From Desulfomicrobium sp. ZS1 (GTDB lineage: Bacteria > Desulfobacterota > Desulfovibrionia > Desulfovibrionales > Desulfomicrobiaceae): a DNA stretch of 64,000 bases. Below the pieces are notes generated by a model. The model had not been told where the DNA came from and ran no database searches. It saw only the letters and a list, made by a program, of their open reading frames with translations. Where the stretch lies: contig NZ_CP100351.1 in NCBI RefSeq assembly GCF_024204645.1, forward strand, positions 3,622,001 to 3,686,000. The letters run 5' to 3'. The first letter of the stretch is position 1, and each line of letters starts with the position of its first letter. A program made the translations under genes and the position numbers. Shown here in pieces: positions 1 through 64,000 of this stretch.

Positions 1-1251
<1,251 letters not shown>

Positions 1252-1391
1252 GTGGACGCTCCTCGTGTTTGTGATGGGGAAGGCGTACTACGTTCTCTTC
1301 GGTTTGGGGAAAACAAGTGTTTACTGAGTAGAGCACATAATGGCAAACTTCAAGAAGTGAAGGGCGCAAACAATAACACCGGGAGGTAACC

Positions 1392-1751
1392 ATGCGACTG
1401 AAAAACTGGCTGCTGCTCATACTTACGGTTTTCGTCATTCAGGGTTGCGTCATTGCGCCCGCCGCGCCGCCGCAGCGCCATGGTCCGCCGGATCACGCTC
1501 CGGCCCACGGCTACCGCAACATGTACCGCTATTCCTATTATCCGGATGTCGGGGTGTACTTTGACCTGGACCGCAAGATCTATTTCTATCTGGACCGGGG
1601 ATGGCGCAGCGCGGTGGTGTTGCCGCGGGCGCTGCGGGTCCGGTTGGGCGGTCCGGTGAGCATGGAGCTCGATCTCGACAAGCCGTACTACCGCTATGAC
1701 GAGCACAGGGCCAAGTATCCGCCAAGCAAAAAGAAGAACAAGCGGTGGTGA
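1392..1751 (+). CDS. Small lipoprotein, function unknown
   Basis: A 119-residue predicted lipoprotein. A hydrophobic leader (residues 4-17) ends in a lipobox with IQGC, so Cys19 should be lipidated after cleavage by signal peptidase II. The mature part is rich in Tyr, Arg and Pro, has a conserved-looking RYSYYPDVGVYFDLDR stretch, and ends in a basic tail with KKKNKRW. GGGAGG sits 7 bases before the ATG. Proteins of this shape occur as hypothetical envelope lipoproteins in proteobacteria. I do not recognise a family with known function. Its stop overlaps the GTG start of the following pseudouridine synthase gene, so the two are likely co-transcribed. Confidence 0.8.
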   Translation: MRLKNWLLLILTVFVIQGCVIAPAAPPQRHGPPDHAPAHGYRNMYRYSYYPDVGVYFDLDRKIYFYLDRGWRSAVVLPRALRVRLGGPVSMELDLDKPYYRYDEHRAKYPPSKKKNKRW

Positions 1752-2446
1752 TCATCTCGCCCGGTTTTGAACTCATCGCGCGCGAGCCCGGATTTGTTGT
1801 CGTGCATAAAGATCCGGGTCTTGATTTTCACGATTGCGACGGCCGTCCGGGGCTGTGCAGTTTGGTCCGGGACCGGCTGGGGGCCAGGGTCTTTCCGGTC
1901 CATCGCCTGGATAAGGCCACCTCGGGGCTGCTGCTTTTGGCCAGAAACCGGGAGTGGGCCGGGGTTCTGGCCGGATTGCTCCGCGAGCGGGCTGTGCAGA
2001 AATATTACATCGCCCTGTCGGATCTCACCCCGGGCAAGAAGCAGGGGCTCGTTCAGGGCGACATGGCCCGTTCGCGGCGGGGCAGCTGGAAGCTGGCGCG
2101 GAGCATGACGCGTCCGGCCAGGACGCGCTTTTTGAGCTGGTCCGTGCGGCCGGGCCTGCGTCTTTTTGTCATGAAGCCCATGACCGGCCGCACTCATCAG
2201 CTGCGCGTGGCCATGAAGAGCCTGGGCGCGCCCATTCTGGGCGACAGCCTTTATCATCCCATTGTCCCGGATTGGCCCGACCGCATGTATCTGCACGCCC
2301 ACACCCTGCTGTTTTCCCTGGATGGGCGAGATTTTGCCTACGCCTGTCCGCCCAGAAGCGGAGACATGTTTTTGGAAGATGCGACGCAGAGCATGCTGCA
2401 GGCTCTGGGACCGTTGGATGGCCTTGCCTGGCCTGCGCAGCCCTGA
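1745..2446 (+). CDS. RluA-family pseudouridine synthase
   Basis: A 233-residue RNA uridine isomerase. The family motif HRLDKATSGLLLLA holds the catalytic Asp56, and the later GRTHQLRVAMKSLGAPILGD block is the second signature of RluA/RluC/RluD enzymes. There is no S4 domain and the protein is short, as in the single-domain TIGR01621-like members. Target RNA (rRNA or tRNA) cannot be told from the sequence. The start is a GTG that overlaps the lipoprotein stop, suggesting coupled translation. Convergent with the small gene at 2480. Confidence 0.88.
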   Translation: MVIISPGFELIAREPGFVVVHKDPGLDFHDCDGRPGLCSLVRDRLGARVFPVHRLDKATSGLLLLARNREWAGVLAGLLRERAVQKYYIALSDLTPGKKQGLVQGDMARSRRGSWKLARSMTRPARTRFLSWSVRPGLRLFVMKPMTGRTHQLRVAMKSLGAPILGDSLYHPIVPDWPDRMYLHAHTLLFSLDGRDFAYACPPRSGDMFLEDATQSMLQALGPLDGLAWPAQP

Positions 2447-2479
2447 GTTGTCGGGATAGAGGCGAGCGGGGAGAAGCGG

Positions 2480-2683
2480 TCAGGTATCGAGCAGGTTGTT
2501 GCCCTTGACGCGCATGCGGGAGTTCAGGGCGTCGATGCGTTCCTGCAGGCGCGCGCGGCGGTGTTCGTTTTTTTCACCGTAAAAGGAGCGAAGCAGGAAA
2601 TTGCGGCAATGAGACAGGGTGTGGGATTCCTGATCTATATCGACCAGCTTTCCACAGATGGCGCAGGTGCTGAACTTGGCCAT
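2480..2683 (-). CDS. Small putative zinc-binding protein
   Basis: A 67-residue protein with Cys7-x2-Cys10 near the N-terminus and His21, His25 and Cys26 further on, a pattern that could bind one zinc ion. The rest is a charged helix (about residues 28-55). GAGGGG lies 9 bases before the ATG. It starts 3 bases after the stop of the receiver-TPR gene, so the two are almost surely one transcript and may act together. No named family is recognised. A regulatory or scaffolding role is a guess from the context only. Confidence 0.7.
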   Translation of the reverse strand: MAKFSTCAICGKLVDIDQESHTLSHCRNFLLRSFYGEKNEHRRARLQERIDALNSRMRVKGNNLLDT

Positions 2684-2686
2684 GGC

Positions 2687-3739
2687 TCACACCCCTCGCG
2701 GAGGTTGAAACGGGGCGTTTGAATTGTCTTCCCAGGACACTCCGGTCAGCAGACGGTACATTTTGAGCGCTTCGAGATGTTCCGGAGACAGGGCCAAGGC
2801 GAGTTTGATGCATTCCAGGGCGTTTGCGGGCTGCGCGTCGCAAAAATAGGCCTTGGCCATGTTGTAGTGAATGTTTTCATCCTTGGGGCTAAGCTGAACG
2901 GCCTGGAAATAAGCCTGGATGGCCTGCTTGTACTGTTTTTCCTGGCGCAGCCGGATGCCCAGTGTATTGTATGGATTGGGCGCGTTGATGTCGTATTTGA
3001 CGATTTCGACGAATATTTTTTTGACCTTGGCAAAATTGTTGAGCTTTGCGTATTCATCGGCAGCTTTTTGCAGATAGTAGCGGTAGCGGTCGATGTCGTT
3101 TTTTCCCAGATAGGCCTGGGCCAGCCCTTCGTAAGCCTTGATGAAGGTCTGGTTGCGGGCCAGGGATTGGTTGAAGGCCTGGATGGCGTCGGACCATTTT
3201 TTGTCCACCAGAAACTGGCAGCCCCGGAAGAAAAGGCGGCTGGCCTGCTCGTCCTCCTGGTTGACGACGAGGGTCAGGTCGCCGATGGCGTCTTCATAGC
3301 GGCCCTGGACGATCAACGTTTCGGCCTGCTCCACGGTCTCGCGGTCGCTGTCCGGTGCGTGTTCAAGCTTTCCGGACTGGATCATGTGCTTTTCCAGGGC
3401 CGGCAGGGTGTAGGGGCGCAGAACCAGTCCGGAGCACCCGGCGGAGATGACGCCAAGCACGAACTCTTCGGCCCGCTCCGACGAGATGACCAGAATGTGC
3501 AGGTATTCCGCCTGCCGGACTTCGCGCAGGGCAGTGACAAACTCGGCGATGCTCAGATCCTCGACTTCCGTGTCGACGATGATGATCCGGGCCGGATTGA
3601 ACTTGATGAACTCCACCGCCGCCTTGCCCGAGGAAAAGCGCGCGCAGTTGCTGTATCCGAGTCTGGTCAGATTGTCCCTGGTTTCCTGAAAAAGGGAGTC
3701 CTGGCTCGTGGCCACGAAAACGAGATCCGTCATTCCCAT
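2687..3739 (-). CDS. Receiver-like domain fused to TPR repeats
   Basis: About 350 residues. Residues 1-125 have a CheY-like fold: IIIVDTEVED carries a possible phospho-acceptor Asp56, then VISS and RPYTL take the place of the usual switch Thr/Ser and Lys-Pro. The paired acidic residues normally found at the end of strand 1 are missing (VFVATSQDS), so metal-dependent phosphorylation is doubtful. Residues about 140-345 are TPR units (for example AIQAYFQAVQLSPKDENIHY), which bind other proteins. Start: ATG at 3739 has AGGA upstream; an upstream ATG at 3766 lacks a ribosome-binding site. Likely a protein-interaction output module in signalling; partner unknown. Confidence 0.82.
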   Translation of the reverse strand: MGMTDLVFVATSQDSLFQETRDNLTRLGYSNCARFSSGKAAVEFIKFNPARIIIVDTEVEDLSIAEFVTALREVRQAEYLHILVISSERAEEFVLGVISAGCSGLVLRPYTLPALEKHMIQSGKLEHAPDSDRETVEQAETLIVQGRYEDAIGDLTLVVNQEDEQASRLFFRGCQFLVDKKWSDAIQAFNQSLARNQTFIKAYEGLAQAYLGKNDIDRYRYYLQKAADEYAKLNNFAKVKKIFVEIVKYDINAPNPYNTLGIRLRQEKQYKQAIQAYFQAVQLSPKDENIHYNMAKAYFCDAQPANALECIKLALALSPEHLEALKMYRLLTGVSWEDNSNAPFQPPRGV

Positions 3740-3983
3740 GCGCTTACATATCCTGTTTTTCTGCATGTTCTTAAGTAGTGCCGAGCAATTGTCTTACGCG
3801 TTTCGTACATGGTTCACAAGGGTTCGGCCCTTCCCCCCGCGTATTGGTCCTTGACATCCCCCCAGTCCGTTACGCTACCCGGAATATGTTCGCCTGCCTT
3901 TTGATCACGCATCCATACGCAGCAGCGCCGCCGGCCTTTCGCCTGCGGATATCAACTTTCGGCCCAGGGCCGTTGGTCTTTCC

Positions 3984-5948
3984 ATGGAAATTAAGAAAAA
4001 AATCGAAATTCTCGCTCCGGCCGGTGACATAGACAGCTTTTTGGCCGCCATCGCCGCCGGAGCCGACGCCATCTACTGCGGCCTCAAAAATTTTTCCGCG
4101 CGCATGGAGGCGGAGAATTTTTCCCTGACCGAGCTCGCGGCCCTGACCGAGCTGGCTCATGCCAAGGGCATTCGCGTGCATGTGGCCATGAATAATCTGC
4201 TCAAAACCCCGGAGCTGGATCAGGCCGGGCGCCTCATCCATCGGCTGCAGACGCAGGTCGGGCCGGACGCGCTCATTGTGCAGGATCTTGGCCTGCCCGT
4301 CCTGGCCAGGCAGGCCGGGTTCACGGGCGAGCTGCATCTCTCCACCCTGGCCAACGGCGGCACCATTGCCGGACTGCCGCAGATTCTGGCCTTGGGCGTG
4401 GATCGTCTGGTGCTGCCCCGGGAATTGTCCATCGACGAGATCAAGGCCGTCGCCGGCCGCTGCCCGGAGGGCCTTGGGCTGGAAGTGTTCGTGCATGGCG
4501 CGCTCTGCTACGCGGTATCCGGCCGGTGCTACTGGTCGAGCTATCTGGGGGGCAAAAGCGGTCTGCGCGGCCGTTGCGTGCAGCCTTGCCGGCGTCAGTA
4601 CCAGCAGAAGAGCCAGAAGACGTCGTTCTTTTCCTGCGACGATCTGTCCCTGGACGTGCTGGTGCGTCCTTTGAGCGGCGTGGACAAGGTCGATTCCTGG
4701 AAGATCGAGGGCCGTAAAAAAGGGCCGCATTACGTCTATTATACGGTCACGGCCTATCGCATGCTGCGTGACGCGGGCGATGACCCGGCCCAGCGCAAGG
4801 CGGCCCTGGGGCTTTTGGACATGGCGCTGGGGCGGCCGTCCTCGCACTACAATTTTCTTGGGCACCGGCCCAGCAATCCCATCGCCGACCGGGAACAGAC
4901 CGCCTCGGGACACATGGTCGGCAAGGTCCAGGGCGGGTTCAAGGCCGCCTATGTTTCCCCGCGCGAACCGCTCAAAAGCGGAGACCTGCTGCGCATCGGC
5001 TACGAGGATCAGGCCGGGCATCAGACCGTGAAAATCCGGCGCGACATCCCCAAGGGCGGCCGCTTGGAGCTGGCCAAAGGTCAGGGGCGTCCCGCCCCTC
5101 AGGGCGCCCCGGTGTTTTTGGTGGACCGGCGGGAGCGGGAGCTGCAGGCCTTGATCGCGGACCTGAAAAAGGATCTGTCTTTCGACCGGCCGACCAAGGA
5201 GTCCACCTTTACCCCGACCCTGCCGCGAACCGTGCGGCGCAAGGGCAAGCCGCGCGAGATGGACGTCTGGCGCAGCCTGCCGGCCAGGCTCGGCAATCAG
5301 AGCGAGCAGGCGGTGTGGCTGACTCCAGGCGTGGAGCGGAACATCTCGCGCACTATTTTCGGGCGTATCTGGTGGTGGTTGCCGCCCGTGATCTGGCCGG
5401 CCGAAGAAAAAGCCTGGACCGAGTGCCTGGAGAACATGACCCGCCTCGGCGCCAGGCAGTTCGTGCTGAACGCGCCCTGGCAGGCAGGCCTCTTTGCCAA
5501 GCCCGAACGCCAGACCTTCTGGGCAGGGCCTATGTGCAACACGGCCAACCCCCTGGCTCTGGCGGAACTTGTCCGCATGGACTTTGCCGGGGCCTTTGTC
5601 AGCCCGGAGCTAGACCGCCAGGGATTCCTGGAATTGCCTGCCCTTTCGCCCTTGCCGCTGGGCATTCTGGTCAAGGGCATCCATCCCCTGTGCGTCTCGC
5701 GCATCCGCTCGGACAACCTGCGCGAGCGCGAGCCCTTCCAGAGTCCCAAGGGCGAGCAGTTTTGGACAAGAACCTACGGCGGTTTGGTGTGGACCTTCCC
5801 CAACTGGGAAATCGACTTGAGTGAAAAATGGACGGAACTGGAAAAGGCCGGATACGCCCTCCTGGCGCGTCTGCATGAACCCGTGCCCGACAAGGTATCC
5901 ATCAAGGAGCGCCAGGGACTCTGGAACTGGGATCTGAAGATGCTGTAG
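3984..5948 (+). CDS. U32-family protein (collagenase-like fold, RlhA/TrhP-type RNA hydroxylation candidate)
   Basis: A 654-residue U32 protein. The N-terminus EILAPAGDIDSFLAAIAAGADAIYCGL is the family opening. Cys175, Cys182, Cys198 and Cys202 form the Cx6Cx15Cx3C pattern known in E. coli TrhP, RlhA and UbiU/V as a 4Fe-4S site. Once called peptidases, the studied bacterial members hydroxylate RNA (tRNA U34 or 23S C2501) using prephenate. Length is close to that of RlhA, which also has an extra C-terminal domain, but orthology is not proved. No strong ribosome-binding site is seen before the ATG. A dispersed palindromic repeat follows the gene. Confidence 0.87.
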   Translation: MEIKKKIEILAPAGDIDSFLAAIAAGADAIYCGLKNFSARMEAENFSLTELAALTELAHAKGIRVHVAMNNLLKTPELDQAGRLIHRLQTQVGPDALIVQDLGLPVLARQAGFTGELHLSTLANGGTIAGLPQILALGVDRLVLPRELSIDEIKAVAGRCPEGLGLEVFVHGALCYAVSGRCYWSSYLGGKSGLRGRCVQPCRRQYQQKSQKTSFFSCDDLSLDVLVRPLSGVDKVDSWKIEGRKKGPHYVYYTVTAYRMLRDAGDDPAQRKAALGLLDMALGRPSSHYNFLGHRPSNPIADREQTASGHMVGKVQGGFKAAYVSPREPLKSGDLLRIGYEDQAGHQTVKIRRDIPKGGRLELAKGQGRPAPQGAPVFLVDRRERELQALIADLKKDLSFDRPTKESTFTPTLPRTVRRKGKPREMDVWRSLPARLGNQSEQAVWLTPGVERNISRTIFGRIWWWLPPVIWPAEEKAWTECLENMTRLGARQFVLNAPWQAGLFAKPERQTFWAGPMCNTANPLALAELVRMDFAGAFVSPELDRQGFLELPALSPLPLGILVKGIHPLCVSRIRSDNLREREPFQSPKGEQFWTRTYGGLVWTFPNWEIDLSEKWTELEKAGYALLARLHEPVPDKVSIKERQGLWNWDLKML

Positions 5949-6024
5949 TCCGCGTGGCTGCCCGTGTCGGGAAATGCAAGGTTATTCCCCCGCACAGGTG
6001 CTCGGCATGGGGCGTTGGCGGTAT

Positions 6025-6051
6025 GTCATTCCCGCGAAGGCGGGAATCCAT
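6025..6051. repeat. Dispersed palindromic repeat, copy 1
   Basis: A perfect hairpin with arms ATTCCCGC (6028-6035) and GCGGGAAT (6040-6047) around the loop GAAG, flanked by GTC and CCAT. Same family as copies at 41,619, 41,700, 41,750, 56,001 and 56,090. It stands alone in the 249-base gap between the U32 gene and the HhH gene. Confidence 0.85.
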
Positions 6052-6197
6052 TGTGTACATATATTCATACGTACAAAATCTCGAATCGAAGATTTGTGAT
6101 TATCGTTCACACGTTTTTCCATGCGCAAATAAATCAATATTGAATCTTTCACTGGACTTGTGCACTGATCCTCCGAAATTCATATGGAGGTTTAGTG

Positions 6198-6503
6198 ATG
6201 AAAAAATTGCTTCAAGTGATGCTTTGCGTGCTTCTTTTCGGCCTGTTTGCTTCCGCGCCCGCCGTTGCGCAGGATCTGATCAACATCAACACCGCGACGG
6301 CCCAAGAGTTGACGGATTTGCCAGGAATCGGGCCGGTTACTGCCGCCAAGATCGTCGAATATCGTGAGGCCAAGCCTTTCGACACGGTCGAGGAGGTTCT
6401 TGAAGTCAAGGGTATCGGCCCGGCCAAATTCGAGGCCATCAAGGACCGCATCACCGTGGGCGCGGCAGCCCCGGCGGCCCCGGCGGCCCCGGCGAAAGAA
6501 TAG
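6198..6503 (+). CDS. Secreted helix-hairpin-helix protein, ComEA-like
   Basis: A 101-residue exported protein. Residues 1-24 are a signal peptide (MKKLLQ start, hydrophobic core, AVA before the cut). The mature protein begins with INTATAQELTDLPGIGPVTA, a helix-hairpin-helix DNA-binding unit of the ComEA family, followed by a second hairpin VKGIGPAKFEAIKDRI. The tail is a run of Ala-Pro. It lacks the membrane anchor of true ComEA and resembles the short periplasmic versions found in many Gram-negatives, where they help DNA uptake. GGAGG lies 7 bases before this ATG, so I prefer it to the GTG at 6195. Followed by a strong terminator. No other competence gene is nearby. Confidence 0.9.
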   Translation: MKKLLQVMLCVLLFGLFASAPAVAQDLININTATAQELTDLPGIGPVTAAKIVEYREAKPFDTVEEVLEVKGIGPAKFEAIKDRITVGAAAPAAPAAPAKE

Positions 6504-6530
6504 ATCCGATCAGTTTGCATCCTCTTGAAA

Positions 6531-6566
6531 AGCGGTTCCCGCCCCCAGGGTTGGAGCCGCTTTTTT
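6531..6566 (+). terminator. Rho-independent terminator of the HhH gene
   Basis: Stem AGCGGTTCC / GGAGCCGCT (one G-U pair) with a 13-base loop, followed directly by a run of T. It ends the single-gene transcript of the ComEA-like protein. Confidence 0.88.
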
Positions 6567-6614
6567 GCTGCCCGCGCACTTGCATATCGTTCAAGATAGC
6601 TGTACGAAAACAAC

Positions 6615-7139
6615 ATGCTTTCGGAACTCTTCTCCTCCAAGACGCGCATTCAATTGCTGCTCAAACTTTTCCTCAATCCTGATGTGTCCTGCTATCTCAG
6701 GGAGTTGGCGACGGAGTTCGCCGTCTCGCCCAACGCCGTGAAGGAAGAGCTGGATAACCTGACCGAAGCCGGGTACCTGGAAAAGAAAAAACAGGGCCGC
6801 TCTCTTTTCTTCCGCGCCAACACAAATCACCCGATTTTTCCCGAGCTGCACTCCATCGTCAAAAAAAGCCTCGGCATCGACCGGGTGGTCGAAGACGTCC
6901 GCCGCGACCTGGGCGATGTGCACGCGGTCTACATCCTGGACGACTACGCCCTGGGCAAGGATTCCGGGCTCATCGACCTTCTGATCGTCGGCGAGGTCAA
7001 ATCGGACAGGCTGCGGGAATACGTGCGCCTCACCGAAGAAAAAATCCGGCGCAAGCTGCGGGTCATGGTGATCGGGGTGGAGGAGTTCGAGGCTTCGAAA
7101 CAGACTTTTTTGCAGCGGCCGCATTGGAAGGTGGTGTAG
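6615..7139 (+). CDS. Winged-helix regulator with degenerate nucleotidyltransferase domain
   Basis: 174 residues. Residues 1-75 form an ArsR/MarR-type winged helix (SCYLRELATEFAVSPNAVKEELDNL as recognition region). Residues about 90-174 resemble an MNT nucleotidyltransferase: the block ILDDYALGKDSGLIDLLIVGEV lines up with GSx10DxD but has lost the GS pair and the first Asp, so it should be catalytically dead. The gene ends 3 bases before mntA, so it is likely the first gene of the mntA-hepT operon, possibly its autoregulator. Related wHTH-MNT proteins are common near glycan loci of delta-proteobacteria, so a role in controlling the downstream glycan genes is the other option. Confidence 0.75.
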   Translation: MLSELFSSKTRIQLLLKLFLNPDVSCYLRELATEFAVSPNAVKEELDNLTEAGYLEKKKQGRSLFFRANTNHPIFPELHSIVKKSLGIDRVVEDVRRDLGDVHAVYILDDYALGKDSGLIDLLIVGEVKSDRLREYVRLTEEKIRRKLRVMVIGVEEFEASKQTFLQRPHWKVV

Positions 7140-7142
7140 AGG

Positions 7143-7538
7143 ATGAATGGCCAGGATGGAAATTTGTTTCAAACCTTGAAGCGCATCGAATCCTTCGCCG
7201 TAGGGCACTTCATGATCGATGCCATGTATCTCTACGGCTCCCGGGCCAGGGGCGCGGCTCGTTCGGACAGTGATTGGGATGTCGGGGTCCTGTTTTCCGA
7301 GTATCTCGCAGACCCTGTCGAAAGAGCCCTGCGTCCGCAAGAGTTGGAGGCACTGTTGGAGCGCGAATTGGGCATGTACGGCCTCATTTCCGTCGTGGAT
7401 GTGGAGAACGTGCCGCCTCCTCTGCAATGGAACATCATAAGCGGCCGCAGATTTTTTGACCGGGGAGTCCCGAGGGTGCGCAGAGTCGAAGCGGCGATCA
7501 CCTCCTGCATCGAAAAGGATTACAGCCATGCGCGATGA
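7143..7538 (+). CDS. mntA: MntA-like antitoxin, minimal nucleotidyltransferase
   Basis: 131 residues with an intact GSx10DxD active site: Gly32-Ser33 in YLYGSRARG and Asp44/Asp46 in SDSDWDVGV. In studied MNT-HEPN pairs the MntA enzyme adds AMP to a tyrosine of the HEPN toxin and so blocks it. The ATG lies 3 bases after the previous stop. The 3' end overlaps hepT by 11 bases, typical of this module. This assignment rests on motif and on gene pairing. Confidence 0.88.
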   Translation: MNGQDGNLFQTLKRIESFAVGHFMIDAMYLYGSRARGAARSDSDWDVGVLFSEYLADPVERALRPQELEALLERELGMYGLISVVDVENVPPPLQWNIISGRRFFDRGVPRVRRVEAAITSCIEKDYSHAR

Positions 7539-7962
7539 ATTGTACGAACACGAACTGCTTGGCAACGCCCGGCGGATGACACGGATTCTCGATGGCTTCC
7601 AGGATTCGTCGGAATCGTTTTCGGAAACGGACAGCTTGGCGATTCAGCGGGCACTGCAGATTCTTGTAGAATCGGTCATCGGCATGTCGCGGTATGTGGC
7701 TGAGACGGCTCTCGGGGTCCGTGTGGCGAAGAGCCGGGAGAGCCTGGATGAATTGCGGCGCATGGGCGTGCTGGATCATGAAGCCCACTCTCGGTTGCTC
7801 AGGATCGTGGGTTTTCGGAATATCTTGGTACACGATTATCTCAACATCGATGACGCGGTGGTGAGCGCCATTGTGCGCAAGCGGGAGTACGCTTTTCTTT
7901 TGGATGTCTTGTCGATGCTGTCAGCGTATCTGGATTCAATGGATGATCCGGCGAATTTATGA
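7528..7962 (+). CDS. hepT: HepT-like toxin, HEPN RNase
   Basis: 144 residues, mostly helical. Arg97-x4-His102-x-Tyr104 in FRNILVHDY is the Rx4-6HxY motif of HEPN ribonucleases; Tyr104 is the residue that partner MntA enzymes AMPylate. The ATG at 7528 lies inside the end of mntA; earlier in-frame starts would run far into mntA and add no family sequence. Expected to cut RNA when not modified. The gene ends 87 bases before gmd, so the module sits right at the left edge of the glycan locus. Confidence 0.88.
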   Translation: MRDELYEHELLGNARRMTRILDGFQDSSESFSETDSLAIQRALQILVESVIGMSRYVAETALGVRVAKSRESLDELRRMGVLDHEAHSRLLRIVGFRNILVHDYLNIDDAVVSAIVRKREYAFLLDVLSMLSAYLDSMDDPANL

Positions 7963-8049
7963 TTTGATTTGTGACGCAGGTGGAGAACCAACGGCAACTG
8001 CTCAACATTTACGGTTTTCGTAACCTGAGGTCAAAACAAGGTAAGAGAT

Positions 8050-9168
8050 ATGCATGAAAATGGATTGACTCGGAAGAACGCACCCAAGAAAGCCCTCATA
8101 ACCGGCATCACGGGTCAGGACGGGGCCTATCTGGCCGAGTTTCTGCTGGCCAAGGGGTATGAGGTGCATGGCATCAAGCGCCGGGCTTCGCTCTTCAACA
8201 CGGATCGTGTGGATCATCTTTACCAGGATCCGCACGAGCAGGGCCGCAGGTTTTTTCTGCACTACGGCGACCTGACCGACGCGTCCAACCTGATCCGCAT
8301 TATCCAGCAGGTCCGCCCTGACGAGGTTTACAACCTTGCCGCCCAGTCCCATGTGCAGGTTTCGTTTGAGACGCCTGAATATACGGCCAATGTGGACGGG
8401 CTGGGCACGCTGCGCATGCTGGAGGCCATCCGTATCCTGGGGCTTGAGAAGACGACGCGCTTTTATCAGGCGTCCACATCCGAACTGTACGGCCTGGTGC
8501 AGGAAGTTCCCCAGACGGAGAAGACGCCCTTCTACCCGCGCTCGCCCTACGCCTGCGCCAAGCTCTACGCCTACTGGATCACGGTCAACTACCGCGAAGC
8601 GTACGGCATGTACGCTTGTAACGGCATCCTCTTCAACCACGAGTCGCCCCTGCGCGGCGAGACCTTCGTCACCCGCAAGATCACACGCGCCATGGCCCGG
8701 ATTTACCTCGGCCTGCAGGACTGCCTGTTCCTGGGCAACCTGAACGCCCTGCGCGACTGGGGCCACGCCAAGGACTACGTGGAGATGCAGTGGCTGATGC
8801 TGCAGCAGGACGGCCCGGATGACTACGTGATCGCCACGGGCGAGCAGCACTCCGTGCGCGACTTCGTGCAGGCCGCAGCCCGTGAGCTGGGCATGACCAT
8901 CGAATTTTCCGGCGAAGGCGTGGACGAGAAGGGCGTCAACCCGGCCAACGGCAAGACCGTGGTGGCTGTGGACCCGCGCTACTTCCGCCCCACCGAGGTG
9001 GAGACCCTGCTTGGCGACCCGTCCAAGGGAAAAGCGAAGCTCGGCTGGAAGCCGAAGATCACCTTCCGGGAACTGGTCGCTGAAATGGTGCGTGCGGATC
9101 TGGAAGAGGCGAAGAAGGAAGAGCTGTGCGTGCGTGCGGGGTTTAACGTCAATACGCCGCAGGAGTGA
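8050..9168 (+). CDS. gmd: GDP-mannose 4,6-dehydratase
   Basis: 372 residues. Converts GDP-D-mannose to GDP-4-keto-6-deoxy-D-mannose, the first step to GDP-L-fucose, GDP-rhamnose or GDP-perosamine. The Rossmann motif [15 protein letters not shown] opens the protein; [12 protein letters not shown] contains the YxxxK pair of short-chain dehydrogenases; [18 protein letters not shown] is a Gmd signature. Length matches E. coli Gmd. It is followed by fcl after 7 bases, so the product is GDP-L-fucose. GC content is high, unlike the block that starts at about 10.3 kb. Confidence 0.96.
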
Positions 9169-9175
9169 CGGTGGC

Positions 9176-10180
9176 ATGAATAAGGCAGACAAAATCCTCG
9201 TGGCCGGAGCGGCCGGCATGGTCGGCAGCGCCCTGGTGCGCGCCCTTCTGGCCCAGGGCTTCGAAAACATCCTCGGCACCATCCACCGAAAGGCGCGGGA
9301 TTTCGGCCCCACAGCCGCAGGCCGCGTGCGGCTGGAACCCCTTGACCTCATGGATCAGGCGTCAGTGCGTGCTTTTTTCGAGCGCGAGCGGCCAGATCAC
9401 GTCTTTCTGGCCGCTGCCAAAGTCGGCGGCATTCACGCCAACAACACCTGCCCGGCGGATTTCATCCACGCCAATCTGGCCATCCAAACGGGCGTCATCC
9501 ACAGCGCGTACCAGGCGGGCGTGCAACGCCTCCTTTTTCTGGGCTCAAGCTGCATCTACCCCCGGGATTGTCCGCAGCCCATCCGCGAATCCTATCTGCT
9601 GACCGGCCCCCTGGAAGCCACGAATCGACCCTACGCCGTGGCCAAGATTGCGGGAATCGAAATGTGCTGGGCCTACAGCCGCCAATACGGCACGCGCTAT
9701 CTTGCGGTCATGCCGACCAACCTCTACGGCCCTGGCGACAACTACGACCTGCAAACCAGCCACGTCCTGCCCGCCCTGATCCGCAAGGCGCATGAAGCGA
9801 AGGTGCGGGGCGAAAGAAGTTTCACAGTTTGGGGCACGGGGACGCCGCGCCGCGAATTCCTCTACAGCGACGATCTGGCTGACGCCTGCGTGTATCTGAT
9901 GAGCGAGGCCGGGAAGACCGAATCTTTGTTTAACGACCAGGAACCGCCTTTGGTAAATATCGGCTGCGGTGAGGATGTGACCATTGCCGAACTGGCCGGG
10001 ATGGTGGCGGAGACTGTGGGCTTTGAGGGGGAGATTGTGTTTGATGCGAGTAAGCCTGATGGGACGCCGCAGAAGCTTCTTGATGTGTCGCTGATAAACG
10101 ACATGGGGTGGCGGCCAAGTGTTGCGCTTCAGCAGGGGATCTGGTTGGCGTACGGGGATTTTGTTGAAAGTTTGGGATAG
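9176..10180 (+). CDS. fcl: GDP-L-fucose synthase
   Basis: 334 residues. Performs 3,5-epimerisation and 4-reduction of GDP-4-keto-6-deoxymannose to GDP-L-fucose. Motifs: AGAAGMVGSALVRALL (NADP binding), GSSCIYPRDCPQPI, and YAVAKIAGIEMCW with the YxxxK pair. The ATG at 9176 is chosen because AGGAG lies 10 bases upstream inside the end of gmd; a longer open frame starting inside gmd is not supported. Forms a two-gene operon with gmd. A 267-base AT-rich gap follows before fdtC. Confidence 0.95.
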   Translation: MNKADKILVAGAAGMVGSALVRALLAQGFENILGTIHRKARDFGPTAAGRVRLEPLDLMDQASVRAFFERERPDHVFLAAAKVGGIHANNTCPADFIHANLAIQTGVIHSAYQAGVQRLLFLGSSCIYPRDCPQPIRESYLLTGPLEATNRPYAVAKIAGIEMCWAYSRQYGTRYLAVMPTNLYGPGDNYDLQTSHVLPALIRKAHEAKVRGERSFTVWGTGTPRREFLYSDDLADACVYLMSEAGKTESLFNDQEPPLVNIGCGEDVTIAELAGMVAETVGFEGEIVFDASKPDGTPQKLLDVSLINDMGWRPSVALQQGIWLAYGDFVESLG

Positions 10181-10447
10181 GTGGGCTTTTGTAATGGGGC
10201 GGACGTGGGCGTGGCATTCCGAAATGTTGCCGTTTTGGTGAGCAGGATTGTCGTTAGGAATTATGGCTTGACTTTCTGTGAAGTAGAGTTTTGTTGAACG
10301 CCGGGTTCGTTAGGCTGAAAGAACGAATTGACAAGAGGCCATATCTCATTACCTTCGGATTGGACTAAATTACTTGAAGTGAACGCCGTATCGTAAAATA
10401 TTTGAGGAAAAGCATTTTTTAGATGACACATTTTACAAAAAGTTACT

Positions 10448-10945
10448 ATGAGTCAATTTTTTAAACACTCCCATGCTCTAGTTGAGTCAGAGTCCATTGG
10501 TAAAGGTACAAAGATATGGGCTTTTGCTCATGTTTTGCCCGGGGCTCAAATTGGTGAAGACTGCAATATTTGCGACAATGTATTCATAGAGAATGATGTT
10601 ATCATTGGTGATCGTGTAACCATAAAGTGCGGAGTCCAACTCTGGGATGGGGTCAGAGTGGATGATGATGTTTTTATTGGTCCAAATGCTACCTTTACCA
10701 ACGACATTTTTCCAAGAAGCAAAGTCTATCCTGAAAAATTTCTTATAACACGGTTGAAAAATGGCTGTTCCATAGGTGCCAATGCAACAATATTATGCGG
10801 TATAGAAATCGGTGAACAGGCCATGGTTGGGGCTGGAGCGGTGGTGACTAAGGATGTCCCGCCTAAAACTCTCGTGTATGGCAACCCCGCCAGGATTCAA
10901 CGCTATCTTGATGATAAAGATGATGAATTTGATCAACCAAAATAA
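10448..10945 (+). CDS. fdtC: Sugar N-acetyltransferase with left-handed beta-helix, FdtC/WlbB-like
   Basis: 165 residues of hexapeptide repeats ([20 protein letters not shown] onward), ending in the conserved [19 protein letters not shown]. This is the shape of FdtC and WlbB, which transfer acetyl to the 3-amino group of nucleotide-linked 3-amino sugars. The partners fdtA (x2) and fdtB lie at 13.0-15.0 kb, separated from it by a block of dead insertion sequences, which supports dTDP-Fuc3NAc or Qui3NAc synthesis. A weak TTGACA-16-TACCTT promoter candidate is at 10,328-10,355. Low GC marks the start of the transferred block. Confidence 0.82.
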
Positions 10946-10949
10946 AGAG

Positions 10950-12216
10950 GTTTGTCGTCGTTTGTTGTGGAAATCTTGAAGCCACCACGACTTGAATCGG
11001 GGCCGCAATCAGGTAGACCATGGTGACGAAATTCTCCACGTTTCGGTTTCCCCTGGCTCTGGCCCTCGCTGCCTGGAACAGGCTATTGAACCCTTCAAGT
11101 CTCGCATTGGTGTGCAAGGAATGCCAACGATGAAGGACTCGCGGCAAATGCCTCTCAACGCTGGCCAATGCGCCGCGCGCGGGTTCCAAAAGGGGGCAGT
11201 CGGTTGCGTATTCGGTGGCAGGCTTGAGAAAATGGGGCATGCGCCACTTGGCGGCCTGCTTCGATTCGGCCCGCCGAGCCCAACGCAGAAGTTTTTTGAC
11301 ACGGCAGACCTTGGAGGTGGTAGCGCAGCCCTGCTTGACGAGATCCTGGAGAGCGTTCTCCTGATCCTCCGTGCGTATTATCTCGGCGTCCTTGAGCACG
11401 GCCCAACGGGGTGTAGTCCGGCAGCTTGGGCTGCCTAGCCTCAAGCTTTCTGACGTTATCATCGGCTTTGGTGAAGAGTTGGACGACATGAAACCAGTGG
11501 GCTCTCATCGAGGCGGACTTGAACTTCTGCTCGACGGCGGAGAGAAATGCAGGCGACATGTCACAGACGACCTCGACGATGTTTTTAGGACGACCTTCAT
11601 GGGCTTCAATGAACGCGCAGAACTTAGTCAGGCATTCCTTGTCATTGCCCGTAGTCGCGAAGATCACGGGTTTGTCGGAGCGGTCCAGGTCGATGAAGGC
11701 GGTGATGTAGTTGTGCCCACGCTTGGATGCGGTTTCATCCAGGCCGATGGCCTTGATGTTCTTCAAGTTCAGCGCAGTGATGGCTCTGGCCACATAGTGA
11801 TGGACGATGCGCCACAGGCGGGTATCCGCGATCGCGACGTGACGCGCTACGGCATTGACCGGCATCTCTCTGGCGGAGGCTCATGACCACTTGCTCAAAA
11901 AGCAGCGTAAGACGGCTGCCTTCCCTGGCCCATGGAGCTTCGACACGTCGGATCCCATGTTCGGACTGATCTTCGGCAGTCGGGCTATGAGGTACCAGTG
12001 ATACTGGAAGAAGTTGAGATGCCGCCACGTGAATTTCTTGAAGTCATGAGCCTTTCACGCGGCTCCGCACTAGGGGCAGGGATACAGCTCTCCGGGGGCG
12101 GCATCGATCTCCAGGTGGAGCATGGTTGGCATATGGTCGGTATCAAGACGTTGGCTCATAATTTTTCAGGGTGGCGTTAGGCCGAGGTCCAAGGCAAAGA
12201 TTTCTTCAGCTTGCAT
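10950..12216 (-). pseudogene. Decayed ISL3-family transposase
   Basis: Remnant of a DDE transposase of the ISL3 family. It starts at ATG 12,216 with GGAGG 5 bases upstream (MQAEEIFALDLGLTPP, then TGA in place of the expected Trp). It continues with a zinc-finger part broken by further stops near 12,070-12,090, APWAREGSRLTLLFE at about 11,920, and a frameshift near 11,880. The catalytic core IKAIGLDETASKRGHNY follows at about 11,740. Another frameshift at about 11,415 (one extra C in the run before RWAVLK) leads to the C-terminal HTNARLEGFNSLFQAARARARG at 11,050-11,110. At least three inactivating lesions. The low-coordinate end and the terminal inverted repeats could not be fixed. Confidence 0.85.
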
Positions 12217-12235
12217 GGCAGTCCTCCTAAGGGAG

Positions 12236-12621
12236 GGCTATCCAAACTGGGCGAGGTCGGTCAATTCCACATTAAACGTCGAAGAACCGTTTATCCCTAT
12301 CTGCTGCGGGGACTGGTCATTGAAAGAAGCAATCAGGTTTGGGCATTGGATACGACCTACATCCCGATGGACCAGGGTTTCGTGTTCCTAACCGCAGTCG
12401 TGGATTGGGTCAGTCGCAAAAAGTCCTGGCGTCAAAGATGGGTATCACGTTGGAGGCTTGTCACGCGGTCGATGTGCTTCAAGAGGCCTTTAGCCGTTAT
12501 GGCACTCCGGATATCGTGAATACGGATCAAGGCAGCCAGTTTACGGCGATCGAGTTCGTAACGGCTGTCAAAGGCAGAGGCAATATGAAAATGGACGGGC
12601 GAGGATTTTAGCGCGACAACA
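12236..12621 (+). pseudogene. IS3-family transposase (OrfB) fragment A
   Basis: Middle part of an IS3-type integrase-like transposase. YPYLLRGLVIERSNQVWALD leads to TTYIPMDQGFVFLTAVVDW (first catalytic Asp), then a frameshift at about 12,420 (extra As in a run of A) into KMGITLEACHAVDVLQEAFSR and NTDQGSQFTAIEF (second Asp). It breaks off after a GRGF-stop-RDN stretch at 12,600-12,620 before the catalytic Glu. The N-terminal third is missing, apparently lost where the ISL3 remnant abuts it. Non-functional. Confidence 0.82.
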
Positions 12622-12942
12622 TCCCATCCAGTGGAGTGGCTTTCGGATAACGGCTCCTGCTACACAGCACGGGAAACGGTGGAGTTTGCCTCGTGGCTTG
12701 GTCTGGTGAGCCGCTTTACGCCTGTCAGGAGTCCCGAGAGCAACGGCATGGCCGAAAGCTTCGTGAAAACTTTCAAGAGGGATTACGTCCACGCCAATGA
12801 ATGTCAGGATGCTGTCTCCGTGATGAAAATGCTGGCGACGTGGTTCGAGGATTACAACGAGTTCGCGCCACACAAGGGGCTGCGGATGCTTTCGTCGAGG
12901 GAATTCATCCGCCGTTCAGCAACCGCAGAGTGTCCGGTTTAA
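12622..12942 (+). pseudogene. IS3-family transposase (IS2-like OrfB) fragment B
   Basis: C-terminal part of a different IS3-family transposase: VEWLSDNGSCYTARETVEFA holds the second catalytic Asp and SPESNGMAESFVKTFKRDYV holds the Glu, both in the style of IS2-type OrfB. It carries the same catalytic Asp region that fragment A already has, so the two cannot be one broken gene. Joined to fragment A at about 12,621. No inverted repeats seen at its ends. Confidence 0.8.
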
Positions 12943-13017
12943 TAGGGGTAACTCCAGGTTCCTTGGGATAAATAGCCGCAATGATCTAACACATAATGTG
13001 TGCGAGGTATGATAAGC

Positions 13018-13443
13018 ATGAATTCCGTTATGACTATTTACGACGCGAATCTCATTCAATTCCCTAAAATTCTCGACCCACGTGGGAATCTTACATTCAT
13101 CGAGCAAGAGAGGCATATTCCGTTTGAGATAGCACGGGTTTATTGGATTTATGATGTGCCTGGGGGGGAGCAACGCGGAGGACATGCATTTCATAAACAA
13201 GAGGAGGTCATCATTGCGCTTTCGGGCAGTTTTGATGTGCTCTTGGATGATGGCAATGCTCAAAAAATTGTTCACTTAAACCGCGCCTATCATGGACTAT
13301 TTGTACCAAAAATGCTTTGGCGCCGCATGCAAAATTTCTCCACAAATTCTGTTGCCTACGTGATTGCGTCTTGTGGCTACGATGAAGATGATTATGTGCG
13401 TGATTATAGAAAGTATAAATCGATAGTTCGGAGATCTGAATGA
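13018..13443 (+). CDS. dTDP-4-keto-6-deoxyglucose 3,4-ketoisomerase-like protein (FdtA/QdtA family), copy 1
   Basis: A 141-residue cupin of the WxcM/FdtA family (ILDPRGNLTFIEQERHIPFEIARVYWIYDVPGG). These enzymes move the keto group of dTDP-4-keto-6-deoxyglucose from C4 to C3. In the active-site stretch this copy reads RGGHAFHKQEE, where the family has HAH; the second His is replaced by Phe with a His one place later, so activity or specificity may differ. GAGG at 13,004 fits the ATG at 13,018 (10 bases) better than the upstream in-frame starts. Overlaps copy 2 by 4 bases. Confidence 0.82.
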   Translation: MNSVMTIYDANLIQFPKILDPRGNLTFIEQERHIPFEIARVYWIYDVPGGEQRGGHAFHKQEEVIIALSGSFDVLLDDGNAQKIVHLNRAYHGLFVPKMLWRRMQNFSTNSVAYVIASCGYDEDDYVRDYRKYKSIVRRSE

Positions 13444-13865
13444 AAACCACTATCCGTAATTGCAAAATTATTGAGCTCCCGCGCAAGTATGATCGGAGAG
13501 GATCTCTGACGTATATTTATAATAACGAGCAAATTCCATTTAGTATTCAAAGAACTTTTTTTACATATGATGTGCCTGGAGGTGCGGATCGTGGTGCTCA
13601 TGCCCATCAAGAAACGCAACAATTTCTCATATCTGCGATGGGTGCGTTTGAAGTGAGAATCGACGATGGTCGTGAGAGTGACGTTATTAGACTGGAAAGA
13701 GCATTTTATGGCCTTTATATTCCGACAATGGTCTGGGCAGAACAACTTCGTTTTTCTTCAGGCGGAATTTGTCTTGTCATGGCCTCTTCTCCATATAAAG
13801 AAAGTGAGTATGTCCGCAGTTATGATTATTTTTTGAAACTTAAGAATTGGGGAGAAGAGCGATGA
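13440..13865 (+). CDS. fdtA: dTDP-4-keto-6-deoxyglucose 3,4-ketoisomerase (FdtA/QdtA family), copy 2
   Basis: A 141-residue cupin of the same family as the gene before it, but clearly diverged from it. It keeps the family active-site order [11 protein letters not shown] with both His, so it is the better candidate for the working ketoisomerase. The product is the 3-keto substrate for the aminotransferase encoded next. Start overlaps the previous stop (ATGA) and its end overlaps the next start, so copy 1, copy 2 and fdtB are translated as one unit. FdtA and QdtA differ only in the configuration at C4 of the product, which I cannot predict. Confidence 0.85.
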
Positions 13866-14962
13866 TCCCTTTTTTAGATTTGAAAGGTATAAATGCAGCT
13901 TATCGTGAGGAATTGATTGCTGCGGTTACTCAAGTGATTGATTCAGGTTGGTATATTAACGGGAATGAGTGTAGTTTGTTTGAGAAAGAGTTTGCGACAT
14001 ATTGCGGAGTTAAATTTTGTGTCGGTGTTGGGAATGGGCTAGATGCTCTTGCTATTACGTTGCGAGCTTGGAAAGAGCTTGGTATGCTTAAAGATGGAGA
14101 TGAAGTTATTGTACCTGCCAATACATACATAGCCACTATTTTAGCTATTACAAATAATTGTCTCGTTCCAGTTTTTGTTGAGCCAGATAAAGAATCTTTT
14201 AATATTTCTCCTTCACAAGTGCTAAACGCTATCACCTCAAAGACTAAGGTTATTTTTCCTGTTCATCTTTATGGGTGTTTGGCAGAGATGCCTGAGCTAC
14301 GAGCTATTGCTGATGAGTATGGGTTGTTGGTTCTAGAAGATGCGGCGCAGGCTCATGGCGCTAGTTTCTATGGACAGCGTTCCGGAAGCTGGGGACACGC
14401 AGCGGGTTTTAGCTTTTATCCTGGAAAAAATCTTGGAGCTCTCGGGGACGGGGGCGCTGTTACGACTAATGATGAAGAACTTGCAAACACAATCCGCATT
14501 TTGGCGAATTATGGTAGTCATAAAAAATATGAGAATTTGTTTCAAGGTTTCAATAGTCGGCTTGATGAAATGCAAGCTGCGATACTTCGTGTGAAGTTGA
14601 AGCATATCGAATTTGAAATTCAGGAACGACGCAAAGTTGCTAGAATTTATTTAGATAAAATAGTTAATCCATGCGTTATTTTGCCGAAGTGGAATGTTTT
14701 TGAACAGCATGTTTTTCATTTATTCGTGATAAAAAGTGCGAAACGTAATAGTCTTCAAAATTTTTTATTGCAAAATGGCGTGCAAACTTTAATTCATTAT
14801 CCAGTTCCTCCACATAAACAGCAAGCGTATTTAAACTGGTCTTCGTTAGCTCTTCCGATTACGGAATGTTTGCATAAGCAAGTTTTAAGTTTGCCTATAA
14901 GCTCTTTTCTTGGTCTAAAAAACGCAAATAGGGTTTCGGATATCATAAATGAATTTAAATAA
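13862..14962 (+). CDS. fdtB: PLP-dependent sugar aminotransferase, DegT/DnrJ/EryC1 family
   Basis: 366 residues. Transfers an amino group to the 3-keto position of the dTDP-sugar made by Fdt[19 protein letters not shown] is the usual family start; EDAAQAHGA and [17 protein letters not shown] follow, with Lys189 as the pyridoxal phosphate anchor. Context with two FdtA-like proteins and FdtC supports the 3-aminotransferase FdtB/QdtB. ATG at 13,862 follows GGGGAGAAG. The genes making the dTDP-4-keto-6-deoxyglucose substrate (rmlA, rmlB) are not in this window. Confidence 0.88.
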
Positions 14963-15557
14963 TTATGTTAAGATTGTTGTAATGAAAATTAAGTATAAAG
15001 TAATTTATATATGTATGCAATATCCAAGAATTGTAAAATATAATATATTGTCAAGCTGTAAGGATGTGATAGGAAAGCCAAATTTTATCCAGCCAGTCAT
15101 GATTGTCGGAAAGGGTAAAGTTTTTTTTGGCACTAAAGTTTCTATAGGCGTCTGTAAAAGTCCATTCTGTTATTCAGGATATACATATATTGAAGCCAGA
15201 AATAATTTTTCAGTCGTGAAATTTGGGAATAATGTTGTAGTCAATAATAATTGTTCGTTTATAAGTGAAAGAGACGGCATTTTGATTGGAGACAATGTCT
15301 TGATTGGCACAAGTTGTGAGTTTATTGATAGTGATTTTCACGAGCTTGATCCAGATAAGAGAATGAATGCTGTTGCCAAAAAGGGAAAAGTTGTGATTGG
15401 GAATAACGTATTTTTGGGATCAAATGTTAAAGTTATGAAAAATGTTATAATAGGGGATAATTCGGTCGTTGCTAATGGCTCTGTCGTAACAAAATCGATT
15501 CCTAAAAATGTAATAGCGGGAGGGAATCCTGCTAAAATATTAAGGAATTTGCAGTAA
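14949..15557 (+). CDS. Acyltransferase with left-handed beta-helix
   Basis: 202 residues with hexapeptide repeats from about residue 95 ([19 protein letters not shown]) to the C-terminal [19 protein letters not shown], the signature of the maltose/sugar O-acetyltransferase (LacA/NodL/WcaF) group. It probably O-acetylates a sugar of the repeat unit. ATG at 14,949 overlaps the fdtB stop; an internal ATG at 14,982 is also possible. Its stop overlaps the start of wzx (TAATG). AT-rich like its neighbours. Confidence 0.8.
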
Positions 15558-17011
15558 TGTGTAACAATCACAGCTATTTTGAAATTTTAAAATCTTCTTT
15601 TTTGATAGGTGGTGGTCAATTTTTTAGAATGCTTGTTGGAATCATATCGACGAAGTTTGCAGCAATTTTTATTGGGCCTTCTGGAGTAGGTTTGCTTGGG
15701 GCTTTTCAATCAGTTACGGGTCTTGTGCTTCAAATTTCAAGCATTGGTATTAACCGAAGTGGAGTACGCGATATTTCTGCTTCAGTTGGATCTGGTAATG
15801 AAGACTCTGTCGCGATTACAGTAGCGATTATGCGTCGAATGTGTTTGTTGACAGGTCTGTTTGGGGCTTTAGTAATAATTTCATTTGCTGTGCCAATTAG
15901 TGTTTTGACTTTTGGTGATGCTACAAGCGCGAATGAAATAATGCTGTTGTCAGTAATGATAGCGGCAACAGCAGTTGCTCAGGGGCAAGTGGCTGTTATT
16001 CAAGGCTTGCGCCGTATTTCAGAGTTAGTTCAGCTTCAGATTTTTGGGTCCGTTGCTGGGGCCCTCGTAAGTATTGCTTTATATGCTTATATGGGACGGT
16101 CTGGAATAGTGCCTGCCATGTTGGCTTCCTCTTTGATTAATCTTATTGCATCTTGGTGGTATTCCAAAACCGTTTTTAATTATTATAAATCGCTTTCTTG
16201 GAAAGAAGTTTTTACTGGCGCTAAAGATTTGGTTGGTTTAGGATTAGCATTTATGATTGGAGGTTTAGCGACTGCGCTTGTTGCTTATGCAACTCGTGCC
16301 GCAATTATTAGAAATTTAGGATTAGATGAACTTGGTGTGTATCAAGCTTCCTATGGGATTTCCGGATATGTATTTACTTTTGTTCTTGGCGCTATGGGTA
16401 CTGATTTTTATCCGCGGTTAGCTGGAGTTGCTCAAAATCCATCGGTCATGACTAGGCTTGTAAACGAGCAAATTGAAATTGGTTTGCTCTTAGCCACGCC
16501 TGTGTTAGTCGCCACAATAAGCTATGGTCCCCAGATTGTTGATATTTTATATTCTTCTGATTTTTTTAGGTCTGTGTTGTTACTACGCTGGTTTGCTTTA
16601 GGTTGTTTTTTAAAAGTAATTTCTTGGCCACTAGGTTTTGTTATGCTGGCAAAAGGAGAAAAATTTATATTGCTTTGGTCTGAGATTGTTTTTAATTTAA
16701 TGCATTTTATTTTAATTATTTTTGCTATAAAAGTTCAGGGGCTTGTTGGTATTGCTCAAGTTTTTGTTTTTATGTACATTTTACATGCTGTGGGCATGTT
16801 TTGTGTTGCTAGGCGTTTAATCACATTTGTTTTCAGTAGTAGTGCTATCTGGCTTATTTCTTATCAAGTTTTTATAGTTGTTTTTGTTTTTATTGTTTCT
16901 TTATTTTTTTCACATTTTTGGGTGAACGTTATAGGAGGAGTTGTTTTTCTTATGATTTTATTGAATTCAATTTTTCAGTTGCGTCGCCGGTTAGCAACTA
17001 ATTCATTTTAA
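15557..17011 (+). CDS. wzx: O-antigen/polysaccharide flippase, Wzx family
   Basis: 484 residues with about 12-14 membrane helices, in the MOP/MATE superfamily polysaccharide export group. The opening FLIGGGQFFRMLVGIISTKFAAIFIGPSGVG is typical of Wzx-like translocases. It would move undecaprenyl-diphosphate-linked repeat units across the inner membrane. It lies among the sugar and glycosyltransferase genes, as expected of an O-antigen cluster. Sequence is not diagnostic for the sugar carried. Confidence 0.88.
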   Translation: MCNNHSYFEILKSSFLIGGGQFFRMLVGIISTKFAAIFIGPSGVGLLGAFQSVTGLVLQISSIGINRSGVRDISASVGSGNEDSVAITVAIMRRMCLLTGLFGALVIISFAVPISVLTFGDATSANEIMLLSVMIAATAVAQGQVAVIQGLRRISELVQLQIFGSVAGALVSIALYAYMGRSGIVPAMLASSLINLIASWWYSKTVFNYYKSLSWKEVFTGAKDLVGLGLAFMIGGLATALVAYATRAAIIRNLGLDELGVYQASYGISGYVFTFVLGAMGTDFYPRLAGVAQNPSVMTRLVNEQIEIGLLLATPVLVATISYGPQIVDILYSSDFFRSVLLLRWFALGCFLKVISWPLGFVMLAKGEKFILLWSEIVFNLMHFILIIFAIKVQGLVGIAQVFVFMYILHAVGMFCVARRLITFVFSSSAIWLISYQVFIVVFVFIVSLFFSHFWVNVIGGVVFLMILLNSIFQLRRRLATNSF

Positions 17012-17081
17012 AGACTGAAATATCTTAAATATAATTTTAGATAGGTGGCATTTAGATTTATCTTTTGAGTTAGAGGGATCT

Positions 17082-18029
17082 ATGAAGAATGATTTATTGG
17101 TTACTTTCCTTTTAATGACATACAATCAGGAAAAATACGTCGGTGAAGCTCTAGGAGGTGCTCTAGCGCAAGATTACTCTAATTTAGAGATAATTATATC
17201 GGATGACTGCTCGTCAGATGGTACATACGAGGTTATTGAGTCTTTGGTATCGCAGTATTCAGGCTGTCACAAAGTTATTGTAAATAGAAACAAAAAAAAT
17301 CTAGGATTAGCAGCTCATTTCAATTTTTTGACTGCTAAATCTAGCGGCGATATTATAGTAGTGGCTTCTGGGGATGATATTTCTATGTATAATAGAGTTT
17401 CAAAGACGGTTTCAATGTTTAATAATGAGCCAAGTGCTACGATTGTTTCTTTTCAAAACTGTATAATAGATTCATTAGGCAGAGATTTGTATAAGCCTTG
17501 TTCTAGAGCGATTGATTGTGATCTCAAAATATCCCTTGGAGATTATCTCGGTGGCTCAGTTGTTCAGTTAAGTGGAGCTTCACGTGGATTTAAGAAGAGT
17601 TTATATACGGAATTTGGTGATTTAAACAATTCTTGCCCAACAGAAGATACTCCTTATTTACTTAGAGGCTTGTACTTAGGATGTGCTTTAGTTTCATCTG
17701 AGTGTTGTGTAAAGTATAGAAGACATAGTAATAATATTTCTGGATGTACGCAAGTCAACTCTATGAATTTTTTAGAGATAAAAAATCAGTATATTGCTGA
17801 TTTGCATAGAGCTATTTCTCTTGGGCTATTAAATAATGAGGAATTGATTAAAATAAATTATTGGATTGACAAAAAATATCGACAAAGAATAGCTCGAAAG
17901 AGAATAGGCGAGTCAAATTGCAAAATATATCGCTCATTTTTAAATATTTTTAACAATGATTTTACTTTTAAAGAAAGAATTTCGATTTTAAAAAAAAGCA
18001 TGACTAGTAAATTATCAAATAAGATGTGA
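17082..18029 (+). CDS. Glycosyltransferase family 2
   Basis: 315 residues, GT-A fold. LMTYNQEKYVGEALGGALAQ and IISDDCSSDGTYEVIESL form the nucleotide-sugar site and VVASGDDIS supplies the DxD-like metal site. Soluble or peripherally membrane-bound on the cytoplasmic side; builds the repeat unit. GAGGG before the ATG. Donor and acceptor unknown. Confidence 0.88.
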   Translation: MKNDLLVTFLLMTYNQEKYVGEALGGALAQDYSNLEIIISDDCSSDGTYEVIESLVSQYSGCHKVIVNRNKKNLGLAAHFNFLTAKSSGDIIVVASGDDISMYNRVSKTVSMFNNEPSATIVSFQNCIIDSLGRDLYKPCSRAIDCDLKISLGDYLGGSVVQLSGASRGFKKSLYTEFGDLNNSCPTEDTPYLLRGLYLGCALVSSECCVKYRRHSNNISGCTQVNSMNFLEIKNQYIADLHRAISLGLLNNEELIKINYWIDKKYRQRIARKRIGESNCKIYRSFLNIFNNDFTFKERISILKKSMTSKLSNKM

Positions 18030-18036
18030 AAATTTT

Positions 18037-19251
18037 ATGAATAATGTTGGCATAAATAAAATTGCTGTTTTTTCTGAGTGTTATAGTCATAACCTCGGTG
18101 ATGGTGTTATCTTTGACTCAATTAGTTTTTTGTTATCGAATTTTGGGATTGAAGCAGTTCCTATTGATCTGTCTGGTCGAGAATCTTGCTCTGCGTCAAT
18201 GGTGCAAGAGATAGATGCATCTTTGTTTACTTTTGTTCGCAACGTTATGCGTGTTCCTATTAGAAGATACGGAACGCTACGTAAATTATGCTCGACAAGC
18301 AAATGGTACTTGTATGATATGCAAAAGACCCATGATCGCTGGAGTCATATTATAAAATCAGTTGATGCTGTGATTATTGGTGGGGGGCAGTTATTAACGG
18401 ACATTGATTTCGGGTTTCCCCCTAAAATTTTTAAAGTTGCAAAATTAGCTCAATATTATAAAAAGCCATTATGTATTTTAGGTTGTGGTGTAGGATCTAC
18501 CGGGTGGAGTTTAGTAGCTCGAAACATTTATGATTATGTTTTGCGTCGTGCGGAATATATTTCTGTACGCGATGAAGATTCGTTAAATATGATAAGAAAT
18601 CGGCTGCCGAGTTCTGTGAAAGTTAATTTACATCCAGATGTAGCATTTATGATAAACCAGTTCCAAAATTACAGTTTAAACTTATCTGATAATAAGGTTG
18701 TAGGTTTTAATTTTCAGCCTTTGTTAAATTTTAAAAAGTTTTTGCCCAGTTTTAATTCATTATCTAATGATACATATTTAAATTTGTGGGTTAGGCTTAT
18801 TCAGGGCGCTTGTGTCGCAGGTTATCGTCCTGTAATAGTAACAAATGGCCACCCTTTAGACTATGAAACTGCTCGTTCTGTTGTAGATAGGTTGAACGCG
18901 TCTGGCTTTCAAGTCGTTCTTGCTGACAGACCGTTGTCTTCAGAAGCATTAATTAGGCAACTAGCGGATTTGCCTAATTTGTTGTGTACGCGTATGCATG
19001 CTGGAATTATTTCGTATTGTCTTGGAAACAAAGTAATACCGATATCGTGGGATCCAAAAGTTGTAGGCGTTTGGAGTAACGTTGGATTGGAAGACTTAGT
19101 AGTTTCCGCCGAAGATCTTTTTATACGTGAATGGAATTATTTTGAAAATATATTTGACAATTTTGTGCATAGTCCCAAAATATTGGAATGTGCGCAAAAA
19201 AAAATATTATCTGCAATGAGTGATTGTGTTCAAATTTTGAAAAAATCATAA
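18037..19251 (+). CDS. Polysaccharide pyruvyl transferase family protein
   Basis: 404 residues of the CsaB/WcaK-type family: HNLGDGVIFDSISFLL near the N-terminus, VIIGGGQLLTDIDF, and the C-terminal LLCTRMHAGIISYCLGNKVIPISWDPKV block. Members transfer pyruvate as a ketal from phosphoenolpyruvate to a sugar, adding negative charge to the glycan. Some members act on other substrates, so the ketal is an inference. It lies 7 bases after the GT2 gene. Confidence 0.85.
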   Translation: MNNVGINKIAVFSECYSHNLGDGVIFDSISFLLSNFGIEAVPIDLSGRESCSASMVQEIDASLFTFVRNVMRVPIRRYGTLRKLCSTSKWYLYDMQKTHDRWSHIIKSVDAVIIGGGQLLTDIDFGFPPKIFKVAKLAQYYKKPLCILGCGVGSTGWSLVARNIYDYVLRRAEYISVRDEDSLNMIRNRLPSSVKVNLHPDVAFMINQFQNYSLNLSDNKVVGFNFQPLLNFKKFLPSFNSLSNDTYLNLWVRLIQGACVAGYRPVIVTNGHPLDYETARSVVDRLNASGFQVVLADRPLSSEALIRQLADLPNLLCTRMHAGIISYCLGNKVIPISWDPKVVGVWSNVGLEDLVVSAEDLFIREWNYFENIFDNFVHSPKILECAQKKILSAMSDCVQILKKS

Positions 19252-19952
19252 TTTTATATTTTTAAATATTTTTTGGAATTTATATGAATTGTTGTAGACC
19301 AATCTCTTTTTTTATTCCTGCTTTAAATTGTGGCGGCGCGCAAAAAGTTGTTGTCAATCTAGCAAATGCACTTGTAGATCTTACTGATAATCAAATACAT
19401 GTTGTTCTTGCGCGATGTGAGGGTGAATTTCTTGCGGGCCTTCGTTCAGAGATTATAGTTTTTGATTTAAAGACAAAGCGTGCTTCAAAATCAATTTTTG
19501 CTCTAGCTAGATATTTGAAATCAGTGCGCCCGCATGTGATCGTATCTAGTATGAGTTATGTAAATGTAGTATGTATAATTGCTTCTTTTTTAGCAGGAAA
19601 GCCGTGTAAGGTTGTTGTGAGAGAGGATAGTGTTGTTCGTCGTCCTTCAGGCGGATTTGCTGATAAATCTATGTGTTTTTTGATTCAATTTCTAATGCGA
19701 CTATTGTACCCATACGCAAATTCAGTGGTGACAATTTCAGATTCTGTTTTAAAATCTATCTTGGATTCTAAAATTAAAGTTAAAAATAAAGTTTATGTTA
19801 TTGGAAATCCTGTGTGCGTCGATAGTTCTATTGAATCAAAACGCATAATAGACGATACTGCTGAGTTATCTTTGCCTGATTTTTTTATTTGTGCAATAGG
19901 TCGGCTTACCGATGCTAAAGGTTTTGATATTTTGCTTGATGCTTTTTCTAAA

Positions 19953-19958
19953 GTAAAA
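19953..19958. repeat. Target-site duplication, left copy
   Basis: GTAAAA directly before the left inverted repeat; identical to 21,641-21,646. IS1380 elements usually duplicate 4-5 bases, so one or two of the six matching bases may be chance. Confidence 0.85.
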
Positions 19959-19977
19959 CCTAAATCCGTGAAAAAGT
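19959..19977 (+). repeat. Left terminal inverted repeat of the IS1380 element
   Basis: 19 bases starting CCTAAATCCGTG. Pairs with 21,622-21,640 with two mismatches. Confidence 0.9.
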
Positions 19978-20096
19978 TGCATTGAATATACAGTTTTGAA
20001 ACATTTTACACTTGAAATAAATCAATGATATCGGTATATTGAACTTGCTTTTCCTGAATGATTTTTAGCACCCATTGGGTGCGACAGGAGTTTGCA

Positions 20097-21449
20097 ATGC
20101 TCATCACCGATATCAAACGAAACGAAGGAAACAACATTGGCCATGTCGGTCTGGCTCTGATTAGCGAGATGGCCAGGGTTTGCGGGCTGGATACACTGGT
20201 CGACCGTCTTGGGCCTGGAAAAGCTCCGCAGATCAAGGAGCGCGAAATTTTCCGCACATTGGTCGGCCTCATGTGCCAAGGCAAAACGGATTTCGACCAT
20301 GTCCGTGAATACTACGGCGACGATTTTTTCGCGACCAGCCTTGGCCTTGGACGCGTTCCTTCCGCCGAGATTTTGCGGCAACGGTTTCAGCGGATCGCCT
20401 TGGAAACTGACCTGGATGCCCAGTTGCCCCGTTGCTCGGTCGAACTGTGGAAGAAGACCGGAATGCAGCCTGAGATCATTGATATGACCAGGGACGACAA
20501 CAAGAAAGAGCACTGGGTGCGCCTTGATATCGACGTCAGCATTTTCGACAACGCCGACACCGAGAAGGAAGGTGCCAGCGCAGCGTACGACAAGAGATTC
20601 GGCTTCGCTCCGATCTTTGCTCATCTTGGTGGCGGCTGGATGGTCAACGGCAAGCTTCGTCCCGGATCGAGCCATTCCAGTTGCGAGGGCACGGATGAGT
20701 TCATCCTGGAGAGCCTCGGGTACGCCAAGTCCATGGTGGAAGCGAACGTTCTCGTGGTCGCCGACAGCGGATTTGACAGCAAGGAGCGTCTGGAGACGCT
20801 GTGCACGCAGTCGCGCACCGGCTTCATCATCAAGCACAATCTGCGCAGGGAACCGGTGACCGGCTGGCTCGCTACTGCCAAGGAGCACGCGCAGAAAGTA
20901 GAGAATTTCGCAACGTCCCGAGAAAAAGGCCGAATCTACCGAGGCTTCGTGATGCGTGAGCTTGGCAAGAAGAAAAGTCCGGTCCGCCAGATTTTCGAGG
21001 TCACGGAAGTGTTGAGCAAGGACGGTGTGTTCATGATGATTCCAGAGGTCCGCGTCTGCGTATTGTGGACTAACCTGGAATTTGATGCCGACCAGGCTTT
21101 GAAACTGTATCGCAAGCGGGGCACCAGCGAGCAGTATCACGGGGAATTCAAGACCGAGATGGACATGGAACGCCTGCCGTCGGGCAAGTTTGCCGTGAAT
21201 GCCGCCTTCCTGCGCTTGGGCATGCTGGTCTACAACATGCTTCGGGTAGCCTCCGTGGACTTGGTTGTGGCTCGGATGCTGGGACTGAAAAAAGCCAACC
21301 GCCGAAGAACCAAGACGGTCATGCGGAGCATGATGAGCATTTGCGCCCGGATCACCCGCCATGCACGCAAGGTAATCCTGCATGTCTCCTGCCCGGAGCC
21401 ATGGTTCAAGGTGGTCTCTGACCTGTTCTATCGTCTCAAGACGGCGTAA
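20097..21449 (+). CDS. IS1380-family transposase
   Basis: 450 residues, DDE transposase of the IS4-related group. VRLDIDVSIFDNAD carries the first Asp region, VLVVADSGFDSKERL the second, and YRKRGTSEQYHGEFKTEMDM the YREK-like region with the catalytic Glu. AGGAG lies 6 bases before the ATG at 20,097. No frameshift or stop; likely active. Confidence 0.95.
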   Translation: MLITDIKRNEGNNIGHVGLALISEMARVCGLDTLVDRLGPGKAPQIKEREIFRTLVGLMCQGKTDFDHVREYYGDDFFATSLGLGRVPSAEILRQRFQRIALETDLDAQLPRCSVELWKKTGMQPEIIDMTRDDNKKEHWVRLDIDVSIFDNADTEKEGASAAYDKRFGFAPIFAHLGGGWMVNGKLRPGSSHSSCEGTDEFILESLGYAKSMVEANVLVVADSGFDSKERLETLCTQSRTGFIIKHNLRREPVTGWLATAKEHAQKVENFATSREKGRIYRGFVMRELGKKKSPVRQIFEVTEVLSKDGVFMMIPEVRVCVLWTNLEFDADQALKLYRKRGTSEQYHGEFKTEMDMERLPSGKFAVNAAFLRLGMLVYNMLRVASVDLVVARMLGLKKANRRRTKTVMRSMMSICARITRHARKVILHVSCPEPWFKVVSDLFYRLKTA

Positions 21450-21621
21450 CGAGATGGTCATTAGGCTGCATTCCTAGGAGTAGTGCGTCTGAAAACTGCA
21501 AAAAGTCGGTTCTCGGAGCTTGCGAAGCGACAATTGTCCTTCAGTTGAAAATTTTCAGGTCGAAAGTCGCCTGAATTTTCGAAAAATATGGTTGAAATTT
21601 CGAGCCAACAACGTTGGCAAC

Positions 21622-21640
21622 ACTTATTCACGGATTCAGG
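21622..21640 (-). repeat. Right terminal inverted repeat of the IS1380 element
   Basis: Reads CCTGAATCCGTG on the minus strand; matches the left end with two mismatches over 19 bases. Confidence 0.9.
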
Positions 21641-21646
21641 GTAAAA
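21641..21646. repeat. Target-site duplication, right copy
   Basis: GTAAAA directly after the right inverted repeat, same as 19,953-19,958. Confidence 0.85.
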
Positions 21647-22111
21647 AACAGAAAACTTCATTTGGTAATTGTTGGTCAAGGTGAATTGCGGGATTTTTTG
21701 TTTCATAGATCCTGTGAGTTGGGCCTCGAAAGTAGGGTTCATCTTGTTGGCTATGTTAATAATCCCGTTTCAATACTACAGAAGGCACAAGTATTTGTTT
21801 TGTCATCACGTTGGGAAGGGTTTGGCATCGCGCTTGTTGAGGCTTTAGCCGTAGGTATTCCTATTGTATCTGTTGATTGTTTCGGTGCGCCTAGAGAAAT
21901 TTTAGAAAATGGCATTCATGGTCTACTTGTCCCAAGCGAAGATCCGATAGCTCTAGCTAAGGGAATAGATATGTCTCTGTATAATCCAGTAGGTACGCGT
22001 GAGGGGCGAATCAAAAGATCATTGGATTTTTCTCCAGATAAGATTGCTAGGTTATATTTAGATCAAGTTTTGCTGCCTATAAAAGATCCTTCCAAAGACT
22101 GCTCGCACTAA

Positions 22112-22530
22112 GACAAGTATATATATTTTGTATAGTTTTTTTTATTTATTTGACGTTTTTTTTTTTGATATTCACATACTGAATATATCACATATGTAAA
22201 ATGATGCTAGTGAATTTAAAGGCGTTATTTGCTTATAAGTTTTGGTTTATGCCTGTTTAAGAGGTTGAATTTTTAATTTGAGCTTAGTTATTGGGTGGTT
22301 AGCTAGAAAGAATTGCCTTAAGTATGGGGTAATAAGCATTTATTATATAGATTGTCTTTATTTTTAAAGTAATATGTATTTGCTGAGACGTAGATGCATT
22401 TTGGATTTTGTCGTGGATATAATTTTAATTAGTTTTTAGCGATCGGTTTTGTCTTTCAACGATCTTTTATTATAAATTTTGGTCAAACTGTAGGTAAGGA
22501 GTTTTCCTGAGATCTTTGTGAGGGTGATGG
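22112..22530. other. AT-rich gap without a gene
   Basis: 419 bases, very AT-rich, with several T runs (for example at 22,130-22,170). No open frame with family features and no good hairpin terminator seen. May hold the promoter of the GT4 gene at 22,531. Confidence 0.6.
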
Positions 22531-23646
22531 ATGTTTAGAAAGAGCAATGGGCGCACTATGATCGCTTCATGTCACATTATCTCTGGCCTACAAACCGGAG
22601 GGGCCGAACGCATGCTTGTTCGGCTTTTGGAGGGCCAGTCCAACGGCCAGGTTGTGATCTGTCTCGGGAATGACGGACCGCAGGGGAGTGCTATGCGCAA
22701 AATGGGGGTGCCTGTTTATGTGTTAGGGCATCGCATCTGGAAGCTGCTGAGTTTGCTTGCCCGTTTGCATCCTGAGGTGGTAGTGGGTTGGATGTACCAC
22801 GGGAACATCGTGGCAATGGTTATGGGTTGGCTTTGGCGCAAGCCGGTGGTCTGGAACGTGCGCCATTCCGTTAACGATTTGAGCCAGGAAAAGCCAAGTT
22901 TGCGATGGGTAATCAGGGTGGGAGCTTGGTGTTCTTTATGTCCACGAACTATTGTTTACAACAGTGTAGTGGCCGCCGAGCAGCATAACGCGCTTGGTTA
23001 TGCTGCGGCAAATGCGCGAGTTTTACCGAACGGTCTCGACACGAGCGCATACTGTCCCATTCCTGAAGCCCGCAAACAACTAGTCAGTGAACAGGGCTTG
23101 TCTGCGCAATCATTTATAATTGGACACTTGGCTAGATTTCATCCGATGAAAGACCATCTTGGCTTTTTAGACTCAGCCGCGCTTTTGGCTAAATCAGCCC
23201 CTGATGTACATTTTGTTTTGGCTGGTCGTGGCGTCGACAACTGCAATATTGAATTATTATCAGCGGTCAATCGGCTAGGGCTTTCTGGAAAAGTTCAGTT
23301 GCTTGGTGAGCGAGATGATGTTGCCCGTCTATTGTCAGCCTTTCATGTATTTGTTTTGTCGTCTGCCTGGGGAGAAGGTTTTCCCAATGTGCTTCTGGAG
23401 GCAATGGCATGTGGGGTGCCTGTTGTCACGACTGATGTAGGCGATGCCCGCTTTGTTGTTCAAAATATGGGAAAGGTGGTTCCTCCTGCAGATTCAAGGA
23501 CCTTGGCTGCGGCTATGAAAGAAATGTATGACATGGATAGAGCCCAATTGAGACGGCTTGGCTTGGGCGCGCGTCAGCGGGTGGTTGAGACGTTTGATAT
23601 TCGGGATGTGGTCCAAGCTTACCATGCCACATGGGAGGTTACATGA
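22531..23646 (+). CDS. Glycosyltransferase family 4
   Basis: 371 residues, GT-B fold. The acceptor-side glycine loop is in ISGLQTGGAERMLVRLLEG; GHLARFHPMKDHLGFLDSA begins the nucleotide-sugar domain; SSAWGEGFPNVLLEAMACG holds the E-x7-E motif. Cytoplasmic face, adds a sugar to the lipid-linked glycan. GC content is higher than in the block before it, so it may belong to the older part of the locus. An internal ATG at 22,558 is an alternative start. Confidence 0.9.
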   Translation: MFRKSNGRTMIASCHIISGLQTGGAERMLVRLLEGQSNGQVVICLGNDGPQGSAMRKMGVPVYVLGHRIWKLLSLLARLHPEVVVGWMYHGNIVAMVMGWLWRKPVVWNVRHSVNDLSQEKPSLRWVIRVGAWCSLCPRTIVYNSVVAAEQHNALGYAAANARVLPNGLDTSAYCPIPEARKQLVSEQGLSAQSFIIGHLARFHPMKDHLGFLDSAALLAKSAPDVHFVLAGRGVDNCNIELLSAVNRLGLSGKVQLLGERDDVARLLSAFHVFVLSSAWGEGFPNVLLEAMACGVPVVTTDVGDARFVVQNMGKVVPPADSRTLAAAMKEMYDMDRAQLRRLGLGARQRVVETFDIRDVVQAYHATWEVT

Positions 23647-24291
23647 CGCCCGAATACTTCTGCCGGCAGTATGGAAAAAACATGAACCGTGGGGAAACCC
23701 TCAACAATTGAGTGGTCCGAAGTTATCCGGCAGGTCAATGGTGCTAATGTAGTCATTTCTGAGATCGATGGATGGATCCTGCCTTTGTGATTGGTGTTGT
23801 TACGTCAGCGTGGATTTACAACGGTAATGAATTACGTTGGAGAAGATGGTAAGACTCTTCTTTATGGTGTGGAACGCATAACAACAGCGCGGAAAATTTT
23901 GTGACAGGTCTTGGATGTGGGATTAAGATTCATAGCAGGAGAGCGTTTTCGCCCACTGCCGAATGTTTCTTCCACAGACAATCTAGCATGGGTAGAGGCT
24001 GCGGTGCTAAGCTGGCTAATTCCGGCCTTTACCCATATCAACGTAGTGCTTCAAAAATGTTGAGATTACAATGTTGTTTTCTTAAGATAGCGCGGGCAGT
24101 TTTTGCACAAACTATTTTCATTGGTTCGACTTATCTCTGATTCGATCAAGTTGATGCACAGTTTTGTGATATTGTGTGCGTTTGGTAAATATTTTTGCGT
24201 GATGCAGTTTTTATAGGGATTTAAAAAAATGAAAAATTATACAAAGTATGTCTTGTTCTTCAAGCCAAGCTGCAAATAAAAAGAGTATATT
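23647..24291. other. Gene-poor stretch, probably a decayed gene
   Basis: 645 bases between two GT4 genes. Starting with an ATGA overlap at 23,643, a 22-codon frame (MTPEYFCRQYGKN) soon stops. Plus-strand reading shows several coding-like pieces interrupted by stops and frame changes, such as GFTTVMNYVGEDGKTLLYG at about 23,815 and AWVEAAVLSWLIPAFTHINV at about 23,985. I do not recognise the family. It looks like an eroded gene of the glycan locus and not like regulatory DNA. Confidence 0.5.
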
Positions 24292-25407
24292 TTGAAGATT
24301 CTTTATTTCATTAGTGAAGACTGGTATTTTTGTTCTCATCGTTTGGGATTGGCTGTTGAGGCAAAGCGTGCTGGTTATGAAGTTGTACTCGTTACACAGG
24401 TTGATTTGCATGAAAGGCAAATTGTTGATGCAGGAGTTCGATTAATAAATTTTCCTTTTTCTAGGCGCAGCTTAAGTATTTTAGAACTAATTTTTATTGT
24501 ATGTCGACTCATATCTATATATAAGAACGAACGCCCTGATATAGTTCATCATGTTGCGGTAAAGCCTTCGCTATGTGGAACTTTAGCCGCTCGAATTTGT
24601 GGGATTGGTAAAGTTGTAAATGCATTTGCTGGCTTAGGTTGGATTTTTAGTTCTTCTAATTGGATTGCTCGGATATTAAAATTTTTGGCGATCTTTGCCA
24701 TCCGGTTATTACTTTCGCGGTCACAAATTATTGTTCAAAATCAAGATGATAAATATTATGTTGAGCGTCTTGGCTGTCGTTCTGTTAATCTTATCCGTGG
24801 CTCGGGAATTGATCTCGACGTTTTTCCAGACACCCCCGAACCGACTGGGCAGGTTGTCGTTATATTAATCGCACGAATGCTCTTCGATAAAGGTGTTTGC
24901 GAGTACGTTAATGCTGCTCAAATTTTAAAGAATCGTGGTAGAAGTGTGCGATTTTTGTTGGTTGGCGCTCCAGATAATCAAAACCCAGCGTCTATCTCCC
25001 TATATAAACTTAATGACTGGAATGAAAGTGGTGTGGTCGAATGGCTTGGGCATCGTGACGATATTCCAAAACTGTTGGCCGAGAGTCATATTGTTTGTTT
25101 GCCTTCTTATCGGGAAGGTTTGCCCAAATCACTTCTCGAAGGCTTGGCCACTGGACGGCCTATAGTTACTACCGATGTTCCTGGATGTCGCGAAACCGTT
25201 CGTGAGGGGGTTAATGGGTTTCTAGTTCCTCCCAAGGACGCCGTGGCCTTGGCGGATGCGTTAGAAAAACTTGTTTTGGACGCTGCGTTGCGCAAATCAA
25301 TGGGGCACGAATCCAGACTTATCGCGGTTTCTGAATTTTCCTCGGAGCGCATCGTTGCGGAAACTCTAGCGGTGTACACTTCGCTGATCGGAACCCACGT
25401 CGCCTGA
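24292..25407 (+). CDS. Glycosyltransferase family 4
   Basis: 371 residues, starting with TTG at 24,292 behind AAGAG; the protein begins MKILYFISEDWYFCSHRLGL, as in PglA/CapM-like transferases. VVILIARMLFDKGVCEYV opens the donor domain and PSYREGLPKSLLEGLATG holds E-x7-E. It lies 41 bases before the oligosaccharyltransferase gene, which suggests it helps to build the lipid-linked oligosaccharide used by that enzyme. Sugar specificity unknown. Confidence 0.9.
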   Translation: MKILYFISEDWYFCSHRLGLAVEAKRAGYEVVLVTQVDLHERQIVDAGVRLINFPFSRRSLSILELIFIVCRLISIYKNERPDIVHHVAVKPSLCGTLAARICGIGKVVNAFAGLGWIFSSSNWIARILKFLAIFAIRLLLSRSQIIVQNQDDKYYVERLGCRSVNLIRGSGIDLDVFPDTPEPTGQVVVILIARMLFDKGVCEYVNAAQILKNRGRSVRFLLVGAPDNQNPASISLYKLNDWNESGVVEWLGHRDDIPKLLAESHIVCLPSYREGLPKSLLEGLATGRPIVTTDVPGCRETVREGVNGFLVPPKDAVALADALEKLVLDAALRKSMGHESRLIAVSEFSSERIVAETLAVYTSLIGTHVA

Positions 25408-25448
25408 CTTGGTGTTTGTCAATTTTTTATATCTTCTCTGGAATCCCG

Positions 25449-27566
25449 ATGAACAGACCTGCACGTTTTGCCCTTTCCCTTGCCGGTGAATTCTGGCTGG
25501 CTTTGCTACTTGTGGTCTTCACAACTGTAGCCATTCGTCTAGCAGAAGTGCCCTTTTGGCAGAATCAGTCGTTTTTAGTAGACGGTGAGCGCCTCATGGC
25601 TACGCATGATGCATATACATGGCTGGCCGGGGTAAAAGATCTCGGTCGGCATGCTAACCGTGCGTTTACTTTGTTATTGAGGGGCATCTCAGAGCTTGGG
25701 TTTCCTCCCGCCGCTGTCGGGTTCTGGTCACCGATACTGTTCGTTCCTTTGTTGGCATTGCCAATATGTTTACTGTCCCGTTTTTTGCGGTTGCCTGAAG
25801 GGGGCCTCGTTTTTGGGATTTTAGTCACGTCCGGTCTGGGATTCCTGGTACGTACCCGGCTTGGTTTTTGCGATACGGATGTCATAAATTTGTTGTTCCC
25901 GATTTCCATGTACTGCTGTCTTGTCATCTGGTTGGTGATGCTCACGCGCGTAGGATCGTCTGAAGGTGCAGTAGATAGCGACAGATGGAGTTTGGCTTTG
26001 GCTTTTGGGGCCGGCGTGAGTGGTGGTTTGGCTTTGTATATATATCCTGGCAGCGCAAGCATATTGCTTCCGGCTTTGGGCATGGCCTGTATTGTCGGGG
26101 TCTTTTCCGCCAAAGATAAAGGAAGATTCTATTTTTGGGCAGGTTTACTCTTGATACTTGGAACGGCTTTCGGCGGATGGCTCGGGATGGCTCTGTCAGT
26201 TCTTGGAGTGCTGGGGTGTTTGCAGCGTCGTAGGCCGATCCCTCCAATGGCTCAGATCGCAATGCTCATCACGCTGGCTGTAGTTATTTTGTATCTGGGT
26301 GATCTGGATGGGATATTTCATAAATTGCTGCGCAAGATTTATGTTTATACCAAGATCGCAACCCCGGAAATGATGAATAACGCCACTGGAATGAAACTTC
26401 CCGATATCGCTCAGAGCGTGCGTGAAGCCCAAAATCTTGATTGGGGGCAACTCGGGCCGCGTTTGGGGGGTAATTGGGGCGTTTTTGTTCTGGGTTTGTT
26501 GGGTTTTGGTTTTGTTTGCTGGCGTCGTCCTGCGCTTTTTGTGTTTTTACCCTTTCTTGCCCTCGGTATTGCCAGTGTTAAGCTTGGCAACAGGTTCGCC
26601 ATGTACGGCACCGTGGGTATCGGTATGGGGCTAGGCTTGGGGCTGAGTGAATTCATGAGCGTGCTCAGTCAGAGCCAGGGCCGGCGCTGGATCGCGCAGT
26701 TGGTTTTGGCATGCGTGGTCTTGTGGCCCTCTGCCGTATTCATGCAGGAGGTGAGGCCCGCGCCGGTGCTGCCCAAGATCTACGCCGAGACATTTCTGGA
26801 GTTGCGTGCAAAGACACCGCCCGATTCCCTGCTTTGGCAATGGTGGGACTATGGTTACGCCGGGCAGTACTATGCCGAAAGGGCGACGTTTGGAGATGGT
26901 GGCCGGCAGTCGGGGAAGTGGCTCTATCCTCTTGCGCGGGTACACAGCGCGACCTCTCCGCGGCAAGCGAGTCAGCTGATTCGGTATTTCGGGCAAGCCA
27001 TGCTCGAAGACGGCTCGAAATACAAAGCCGACGTGCGTAAGGCGTTGTTTTCGGGCAATCCCGTCGCTGATATTCAAAAAATGAAAGTGGACCAGGCGCA
27101 AACATTTCTGTCCGAATTAATTGTCGATGACACGAATTGGCCCACGAGCGTTTCAAACTATTTCATTGTTTCCTGGGAAAACCTGCGTCTGGCCTCCTGG
27201 ATAAGCTACTATGGAAACTGGGACATTGCTGCTGGAACCAGTTCTCCCGGAAAGATTCAGCAGGTGCGTGGCGAGGTACGCATGGATTCGGCTGCCGGTA
27301 CGCTTGTAGTTGGCGGCAAGTCCACACTGCTTGATTCCATGGATGTGGTTGACGAATCCGGGACAAAACATTTTGAATGGCCCAACGGGACGGGGATGCA
27401 CGTTGTTGTCAATCAGATGTCGCGGCAGGTGTTTCTGATGGATGCCAAGATATACCGGTCCATGATGGTGCAGATGCTCTTGCGCCCAGCCTTGGATTTT
27501 GCCGAGGAATTCACTCTGGTTGTGGATAACTCTCCGTGGGCCAGAGCATATAAGGTGACGAATTAG
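25449..27566 (+). CDS. pglB: STT3/PglB-family oligosaccharyltransferase
   Basis: About 705 residues. Transfers a lipid-linked oligosaccharide en bloc to Asn of periplasmic proteins. Visible: Asp54 in ATHDAYTW (first external loop), Asp142-Thr-Asp144 in FCDTDVINLLFP (the DxD of the active site), about 11-13 membrane helices over residues 10-440, and WWDYGY at 465-470 followed by GDGG, the acceptor-sequon binding motif. These match Asp56, Asp154/156 and WWDYG of Campylobacter PglB, and overall length is similar. An earlier TTG at 25,416 is possible; ATG 25,449 follows GGA. Next genes (epimerase, WecA-like, PglF-like) overlap or nearly touch, so this is one operon. Desulfovibrio PglB activity is known from the literature. 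Confidence 0.93.
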   Translation: MNRPARFALSLAGEFWLALLLVVFTTVAIRLAEVPFWQNQSFLVDGERLMATHDAYTWLAGVKDLGRHANRAFTLLLRGISELGFPPAAVGFWSPILFVPLLALPICLLSRFLRLPEGGLVFGILVTSGLGFLVRTRLGFCDTDVINLLFPISMYCCLVIWLVMLTRVGSSEGAVDSDRWSLALAFGAGVSGGLALYIYPGSASILLPALGMACIVGVFSAKDKGRFYFWAGLLLILGTAFGGWLGMALSVLGVLGCLQRRRPIPPMAQIAMLITLAVVILYLGDLDGIFHKLLRKIYVYTKIATPEMMNNATGMKLPDIAQSVREAQNLDWGQLGPRLGGNWGVFVLGLLGFGFVCWRRPALFVFLPFLALGIASVKLGNRFAMYGTVGIGMGLGLGLSEFMSVLSQSQGRRWIAQLVLACVVLWPSAVFMQEVRPAPVLPKIYAETFLELRAKTPPDSLLWQWWDYGYAGQYYAERATFGDGGRQSGKWLYPLARVHSATSPRQASQLIRYFGQAMLEDGSKYKADVRKALFSGNPVADIQKMKVDQAQTFLSELIVDDTNWPTSVSNYFIVSWENLRLASWISYYGNWDIAAGTSSPGKIQQVRGEVRMDSAAGTLVVGGKSTLLDSMDVVDESGTKHFEWPNGTGMHVVVNQMSRQVFLMDAKIYRSMMVQMLLRPALDFAEEFTLVVDNSPWARAYKVTN

Positions 27567-27568
27567 CC

Positions 27569-28540
27569 ATGGACCAACTTGGAACTCGCGCCCTGGTCAC
27601 CGGCGCGTCGGGGTTTATCGGTCGCGCCTTGTGCCGGGATCTGACAGATAGGGGCTGGGAGATCACAGCCATGCTGCGCAAGCCGCAGGTCGGCCCGTGG
27701 CGGCAGGTGCTGGAAGGTGCTCTGAACCGGGATGAGATCGATCCTCAAAACCTTGAGGGCGTGGACACGATCTTTCATGTGGCTGGCAAGGCCCATACAC
27801 GCGCAAGAAACGCCGCCGAGAATGCTGAATATGAAGCCGTGCATGTGCACGGCACGCGTTCACTGCTTCGGGCCGCAAGGCAGGCCGGCGTGCGCGCCTG
27901 CGTGTTGCTGAGTTCAGTCAAGGCCATGGGCGAGGGAGGGGAAGATGTCTGGGACGAGGGCACGCCATGTTCCCCGCAGAATCCATACGGTGTCACCAAG
28001 CTTGCGGCCGAACGCATCGTGCTTGAAGAGATCCCGTTACCCTGTTCGGTGGTCTTGCGGCCCGCGCTTGTTTACGGCGCCGGGAGCAAGGGTAATCTTG
28101 ATCTGATGATACGTGCGGTGCGCAAGGGCTTCTTTCCGGCCATCGCTTTCCCCCCCAACAGGCGCTCCATGATTCATGTTCAGGATGTCGTGCAGGCCTG
28201 TCTGCTGGCGGCGACGCATCCTGCGGCATGTGGGCAGGTTTACATCCTGACCGATGGCGAGGAGTACTCCACCAATGAGATGCTGGCCTGGATTAACGAG
28301 GCCCTGGACATAAAGCCCGGACCGTCCGTTCCCTATGCCCTGCTGCGGGCCGGCGCTGCTCTCGGGGACATGCTGGAGCGCCTTGGGATACAAGCCCCCC
28401 TAAACGGTGACAGGCTGAGCAAACTGTCGGGTTCCGCGCGTTATGCCAGCGCCAAAATTCACCGTGAACTGGGCTTCGACCCGGCCTGGGACCTGCGGCG
28501 GGGTATTTATGAGATGGCCGAAGATTTGAGGCGACAATGA
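27569..28540 (+). CDS. NAD-dependent sugar epimerase/dehydratase (GalE/WbpV-like SDR)
   Basis: 323 residues, extended short-chain dehydrogenase. VTGASGFIGRALCRDL binds NAD; LLSSVKAMGEG and PYGVTKLAAERI supply Ser, Tyr and Lys. Best fit is the 4-epimerase/reductase group found beside WbpL-like transferases (WbpV, WbjF, making UDP-QuiNAc or UDP-FucNAc). It would work on the product of the WbpM-like dehydratase at 29,517, giving the first sugar that the WecA-like enzyme puts on the lipid. Starts 2 bases after pglB; overlaps the next gene by 4. Confidence 0.85.
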   Translation: MDQLGTRALVTGASGFIGRALCRDLTDRGWEITAMLRKPQVGPWRQVLEGALNRDEIDPQNLEGVDTIFHVAGKAHTRARNAAENAEYEAVHVHGTRSLLRAARQAGVRACVLLSSVKAMGEGGEDVWDEGTPCSPQNPYGVTKLAAERIVLEEIPLPCSVVLRPALVYGAGSKGNLDLMIRAVRKGFFPAIAFPPNRRSMIHVQDVVQACLLAATHPAACGQVYILTDGEEYSTNEMLAWINEALDIKPGPSVPYALLRAGAALGDMLERLGIQAPLNGDRLSKLSGSARYASAKIHRELGFDPAWDLRRGIYEMAEDLRRQ

Positions 28541-29517
28541 CGGGTGCGGCACTGTATTTTTTTGCGGGCCTTGTGCTGAGCATCCCGTGTTGCATACTAG
28601 TGCCTCGATATCTGACCCGTGCTGGCTTTCTGGACCTGCCCGGCGAACGAAGCTCCCATGTCCGGCCCACCCCGAAAGGCGGGGGCGTAGGGCTGGTTCT
28701 TGGCTTTGCTTGGGCCGCCATCGTTGTCGGGCTCACTCCACTTTTCTGGCTTCCGCTCGTAGCATTGGCAACATTAAGCTTTGTCAATGATTTGCACAGC
28801 ATCTCCGCTGGGGTGCGTCTTGTCGCCCAGTTCATGGGCGCTCTTCTTGTTTTGGGCGGTGCGTTGTGGACGGGGCTTGCTAACTGGCCTGTATTCCTGC
28901 TCTTGCCCGCCCTTTTCTTCGTGGTTGCCACGACCAACTGCTACAATTTCATGGACGGAATCAACGGTCTGGCCAGCATCACCGCGGTGGTCGCCTTTGT
29001 CAGCCTATTGGTTTTCGGTGGCGCGGCTGAAACCCCTTTGTTCTATCCAATGGTGGCGGTCATGGGCGCGCTGCTAGGCTTCCTGCCCTTCAATCTGCCC
29101 CGGGCCAGGCTGTTCATGGGTGATGTGGGCAGTATCTTTTTGGGCTTTATGTTTGCGACATCCGTGTGCCTGATGGCTCGATCGTGGACAGAATTTTTCA
29201 TTTTTGCCTCCTTCCTCTTTCCATTTTATGCCGACGAGGCCGTGACAGTGGTCGAGCGCTTGTGGCGCAGGGAATCCCTTCTTGCGCCGCATCGGAGGCA
29301 TCTGTATCAATTTCTGGTCAATGAGTGCGGTATTGCGCACTGGAAGGTGAGTACGGCGTACGGAGTGATCCAGATTTTCGTGGCGGCGCTGGTGGTGATC
29401 GGGGGCAGGCATGGATTTTGGTCTGTGTTGGGTATTGATGTTGCCTTGCTGACAATGTGGGCGGCGGCACACTATTTTCTCAAGCGAAAATTTTATTTCG
29501 AACACAAGGATGGGTGA
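28537..29517 (+). CDS. WecA/WbpL-type undecaprenyl-phosphate sugar-1-phosphate transferase
   Basis: 326 residues with about 10 membrane helices. Starts glycan synthesis by moving a HexNAc-1-phosphate from UDP to undecaprenyl phosphate. NCYNFMDGINGLAS and LFMGDVGSIFLGF are the family catalytic loops, and HRRHLYQFL is the C-terminal HxH-type loop. The usual DD pair in loop 2 reads Asn-Asp (SFVNDLHSIS), which is unusual. The order epimerase-WbpL-WbpM is the same as at the end of Pseudomonas O-antigen clusters. It could serve both O-antigen and the glycoprotein glycan. Confidence 0.9.
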   Translation: MTGAALYFFAGLVLSIPCCILVPRYLTRAGFLDLPGERSSHVRPTPKGGGVGLVLGFAWAAIVVGLTPLFWLPLVALATLSFVNDLHSISAGVRLVAQFMGALLVLGGALWTGLANWPVFLLLPALFFVVATTNCYNFMDGINGLASITAVVAFVSLLVFGGAAETPLFYPMVAVMGALLGFLPFNLPRARLFMGDVGSIFLGFMFATSVCLMARSWTEFFIFASFLFPFYADEAVTVVERLWRRESLLAPHRRHLYQFLVNECGIAHWKVSTAYGVIQIFVAALVVIGGRHGFWSVLGIDVALLTMWAAAHYFLKRKFYFEHKDG

Positions 29518-31466
29518 TGGAATTATCTCGAATTTTCAACTTGTTGCTGAAAAAGAGAAATTTATTCCTCATGCTCGCAGGAGAATCCGCACTTTTTGGC
29601 CTGGCGTTGCTTATATCTTATTCCCTTCGCTTCGAATTTGATATTCCCGATTCTTTTTTGAGGCAAATGTTCTCCCTTCTGCCCGTAGCAGTGGCCTTGA
29701 AGATCAGTTTTTTCTGGATGACCGGTCTCTATCGTGGCATGTGGCGCTACACCGGACTTCCCGACCTCTGGAAGATTGCGCGGGCCGTGTTCATGGCTGA
29801 AGCGGCGATGATTTTTTATGTGGCGTATGCATTCCATTTCAAGGGATACCCCCGCTCGGTCTTTATCCTGGATGCGCTTTTGGCGTTTGTTTTCGCCTGT
29901 GGAGCGCGGGTGCTTATCCGTTCCCTATACGAGATCAGCTCAAAGCCCGGTGAGTGGCGGAATGTGTTTTTACCGGATAATTTTTGTGTGGCGCCCTCAG
30001 GCCTGCGGGTTCTCGTCATCGGCGCGGACGACGAGGGCGCACGACTCGCCAAGGAAATTCTGGATGCTCGTGACTGCGGGTTGCGGTTGGCAGGCTTTGT
30101 GGACGATGATCCGGCCCGAATCGGCCGCAGGATTCATGGCTTGCCGGTTTACGGCCCCCTTGCCGACCTTCCGCGCATTGCGGCCATGGCCCGCGCCCGG
30201 GAAGTGCTGGTCAGTGCCGGGCAGCAAGGGGCGCGGCTGCGTCAGATCATGAAGGCTTGCGAGGCCGCGCAGCTCAGCATCAAGAAATTGCCCGCCCTGG
30301 CGGATATCGCCAGTGGCAAGGTTTCGATCAAGTCCTTGCGCGACGTTCGCTACGAAGACTTGCTTGGCCGTGAAGAGGTGCGTCTCGATGAAGACGGAAT
30401 CAAGGGCTATCTTCGCGACAAGATCGTGTTGGTGACAGGGGCCGGTGGCTCCATCGGTTCGGAACTCTGCCGTCAGATCATCCGATTTGAGCCTCGCCTG
30501 ATGGTCCTTTTTGATGCGGGCGAAGAAAATTTGTATTCCATTGAAATGGAATTACTGCATCAACACGGTTTTACACGCTATGTCACGGTGCTGGGGCAGG
30601 TGCAGGATGCGTCTTTGGTCGATGCGGTTTTCAGGACGCATTCACCGCAGGTCGTATTCCATGCCGCCGCCTACAAGCATGTGCCCATGCTTGAATGCAA
30701 TCCCTGGCAGGCCGTGACCAACAACGTCGTCGGCTCCCGCACTGTCATGGACGCTTCGGCCAGGTATGGGGCCGAACGCTTTGTTCTCGTCTCCACCGAC
30801 AAGGCCGTGCGTCCGACAAATGTCATGGGCGCATCCAAGCGTGTTGCGGAACTCATCATGCACGGATACTCCGGCGGTTCGACCAAGTTCATGGCTGTCC
30901 GGTTTGGCAATGTACTTGGTTCGTCAGGTTCGGTTATCCCTCTTTTCAGAGCTCAAATTGAACGCGGCGGGCCGATTACAGTTACCGATAAGGAGGTGAC
31001 CCGCTATTTCATGACCATCCCGGAGGCGTCGCAGCTCATCGTGCAAGCAGGCGCATTGGGGCGGGGCGGGGAAATCTTCATTCTGAAAATGGGGCAGCCC
31101 GTGCGCATTGCCGATCTCGCGCGGGATCTGATTGTCCTTTCGGGCAAGGATCCGGCAGAGATCAAGATCAAGTTCACGGGGCTGCGCCCCGGTGAGAAGC
31201 TCTACGAGGAGCTGATCACCGAGGGCGAGGGGATAGTGGAAACCGGACATGAAAAGATCATGGTGCTGGCTCCAAGCACAATTAATGGGCTTTCGGACGA
31301 AGAATTCCACTCCCGGATGGAAGAGCTGATCGGCGAATTGGAAAGCAGGGGGGCGCAATTCAGGGGTGAGGAGATCAAAATGATCCTGGGCCGCATTGTC
31401 CCTGAATATTGCGCTGACGGAAATTGCAACTCAGCCGTATGCGGCTGCGGACTGACCGCGGAGTAA
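29517..31466 (+). CDS. Membrane-bound UDP-GlcNAc 4,6-dehydratase, WbpM/PglF/FlaA1 family
   Basis: 649 residues. Four N-terminal membrane helices (about residues 15-130), a first nucleotide-binding domain (VLVIGADDEGARLAKEIL), then the catalytic SDR domain with VTGAGGSIGSELCRQI. The catalytic Tyr is replaced by Met in PTNVMGASKR, as in WbpM and PglF. Converts UDP-GlcNAc to UDP-4-keto-6-deoxy-GlcNAc, the entry to QuiNAc, FucNAc or bacillosamine. Start overlaps the previous stop (TGATG). A Cys-rich C-terminal tail (CADGNCNSAVCGCG) is odd and may bind metal. Confidence 0.92.
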   Translation: MELSRIFNLLLKKRNLFLMLAGESALFGLALLISYSLRFEFDIPDSFLRQMFSLLPVAVALKISFFWMTGLYRGMWRYTGLPDLWKIARAVFMAEAAMIFYVAYAFHFKGYPRSVFILDALLAFVFACGARVLIRSLYEISSKPGEWRNVFLPDNFCVAPSGLRVLVIGADDEGARLAKEILDARDCGLRLAGFVDDDPARIGRRIHGLPVYGPLADLPRIAAMARAREVLVSAGQQGARLRQIMKACEAAQLSIKKLPALADIASGKVSIKSLRDVRYEDLLGREEVRLDEDGIKGYLRDKIVLVTGAGGSIGSELCRQIIRFEPRLMVLFDAGEENLYSIEMELLHQHGFTRYVTVLGQVQDASLVDAVFRTHSPQVVFHAAAYKHVPMLECNPWQAVTNNVVGSRTVMDASARYGAERFVLVSTDKAVRPTNVMGASKRVAELIMHGYSGGSTKFMAVRFGNVLGSSGSVIPLFRAQIERGGPITVTDKEVTRYFMTIPEASQLIVQAGALGRGGEIFILKMGQPVRIADLARDLIVLSGKDPAEIKIKFTGLRPGEKLYEELITEGEGIVETGHEKIMVLAPSTINGLSDEEFHSRMEELIGELESRGAQFRGEEIKMILGRIVPEYCADGNCNSAVCGCGLTAE

Positions 31467-31484
31467 TGGTTTGCGGGAAGGCCT

Positions 31485-33233
31485 TTATTCCGGCTGCGCC
31501 TGAAACTGAAGCGTGTAGAGCCGCGTGTAGATCGGGCACTTTTTCAGCAGTTCCTGATGATTGCCGACGGACCTGATCTGTCCCCCCTCCATGACGACGA
31601 TCTTGTCGGCCGTGAGGATCGTCGACAGTCTGTGCGCGATGATCAGGCTGGTTCTGCCTTGCATGAGATTCTCCAGGGCCTGCTGAACGATGCGCTCGGA
31701 TTCGGTGTCCAGGGCGGAAGTGGCTTCATCGAGTATGAGGAGCGACGGGTCCTTCATGATGGCCCGTGCAATGGTCAGGCGCTGTTTTTGCCCTCCGGAA
31801 AGTTTCACCCCTTTTTCACCCACCACCGTGTCATAGCCTTGCGGCAGTTCGAGGATGAAGCCATGGGCATAGGCAGCCTTGGCGGCGTGCTGCACGGCTT
31901 CCGGGTCCAGCTCTCTTTGTCCGTAGGCGATGTTGTCCCGCACCGACAGATTGAAGAGGAACGGATCCTGGGAGACGATGCCGATGTTCGTGCGCAGGCT
32001 GGGCAGGGTATAGTCATGCAAGGGAACGTCGTTAAGGCGAATTTCGCCCTTCTGGCAGTCGTGGAAGCGTGGGATGAGCTGAACGAGAGACGTCTTGCCC
32101 GCTCCGCTCTGCCCTACGAAAGCCACACGCTCGCCCGCGCTGATTTCAAGATTGATATCCTTGAGAGCCGGTTCCTGAGTTCCTGGGTAATTGAAGGATA
32201 CGTTCCTGAAGGACAGGGACGAAAAAGGCGGGGTGTAGATTTTTGCACCGCCTGATTCTTCGCGCAATTCTTCGGAATCCAGGATTTCAAAGACCCGTTC
32301 CGCCCCGGCCATGGCCTGCTGTATGGTGTTGTTGGCCTGGCTGATGGATTTGAACGGATCGTAGAGCATGACCAACGCAGCCAAAAAAGAGAAAAATTCG
32401 CCGGGAGTGCGGTTGCCCGCGATGACCTCGCTTCCCCCGTACCAGATGACAAGTCCTGCTCCCAGCGCGCCGATGAGTTCCATCATCGGTGATGAGAGTT
32501 GGTTGTAAATTGCGCCTTTGACGCTGATTTTGACAAGGTTGTTGCTGGTCTGGGCAAATTTTTCCTTCTCAACATCTTCAGCGGCGAAAGCCTTCACCAC
32601 GCGCAGGCCGTTAAAACTTTCTTGAAGGTGCGAGGAGATATCGGCAATTTTTGATTGATATTTCCGACCCACTTTGCGCAGTTTCTTACCGAAAAAAATC
32701 ACGGGATAAATTGCGAGCGGAAAGACCAGGCAGGCCCAGAATGCAAGTTTAGGGTCTCGGTAGATGGTCAGACCGATGAGGCCGGTCATGGTGAGGGTAT
32801 GCTGAATGATGCGAATCAATTCCGGAAGACTCGCGCTGATAAGATTCACGTCACTAATGATACGCGACATGAGCATGCCGACCCGGGTTTCTCCAAAAAA
32901 ATCAACAGGCAGGCAGATGATTTTAGCGAAGAGTTCATAGCGCAATCGCTCAAGCACCTTGAGCCCGCAATAGGACATGAGGAACTTTTGAATGAAAAGT
33001 CCAACGCCTTTGGCGAGAAACAGGCCTATAAGAAGGAGCGGTATGAACATGAGGGCTGTGTGGTCTTTCTTGATGAAAATATCATCAAGGGCGGGTTGCA
33101 CCAGATAAGCGGCTCCTGCAGTGCAGAGGGCCACAATTCCAAGTCCGCAAAACGCAGCAAGAATATGGAGCTTATAGGGTAAAAAATACCCAAGGCTTCG
33201 TTTTAAGAGTAAAGTTGTTTTTTGATTTTTCAT
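31485..33233 (-). CDS. MsbA/PglK-type ABC exporter (fused membrane and ATPase domains)
   Basis: 582 residues: six membrane helices (about 1-310) then one ATPase domain with VGQSGAGKTSLVQLI (Walker A), LSGGQKQRLTIARAI (signature) and SLLILDEATSALD (Walker B). As a dimer it would flip lipid-linked substrates: lipid A core (MsbA) or lipid-linked oligosaccharide (PglK). Context allows both: LPS-core-like genes lie upstream on the same strand and the PglB operon ends 18 bases away on the other strand. Starts 6 bases after the GT4 gene at 33,240. Confidence 0.88.
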   Translation of the reverse strand: MKNQKTTLLLKRSLGYFLPYKLHILAAFCGLGIVALCTAGAAYLVQPALDDIFIKKDHTALMFIPLLLIGLFLAKGVGLFIQKFLMSYCGLKVLERLRYELFAKIICLPVDFFGETRVGMLMSRIISDVNLISASLPELIRIIQHTLTMTGLIGLTIYRDPKLAFWACLVFPLAIYPVIFFGKKLRKVGRKYQSKIADISSHLQESFNGLRVVKAFAAEDVEKEKFAQTSNNLVKISVKGAIYNQLSSPMMELIGALGAGLVIWYGGSEVIAGNRTPGEFFSFLAALVMLYDPFKSISQANNTIQQAMAGAERVFEILDSEELREESGGAKIYTPPFSSLSFRNVSFNYPGTQEPALKDINLEISAGERVAFVGQSGAGKTSLVQLIPRFHDCQKGEIRLNDVPLHDYTLPSLRTNIGIVSQDPFLFNLSVRDNIAYGQRELDPEAVQHAAKAAYAHGFILELPQGYDTVVGEKGVKLSGGQKQRLTIARAIMKDPSLLILDEATSALDTESERIVQQALENLMQGRTSLIIAHRLSTILTADKIVVMEGGQIRSVGNHQELLKKCPIYTRLYTLQFQAQPE

Positions 33234-33239
33234 GCTGTG

Positions 33240-34376
33240 TCACCGTCTGACTGAGAGTGATTTGATAAATTCTATAATATGTCTAGCCCTGGCGTCCCAC
33301 GAAAAAAGTTGGGCATGTGCTCGGTTTTCTATACTCATTTGTGATAATGTGTCAGGCGCATTTCCTAATTTTGAAATGGCATTAGCCAAATCTTGTGGGT
33401 GAAATGAATTCGCAAAGATCGCGTGCTTGTCCTTTTGTACTAATCTTTTCAAATGCTCAACAGGGGTGCACACAATGGGTAGTCCGAGAGCAAGAGATTC
33501 TGCAAGTTTGAGGGGGGATAAGAACTTGTTGTGAGAAATAGACGGAATTACGGAAATGTGTACATCCGACATTGCGTTGGGTAGATCTGCAGGGTTGAGG
33601 TATCCTGTAAAGTTGATTCGCTGCGGATCATTGCCGATGCGTCGAAGCATTTCTGTGCGTGTTTCAGAAGTGACACGGCCGACACATTTAAGACGATATT
33701 TTTTTGGCAAGTAGCGTAAAGCATCAGCGAGAAGAAAAATTCCCTTTTCTTCCGTTATGTTGCCAAAATATCCGAGTACAATTTCAGAAGAAGGTAGAGC
33801 CGCATATCGAGAAGAAAAAGCCGCGATATTAACGCCTGAAGGTGCGACAAGAGATGGTGTTTTTAAATTGAGCTTAGCCAAAACCCGATCGCGCAGATCT
33901 TCGTCTATAAAAATTAATCCGTTTGCTTGAGATAGTTTTTTTAAAATATTATTATTTTTTCTGTGATTATTGCATTTATCGCTTGGGTCAAAAGATGGTA
34001 TTTTGTGAACTTCATGAATAATTTGTATTGGCCTCCTTGAAAGGAATCTAAGAAGCAACGCTTTGCGCAGTTCTGTGTTTTCCCGTGTGAAAACAACAGG
34101 AGCGGGAGACTGGCCGAAAATACAGCGAGTCAACCACATGGAGTAACGCAGGCCTCGTGCTCGTTTGGAAATGAAAGTTGAATTTCCAAGTGAGTTTTCT
34201 GATAGACCGTATGTTTTTTGCAAATAAAAGCTTCGGTCAGAGATTTCATCCGCAAAAGAAATTAGAGAGTTGACCAAAGCTCCATTCTTTACAAATGAGG
34301 CAACCATGTTGAGGCCTTGTATCATGTTTGCCGCCCGGTCAGGGAGGCGAAATTTTTTAGCATAAACAATATTCAT
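33240..34376 (-). CDS. Glycosyltransferase family 4
   Basis: 378 residues. ATG at 34,376 has AAGGG 7 bases upstream and begins MNIVYAKKFRLPDRAANMIQ; a longer frame upstream overlaps the next gene and adds nothing. LGYFGNITEEKGIFLLADAL opens the donor domain; PLKLAESLALGLPIVCTPVE replaces the usual E-x7-E region. Probably adds a sugar to the LPS core or O-antigen. Middle gene of a three-gene minus-strand operon with the GT8-like gene and the ABC exporter. AT-rich. Confidence 0.83.
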   Translation of the reverse strand: MNIVYAKKFRLPDRAANMIQGLNMVASFVKNGALVNSLISFADEISDRSFYLQKTYGLSENSLGNSTFISKRARGLRYSMWLTRCIFGQSPAPVVFTRENTELRKALLLRFLSRRPIQIIHEVHKIPSFDPSDKCNNHRKNNNILKKLSQANGLIFIDEDLRDRVLAKLNLKTPSLVAPSGVNIAAFSSRYAALPSSEIVLGYFGNITEEKGIFLLADALRYLPKKYRLKCVGRVTSETRTEMLRRIGNDPQRINFTGYLNPADLPNAMSDVHISVIPSISHNKFLSPLKLAESLALGLPIVCTPVEHLKRLVQKDKHAIFANSFHPQDLANAISKLGNAPDTLSQMSIENRAHAQLFSWDARARHIIEFIKSLSVRR

Positions 34377-34393
34377 GTGGGTCCCTTTTGAAT

Positions 34394-35191
34394 CTAATTC
34401 TCCCAAAATCTTCTTTCTGCCCCAGTGATTCTGCGCGTAAACTTGAGCCAAAGCCTGCGTAAGTTAGTAATAAACCCAATAATTCGTGGAAAGTTTGCCT
34501 GTAGCGATACAAAATTCCGGTATTTTTTTAGTGAATCCTCTCTTCTGCCAGCGTTTTTGAAGTGAAACATGCGCCCTGTTTTGCATGAAACGTCATTAAA
34601 TATCGATGGGTCTAGTAGCAATACATTAATATTTTTGTATTTTTGAATTTTTTCCCCATTAATTATGTCTATTTCTTCCTTCAGGATGTCGCTCAGGGCT
34701 TTTTGATCTGTCGTATCTTGATCTTTGCAAGATAAGATCCACTTATCAATTAGTAATTTAACATCTTCAGTATTCTTAAAAAAAATAAATCCGGCATTTA
34801 TATGCCCATTAGTAAAATATTCTGGTTTTCTCTCTTTTGTGTGCCTGGGCGTGATTCCGATGTCGGCATTATCGATTTCCGTTTCTTGTATTTTAGAGGT
34901 GAAGATGACATCTGCGTCAACGTAGATGCAGTCTTGAATTTTTTCGTTTAGTATATCCTTTATGCATCTTGGTTTGTGCGTAGTTTTGACATATCCAATA
35001 GTGTTGAGTTCCCAAAATTTTTCCTTTATGGGTATCTTCCGGACTTCACTTTTAAGCTGTGCCTTTTCGTCCTCTTTCAAGCCGAGGTCGTAAATTGTCG
35101 GGTAATAACCGAATATTGTGAAAATGTTATTTTCAAAATTTTGCAAAAATTCAAAATATTTTGAATCCCCACATGTTATTATCGTAAACAT
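34394..35191 (-). CDS. Putative nucleotide-sugar transferase, GT8-like
   Basis: 265 residues, GT-A-like. MFTIITCGDSKYFEFL start, CIYVDADVIF with a DxD metal site at about residues 92-94, and GHINAGFIFFKNTEDV, the usual GT8/GT-A middle motif. AAGGAA lies 9 bases before the ATG. AT-rich, with Lys-rich composition unlike the GC-rich neighbours, so likely transferred. Donor and acceptor unknown. Divergent from the ligase gene, only 40 bases away. Confidence 0.75.
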   Translation of the reverse strand: MFTIITCGDSKYFEFLQNFENNIFTIFGYYPTIYDLGLKEDEKAQLKSEVRKIPIKEKFWELNTIGYVKTTHKPRCIKDILNEKIQDCIYVDADVIFTSKIQETEIDNADIGITPRHTKERKPEYFTNGHINAGFIFFKNTEDVKLLIDKWILSCKDQDTTDQKALSDILKEEIDIINGEKIQKYKNINVLLLDPSIFNDVSCKTGRMFHFKNAGRREDSLKKYRNFVSLQANFPRIIGFITNLRRLWLKFTRRITGAERRFWEN

Positions 35192-35231
35192 CTTGTTAAA
35201 TTCCTTTTTAGATAATATTTTTAATTAAGTA

Positions 35232-36491
35232 ATGCTTTCAGCAAAGAGGTCATTTTTGAGTCAAAATTCTGTCTTTTTCTCTGATTTTAATATTAAAACT
35301 GATGCAGTCATAATAGGTTATTCGTTATTTTTAGTTAGTCTCGCATTAGAGTTTTATGTAAATGAATTTAGAACATTTGCATTGATAACTTTGTTTGTCA
35401 GTTTATGGTTCTCCCCGAATTTGCGAATGCGTATATTGAACTCAAGTTTTTTAAGAATAAGCCTTTTTTTTCCATTTATTGCCTTATTAGCGTGGGTTTT
35501 TGGACCTTTTGGCTCAGATGGCTTAAAGACTTTTGACTGGCTTTTTTGTATAGCTGTTGGGAATGCCGCAACACAGTCTCGACCGCGAGAAGCGATTTTT
35601 CTACTAGTTTTGTTCCCAATGACGGTTTTTGCCGCTTCAATTATTACTTTCGCTTGGTATTATTTTCAAGATATGCCCATTCAAGACTTGTATTATGGTA
35701 ACGATCGACTCCAGTTGTATAATGAAAGTACAAACAGGATGGGGTTAACGCTTGCTTTTGGAATAAGTATATGCAGCGGCCTGTTGTTTTTAAAAAGTAG
35801 GTTAGGTTTGTTGTTGCGTTTTTTGTTTTTTATGTTGCTTGGATTATGTTGGATGACGCAATCGAGGTCTGCTTTTTTCGCAGTTTCTGTTGTCTTTATT
35901 GTTGCTGCAATATATAATTTTAGGTTTCGTAATGATAAAACATTCTGGCCTTTGTTTATTGTGATGTTAGTTACAATTTTAGGAATTGCTCTTTTTTCAG
36001 AAAACAGCCGAATAGTGCATACATTGACCTCAGGTTCTTTGGAATATCTTTTCAACGGTAGGGAAGATATATGGCGTGCAGCATGGGAAATTTTTCAAAA
36101 GTCACCCATTTTTGGTTTTGGAGTTGATAGTTTTCATGACACCTTAAGCGCGCATCTTGCGATTCCTGGTAACGCAGAGCGATTTCCAGGTCTTCCGGTT
36201 CCTAATATTTTTTGGAATGCGCACCAGATTGTTCTCGGTATTCTTGCAGAAATGGGATTGGCCGGACTAGCAATATTTATTTATCTTGTCATCCGAGGGC
36301 TTCGCATGGGATTTGCCTGTAAACTTGAGGTTTTAGCCCCGCTTTTTATGTTCATAGCGTATCTTGTCGCGGGAATAGGCGGATATGGTTTTCATAGAAG
36401 TTGGAATTCTGCATTCTTTTTTCTGTCACTTGGTCTTATCGAGGGCGTCTATATGACTCAAGGTGCTCTTCGTCACAACCGTGATTCCTGA
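35232..36491 (+). CDS. O-antigen ligase/polymerase family membrane protein (WaaL/Wzy)
   Basis: 419 residues with about 10-12 membrane helices and a large loop between about residues 235 and 345. IFGFGVDSFHDTL and WNAHQIVLGILAEMGLAGL carry the Wzy_C family pattern, including the His in the loop that is needed in ligases. Either joins O-antigen to lipid A core (WaaL) or polymerises repeat units (Wzy). The nearby LPS-core-like genes favour ligase; no other Wzy candidate is present in the window, so this remains open. Convergent with the YrbL-like gene. Confidence 0.83.
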   Translation: MLSAKRSFLSQNSVFFSDFNIKTDAVIIGYSLFLVSLALEFYVNEFRTFALITLFVSLWFSPNLRMRILNSSFLRISLFFPFIALLAWVFGPFGSDGLKTFDWLFCIAVGNAATQSRPREAIFLLVLFPMTVFAASIITFAWYYFQDMPIQDLYYGNDRLQLYNESTNRMGLTLAFGISICSGLLFLKSRLGLLLRFLFFMLLGLCWMTQSRSAFFAVSVVFIVAAIYNFRFRNDKTFWPLFIVMLVTILGIALFSENSRIVHTLTSGSLEYLFNGREDIWRAAWEIFQKSPIFGFGVDSFHDTLSAHLAIPGNAERFPGLPVPNIFWNAHQIVLGILAEMGLAGLAIFIYLVIRGLRMGFACKLEVLAPLFMFIAYLVAGIGGYGFHRSWNSAFFFLSLGLIEGVYMTQGALRHNRDS

Positions 36492-36507
36492 AGTATCAAC
36501 GACTTGG

Positions 36508-37107
36508 TTAGCTTTTATCCATTTCCTGGAACATTTTGCGAAAGCATCTATTGATTTTTTGTTTAACAAACCATGGATGGTGTAGCCAAAATTGTCCGCG
36601 AAAGCGCTCCCTTCCAGTCTGAAAGTCTATGATGACCGGATGGTTCGGATTGCGTATCAATATGTTCCGTCGCACAATTCCGAAATGATCTATATTGTGT
36701 GCTATAAAAACTTCTTTGCGAATCCGTTCTAGGATTTCTCGAAACTTCGGTCCTAATGGTTCTGTGTTGCTGACTAGGTTTGAGGCGATTGCTCCTTGGT
36801 CATTAAAGACTGTATTCATGACAAGTGCCCTTCGGCCGTCAGTAGTCATTTGAATGCCATGCATGCGTACAAAATAGGCCTTCAGATCATCCGGACATGC
36901 CGCCATGATTTTTTGGTAGTTGTTCCACTCATATTCTAGAAAATCATCTATGCCATATTTTTTTTTGACAATAATATCAGGATCAGGCCGTGTGCCCTTG
37001 AACCGGCGCTTTGGAATCAGGACTTTTGCGCACATGCCCGGTTGGCCTTGTACGGCAAGGATTTGGCACCAGCCGCCCTGCACAAGTAATGGACCAAGTT
37101 CAATCAA
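36508..37107 (-). CDS. YrbL-like protein (PhoP-regulated family, kinase-like fold)
   Basis: About 199 residues. HFGIVRRNILIRNPNHPVII and DFQTGRERFRG resemble the catalytic and metal loops of small lipopolysaccharide-kinase-like proteins of the YrbL family (Pfam YrbL-PhoP_reg). Start: TTG at 37,107 with GGGAG 7 bases upstream; a longer TTG start at 37,131 has no ribosome-binding site. Follows the GT4 gene by 47 bases, so it may phosphorylate a core sugar, but YrbL function is not settled and this is inference. Confidence 0.75.
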   Translation of the reverse strand: MIELGPLLVQGGWCQILAVQGQPGMCAKVLIPKRRFKGTRPDPDIIVKKKYGIDDFLEYEWNNYQKIMAACPDDLKAYFVRMHGIQMTTDGRRALVMNTVFNDQGAIASNLVSNTEPLGPKFREILERIRKEVFIAHNIDHFGIVRRNILIRNPNHPVIIDFQTGRERFRGQFWLHHPWFVKQKINRCFRKMFQEMDKS

Positions 37108-37154
37108 AATTAAGCTCCCAATAAAGGTCAATTATGCTCTTTCAAAGCATTATG

Positions 37155-38216
37155 TTAAGCTGCTGTTGCCTGTTTAAAGAAATTATCGATTATCACGAGC
37201 ATTCGCTGCCGGGAATTCGTGTTAGCAGATTTCCAGAATGCGTTTTTTAGTTCCAGATGGCGGGTGCAGGGCACAGTCAGAATTTTCTTTAATTCATCGG
37301 TGAACTCTTTACGAGCAGTCGCTTCCGGGATCAGAAGCCGGGCTTCGGAATCTGGCCACACCTCTTTTATTCCACCAACTTGGCGGGCTAAGCACACGAG
37401 TCCTTCGGCCATTGCCTCAAGCAGGGTATTCGGCAAGCCTTCCCGGTACGATGGAAGAAGGAAAACGTCCGCCTTGCGCAGAAATGACCGGACATCCTTT
37501 TGGAATCCGTGCCACATGACCCGGTCGTCAAGGTCGAGGCTGGCGGCAAGGTTTTTCAGTTCCGCCTCGATGCGCCCTGTTCCCACGATATGATATTCAA
37601 AGGCATATCCCTGTTTTTTCAGTTCGGCCAGGGCTTCCAGGACGTCTTTGTGGCCCTTGTCCGCGTTGAGCTGGCTGGTGGAGATGAAGCGCAACGGCGA
37701 ATGCACGGTTGCCGGAGGCGCGGGCGCTGGTTCCTTGCCTGTCAGGATGACCGTGATCTCTTCCGGAGCCAGGTAGGGTAGTTCTTGCAAAAGTCCCCTC
37801 TTGATCTGTTCGCACGGGACCAGGATGCGCGGTCGTATCCATTTGTGCAACAGGCGCACTTTGTATGTGTTGCGCATGTCCCCGGCCAGGCCAACGCGGT
37901 GGACCACCGGGATGCCGAGCATTTTGGCCGCGATGCCGGCGGTGCGCATGTCCTTGCCGACATTGACGACGACGAGGTCGATTCTGCGTGCTTTAAAAAT
38001 TTTGATGAATCCAAGAATCCGGGGTGGATTGAAGTCCGGGCCAAAGGACAACCCCAGAGCGTCGAGCCCAATTTCTCCGGCCTTGTCGATAAATGGTCCC
38101 GGCCTGCCTGCGATGAGCGTGGCGTGTCCTCGATCCGAGAGCCCGCGCGCCACATCGAGAGTCCAGCTTTTGACACCCCCCCATTTGTTGGTGGAATTGA
38201 CAAAACAGATGTTCAT
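37155..38216 (-). CDS. Glycosyltransferase family 4
   Basis: 353 residues. MNICFVNSTNKWGGVKSWTL contains the N-terminal glycine loop; FISTSQLNADKGHKDVLEAL opens the donor domain; LPSYREGLPNTLLEAMAEG holds E-x7-E. ATG at 38,216 overlaps the deacetylase stop by 4 bases, so translation is coupled. GC-rich, unlike the GTs at 33-36 kb. Probably an LPS core heptosyl- or hexosyltransferase; specificity not readable. Confidence 0.88.
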   Translation of the reverse strand: MNICFVNSTNKWGGVKSWTLDVARGLSDRGHATLIAGRPGPFIDKAGEIGLDALGLSFGPDFNPPRILGFIKIFKARRIDLVVVNVGKDMRTAGIAAKMLGIPVVHRVGLAGDMRNTYKVRLLHKWIRPRILVPCEQIKRGLLQELPYLAPEEITVILTGKEPAPAPPATVHSPLRFISTSQLNADKGHKDVLEALAELKKQGYAFEYHIVGTGRIEAELKNLAASLDLDDRVMWHGFQKDVRSFLRKADVFLLPSYREGLPNTLLEAMAEGLVCLARQVGGIKEVWPDSEARLLIPEATARKEFTDELKKILTVPCTRHLELKNAFWKSANTNSRQRMLVIIDNFFKQATAA

Positions 38217-39220
38217 ACCCGTCTGTCCGCGTTTCGCTTCTGAGCCCAAGGAGCCAGCATTTGATGCGCCAGGAGTAGGGCCTTCAGGCCTAGCCAGGGC
38301 AAGGTCTTGCGATCCTTGACTGCCAGCCTGCCGATGCGCATGGGATCAATCTTTGGTCCGACGTGTCCGGCCTCAAGATTCAGCACGCCCTGATAGCCCG
38401 CCTTTTTGGCGGCAGCCAAGGTGACTTGGTCATATTCGCCCCAGGGCAGGCAAAGAAAGGGGCAGGGCTGGCCCAGAAGTTCTTCCAACCGGGCCTTGCC
38501 CGCAGAGAAGTCGTTCAGACAAGAGGCGAGGCGCTCTTCTTCTGTTGCCAAGGCCAGCGGGCGGCCGGTCCAATCGAGGCCAAAACCTGCGTGCGCATAG
38601 GCGCTGCCAACAGGGTGGACGGCTGTGTCTGCGTCCGAGTTCTGGCCGCACAGGGCGGGATGGCTCCAGTGCCTGTTCTCGCCGAGGACCCCGACTCGTT
38701 CTGCGCGAGTGAAGCAGGCCTGGTGTCTGGCGGAATGCGAATAGACTTCCAGGCCCTGATCGTGCGTTACGGCGCGGATTTCGCCCTCGTTCATGAATCC
38801 GTCGCAGTTTCCAGACAAGGCCTGCTGCATGATGTCGCCAAACGCAGGCACTCTTGCCGGTTGCATGGTTTGATCTGCGCGCGGTCTGGCCTGGCCGGGG
38901 CGTAGAAAGTCGGTGATGGCGAAAAAGACGCCCGTCATGTTCCTGCGCAGCAGTTCCGGCACGGCGTAGACCCAGTTGTCCAGGGTGCAGTCGTCGAAGG
39001 TGATGACGATGGCCGGGAAGGTGAGTTTTTCTTTTCCGGTGATGACATCGTACAGCCGGGCCAGGCTTATGGTTTCAAAGCCCATCTTGCGGATCAGGTC
39101 CAAGTGGGAGCCGAATTTTTCCGGTGTCATGCCGCTTTCCGGGCGCACCTGATGGTAGCACAGCACCGGAATGCTCGCGCCTAAAAGGGATTGCGTAAGG
39201 GAAAGAATCGTTTTGCTCAT
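38213..39220 (-). CDS. Polysaccharide deacetylase family protein
   Basis: 335 residues, NodB-type carbohydrate esterase. IPVLCYHQVRPESGMTPEKF near the N-terminus, AIVITFDDCTLDNWVYAVPEL with the catalytic/metal Asp pair, VYSHSARHQACF with the metal His, and FLCLPWGEYDQVTLAAAKK near the C-terminus. Removes N-acetyl from a sugar, probably in LPS core or a glycan precursor. The open frame runs on upstream across larB in another phase; ATG 39,220, 5 bases after the larB stop, is the sensible start. Confidence 0.88.
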   Translation of the reverse strand: MSKTILSLTQSLLGASIPVLCYHQVRPESGMTPEKFGSHLDLIRKMGFETISLARLYDVITGKEKLTFPAIVITFDDCTLDNWVYAVPELLRRNMTGVFFAITDFLRPGQARPRADQTMQPARVPAFGDIMQQALSGNCDGFMNEGEIRAVTHDQGLEVYSHSARHQACFTRAERVGVLGENRHWSHPALCGQNSDADTAVHPVGSAYAHAGFGLDWTGRPLALATEEERLASCLNDFSAGKARLEELLGQPCPFLCLPWGEYDQVTLAAAKKAGYQGVLNLEAGHVGPKIDPMRIGRLAVKDRKTLPWLGLKALLLAHQMLAPWAQKRNADRRV

Positions 39221-39225
39221 GAGTT

Positions 39226-39981
39226 TTACGATCCGGCCAGGATTTTCTTCGCCAGGGCGGCCGCGCCGAAGCCGTTGTCGATGTTGACCACGCCTACGCC
39301 AGGCGCGCAGGAATTGAGCATGGCCAAGAGCGGGGTCAGGCCTTCGAAGTTGGCCCCATAGCCGGTCGAGGTCGGAACCGCAATGATCGGGGCTTTTACG
39401 AGTCCGCCCAGGACGCTGGGCAGCGCTCCTTCCATGCCGGCCACGGCGATGACCACTTTGGCCTGCCGCAGGCTTGGCAGATGTGGCTGCAGGCGGTGCA
39501 GGCCAGCGACGCCCACATCGGTCACCAGATGCGCGCTCAAACCCAGAAATCTGGCTGTGCCCAGGGCTTCGCGGGCCACGGGCAGGTCCGAGGAGCCGGC
39601 CGTGATGATGACTACGTCCGAGTTCGGGGCTTTTGGATCGGCGGACAGCAGGTCCGCCCCCAGGCAAAAGAGGCCTGCTTCCTCCCACAGGCAACCATGC
39701 GGGAAAAGATCCAGTAGCGCCTGGCCATGCGCCGCGCAAATCCTGGTGGCCAGGACCGGGTGGTGCCTGCCCAGCTCCTCAATGGAAATGCGGATCTGTT
39801 CCAGGGTCTTGCCCTGGCCGAAGACCACTTCGCCGATAGTGGTGCGCGCCTGGCGCCAGGGATCAAGAGTCAGATCCTCGTGCACATGGCCGGTGAGAAC
39901 TGCTTGGGCGTTCTCGCAGGAGATGTTTCCGGCGGCGACGTTTTGCAACAGGGTGTGCAGTTCTTTGGGATCCATGGGCAT
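39226..39981 (-). CDS. larB: LarB-like AIR carboxylase-related protein (nickel pincer cofactor synthesis)
   Basis: 251 residues: a helical N-terminal part, then a PurE-like domain (VVIITAGSSDLPVAREAL, AHLVTDVGVAGLHRL, VVIAVAGMEGALPSVLGGLV, AVPTSTGYGANFEGLTPLL). LarB carboxylates and hydrolyses nicotinic acid adenine dinucleotide as the first step to the nickel pincer cofactor of lactate racemase. larC and larE are not in the window. Starts MPMDP; no good ribosome-binding site. First gene of a minus-strand operon with the deacetylase and GT4, an odd place for it. Confidence 0.88.
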   Translation of the reverse strand: MPMDPKELHTLLQNVAAGNISCENAQAVLTGHVHEDLTLDPWRQARTTIGEVVFGQGKTLEQIRISIEELGRHHPVLATRICAAHGQALLDLFPHGCLWEEAGLFCLGADLLSADPKAPNSDVVIITAGSSDLPVAREALGTARFLGLSAHLVTDVGVAGLHRLQPHLPSLRQAKVVIAVAGMEGALPSVLGGLVKAPIIAVPTSTGYGANFEGLTPLLAMLNSCAPGVGVVNIDNGFGAAALAKKILAGS

Positions 39982-40120
39982 AAAAGGGGCGGCTCGTGGT
40001 TGCTGTGAATAAAGGAGGCGCGAAATCCGACCCAGCCCTAGCAGATGGGCGCATAGCGGGCAAGCGCCCGTAGGCTCCCCATATTGCAAAGAGGCTGGGG
40101 AAAAGATAGCGTATGCGGAT

Positions 40121-41530
40121 ATGGCGTCCAAGCGAATCCTCTTTGTTTCACGATCCGAGCTCGTGTCCCCCCTGCATGCGCAGTTCAAGGCGCATGAATG
40201 CCAGGCCATGGTCGTGGATGATCGCGCTTCGGCCATGAAGGTCGTCGAGGCGCGTAAGGCCGATCTCGTGTTCACCCTGCCAAGCCTGCCCGGATACAGG
40301 GCCCAGGATCTGCTCGACGCCGTGCAGCAGTCTGCGCATCCGGTGCCGGTCATCGTGTTCACGGAAAAAGGCAGCGCCGAGGAGGCGCGCTATTATATGG
40401 AAATGGGCGCTCAGGATTACTGGCTCTGCCCGCTGACCTGGGAAAAGATCCAGGCCGTGCTGCCGGAGGACGCTCCCGCCCCGGTTGCGCCTCGTCCCGT
40501 CGCCCAGAGCACTCCGCGCGAGGTGTCCATCGTCGGCACCCATCCTTCCGTGACGCGGGTTCTGGCCCTGGCGCGGCAGGTGGCTCCGTCCAAGGCCACG
40601 GTGCTCATCTCCGGCGAGTCGGGTACGGGCAAGGAGATGTTCGCCCGCTTTATCCATGCCCACTCGGGCCGGGAAAACGCTCCTTTCGTGGCCGTCAACT
40701 GCGCGGCCCTGCCCGAGCATCTGCTCGAAAGCGAGTTGTTCGGGCACGAGAAGGGGTCGTTCACCGGAGCCATTTCCCGCAAGCTCGGCAAGTTCGAGCT
40801 GGCCAGCGGCGGAACCCTGCTGCTGGACGAAATTTCTGAAATGGCCCTGGCCCTGCAAGCCAAGCTTTTGCGCGCCCTGCAGGAAGGCGAGATCGACCGC
40901 GTGGGCGGGGTCGAGACGGTCAAGGTGGATGTGCGCGTCCTGGCCACCACCAATCGCAATCTGGAGCAGAGCGTGGAGAAGGGCGAGTTTCGCCAGGATC
41001 TTTTCTATCGCCTGAACGTCATTCCTCTGCGCCTGCCATCGCTGGCCCAGCGCGGTGACGACGTGCTGCTGTTGGCCGATTTCTTTATACGCCGCCTTAC
41101 CCGGGAATACGGGCTCGGCCCCCTGCAACTCTCCACCGAGGCCCGGGACTGGCTCATGGCGCATGATTGGCCGGGCAATGTGCGGGAACTGCAGAACTTG
41201 ATGGAACGGGCCGTGCTCCTGGCCGGGGCTGGACCCATTCGATCCGTGCATTTTTTACTGGATGGTCAGGAATGGTCGCCCGAAATCAACGAAGAGGGCG
41301 AAACTGCCGCACCCGGCGTATTGCCGATGCCATCCGCTACCTCGGCCGTGACCATCGACGCTGATGGACGCATCCCGACCATTCAGGAAATGGAGATGCA
41401 CCTGATCATCAAAAGCCTGGACAAGACCGCCGGAAACAGGACCAAAGCTTCGGAATTACTGGGAATTTCCGTGCGCACGCTGCGCAACAAACTGGGTGAA
41501 TACAGAAAAATTGGCCTGGACATCCCGTAG
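40121..41530 (+). CDS. Sigma54-dependent transcriptional activator with pseudo-receiver domain
   Basis: 469 residues. Residues 1-120 are receiver-like but lack the acidic pair (FVSRSE) and have Leu where the phospho-Asp should be (ADLVFTLPSLPG), and the switch Lys is absent, so it is not a normal phospho-switch. Residues 130-370 are an AAA+ domain: GESGTGKEMFARFI (Walker A), GSFTGA where most activators have GAFTGA, and GGTLLLDEI (Walker B). Residues 425-469 are a Fis-type helix-turn-helix (NRTKASELLGISVRTLRNKL). FlrC-like in layout. Target genes unknown; divergent from larB, 139 bases apart. Confidence 0.9.
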   Translation: MASKRILFVSRSELVSPLHAQFKAHECQAMVVDDRASAMKVVEARKADLVFTLPSLPGYRAQDLLDAVQQSAHPVPVIVFTEKGSAEEARYYMEMGAQDYWLCPLTWEKIQAVLPEDAPAPVAPRPVAQSTPREVSIVGTHPSVTRVLALARQVAPSKATVLISGESGTGKEMFARFIHAHSGRENAPFVAVNCAALPEHLLESELFGHEKGSFTGAISRKLGKFELASGGTLLLDEISEMALALQAKLLRALQEGEIDRVGGVETVKVDVRVLATTNRNLEQSVEKGEFRQDLFYRLNVIPLRLPSLAQRGDDVLLLADFFIRRLTREYGLGPLQLSTEARDWLMAHDWPGNVRELQNLMERAVLLAGAGPIRSVHFLLDGQEWSPEINEEGETAAPGVLPMPSATSAVTIDADGRIPTIQEMEMHLIIKSLDKTAGNRTKASELLGISVRTLRNKLGEYRKIGLDIP

Positions 41531-41606
41531 GGGAACCGGGTTTTCAAGGTGACACTGTATAAAAAGTCGTCTTTCCTTGAAGAAGGGGCAGTGTCTCTTA
41601 ATCGTC

Positions 41607-41663
41607 TGAAAAGAATGGATTCCCGTTTTCACGGGAATGACTCTCAGGTTCTCTCGCGACTTT
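41607..41663. repeat. 57-base repeat with palindrome, copy A
   Basis: Begins TGAAAAGAATGG, has the hairpin ATTCCCGT-TTTC-ACGGGAAT at 41,619-41,638, and ends ACTCTCAGGTTCTCTCGCG plus ACTTT. Nearly identical to 41,738-41,794. Confidence 0.88.
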
Positions 41664-41696
41664 GCAGTGGTCTCTTAGGTGCCGTTTTGAACAGCC

Positions 41697-41730
41697 GTCA
41701 TCCCCGTGTAGACGGGGATCCATGCCTTTT
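41697..41730. repeat. Dispersed palindromic repeat, CCCCG type
   Basis: GTCAT, then CCCCGT-GTAG-ACGGGG, then ATCCATGCCTTTT. Differs from 56,087-56,120 only by a T/A pair in place of a C/G pair inside the stem. Confidence 0.88.
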
Positions 41731-41737
41731 GAATGGT

Positions 41738-41794
41738 TGAAAAGAATGGATTCCCGTTTTCACGGGGATGACTCTCAGGTTCTTTCGAGACTTT
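41738..41794. repeat. 57-base repeat with palindrome, copy B
   Basis: Same as copy A with about three or four changes; here the right arm reads ACGGGGAT, so the palindrome has one G-U type mismatch. Confidence 0.88.
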
Positions 41795-41823
41795 TTTAGA
41801 AAATTTTTGATAGGGAGAAATAT

Positions 41824-43017
41824 ATGATTCTTTGTTCGCAGATCGAGGGCTATCTGGCCAAGTCGTCGTGGATTCGCCGCATGTTCGAGACCGGCATCGA
41901 GCTCAAGAAAAAGTACGGCGCGGAGAATGTCTATGATTTCAGCCTGGGCAACCCGGACCTGGCCCCGCCCGCGGCCGTGGCCGAGGGCTTGCGCGAGCTG
42001 GCCGAGGAAGCGGGCAAGCCTTTCGCTTTCGGTTACATGCCCAACGCCGGCTATCCGCAGGTGCGCGAGCGTCTGGCTGAGGTGGTTTCGGTGGAGCAGG
42101 GCGTGGCCGTCGCGGCCGAAGACCTGGTCATCACCTGCGGCGCGGCCGGGGGCATCAATGCCCTGTTCCGGGCCGTGCTCGAGCCCGGCGACGAGGTGCT
42201 CTGCCCGGCTCCCTATTTCGTGGAGTACGGGTTCTATGCCGAGAACCATCGCGGGGTTTTGAAAGCCGTTCCGTCCAAGCCCCTGACCTTCGAGCTGGAT
42301 TTGAAAGCCCTGGCCTCGGCTATTTCCGATCGTACCCGCTGTGTGCTCATCAACTCGCCCAACAACCCCACCGGCAGGATCTACTCTCTGGAGGAACTCG
42401 CCAGTCTGGCCGACATCCTGCGGCAGGCTTCGGCCCGTACCGGGCGGCCCATTCTGCTCATCTCCGACGAGCCCTACCGCTTTCTGGCCTATGACGGGGC
42501 TGAGGTGCCCGCGATTTTCCCGATCTACGAACACAGCGCGGTGGTCAGTTCCTTTTCCAAGAATCTGGCTCTGGCCGGGGAGCGGGTCGGATATGTGGCC
42601 GTTAACCCGGCCATGCCCGAAGGCGCGCGACTGGTGGCCGGCGTGATTCTGGCCAATCGCATCCTCGGTTTCGTCAATGCTCCGGCCGTAGGCCAGAAGC
42701 TTTTGGCCAAGGCCCTGGGCCACGAGGTGGATGCCTCGGTTTACGCCCGGCGTCGCGATGCCATGGCCGAGGTGTTGCGCGAGGCGGGCATCGAATTTTC
42801 CATGCCGCAGGGCGCGTTCTATTTCTTTCCGCGCATTCCCAAGGGGGGGGATGATGCGGGCTTCGTCAATGAGCTCATGCAGGAGCAGATCCTGGCCGTG
42901 CCCGGTTCGGGTTTTGGTTACCCGGGCTATTTCCGCCTGGCCTTTTGCGTGGACGAGTCCACCATCCGTGGCGCGGCTCCCGGCTTCGCGCGGGCCGTGG
43001 CCAAGGCTCTGGGCTGA
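41824..43017 (+). CDS. PLP-dependent aminotransferase, class I/II (aspartate-aminotransferase-like)
   Basis: 397 residues. FSLGNPDLAPPAAVAEGL, FGYMPNAGYPQVRERLAEVV, LINSPNNPTGRIYSLEEL, ISDEPYRFLAYDG and SSFSKNLALAGERVGYVA (Lys in the last binds pyridoxal phosphate) are fold type I landmarks. Amino donor and acceptor are not readable; it belongs with the AspC/alanine transaminase-like group. GGGAGAAATAT before the ATG is a good ribosome-binding site. It has its own unit between the repeats and the ffh promoter. Confidence 0.9.
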   Translation: MILCSQIEGYLAKSSWIRRMFETGIELKKKYGAENVYDFSLGNPDLAPPAAVAEGLRELAEEAGKPFAFGYMPNAGYPQVRERLAEVVSVEQGVAVAAEDLVITCGAAGGINALFRAVLEPGDEVLCPAPYFVEYGFYAENHRGVLKAVPSKPLTFELDLKALASAISDRTRCVLINSPNNPTGRIYSLEELASLADILRQASARTGRPILLISDEPYRFLAYDGAEVPAIFPIYEHSAVVSSFSKNLALAGERVGYVAVNPAMPEGARLVAGVILANRILGFVNAPAVGQKLLAKALGHEVDASVYARRRDAMAEVLREAGIEFSMPQGAFYFFPRIPKGGDDAGFVNELMQEQILAVPGSGFGYPGYFRLAFCVDESTIRGAAPGFARAVAKALG

Positions 43018-43072
43018 TTTCGGAGCGGCGTGCGGGAGCACCGCGCGCCGCATCGCCATGCCGTGCTTCTGC

Positions 43073-43101
43073 TTGACGAGTGGGTCGAACTTGTCTATGC
43101 A
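43073..43101 (+). promoter_or_regulatory. Sigma70-type promoter candidate for ffh
   Basis: TTGACG (43,073-43,078), 17-base spacer, TATGCA (43,096-43,101). Lies 36 bases before the ffh start, in a short gap after the aminotransferase. Would drive ffh and probably the ribosomal genes behind it. Confidence 0.55.
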
Positions 43102-43136
43102 TCCCTTCTTCTTTTCCCTAGCATAGGTGCTCTTGC

Positions 43137-44615
43137 ATGTTCGATAGCCTGTCCGACCGACTTGAATCGGTCTTTAAAAAACTGCGCGGCCACGGCCGAC
43201 TCGATGAAAGCAACATCCAGGATGGCTTGCGCGAAGTACGTCTCGCCCTCCTGGAAGCCGACGTCAATTTCAAGGTCGTCAAGGACTTCGTCGAAAAGGT
43301 CAAGGCGCGCGCCCTGGGACAGGATGTCCTCGGCAGCCTGACGCCCGGCCAGCAGGTCATCAAGATCGTCCACGAAGAGCTGATCGAGCTTCTGGGCGGC
43401 GAGAACTGCGCCCTGAACCTGTCGGGCAAGCCGCCCTACGTGATCATGATGTCCGGCCTGCAGGGTTCGGGCAAAACCACGTCGGCGGCCAAACTGGCTC
43501 TGTTCCTGCGCCGTCAGAAGTACGCTCCGTACCTGGTCCCCGCCGACGTCTATCGTCCGGCGGCTATCGACCAGCTGACGAAACTCGGCGCGGAGCTGGG
43601 CGTTCCGGTCTATCCTTCCACCGTGGACATGAATCCGGTGGATATCTGCGTCGACGCCATGCGTGACGCCGAGCTCAAGGGCTGCTCCGTGATCCTCATC
43701 GACACGGCGGGCCGCCTGCACATAGATGAATTGCTCATGCAGGAGCTGGTCGGCATCAAGGAAAAGTGCCGTCCGCAGGAAATTTTGTTCGTGGCCGATG
43801 CCATGACCGGCCAGGACGCGGTGACCGTGGCCGAGAAGTTCAACGAAGTGCTGGACATCACCGGCGTGGTCCTGACCAAGATGGACGGCGATGCCCGCGG
43901 CGGCGCGGCCCTGTCCATCAAGTCCATCACCGGCAAGCCGCTCAAGTTCGTCGGCATGGGCGAGCGCCTGAGCGAGCTGGAAGTATTTCATCCGGACCGC
44001 ATCGCGTCCCGGATTCTTGGCATGGGCGATGTCTTGACGCTGATCGAGAAGGCGCAGTCGACCATTGATTCCAAGGAAGCCGAGGCCCTGGAAAAGAAAT
44101 TCAGGAAGGCCGAATTTGATCTTGAAGATTTCCGTACGCAGATGCGCCGCATCAAGAAGCTTGGCTCCCTTGAAGGCATCATGAAGCTCATCCCGGGCAT
44201 GGGGCAGATCCGCAAGCAATTGCAGGACGTGCAGATGCCCGAAAAGGAGCTCGGCAAGGTCGAGGCCATGATCAGTTCCATGACCATGGCCGAGCGCCAT
44301 GAACCGAAGATCATCAACCCCAGCCGCAAGCAGCGTATTGCCAAGGGCAGCGGGGTCACGGTGACCGAGGTCAACCAGCTTCTCAAGAATTTTGAGCAGA
44401 TGCAGAAGATGATGAAGAAGATGGCGGGCGGCAAGATGCCGTCCATGCCGCAGGGTGGCCGCATGCCCGGAATGCCGGGAATGGGCGCGATGCCGGGCGG
44501 CATGCCCGGAATGCCCGGCGCGCTTCCTTCCGGAGGCGGCGGGCGAACCGCCGCGGAAGCTGCCAAGCTCAAGGAAAAGCGCAAGAAGGCTAAAAAGCAG
44601 CGCAGAAAAAAATAG
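43137..44615 (+). CDS. ffh: Signal recognition particle protein Ffh
   Basis: 492 residues. N domain (1-85), GTPase domain with [39 protein letters not shown] and [13 protein letters not shown], then the Met-rich M domain (about 300-440) that binds 4.5S RNA and signal peptides. The C-terminal tail is unusually rich in Met, Gly and Pro ([20 protein letters not shown]) and ends in a Lys/Arg run. Targets membrane proteins to FtsY and SecYEG. First gene of the run ffh-rpsP-khpA-rimM-trmD-rplS. Confidence 0.97.
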
Positions 44616-44689
44616 TCGGACGTCCCTTGTTTCGGTTACGACCGGGCATAGAGGTTCGCACACTACACTTACGTTCAGGGAGAACAACA

Positions 44690-44935
44690 ATGGCTTTGAA
44701 ACTCAGACTGACCCGCATGGGCTCCAAGAAGAAACCGTTTTACCGCATCGTGGCCGTGGATTCCGCTTCCCGCCGTGACGGCCGGGCCCTTGATTATGTG
44801 GGCTATTACAACCCCATGACCGAACCCGCCGAGATCAAGTTCGATCAGGACAAGGTCAAAAGCTGGATCGAACTGGGTGCGCAGCCCACAGATACGGTTC
44901 GCTCCTTGCTAAAGAAGTCTGGATTCAGTAAATAG
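44690..44935 (+). CDS. rpsP: 30S ribosomal protein S16
   Basis: 81 residues, full length for S16. Starts [20 protein letters not shown], then [19 protein letters not shown] lies 8 bases before the ATG at 44,690; longer upstream frames do not fit. Its place before khpA-rimM-trmD-rplS is the standard bacterial order. Confidence 0.97.
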
Positions 44936-44996
44936 TACCTCCAAGGCTCGTCGCCCGGTTCGCCGTGCGATCCACAGATCTTCAGCGGAGGTGCTC

Positions 44997-45230
44997 ATGC
45001 TCAAGGATTTGATCGAATTCATTGCCAAGTCTTTGGTGGACAATCCGGACAGTGTCTCGGTGACTGAAATCGAGGGAGAGCAGACCTCCGTCATTGAGCT
45101 TAAAGTGGCCAAGGAAGATCTGGGCAAGGTCATCGGCAAGCAGGGGCGCACGGCCAGGGCCATGCGAACCATCTTGGGCGCCGCTTCAACCAAAATCAGG
45201 AAGCGTTCAGTCCTGGAAATTCTGGAGTAA
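44997..45230 (+). CDS. khpA: KH-domain RNA-binding protein KhpA
   Basis: 77 residues, one KH domain with the [16 protein letters not shown] loop (GxxG) that contacts RNA. Starts with ATG at 44,997, 5 bases behind GGAGG; the upstream GTG lies inside that site. KhpA forms a dimer with KhpB in Gram-positives and affects cell size and small RNAs. Here it lies between rpsP and rimM as usual; stop is one base from the GTG start of rimM. Confidence 0.94.
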
Positions 45231-45231
45231 C

Positions 45232-45780
45232 GTGTCCGAAGAGAAGTTGGACCCGGTAAAGCTCGTGGAACTGGGTCGGGTTCAGAAACCACATGGCCTC
45301 AGGGGGGAGCTCTGCATCGAACCATATGCAGACTCCCCTTTCATCTTTGAGGGGTTGACCCGCGTCTATCTGCGGCTTCCGGGCAAAAAGCCAAGGCCAT
45401 GCGTGCTGGAAGGATGGCGCGCGCATCAGGGCCGCGCCTTGATCACCGTGGACCGCTCCCAGGGGCGGGATCAGGCCGAGGCCTGGCGCGGTGCCGACGT
45501 GCTGGCCCGGGAGCGCGACCTGCCGCCTCTGGATGAGGATGAATTCCGCCCCGAAGACCTGCTCGGCCTGCCGGTCATGCATGTCGACGGTTCGCGCATC
45601 GGCGTCCTGGAGGATATCCGGGACGTGGCCGGACAGGAGCTGTGGTTCATTCTGGACGATGCCGGCAACGAGATCATGCTTCCGGCCGTGGATGAGTTCA
45701 TCCTGGACATCGACCTTGAGGCCGGGGTCATCCTGGTCGATCCCCCGGACGGACTGCTCGAATTGTATCAACAGCCATGA
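45232..45780 (+). CDS. rimM: Ribosome maturation factor RimM
   Basis: 182 residues. N-terminal beta-barrel (VELGRVQKPHGLRGELCIEP) followed by a PRC-barrel (EDLLGLPVMHVDGSRIGVL to LPAVDEFILDIDLEAGVILV). Helps assemble the head of the 30S subunit by binding S19. GTG start one base after khpA indicates coupled translation. Size is standard. Confidence 0.95.
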   Translation: MSEEKLDPVKLVELGRVQKPHGLRGELCIEPYADSPFIFEGLTRVYLRLPGKKPRPCVLEGWRAHQGRALITVDRSQGRDQAEAWRGADVLARERDLPPLDEDEFRPEDLLGLPVMHVDGSRIGVLEDIRDVAGQELWFILDDAGNEIMLPAVDEFILDIDLEAGVILVDPPDGLLELYQQP

Positions 45781-45820
45781 CCATGAGCTCCGGCCGAACC
45801 GGGCTGGAGTGGAAGCAGGA

Positions 45821-47095
45821 ATGCGATTTTCCGTCGTCACCATTTTTCCCGAATTTTTCGATTCCCCCCTGTCTTGCGGACTTCTGTCCAAGGCCAGGGA
45901 AAAGGGACTTGTCGAATTTTCGTTCATCAACCCGCGCGATCACTCCTCGGACAAGCATCACAATGTCGATGACCGTCCCTACGGGGGCGGGCCGGGCATG
46001 GTCATGGCCGTGGACCCGATCCGCCGCGCTCTGGCCACGCTTTTACCCAAGGCGCGGGTGCTCATGCTCAGTCCCAAGGGCCGGCCGCTGACCCAGGCTT
46101 TGGCGCGGGAATTGGCCGGCGAGGAAGAGATCGCGCTGTTGTGCGGCCGCTATGAAGGCATCGACGCCCGCTTGGAAGAGCTGTGCGATATCGAACCCGT
46201 CAGCGTTGGCGATTTTGTTCTGAACGGCGGCGAGACCGGAGCCTTGTGCCTGATCGAGGCCGTGAGCCGGCTTGTCCCTGATTTTATGGGCAAGGACGAA
46301 AGCGCGGACGAGGAGAGTTTCAGTTCGGGCCTGCTTGAATATCCGCATTACACCAGGCCCGAGGAGTACGAGGGTCTGAAGGTGCCCCAGGTGCTGGCCT
46401 CGGGACATCATGGGCGCATCACTGCCTGGCGGCGGGAGAAGAGCCTGGAGACGACTCTCGCCTTGCGTCCGGACATTCTTGGTCAGGCGGCGCTGACCGA
46501 TGACGATATCGCGCATTTGAAAGGGCTGGAGAGGACAAGGCCGGGCCGGAATCTTTTCGTGGCGCTGGTTCATTACCCGGTTGAAAATAAATCGGGTCAG
46601 ACCATCACTACGTCTTTGACAAACCTTGACCTCCACGATATTGCACGCGTTTCGTGTACCTATGGGCTCGGCGGATATTTTGTCTGCACCCCGGTCGCGG
46701 ATCAGCAGGACCTTGCCCGCACCCTTGTCGGCCATTGGCGCGAAGGTTACGGGCTCAAGGCAAATCCGGATCGGGGCACCGCCCTGGGCCGGGTCCGGGT
46801 GGTCGGCCTTTTGGACGAGGCCATCGCCCACATCACGGATTGCACGGGCGTGCGTCCCAAGGTCGTGGCCACCAGCGCCAAGGCTGGAAACATGACCTGC
46901 GCCCAGGTCGCCCGGATGCTTACGGAGGAGCCCGTCCTCCTGGTGCTGGGCACCGGATACGGCTTGCACCGCGACGTTTTGGCAGGGGCCGACGGCATGT
47001 TGCGGGCCATACGTTTTATGGATAGGTACAACCACCTTTCCGTCCGTTCCGCGGCTTCCATCATGGTGGACCGCCTGCTGGGCGATATCGGATAA
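45821..47095 (+). CDS. trmD: tRNA (guanine37-N1)-methyltransferase TrmD fused to a second SPOUT RNA methyltransferase domain
   Basis: 424 residues against about 245 in E. coli. Residues 1-240 are TrmD: NVDDRPYGGGPGMVM, LLCGRYEGIDAR, SVGDFVLNGGETGAL, and DFMGKDESADEESFSSGLLE. Residues about 246-424 are a separate methyltransferase of the SPOUT class (Methyltrn_RNA_4 type): FVALVHYPVENKSG, then DLHDIARVSCTYGLGGYFV, LLVLGTGYGL in the knot and RYNHLSVRSAASIMVDRL. The first domain makes m1G37 in tRNA. The target of the second is unknown. ATG at 45,821 follows a GGAAGCAGGA site. Confidence 0.94.
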   Translation: MRFSVVTIFPEFFDSPLSCGLLSKAREKGLVEFSFINPRDHSSDKHHNVDDRPYGGGPGMVMAVDPIRRALATLLPKARVLMLSPKGRPLTQALARELAGEEEIALLCGRYEGIDARLEELCDIEPVSVGDFVLNGGETGALCLIEAVSRLVPDFMGKDESADEESFSSGLLEYPHYTRPEEYEGLKVPQVLASGHHGRITAWRREKSLETTLALRPDILGQAALTDDDIAHLKGLERTRPGRNLFVALVHYPVENKSGQTITTSLTNLDLHDIARVSCTYGLGGYFVCTPVADQQDLARTLVGHWREGYGLKANPDRGTALGRVRVVGLLDEAIAHITDCTGVRPKVVATSAKAGNMTCAQVARMLTEEPVLLVLGTGYGLHRDVLAGADGMLRAIRFMDRYNHLSVRSAASIMVDRLLGDIG

Positions 47096-47143
47096 GACGC
47101 ACACGTTGCGGCTCAAAGGCCGCTTCAGATAAAGGAGAAAATC

Positions 47144-47491
47144 ATGAACATCATCCAGAAGATTGAAAACGAGCACCTGCGTGCCGACCATCCCCGCTTC
47201 CGCGCCGGTGACACGGTCAAGGTGCATACCCGCATCATCGAAGGCGAGAAGGAACGCATCCAGGTTTTCCAGGGCGTGGTCCTGCGTTTGAAGAAGGGCA
47301 CCACCGACAGCACGTTCATCGTGCGCAAGGTTTCCGACGGCGTCGGCGTGGAGCGCATCTTCCCCCTGCATGCCCCGACCATCGACCGCATTGAAGTTAT
47401 TTCCGAAGGCGTGGTTCGTCAGAGCCGCATCTACTACCTGCGTAGCCTCAGGGGCAAAGCTGCCCGTATCAAGACCAAGAACGCCTGGTAG
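47144..47491 (+). CDS. rplS: 50S ribosomal protein L19
   Basis: 115 residues, normal length. [20 protein letters not shown] start, [21 protein letters not shown] and [18 protein letters not shown] are L19 landmarks. AAAGGAG lies 7 bases before the ATG. Sits at the 30S-50S interface. Follows trmD as in most bacteria. Confidence 0.97.
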
Positions 47492-47497
47492 GTCAAT

Positions 47498-48121
47498 TTG
47501 TTCAGCCCCAAAGGCTGCACTCAGTTTGCGGATGAGATTCAGGCCGGCGTCGACGAAGCCGGACGCGGCTGTCTTGCCGGTCCGGTGGTGGCGGGGGCAG
47601 TCATATTGCCTCCGGATTTCGACCTTCCGGGACTGACCGATTCCAAAAAGCTCTCCTCGCGACGGCGCGTGGTGCTTGCACAAGCCATCAAGGCCCAGGC
47701 AGTGTCCTGGGCCTTAGGTTTTTCCTGGCCCGGCGAAATCGACCGCATCAACATCCTGCAGGCCTCACTGGCCGCCATGGCCCGTGCCGTGGAAGCCCTG
47801 AACGTCCGTCCGGGCCTGGTTCTGGTCGACGGCAACCAGCGTTTCCCCTCCTCTTTGCCCCAAAAGACCGTGGTCGGCGGCGACGCCCTTCATCCCTGCA
47901 TCTCCGCAGCCTCAATCCTGGCCAAGACCTTTCGGGACGATCTGTTGCTGTGCATGGATCAGCGTTATCCGGGTTACGGGTTGGCCGTGCACAAGGGCTA
48001 CGGCACCAAGGAGCATCTTGAGGCCTTGCGCCGCCTGGGGCCAAGCCCCGCGCACCGGATCAGTTTTCGTGGCGTCGGGCCGACGCCGCGGGAGGCGCAG
48101 CTGTGGCTGCCCGGCATCTGA
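47498..48121 (+). CDS. rnhB: Ribonuclease HII
   Basis: 207 residues. Cuts the RNA strand of RNA-DNA hybrids and single ribonucleotides in [23 protein letters not shown] holds the first catalytic Asp-Glu pair; [10 protein letters not shown] and [19 protein letters not shown] follow. Start appears to be TTG at 47,498, 6 bases after the rplS stop, with a weak AGG-type site; no ATG lies near. Overlaps yraN by 19 bases. Confidence 0.94.
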
Positions 48122-48507
48122 TCACGGGCCAGGCCGGAGAAGAGCTGGCTGCGGCCTTTTTGCTTGAAAAGGGGATGAGGATCGTTGAACGCAATTTTCG
48201 CTGCGCGTGCGGCGAGATCGATCTGATTTGCGAGGACGCCGGGACCATCGTTTTTGTCGAGGTCAAAACCCGTTCCGGAGCCGTGCGCGGCGAGCCCGGC
48301 GAAGCCATCGGACCGGCCAAGAAGAAACGCCTGATCAAGGCCGGGGCGTTATACTTGAGCCGCCATCGCGCCTGGAGCAGGCCATGCCGGTTCGACCTGG
48401 TCGGCATTCTTTTTCTGCACGGGGAAACGGTCGTCGAACACTGGGAGGATATCATTGATGTACGGGACGGTCTGGATCGTGGCCACGCCCCTTGGCAACC
48501 TTGGTGA
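48103..48507 (+). CDS. yraN: YraN-family endonuclease-like protein
   Basis: 134 residues, UPF0102. [20 protein letters not shown], then [20 protein letters not shown], the DxnExK-like core of Holliday-resolvase-fold nucleases. Function is not settled. GTG at 48,103 has GGAGG 7 bases upstream inside rnhB. The C-terminus overlaps rsmI by 50 bases, so it is longer than most relatives (about 120 residues). Confidence 0.88.
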
Positions 48508-49288
48508 TTTCTCTCCCCGGGCGCGGCAGACGTTGGAAGAAGCCGATGTCATTCTGGCCGAGGATACCCGGCGGGCCGGACATCTGTTGCAGCTGGCCGG
48601 AGTTGCGGGCAAGCGTTTTTTAAGCCTGCATGAACACAACGAGAGCTCCCGCATTGCCGAGGTGCTGGCGTTGCTGGAGCAGGGGCAGCAGGTCGCTGTC
48701 GTATCCGATGCGGGCACTCCGCTTATCGCCGACCCCGGCTACCGCCTGGTCGCGGCCTGCCGTCAGCAGGGCATCAGCGTCGTTCCCGTGCCCGGTCCCT
48801 GCGCGCCCATCACGGCGCTCATGGCCAGCGGCCTTCCTCCATACCCTTTTGTTTTTCTCGGATTTTTGCCGCGCAAGGGCGGAGATGCCCGCACGCTGTT
48901 GCGGCCCTACGCACAGATCGGCGCGACTCTGGTTTTTTTCGAGCGCAAGAACCGGGTGCTGCCGACTCTGGAGCTCGCTTTCGAGGTGCTGGGAGAGAGG
49001 GAATTTTGTCTGGCCCGGGAATTGACCAAGAAACATGAGCAGTTTATCAATGGCAGGCTTGGTCAACTCCGCGATTTCACGGAGGAGCTTCTGGGCGAGG
49101 TGACCGTGGTCATCGGTCCGCCCGAAGAGATTGCCGCCACGTCCCGAACCGATGTCCTGGACCGGGTTCAGGGCATGATGCGGGCGGGCATGCACGCCAA
49201 GGACGCAGCGCGGACCGTGCGGGATCAAACCAGCGGGTGGTCGGTCAAAGAGATCTACGAACTGATTGTGGAACAGAACGCGGAGTAA
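48458..49288 (+). CDS. rsmI: 16S rRNA (cytidine1402-2'-O)-methyltransferase RsmI
   Basis: 276 residues, tetrapyrrole-methylase fold. [55 protein letters not shown] and VPVPGPCAPITALMASGLP are family hallmarks. Methylates the 2'-OH of C1402 in 16S rRNA to sharpen decoding. ATG at 48,458 with GGGAGG 9 bases upstream, inside the end of yraN. Followed after 2 bases by the PTS EIID gene. Confidence 0.95.
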   Translation: MYGTVWIVATPLGNLGDFSPRARQTLEEADVILAEDTRRAGHLLQLAGVAGKRFLSLHEHNESSRIAEVLALLEQGQQVAVVSDAGTPLIADPGYRLVAACRQQGISVVPVPGPCAPITALMASGLPPYPFVFLGFLPRKGGDARTLLRPYAQIGATLVFFERKNRVLPTLELAFEVLGEREFCLARELTKKHEQFINGRLGQLRDFTEELLGEVTVVIGPPEEIAATSRTDVLDRVQGMMRAGMHAKDAARTVRDQTSGWSVKEIYELIVEQNAE

Positions 49289-49290
49289 GG

Positions 49291-50037
49291 GTGGATACGC
49301 GGATCCTGCTGCAGATTTTCCTGCGCACATATATGGTTGGCGCCACATTCAACACCAAGGGGATGCAGAATGTCGGGCTGGCCTATATCATGGACCCGGG
49401 TCTGCGTGCGCTTTACGCCGCGGAGCCGCGAGCCTTGAAGCGTGCACGCGGCCGCTATCTGAAGCACTACAACACCCATCCTTTCTGGACGCCGCTGCTG
49501 GTCGGAATTTTTTTGTCCATGGAGAAAAAGATCGCGCTCGGCATGCTTCCGGCGGATATTCTCCCTAAACTGCGTTCGACCACCGTCTACACCTTGTCGG
49601 CCCTGGGCGATTCTTTTTTCGGTGGCAGTTTTCTGGTTTTGTGGTCCCTGGTCGGCGTCAATCTGGCGATCGCGGGATGCACCGGAACGCTTGTGGTCTG
49701 GATCTGTCTATGCCTCTGCGGGCTGCAGCTTTTCAAGATGTACACCTTCGGGCGCGGCTATGCCCAGGGGCTTTCTTTTCTGCAGCGTCTCAAGTCCTGG
49801 AATCTGATTGATTGGGGGCAGCGGCTCAAGCTGATCAACAGCGTCCTGGTGGCCCTTTTTGTGTTGCAGGCAGCTCCTGCCGGAGGGCTATGGACGTTGG
49901 CCTGGGCCGCAGGTGCCGGACTCTTGGCCTTGGCTGGTTTCATGCGTGAGTGGGATCGCTCCATGCTTTTGGCGGCGCTGGTTCTGGGCGGCCTCGTGCT
50001 GCCCTGGGAAAAGATTTTTGCTTTTGTATCCATGTAG
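49291..50037 (+). CDS. PTS mannose-family EIID-like membrane component
   Basis: 248 residues. LLQIFLRTYMVGATFNTKGMQNVG is the usual start of the mannose-class IID domain; THPFWTPLLVGIFLSMEKK and GDSFFGGSFLVLWSLVGVN follow, with about four hydrophobic segments to the C-terminus. In complete systems IIC and IID together form the sugar channel. Here IIC is absent and IIA/IIB are not in the window; delta-proteobacteria often carry such partial, perhaps regulatory, PTS sets. GTG start at 49,291; 10 bases before HPr. Confidence 0.85.
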   Translation: MDTRILLQIFLRTYMVGATFNTKGMQNVGLAYIMDPGLRALYAAEPRALKRARGRYLKHYNTHPFWTPLLVGIFLSMEKKIALGMLPADILPKLRSTTVYTLSALGDSFFGGSFLVLWSLVGVNLAIAGCTGTLVVWICLCLCGLQLFKMYTFGRGYAQGLSFLQRLKSWNLIDWGQRLKLINSVLVALFVLQAAPAGGLWTLAWAAGAGLLALAGFMREWDRSMLLAALVLGGLVLPWEKIFAFVSM

Positions 50038-50047
50038 GTGGCGTAAA

Positions 50048-50326
50048 ATGGGCGAAGTGCAGGAAAAGGTTATCCGGGTCGGGAACAGCCTCGGGCTTCA
50101 TGCCCGGCCCGCAGGAAAGATTTCTCAGGAAGCCCAGCGCTATGCGGCCTCCATCACAGTCCATTCCTGTGATATGGAGGCCGATGCCAAGTCCATCCTC
50201 GACCTGCTTTCCCTGGCCGCTCCGCAGGGAACCGAGCTGACCCTGCGTGCGCAGGGCCCCGATGCCGGCGATGCCATCACAGGCGTTTCAAAACTTTTTG
50301 AAGACATGTTCGGAGAGGATCGCTGA
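50048..50326 (+). CDS. ptsH: HPr phosphocarrier protein
   Basis: 92 residues. SLGLHARPAGKISQEA carries the phosphohistidine His18, and DAKSILDLL carries Ser49 at the place of the regulatory Ser46. Accepts phosphate from Enzyme I. Stop overlaps the start of ptsI (TGATG). The Ser site would allow HPr kinase control, but no kinase gene is in the window. Confidence 0.95.
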   Translation: MGEVQEKVIRVGNSLGLHARPAGKISQEAQRYAASITVHSCDMEADAKSILDLLSLAAPQGTELTLRAQGPDAGDAITGVSKLFEDMFGEDR

Positions 50327-52092
50327 TGGCTTCCCGCACGCTCTTCGGTATTCCCGTCTCGGCTGGCATCGCCATTGGCCGCGCGTACTACCTCAACAAA
50401 AGTCACTTCTCCGGCACGGTCCGCCAGACCGTGCCCGATGCGGATGTGCCTTTTGAAATGGAGCGTCTGACCCACGCCTTTGACGCGGCCCTGCACGACC
50501 TGGAACGAATCCTCTCCCTGGTGCCGGAGGATTTGAAGGAACACTCGGCCATCATCGAGTCCCACCTGATGATGCTGCGCGATCATAAGTTCCGCCAGCG
50601 GGCCCTGGACCACATCGCCCTTTCCCGGGTCAATGCCGAATGGTCCCTGGAGAGGGCCGTCGGGGATGTGCAGGAGATATTCGCCTCCATCGCCGACGAA
50701 TACTTGCGGCAGCGCATGCAGGATGTCCGCCTGGTGGCCGAGAGGGTCCTCGGCAAGCTGGTCGGCGGGGAAAGCGGGCATCAGGCCATCAAGCACCGCG
50801 CCATCCTGCTGGCTCATGATCTTTCCCCGGCGGACACCATCGAGCTCGACGTAAACAAGATCATGGCCTTCGCCACGGCCCAGGGCGGCAAGACCTCCCA
50901 CGCCGGCATCCTCGCCCGCTCCCTGCAAATCCCGGCCGTGGTCGGGGTGGAGGGCCTGGGCGATGATCTGGCCGAGGGCGGGATCATCATCCTGGACGGG
51001 TTTCATGGGCGCATCATCATCGATCCCGACGAGGATGAGCTGGCCCGCTACACGGACCTGCAGACCCAGTTCGAGACCTATCAGGCCACGATCATGCGCT
51101 CCTGTCATCTGCCCGCCGAGACCATCGACGGGTACCGTGTGCAGGTTCTGGCCAACATCGAGCTTTTCGAGGAGGTTGTCGCGGTCAACGACAACGGCGG
51201 AGAAGGGATCGGGCTTTTTCGTTCCGAATACAGCTATCTGAACCGGGACGGGATGCCCAGCGAGGAGGAGCTGACCGAGATTTACATGGACATGGCCTCC
51301 CTGGTCGCGCCCAAGAAGCTGGTCATCCGCACCCTGGACGTGGGCGCGGACAAGCTCATGCGCATGCAGTCCTCGGCCGAGGCCAATCCTGCCCTGGGGC
51401 TGCGGGCCATCCGCTATTGCCTGAAGCACCGGGAAGTGTTCCGCACGCAGTTGCGCGCCATTTTGAAAGCCAGCGTGCTGGGCAACGTGTCCATCATGTT
51501 TCCCATGATTTCAGGCCTGCAGGAACTCGTGGAGGTCAAGAAGTTCTACCGCGAAGTCCAGGAGGAGATGCACAGCGAGGGGATCTGCTTTCGCGAGGAC
51601 ATGCCCATGGGCATCATGATCGAGGTGCCCAGCGCCGTGATCACCGCCGATTTTTTGGCCCGCGAGGTGGACTTTTTCAGCATCGGCACTAATGACCTCA
51701 TTCAGTATTCGCTTGGCATCGACCGCACCAACAAGGACGTGTCCTACCTGTATCAGCCCCTGCATCCGGCCATCGTGCGCTCCATCAAATGGGTGGTGGA
51801 TTCGGCCCACCGGGCGGGCATCGAGGTCTGCCTGTGCGGCGAACTGGCGGCCGATCCGTTTTGCATCCCGGTGCTCATGGGCATGCAGGTCGACTCCATC
51901 AGCCTTGGGCCCCAGGCCATTCCGGGCATCAAGCGCATTGTCCGCCAGGCATCCATGGAGGAATGCAACGCCCTTTTGAAGCAGGTCATGGCCAGCCATT
52001 CGGTGGCCCGCAACAACAAGCTCGTCCGGGAAATGATCTTCCGCCGTTTCCCGGAGGAGCTCATGTTCTACTCCTCCCTGGTGGACGACTAG
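50326..52092 (+). CDS. ptsI: PTS Enzyme I (phosphoenolpyruvate-protein phosphotransferase)
   Basis: 588 residues. N-terminal HPr-binding and phosphohistidine domains with AQGGKTSHAGILARSLQIP (His192), then the PEP-binding barrel: GGEGIGLFRSEYSYL, ALGLRAIRYCL, MGIMIEVPSAV, FSIGTNDLIQYSLGIDRT and CGELAADPFCIPVLMGM with the catalytic Cys. Takes phosphate from PEP and gives it to HPr. Standard length. Ends 23 bases before smpB. Confidence 0.96.
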   Translation: MASRTLFGIPVSAGIAIGRAYYLNKSHFSGTVRQTVPDADVPFEMERLTHAFDAALHDLERILSLVPEDLKEHSAIIESHLMMLRDHKFRQRALDHIALSRVNAEWSLERAVGDVQEIFASIADEYLRQRMQDVRLVAERVLGKLVGGESGHQAIKHRAILLAHDLSPADTIELDVNKIMAFATAQGGKTSHAGILARSLQIPAVVGVEGLGDDLAEGGIIILDGFHGRIIIDPDEDELARYTDLQTQFETYQATIMRSCHLPAETIDGYRVQVLANIELFEEVVAVNDNGGEGIGLFRSEYSYLNRDGMPSEEELTEIYMDMASLVAPKKLVIRTLDVGADKLMRMQSSAEANPALGLRAIRYCLKHREVFRTQLRAILKASVLGNVSIMFPMISGLQELVEVKKFYREVQEEMHSEGICFREDMPMGIMIEVPSAVITADFLAREVDFFSIGTNDLIQYSLGIDRTNKDVSYLYQPLHPAIVRSIKWVVDSAHRAGIEVCLCGELAADPFCIPVLMGMQVDSISLGPQAIPGIKRIVRQASMEECNALLKQVMASHSVARNNKLVREMIFRRFPEELMFYSSLVDD

Positions 52093-52115
52093 ATTTCAAC
52101 TTCAAGGATTTTTTC

Positions 52116-52580
52116 ATGTGCGCCAAGCCCACAGGCATCAAGGTCATCGCGGCCAACCGTAAGGCCCGCCATTTTTACGAACTGCTCGACTTCATTGAGG
52201 CCGGAATCATGCTGACCGGCTCCGAGGTCAAATCCCTGCGTGATGGAAAGGTCAACTTCATGGACGGCTACGTGCGCATCACGGACAACGAGGCCTTTCT
52301 TTCGGGCGTGCACATCTCCACCTACGCCAACGCCGGGTACGCGCAGCATGTCCCGGACCGGGAGCGCAAGCTGCTCATGCACCGCCATGAGATCCATTCG
52401 CTCAAATCGAAGATGGAGCAGAAGGGGCTGACCCTGGTGCCGACCAAACTGTATTTCAAGGACGGCAAGATCAAGATCGAGCTGGCCCTGGCCAAGGGCA
52501 AGAAGGTTTACGACCGGCGCGAGGATTTGAAGCAGAAAGCCGTGAACCGCGACACCGAGCGGGAGATGAACCGGGCCTGA
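52116..52580 (+). CDS. smpB: SsrA-binding protein SmpB
   Basis: 154 residues. ANRKARHFYELLDFIEAGIM, LTGSEVKSLRDGKVNFMDGY, then KGLTLVPTKLYFKDGKIKIE and the basic tail KGKKVYDRREDLKQK. Works with tmRNA to free stalled ribosomes. The ssrA gene is not seen in this window. Convergent with the isochorismatase-like gene 27 bases on. Confidence 0.96.
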   Translation: MCAKPTGIKVIAANRKARHFYELLDFIEAGIMLTGSEVKSLRDGKVNFMDGYVRITDNEAFLSGVHISTYANAGYAQHVPDRERKLLMHRHEIHSLKSKMEQKGLTLVPTKLYFKDGKIKIELALAKGKKVYDRREDLKQKAVNRDTEREMNRA

Positions 52581-52607
52581 AGGGCAGCGGGCGTACCCGA
52601 GGCGGCA

Positions 52608-53189
52608 TCAGGCCGGCGGGTTGATACCGGCCAGGTATTCGCCCACGCTCACGCAGGCCATGCCCGCGTCGCGGATGTCGCGGATGTTGGCCAGATGAAT
52701 TTCCTGCGTGCGCGAGGATGAGGCGTCGGTGAGTAAGGTCATGTGATAGCCCAGGCTCAAGCCGTCGAAAAGGGTGGCGCGCAGGCAGAACGGCAACTGC
52801 GTGCCGGTCACGACCAGATGCGTGATCTCCTTGCGGCGCAGAATGAGGTCCAGCTCCGTGAACATGAAGGCGCTGAAGCGTTGCTTGACGATGCGGTATT
52901 CGCCTTCGATGGACTCCAGGCCCGGCACGATGCGGGCTCCTGGGGTGCCGGGCACCACCATGGGGCGGGTTTTCAGCGCTTCTTGGCGTGAAATTTCAAC
53001 GTCGGAGCCATCGCTGCGGTATTCGCGCACGATGTGAAAGACCGGCTGTCCCAGGTCCCGAAACGAAGTCAGGACCTTGCGGATGATCGGAATTGTGGCA
53101 TGGGCTCCTGCTACCTCGCAGGCCCCGCCGGGCACGGCGAAGTCGTATTGCATGTCGATGATCAGAAGCGCGCGGTTATGTTCGTTCAT
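52608..53189 (-). CDS. Isochorismatase-family cysteine hydrolase
   Basis: 193 residues. The catalytic triad can be seen: Asp in ALLIIDMQYDFAV, Lys in YRIVKQRFSAF, and Cys in GTQLPFCLRATLFDGLSLGY. Family members hydrolyse amides such as nicotinamide or carbamoyl sarcosine, or isochorismate; this substrate is unknown. The cis-peptide motif reads GTQ. ATG at 53,189 has AAGG upstream; longer frames start without a site. Divergent from secA with 139 bases between. Confidence 0.85.
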   Translation of the reverse strand: MNEHNRALLIIDMQYDFAVPGGACEVAGAHATIPIIRKVLTSFRDLGQPVFHIVREYRSDGSDVEISRQEALKTRPMVVPGTPGARIVPGLESIEGEYRIVKQRFSAFMFTELDLILRRKEITHLVVTGTQLPFCLRATLFDGLSLGYHMTLLTDASSSRTQEIHLANIRDIRDAGMACVSVGEYLAGINPPA

Positions 53190-53328
53190 GGCTGCCTTCT
53201 TGCGGTTGTCATTGTAAAAAATCTGCCCTAGTGCGTGAACTCGGGGCATTGGTCCGATTTCTAGCCGGAGCACCCGCCCCCGGCAAGAGACTCTTTTATC
53301 CCCCAAGACCAGCGAGTCGGGAGTATTC

Positions 53329-55845
<2,517 letters not shown>

Positions 55846-55852
55846 TCAGAAG

Positions 55853-55876
55853 ACCCCGGTGCGAGCCGGGGTTTTC
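55853..55876 (+). terminator. Rho-independent terminator of secA
   Basis: Stem ACCCCGG / CCGGGGT closed by a small loop (TGCGAG), followed by TTTTC. Starts 8 bases after the stop codon. Confidence 0.85.
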
Positions 55877-56000
55877 GTTTGTGGGGGGAAAGGAAGAATG
55901 CCTCCGGCGGGCAGGGGGCTCACCCCCTGCACCCCGTTCAGGGGGCGCGGGTTGGAGATTGAAGGATGCGGACGGCGCACTGCTTGACGCTGACGGATGG

Positions 56001-56020
56001 ATTCCCGCCTGCGCGGGAAT
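56001..56020. repeat. Dispersed palindromic repeat, ATTCCCGC type
   Basis: ATTCCCGC-CTGC-GCGGGAAT, preceded by GGATGG and followed by GACGGG. Same arms as 6,028-6,047 with a different loop. Confidence 0.87.
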
Positions 56021-56086
56021 GACGGGATTCCAGAGCGACGGGTCGGATCATGGTGTCCTGCTGAAACGTTTTCTCACTCCTCCGAC

Positions 56087-56120
56087 GTCATCCCCGCGTA
56101 GGCGGGGATCCATGCCTTTT
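56087..56120. repeat. Dispersed palindromic repeat, CCCCG type
   Basis: GTCAT, CCCCGC-GTAG-GCGGGG, ATCCATGCCTTTT; two-base compensatory difference from 41,697-41,730. Confidence 0.88.
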
Positions 56121-56146
56121 CCCCCGTTTTTCCGTTAACCGGAAAG

Positions 56147-56195
56147 TAAAAAAGAACGGCGCAGACCGGGGAGCATGCCCCGGCCAGCGCCGTTT
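56147..56195 (-). terminator. Terminator of the proV-W-X operon
   Basis: On the minus strand, long interrupted stem: AACGGCGC ... GCGCCGTT outside and CCGGGG / CCCCGG inside around a 6-base loop, then TTCTTTTTTA. Lies 23 bases past the proX stop. May also stop read-through from secA. Confidence 0.85.
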
Positions 56196-56217
56196 TGCGT
56201 CGTGTTTCAGACTGCCG

Positions 56218-57057
56218 TTACTTGCCCATCCAGCCCTTCACGGTCTCCGGATATTCCTTCAGGAAACGCTGGGCGTTTTCTTCGGGGCTGCCGCCTTCCT
56301 GGTTCCAGGCCATGACCATCTGCAGCTGGGCCGGGGAATCCCACTTGAAGTTGGAGAAGAAGGCATGAACTTCAGGCATGTCCTTTTTGAGGCCCTTGCG
56401 CACGATGGCCTCGATCTGTTCTTCGCCACCCAAAACGCCCTTGGGGTCTTCCAGATATTTGAGTTCCCACTTGCCGAACATCCAGTGCGGGGACCAGGCG
56501 GTGACGACCACCCATTCCTTGTTCTTGATGGCATTGTCCAAGGCCGCCGTCATGGTCGCGCCGGAGCCTTCCATCAGTTCGAGCTTGTCCAGCTTGTAGT
56601 CGGCCATGGCCTGCTCGGACAGCTTCATGAGTCCGGCGCCCGGATCGATGCCGATGATCTTGCCGCCAAATTTGTCGGCGTTGGCGTTCAATTCCTCAAT
56701 GGAATCTATGGTCACGTAGGCTGGCACGGCCCAACCCAGTTTGGCCCCGCCGGAGACGACGGACACTTTTTCGACCTTGTCCTTGACCTTGGCATAATAG
56801 TCGGCGTGGGTCACGGGCAGCCATGCGGTGACCATGGCGTCAACGTCGCCGGTGCCCAGGGCCTGCCACATGGCTGCCGCGGCCACAGGCAGGGTCTCGA
56901 CCTCATAGCCCATCTGTTCCAGGGCGGCCTGGGCAACCGTGGTGCTGGCCGTGGCGCAGTCCCATTCGACATAGGCCAGGCGGACCTTGCCCTTGGCGGC
57001 CAGGGCCGGTTGGATCAAAAGCATCAGACACGCGATGGTGAGTAGAATTTTTTTCAC
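56218..57057 (-). CDS. proX: Glycine betaine/choline-type ABC transporter, substrate-binding protein
   Basis: 279 residues with a signal peptide (residues 1-20, IQPALA before the cut). Periplasmic binding protein of the OpuAC class: VRLAYVEWDCATASTTVAQ, MVTAWLPVTHADYY, GIDPGAGLMKLSEQA, WVVVTAWSPHWMF. Conserved aromatic residues (Trp in VEWDC, TAWLP and WSPHWMF) fit the cage that holds quaternary amines. Start is GTG at 57,057 with AAGGAG 7 bases upstream. Third gene of the operon. Confidence 0.92.
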   Translation of the reverse strand: MKKILLTIACLMLLIQPALAAKGKVRLAYVEWDCATASTTVAQAALEQMGYEVETLPVAAAAMWQALGTGDVDAMVTAWLPVTHADYYAKVKDKVEKVSVVSGGAKLGWAVPAYVTIDSIEELNANADKFGGKIIGIDPGAGLMKLSEQAMADYKLDKLELMEGSGATMTAALDNAIKNKEWVVVTAWSPHWMFGKWELKYLEDPKGVLGGEEQIEAIVRKGLKKDMPEVHAFFSNFKWDSPAQLQMVMAWNQEGGSPEENAQRFLKEYPETVKGWMGK

Positions 57058-57073
57058 AGGTAACTCCTTTGTT

Positions 57074-57910
57074 TTAGTTTTCTTTTCGGGTGCCAAGCTT
57101 CTGCAGCACCCGGTCCAGGATCATGGCCACAATGACGATGGCTATGCCCGCCTCGAATCCGCGTCCCATCTGCAGGCGTTGGATGGCTTTCCAGACTTCG
57201 CCGCCCAGCCCCTTGGCGCCGATCATGGACGCGATGACGACCATGGACAGGGCCAGCATGACGGTCTGGTTGATGCCTGCCATGATGGTCGGCGCGGCCA
57301 GGGGCAGATCCAGCTTGTACAGCCGCTGCATGCGAGTCGCGCCGAACGCGGTGGAACATTCCACAAGTTCCGCAGGAATCTGGCGGATCCCCAGGCACGT
57401 GAAACGGATCGCCGGCGGCATGGAAAAGATGACGGTGGAAAAAATGGCCGCAGTCTTGCCCAGGCCGAAAAAGGGGATGGCCGGGATCAGATAGACAAAG
57501 GCGGGCATGGTCTGCATCACGTCGAGGACGGGCATGACCACCTTGTATGTGCCCTTGCTGATGGCCGCGCAGATGCCCAGCGGCACGCCGATGGCGATGG
57601 CGCAGAGCGTGGCGACCAGGACCAGGGCGATGGTGCTGACCGTGGCTGTCCAGAGTCCCATGTTCCAGATCAGCGCGAGGCCAAGGGCGCTGCCCAGGGT
57701 GAGTTTGCGCTCCTTGGTCAGGAACCATACACCGGCGCCGACCAGTACGATGAACACCGGGATGGGGATGAGCAGCAGTCCGCTCTCCATGGCCCCCAGA
57801 AGCATCTCGACAATTTCGGCGCTGGCTTTGGTGATAAAGGACAGGTGCTCGACCAGAAAGTCGATGCCCGTCTCGATGACTTCGCCTACCGGAAGTTTGT
57901 ACTCGTTCAT
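57074..57910 (-). CDS. proW: Glycine betaine ABC transporter permease
   Basis: 278 residues with six or seven membrane helices and the permease loop GVPLGICAAISKG to PAIRFTCLGIRQIPAELVECSTAFGATRMQRLYKLDLPLAAPTI in two parts, including the EAA-type coupling segment (ECSTAFGATRMQ). Forms the inner-membrane channel with the ProV ATPase. Overlaps proV by 4 bases and lies 16 bases before proX. Confidence 0.93.
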   Translation of the reverse strand: MNEYKLPVGEVIETGIDFLVEHLSFITKASAEIVEMLLGAMESGLLLIPIPVFIVLVGAGVWFLTKERKLTLGSALGLALIWNMGLWTATVSTIALVLVATLCAIAIGVPLGICAAISKGTYKVVMPVLDVMQTMPAFVYLIPAIPFFGLGKTAAIFSTVIFSMPPAIRFTCLGIRQIPAELVECSTAFGATRMQRLYKLDLPLAAPTIMAGINQTVMLALSMVVIASMIGAKGLGGEVWKAIQRLQMGRGFEAGIAIVIVAMILDRVLQKLGTRKEN

Positions 57911-59100
57911 GCGGCACCTCCTCTTTCAGCCAGGGCCGCGACCAGAGTGCCGCGCACAATGACTCCCTTGAACTTGTTTGCTTCGTCGACCACGGCCAGA
58001 GGATACGGCAACTCCGCCATTATGTTGAAAAGATCCTGGGCCGGCGTTTCCGGATATACGGTTTTGATGTCCGTACAGATGGCCTCGCTCAGGCTCGTTT
58101 CGCCTCGCTGGGCCAGGATGGCCGCAGCATCGGCGGAGACGATGCCCACCAGCCGATGCGTGTGATCGACCACGAAAAGATGGGCGATGTTGTGCTTGCG
58201 CATCTTGCGCAGGGCCGCGCGGGGTCCGTCGGTGCGCAGATAGGCTACGGCCTCGCTGTGCTTCATGACGGACTCGGCGGTCAGGACCTTGGTGATGTCC
58301 ACGTCCTCGACAAAGCGCGCCACGTAATCGTCGGCGGGGTGAGTCAGGATTTCCTCCGGCGAGCCGATCTGCACGATGGCGCCGTCCTTCATGAGAATGA
58401 TGCGGTCGCCGAGCTTCAGGGCTTCGTCCAGATCATGGGAAATGAAGACGATGGTCTTTTGCATCCGTTCCTGCAGGTTGATGAGTTCGTCCTGCATGTC
58501 GCGACGGATGAGGGGGTCGAGCGCGCTGAAGGCTTCATCCATGAGCAGGATGTCCGGGGAAAGGGCCAGCGCCCGGGCAAGCCCGACCCGCTGCTGCATG
58601 CCGCCGGACAACTGGCGCGGATATGACGCGCCCCATCCGTCAAGACCGACCAGGGAGAGGGCCTCGTCGGCGAGCTTCAGGCGCTGCGCCCTGTCCATGC
58701 CCTGAATTTCAAGGCCCAGGGCCGCGTTTTCGAGCACTGTGCGGTGCGGAAAGAGGGCGAAATTCTGAAAGACCATGCCCATCTTGCGTTGTCGCAACTG
58801 GCGCAGCTCATCTTCACCCATGGTCAGGACGTCGCGCCCGTCAATGAGGATCTTGCCCGCGGTGGGCGTGATCAGCCGGTTCAGACAGCGCACCAGCGTT
58901 GATTTTCCGCTGCCGGACAAGCCCATGACAACCACGATCTCTCCTTCATGCACTTCGAAGGTGGCGTTGTTCACGCCCACGCCGTGCTTGATGGAGGACA
59001 TGATGTCGTCCTTGCTTTTGCCCTGGGATAGCATCTCCAGCGCTTTCTTTGGATTGGGGCCGAAAATTTTATACAGACCTTCAACATATATTTTTGCCAT
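57907..59100 (-). CDS. proV: Glycine betaine ABC transporter ATPase with CBS pair
   Basis: 397 residues. ATPase domain with VVMGLSGSGKSTLVRCLNRL (Walker A), LSGGMQQRVGLARALALSPD (signature) and LLMDEAFSALDPLIRRDMQ (Walker B). Residues about 275-397 are two CBS domains (DGPRAALRKMRKHNIAHLFV, then AICTDIKTVYPETPAQDLF), which in OpuA sense ionic strength. AAGGAG before the ATG. First gene of proV-W-X; the system imports compatible solutes or choline-like amines. Confidence 0.94.
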   Translation of the reverse strand: MAKIYVEGLYKIFGPNPKKALEMLSQGKSKDDIMSSIKHGVGVNNATFEVHEGEIVVVMGLSGSGKSTLVRCLNRLITPTAGKILIDGRDVLTMGEDELRQLRQRKMGMVFQNFALFPHRTVLENAALGLEIQGMDRAQRLKLADEALSLVGLDGWGASYPRQLSGGMQQRVGLARALALSPDILLMDEAFSALDPLIRRDMQDELINLQERMQKTIVFISHDLDEALKLGDRIILMKDGAIVQIGSPEEILTHPADDYVARFVEDVDITKVLTAESVMKHSEAVAYLRTDGPRAALRKMRKHNIAHLFVVDHTHRLVGIVSADAAAILAQRGETSLSEAICTDIKTVYPETPAQDLFNIMAELPYPLAVVDEANKFKGVIVRGTLVAALAERGGAA

Positions 59101-59129
59101 TCAAACTCCTTGGCTAATATTGACAAAGT

Positions 59130-59145
59130 GCGCGTTTTTGCGCGC
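59130..59145. promoter_or_regulatory. Small palindrome in front of proV
   Basis: GCGCG / CGCGC arms around TTTTTG, 30 bases before the proV start codon, in the likely leader. May be an operator or an RNA hairpin. No protein is assigned to it. Confidence 0.4.
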
Positions 59146-59237
59146 CTTTTTGCAGCATTGGGTAGACTAGGGGAAAAATACGGAAGATCAAGGGGAGGGA
59201 GCGGGGATGTATCGGGTATGCAGGGGTACCCGATAGG

Positions 59238-60365
59238 TTAGAAGGGAGGATGCTGTTGTACGAAGGCGGAGAGAGAGATCGGACCGCCTTTGAGCCCGAG
59301 CTTGCGGCGGATGTTCTTGCGGTGCGTCTGTAGGGTTTCAAAGGAGATGCCGAGTTCTTCGGCGATGGCCCGGCCTTGCCAACTCTGCTGAATGAGACGG
59401 CAAATGTCCATTTCCCGGGGAGTCAGCCTGGCAAAGAGATTTGCGGATTCCGGCGCGGTCACGCCCATGTCGGCGATCTTTTCTTCCAAGGCCGACCTGT
59501 AGGCTTGGCGTACGAGGGGAGAATCCTCAAGGGCGATACGCTCCACCGTTGGCAGCACTTCTTCGCGGACCTGTTGCACCAGCTCGTCTTTGAGTTCTTG
59601 GCGCTCTTCTTCCACATTGCGCAGAACCTGTTTCAAGGCCGTGTTCATGTCCGCGACTGCCAGTCTGCTTTGGGCCAGATCACGTTCCAGGGCGATGCGC
59701 CCGCGCAGATCGCGCATCATGAATTGAAACAGGCGCACTTCCCCCACGCTCAGACATCGAACGCCGAGTTTGACCGGTGTTTCCTGGCCATCCGGTCTGA
59801 GGGCGGTGAGGGCTCCGCGCCAGGATGCGCCATTTTTCAGCGCTCTGGCCGAGGCCAGGATTCGCGCCTCGTCCACGGCGCGCAGGATGCTTCGGAAACT
59901 GGTTCCGGCCAGAGGCTCATCTTCTCTGCCGTACAGGGAGTGGGCTTTGCGGTTGGCCGCAAGGATGCGGAATTGTCCATCCGTGAGCAGAATGGCATCG
60001 CGCGCGTCGTTGAACACGGCATTGAAAACGGCGTAGTCCAAGGTGGCGGCAGAGGGTTCGGGACTGTCCGCGGCGAGGATGCCAAGCTGTGAGGAGATCC
60101 TCACGGTGGCCAGGATACCTCCCTCCGGCGCAAGAGTCCTCGGCAGCGGGATGATCCGTAGGCTCACGGGCTGGCCCGAAGGCCCGGTCAGGGTGTGGGT
60201 GGTTTCAGCGGAAAGGCGGGCCAACAGGAGCTCTCCGTCCGGGCAGTCTATGCCCAGGGCGTCGCACAATGATGTGCCGGGAGACAGGTCCCATTCCTCG
60301 AACTCTCCTGCGTGCGCTTCGACAATGCGCCCTTTGGCGTCGCAAAAGAAGAATACCGTCGGCAT
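59238..60365 (-). CDS. PAS-domain transcription regulator with LuxR-type helix-turn-helix
   Basis: 375 residues. An N-terminal PAS-like part (1-90), a clear PAS domain (about 112-230: VFNDARDAILLTDGQFRILA, AANRKAHSLYGR), a helical linker (240-300, coiled-coil-like with many Glu/Gln), and a C-terminal LuxR/GerE helix-turn-helix (LTPREMDICRLIQQSWQGRA to ISFETLQTHRKNIRRKLGL). No receiver domain, so it probably senses a ligand or redox state. GAGGGG lies 9 bases before the ATG. It lies 137 bases upstream of proV on the same strand and may control it. Confidence 0.88.
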   Translation of the reverse strand: MPTVFFFCDAKGRIVEAHAGEFEEWDLSPGTSLCDALGIDCPDGELLLARLSAETTHTLTGPSGQPVSLRIIPLPRTLAPEGGILATVRISSQLGILAADSPEPSAATLDYAVFNAVFNDARDAILLTDGQFRILAANRKAHSLYGREDEPLAGTSFRSILRAVDEARILASARALKNGASWRGALTALRPDGQETPVKLGVRCLSVGEVRLFQFMMRDLRGRIALERDLAQSRLAVADMNTALKQVLRNVEEERQELKDELVQQVREEVLPTVERIALEDSPLVRQAYRSALEEKIADMGVTAPESANLFARLTPREMDICRLIQQSWQGRAIAEELGISFETLQTHRKNIRRKLGLKGGPISLSAFVQQHPPF

Positions 60366-60586
60366 TGATGAATCCCCTCGGTTTTTTTGCCGCGGTTCCG
60401 GCCAGGCATGGGCCCGCCGGGACGCAGCGAAATTTTTCGATCCGCCCCAGGCTAGAGGATGCCGGAAAAAAACACAACAGTCGTAAGCGGTTATTGCGTG
60501 TCGTGATTTTTACCGGTTTCTCTTGTTGCCCTGCTGCCGGTCGCACTCCGGGGATGTTTTCCGCATCGGGTCAAAATGATCCGGCG

Positions 60587-61963
60587 TTATTTGCTCAGGA
60601 AGTTGGCATTTTGCGTGCCCACTTCGGTCAGCCTGTACTCTTCGAGCTTTCTGTACAGAGTCTTGCGTCCGATTCCCAAGACTTGGGCCGCGCGGGATTT
60701 GTTGCCCTGCACGGCATGCATGACCATGCTGATGTGCGAGCGTTCCAGTTCTTCGAGGGTCGAGAACCCCTTTTCGCGCGGGTTTTGGCAACTCTTCTGA
60801 CAAAATGGCAAGGCCTGGACGTTTATGATGTTGTTTTCGGCCAGGATCATACCCCGCTCAATGATGTTTTTGAGTTCGCGCACATTGCCGGGCCAGGGGT
60901 TGTCCATGAGCTGTTGCATGGCTCGCGGAGAGATCTTGTACTCCTGCCCGTCCTTGGCCAGGGATACGAGAAAGTATTCGACCAGGGCCGGGATGTCTTC
61001 GCGGCGTTCACGCAGCGGTGGCAGTTCTATATTGAAGACGTTGATGCGGTGGTAGAAAGCGTCGTGAAACCGGCCTGCCTCAACTTCTTTTTCCAGATCC
61101 TTGTTGGTGGCAAAGATGAAGCGCACGTCCACACAACGCTCCTCCTTATCACCCACGCGGCGGAAATGCTGGGTTTCAAGTACGCGCAGGAGCGCGCCCT
61201 GCAGTTCCAGGGTCAGTTCGCCGACTTCGTCGAAAAAGAGCGTGGCCTTGTGCGCCAGAGACAAGAGCCCGTCATGACTGCGGTCCGCTCCGGTAAAGGC
61301 CCCTTTGCAGTAGCCGAACAGCTCGCTCCTGAGCAGCTCTTTGTCGAACGTGCCGCAGTTCTTGATGATGAGCGGCTGGTCCGCGCGTTTGCTTTTGGCG
61401 TGCAGAGCCGCAGCGGCCACGTTCTTGCCCGTGCCGCTTTCTCCGGTCAAAAGAACCGGCACATCGGTAGGAGCGGCTTTTTCGATCAGATAGCGGACAT
61501 CCTGCACGGACTTGGAATGGCCAATGAATTTGGGCATGGATTTGTGTTCCGAATTATGGCGCAGCAGTTCGTTTTCGCGCTGCAGCCGGACCCTCTGGTA
61601 GGCCTTTTCGATGACTTGCTCCATGCGATCCAGGGAAAAGGGCTTGGTGATGTAGTCGTAAGCTCCGTTTTTCATGGCCTGCACTGCGTTGTCCACGTCG
61701 GCGTAGCCGGTGATGAGGATGATGGCCACGTTGGGCACGGTTTCAAGCAGCTTGGTCATGAGTTCAAGCCCATTGGCGTCAGGCAGGCGGATGTCCAGGA
61801 TGATGATGTCGTAATAATGCTTGTGCAGGTGCTCAAAAGCCTCTTTCGCGCTGCCCACGGTGTGGATGGTGCGACCAGGCGAGGCCAGTTCCCGGGAGAA
61901 GAGCTTGCGTATGTTTGACTCGTCATCAACGACGAGGATTTCAATGGAATTAAAGATGCTCAT
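60587..61963 (-). CDS. NtrC-family sigma54-dependent response regulator
   Basis: 458 residues. Receiver (1-120) with intact Asp13-Asp14, phospho-acceptor Asp57 in IIILDIRLPDANG and the switch Lys in ITKPFSL. AAA+ domain (145-380): GESGTGKNVAAAALHA, GAFTGA, ATLFFDEVGEL. C-terminal Fis-type helix-turn-helix (NKSRAAQVLGIGRKTLYRKL). Partner of the kinase gene just upstream, which it overlaps by 4 bases. Expected to turn on sigma54 promoters, possibly that of the alcohol dehydrogenase operon. Confidence 0.95.
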   Translation of the reverse strand: MSIFNSIEILVVDDESNIRKLFSRELASPGRTIHTVGSAKEAFEHLHKHYYDIIILDIRLPDANGLELMTKLLETVPNVAIILITGYADVDNAVQAMKNGAYDYITKPFSLDRMEQVIEKAYQRVRLQRENELLRHNSEHKSMPKFIGHSKSVQDVRYLIEKAAPTDVPVLLTGESGTGKNVAAAALHAKSKRADQPLIIKNCGTFDKELLRSELFGYCKGAFTGADRSHDGLLSLAHKATLFFDEVGELTLELQGALLRVLETQHFRRVGDKEERCVDVRFIFATNKDLEKEVEAGRFHDAFYHRINVFNIELPPLRERREDIPALVEYFLVSLAKDGQEYKISPRAMQQLMDNPWPGNVRELKNIIERGMILAENNIINVQALPFCQKSCQNPREKGFSTLEELERSHISMVMHAVQGNKSRAAQVLGIGRKTLYRKLEEYRLTEVGTQNANFLSK

Positions 61964-63186
61964 GAATCCAGATCCTTGTTGTTGGCTGAAAATCCTGTCG
62001 GGAGCATGACCCGAAAGGCGGAACCCTTGCCGGGTTCGCTGCAGACGTGGATTTCCCCGCCGTGCATTTTGATGATGTTGTAGCAGATGGACAGGCCGAT
62101 GCCGATGCTGTGCCCTTTGGTCTTGGTGGTGAAGAACGGGATGAAGAGCTTGTCCAGGGTTTCCGGGGGGATGCCCTGACCGGTGTCCTCGACGATCAGC
62201 GCCGCGCGGTCGACTCTGTCCATGCTGGTGCGGATGGTGATGCTCCCTTTTGACTCAATGGCGTCCATGGCGTTGAGGACGAGGTTCAGAAGGACCTGCT
62301 TGAGTTCGCCCTGAGCACCGCGGATGGTCACCGGTTCCGGGCACAGATCCTGTCGCAGGGTGATGCCCGGGTGCAATTTGATCTGGTGGTGCAGGATCTT
62401 TAAAGATCCCGCGACCAGAGAGTTTAAGTCTATCGTGTCGAATTTACATGTTTTTTGACTGCTGAACGAGAGTAAGTTGCCGACAATGTCCCGGCAGCGA
62501 TTGCATTCTTCGAGGATGGTGGTCGTATAGTCCGTGAAATCTTCCAGAATTCCCTGTTCCGTGTCCTTGTCCAGCAGGGTCCCAAGGTAGGGCAGACGGC
62601 GTTTCAGGGCTTCGGAAAAGCCGCTGATGGCCGCCAGGGGGTTGTTGATTTCGTGGGCCACGCCTGCGGCCAAGAGGCCGATGGTGGCCATTTTTTCGGC
62701 CTGATAATACTTGGCCTGATATTCTTTTTCCATGGTTACGTCGCGTTTTGAGACAAGGACCGTGCGCACATGGCTCTTGTCGTCGAACATGGGTGAGGCC
62801 ACGACTTCGAAGTGCAGGCTGCGGTCCGGCCTGTGATCTATATATGATGTCCGGTCGGGCTCCCCGGTTTGCAGGGCTGTGCGCAGGGGGCAGACTTTGC
62901 AGGGCTCGGAGCCTCCCCGGAAGACCTGATAACAGAAGAGGCCTTCCGGATGCGGGATGTCAAAATAGTCGTGGAAGACTTTATTGACGTAGACAATGCG
63001 GTAATCCGGCGAGATCACCGCCAAAAGATCCATGATTCCGTTGAGGATGTCCTGGATTTCCTGTTTTTTTCTTTCAAGCTCCGCGTTGTAGGTCTCAAGC
63101 TCGCCCATTTTTTCCTGCACTTCGCGGAAAAACCCGAGCTTGGTATATTCCGGCCCGACGATGTCGCTGAGCGTTGTCTTGCCCAT
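61960..63186 (-). CDS. PAS-domain sensor histidine kinase
   Basis: 408 residues, no membrane helix, so cytoplasmic. Coiled start (20-50), PAS domain (45-155) with an odd Cys set: Cys85, Cys96 and Cys99 in FCYQVFRGG and EPCKVCPL, a pattern seen in many delta-proteobacterial PAS sensors and perhaps a metal or redox site. H box VAHEINNPLAAISG with His178; N box LNLVLNAMDAIES; G boxes DTGQGIPPE and GHSIGIGLSICYNI. Start ATG at 63,186 overlaps the dehydrogenase stop by one base (TGATG). Confidence 0.94.
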   Translation of the reverse strand: MGKTTLSDIVGPEYTKLGFFREVQEKMGELETYNAELERKKQEIQDILNGIMDLLAVISPDYRIVYVNKVFHDYFDIPHPEGLFCYQVFRGGSEPCKVCPLRTALQTGEPDRTSYIDHRPDRSLHFEVVASPMFDDKSHVRTVLVSKRDVTMEKEYQAKYYQAEKMATIGLLAAGVAHEINNPLAAISGFSEALKRRLPYLGTLLDKDTEQGILEDFTDYTTTILEECNRCRDIVGNLLSFSSQKTCKFDTIDLNSLVAGSLKILHHQIKLHPGITLRQDLCPEPVTIRGAQGELKQVLLNLVLNAMDAIESKGSITIRTSMDRVDRAALIVEDTGQGIPPETLDKLFIPFFTTKTKGHSIGIGLSICYNIIKMHGGEIHVCSEPGKGSAFRVMLPTGFSANNKDLDS

Positions 63187-64000
63187 CACCAGACCTCCTG
63201 GCAGATGGCCAGCAATTGCTCGGCCGTAGCCGGGCGGGGATTGGTCAGCAGACAGGCGTCCTTGGTGGCCATCTCGCAAATTTGGGGGAAAGCGGACTCG
63301 TCGTCCACAATTTCTCGGAAATGAACCGACGTGCCGATTTCCAGAAAAATTTCTTTCAGACGTTTGATGCCGCCTTCAGCGGTTTGCAGGGAGGAAGACA
63401 GGCGCTTGCCGAGGACAATTTCTCCGATGATGGCCATCTTTTCTTCGCAGGCGGGCAGGTTGTAGCTCATCACTGCCGGGAGCAGCACCGGGTGAACCAT
63501 TCCATGCGTGGTATCGAAAAATCCGCCCAGGGAGTGGGCGATGGCGTGGCAGGCTCCAAGGCTGGCGTTGCTGAAACTCATGCCTGCGCATACGGCCGCC
63601 ATGGACAGGTTTTCCATGGCCAGCGGATCGCGGGTTTTGAGAGCCGGCTTCAGGTTGTCTAAAATGAGATGCATGGCTTTTAAGGCCTGGGTCTCGGTCA
63701 GCGTGTGGGCGATGAGTGAGACGTAGGATTCCACCGCATGGGACAATGCATCCACGGCGGACGTCACGATGAGGTCGTCGTCGGCAGTGGAGAGCATATC
63801 CGGGTCGATGATCGATACATTGGGCGTCAGGGAGCGGCTGATCAGCGACATCTTCACCTTGCGCGCAACATCGGTGATGATGGCGAATTGGGAAATATCC
63901 GAACCGCTCCCGGCCGTAGACGGCAGGAAGATCATGGGCGGCAAGGGCCTGATGATCAGGTTTGCGCCTTCATAGTCCTGAATTGTGCCGCCGTTGCTGG
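63186..64000 (-). CDS. Iron-containing alcohol dehydrogenase, C-terminal part
   Basis: About 271 residues visible; the N-terminus lies beyond the window end. Group III (iron-dependent) dehydrogenase: NGGTIQDYEGANL, PSTAGSGSDISQFAIITD, then VDALSHAVESYVSLIAHTLT and CHAIAHSLGGFFDTTHGMVHPVLLP in two parts, which carry the metal-binding Asp/His residues (His in DALSHAVE, HAIAHSLGG, HGMVH). Oxidises an alcohol or reduces an aldehyde with NAD(P). Shares a transcript with the kinase and regulator genes that follow. Confidence 0.93.
   Translation of the reverse strand, partial: SNGGTIQDYEGANLIIRPLPPMIFLPSTAGSGSDISQFAIITDVARKVKMSLISRSLTPNVSIIDPDMLSTADDDLIVTSAVDALSHAVESYVSLIAHTLTETQALKAMHLILDNLKPALKTRDPLAMENLSMAAVCAGMSFSNASLGACHAIAHSLGGFFDTTHGMVHPVLLPAVMSYNLPACEEKMAIIGEIVLGKRLSSSLQTAEGGIKRLKEIFLEIGTSVHFREIVDDESAFPQICEMATKDACLLTNPRPATAEQLLAICQEVW

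Follow-up and report, generated by a model that had tools for sequence, protein, structure and literature searches.

Members of the IS1380 family carry one transposase gene between terminal inverted repeats, are about 1.5-2 kb long and have ends starting with CC. Some insertion sequences, including the IS1380 member ISEcp1 with its resistance genes, activate adjacent genes. Another member, IS1247, is 1,672 bp long and has short inverted ends in which 13 of 16 positions match. The target duplication is 5 bp for both IS1247 (PMC3281130, Table 2) and ISEcp1 (PMC2887853). In Acinetobacter baumannii, an insertion sequence of another kind, ISAba13, breaks the surface-glycan glycosyltransferase gene itrA and is flanked by intact duplications, in this case of 9 bp; its excision was seen there (PMC9038732). 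Closer to the organism studied here, Desulfovibrio PglB enzymes are active, and HmcA of D. gigas bears an N-linked glycan (PMC4894442).

The window, which is the whole stretch of 64,000 nucleotides that was analysed from Desulfomicrobium sp. ZS1, contains a complete insertion sequence of 1,682 bp (19959..21640, + strand), similar in size to IS1247. As delimited by the sequence and by comparison of its copies, the element begins with CCT (19959) and finishes with AGG (21640). Its inverted ends are imperfect: the left terminal repeat CCTAAATCCGTGAAAAAGT (19959..19977, + strand) agrees at 17 of 19 positions with the right one, which reads inward as CCTGAATCCGTGAATAAGT (21622..21640, - strand). 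Direct reading gives the left junction as ...TCTAAA-GTAAAA followed by the element start CCTAAATCCGTGAAAAAGTTG, and the right junction as the element end CACTTATTCACGGATTCAGG followed by GTAAAA-AACAGAAAA..., with the 6-bp target duplication GTAAAA occupying 19953..19958 on the left and 21641..21646 on the right. Between the ends, an uninterrupted frame (20058..21449, + strand) encodes a transposase of 463 amino acids, which scores 291 bits against the NCBIfam model NF033539 (IS1380) over residues 22-444 (cut-off 180 bits) and covers nearly the full length of Pfam DDE_Tnp_1_4. The direct reading and this score bear out the earlier note, which had described an IS1380 insertion with inverted ends, GTAAAA on both sides up to 21646 and an intact transposase. 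The length, the CCT...AGG ends and the identical borders of all five copies in the genome fit the IS1380 layout, while the duplications of 6-7 bp depart from the length of about 5 bp, which is a typical value of the family and not a defining one; membership is based on the transposase. The element is a so far nameless member of the IS1380 family, or an isoform of the Pseudodesulfovibrio profundus element described below. No relatives of the transposase were found among virus contigs.

The insertion divides a glycosyltransferase gene of family GT4 (19284-22111). The 5' part (19284..19958, + strand; 225 codons) encodes the N-terminal domain and the start of the C-terminal domain, while the 3' part (21647..22111, + strand) encodes the rest of the latter. 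In the interrupted state, the frame of the 5' part continues for 8 codons inside the element up to a stop at 19985, and the 3' part belongs to a short frame of 165 amino acids opening at a TTG (21614) within the element. When the flanks are joined with a single GTAAAA, they form one continuous reading frame, exactly 379 residues long, with the junction ...DAFSKVK|NRKLHLVIV..., so the claim that the gene is interrupted at a fully reconstructable site holds. This joined frame unites the GT-B domains, Glyco_transf_4 from the 5' part and Glycos_transf_1 from the 3' part, and is presumably the gene as it stood before the insertion. Distant intact GT4 homologues from the order can be aligned across the junction, and their length differs by about one residue. 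In the C-terminal domain, the junction follows an apparent helix (ILLDAFSKV) and precedes an apparent strand (LHLVIVGQG). Because it falls inside this domain, most of the domain is missing from the 5' half and its first part from the 3' half, which makes it unlikely that either fragment works as an enzyme. Among solved structures, the joined protein comes closest to 6eji (E = 1.4e-22, residues 6-339), which is PglH (WlaC) of Campylobacter jejuni, whose pathway also ends in an STT3/PglB oligosaccharyltransferase. However, the PglH equivalog model gives the 5' fragment no more than 47 bits (cut-off 600), far too low to assign a substrate to this glycosyltransferase.

Combined, these features make it very probable that an active IS1380-family element recently broke the GT4 gene of a strain-specific cassette and left a stable loss-of-function mutation. 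In the proposed sequence of events, an active element whose identical copies are spreading through this Desulfovibrionales genome would make a staggered cut at the 6-bp target GTAAAA, which would be copied on both sides of the element; the insertion would split the GT4 C-terminal domain between helix and strand, and the resulting stable loss of function would leave one glycan truncated or changed. The anatomy of the element, its copy number and identity, its target duplications and the broken frame were observed directly, whereas loss of the enzyme activity and the change of the glycan would follow from them. Loss of one sugar from the glycan, as suggested by the earlier note, is a reasonable inference from the loss of the gene, and one of the other GT4 genes nearby (22531-23646 or 24292-25407) could compensate for the broken one. 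An insertion of this kind is an ordinary and well-understood type of mutation, here caused by a new, still nameless member of a known family. If the strain is cultured, it offers a natural mutant for learning what this glycosyltransferase adds; otherwise the event is routine genome dynamics.

One alternative would be that the element acts mainly as a portable promoter for the downstream GT4 gene at 22531-23646, in the manner of ISEcp1. The ability of ISEcp1 and some other insertion sequences to activate neighbouring genes speaks for this, but here the next gene lies beyond the rest of the glycosyltransferase gene and a gap of 419 bp, and the right end of the element holds no promoter-like site on the + strand. 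Across the region, 10 promoter-like sites were counted against a shuffled expectation of 9.2, so nothing in the search for an outward promoter rises above chance. We therefore consider a promoter role very improbable.

The broken gene is situated in a locus devoted to glycan synthesis. To its left are a GDP-mannose dehydratase gene (8050), two FdtA-type genes (13000 and 13440), and genes for a DegT aminotransferase (13847), a hexapeptide acyltransferase (14949), a Wzx-type flippase (15557), a GT2 glycosyltransferase (17082) and a pyruvyl transferase (18037). To its right, the two further GT4 genes are followed by genes for an STT3/PglB-type oligosaccharyltransferase (25416-27566), an epimerase (27569), a WecA/MraY-like phosphosugar transferase (28537) and a CapD/PglF-like dehydratase (29457). 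The oligosaccharyltransferase carries a WWDYG motif and scores 64 bits against STT3-PglB_core; its PDB matches are PglB oligosaccharyltransferases, while its 116 bits against NF050801 are under the cut-off of 1,300. No polymerase gene was recognised in a non-exhaustive look through the open reading frames of the locus, and no Rfam RNA family was found in 8-32 kb. Judging by gene order, the glycan of the cassette may be protein-linked and possibly used by the neighbouring oligosaccharyltransferase. The insertion represents a recent knock-out within a glycan cassette that is variable and lies next to an oligosaccharyltransferase gene.

The two sides of this locus differ in their distribution. 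When 19.9 kb of the locus was used as the query against 15 other genomes of the genus, no DNA match to the cassette of about 14-24.2 kb was found except for the element and a 97-bp repeat. From about 24.3 kb rightwards (26.3 kb in most genomes), the DNA is common to other genomes of the genus, and the stretch from the oligosaccharyltransferase through the epimerase and WecA-like genes to the CapD-like gene is shared by several of them. The G+C content is 35% at 14.9-19.3 kb compared with 57% in the conserved part, and the AT-rich cassette is probably strain-specific and recently gained by lateral transfer. The 97-bp repeat (23641-23738) starts where the GT4 gene 22531-23646 ends. Many counterparts of it, mostly at 85-94% identity, occur in other genomes of the genus; in one of these genomes (G015, L074 and L075) it adjoins a 424-bp repeat, and it looks like a remnant of a mobile element.

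With the cassette missing from the 15 other genomes of the genus, the comparison of glycans with sister strains, which the earlier note had envisaged, finds no counterpart. The same is true of the uninterrupted 379-residue gene expected in relatives. No orthologue close enough to count as an allele was found in a collection of genome contigs (best identity 29%), in 100 relatives (best 37% over the full length) or in 395 genomes of the phylum (best 41%), leaving only intact homologues of 37-41% identity as the closest.

These searches also bear on the suggestion of phase-like switching, in which precise exit of the element would be frequent enough to maintain a mixture of broken and intact alleles and to vary the glycan. 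The duplication and both halves of the gene are intact, so precise loss of the element would restore the frame. The exit of piggyBac is scarless. A distant relationship links the IS1380 transposases to piggyBac (PMC10140906), and capsule switching through scarless excision of ISAba13 from itrA provides a precedent (PMC9038732). However, a restorable frame is common to every insertion sequence with intact duplications and is not specific evidence, and no excised allele was seen in the genomes examined, among which the cassette is unique to this one. In addition, the ISAba13 reversion is very rare without selection, with no revertants among 2.8 x 10^5 colonies in rich medium (PMC9038732), and the four other copies of the present element (one inside a kinase gene, one close to the end of a GT4 gene and two in intergenic DNA) point to general spread rather than to a dedicated site. 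Switching is thus highly unlikely and finds no support here beyond the general possibility shared by any such element. A more specific form of the idea, that an element of an IS1380 subgroup with 6-7-bp instead of 5-bp cuts leaves precisely and often enough to toggle a protein-linked or surface glycan of a sulfate reducer, is given the same very small chance.

A recent insertion is in line with the state of the element elsewhere in the genome. Counting its copies, as the earlier note had proposed, revealed five full-length ones in the single contig of 3,867,579 bp, all 100% identical across 1,682 bp. Zero differences in 5 x 1,682 bp limit the divergence to roughly 3/8,410 (about 4e-4) substitutions per site and copy as a 95% upper bound, which holds unless gene conversion kept the copies alike; their identity could partly reflect this process. 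Each copy is flanked by its own perfect duplication of 6 or 7 bp (GTAAAA, TTCCAG, TTGTAA, GTATTAA and CTGGAA). Since a 6-bp flank match would occur by chance with a probability of only about 5e-4 even at the local base composition, and all five copies carry one of 6 or 7 bp, chance duplication is excluded. Recent spread of identical copies implies that the element is active.

The positions of the other copies support this picture. One identical copy (C1:250782-252463) interrupts a PAS/histidine-kinase gene in frame. Homologous DNA of 72-76% identity spans this site uninterrupted in at least eight genomes of the genus, three of which were aligned at the junction and are gapless there. This shows that the element enters intact genes, and the kinase insertion is probably an event in this lineage, absent from the other species examined. 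Another identical copy (C1:2363844-2365525) is located in a second GT4 gene, ten codons ahead of the stop, where its effect may be slight, and the remaining two copies occupy AT-rich regions away from clear genes. Together with the GT4 halves, neither of which has acquired further stops or frameshifts and which are still flanked by identical GTAAAA copies, the five identical copies make a recent insertion well supported, in agreement with the earlier description of the event as fresh. That the insertion is instead old and fixed, with gene conversion alone keeping the five copies identical, is conceivable in principle, and a 226-bp remnant of 81% identity in the same genome does indicate a long presence of the element family in the lineage, but the undecayed halves, the perfect duplications at all five copies and the absence of the kinase insertion from other species of the genus leave this only a slim chance.

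The length of the target duplication was further examined in the genome of a sister species (G002). A closely related element is inserted there at least seven times, in most cases at contig ends (contigs C9-C61). One of these insertions was whole on its contig and six were rejoined through matching contig ends, giving the duplications ATACGA, AAAGAA, ATAATA, GTTTTAA, GATATA, TGATAC and TTTTGT. Taking the five insertions of the present genome and these seven together, the duplication is 6 bp in 10 of 12 cases and 7 bp in the other two, compared with a published length of 5 bp in both IS1247 and ISEcp1. This difference is small but consistent and deserves to be noted as a trait of this IS1380 subgroup. 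In 9 of the 12 duplications the second base is T, a possible weak preference that is too weak to claim a target-site consensus.

Among 348 genomes of the order, 22 contain matches to the element, mostly weak or partial. Long copies of at least 90% identity are present in three of them (G002, G001 and G296). The closest described relative is located on plasmid NZ_LT907976.1 of Pseudodesulfovibrio profundus (27948-29629); judging by identical plasmid coordinates, the G296 copy is this same one. It is also 1,682 bp long, is 96.6% identical at the DNA level over the full length, has the same ends and is annotated as an IS1380 family transposase, but unlike the element described here it is plasmid-borne and comes from another family of the order. 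The copy is probably rearranged, its two flanks not matching. A search of plasmids returned this single 96.6% copy, while other plasmid IS1380 transposases are at most about 40% identical. A genome of another family (G077) has right-end pieces of 98% identity at contig ends, which together with the long copies of at least 90% identity indicates that the element moves between families of Desulfovibrionales. The locus thus records an actively spreading IS1380 element in this order, with consistent duplications of 6-7 bp. Traces of a different transposase were also noticed in the window: between an acetyltransferase gene and the FdtA genes, the minus strand at 10863-11886 contains frames resembling the remains of a broken transposase, which by eye appear ISL3-like.
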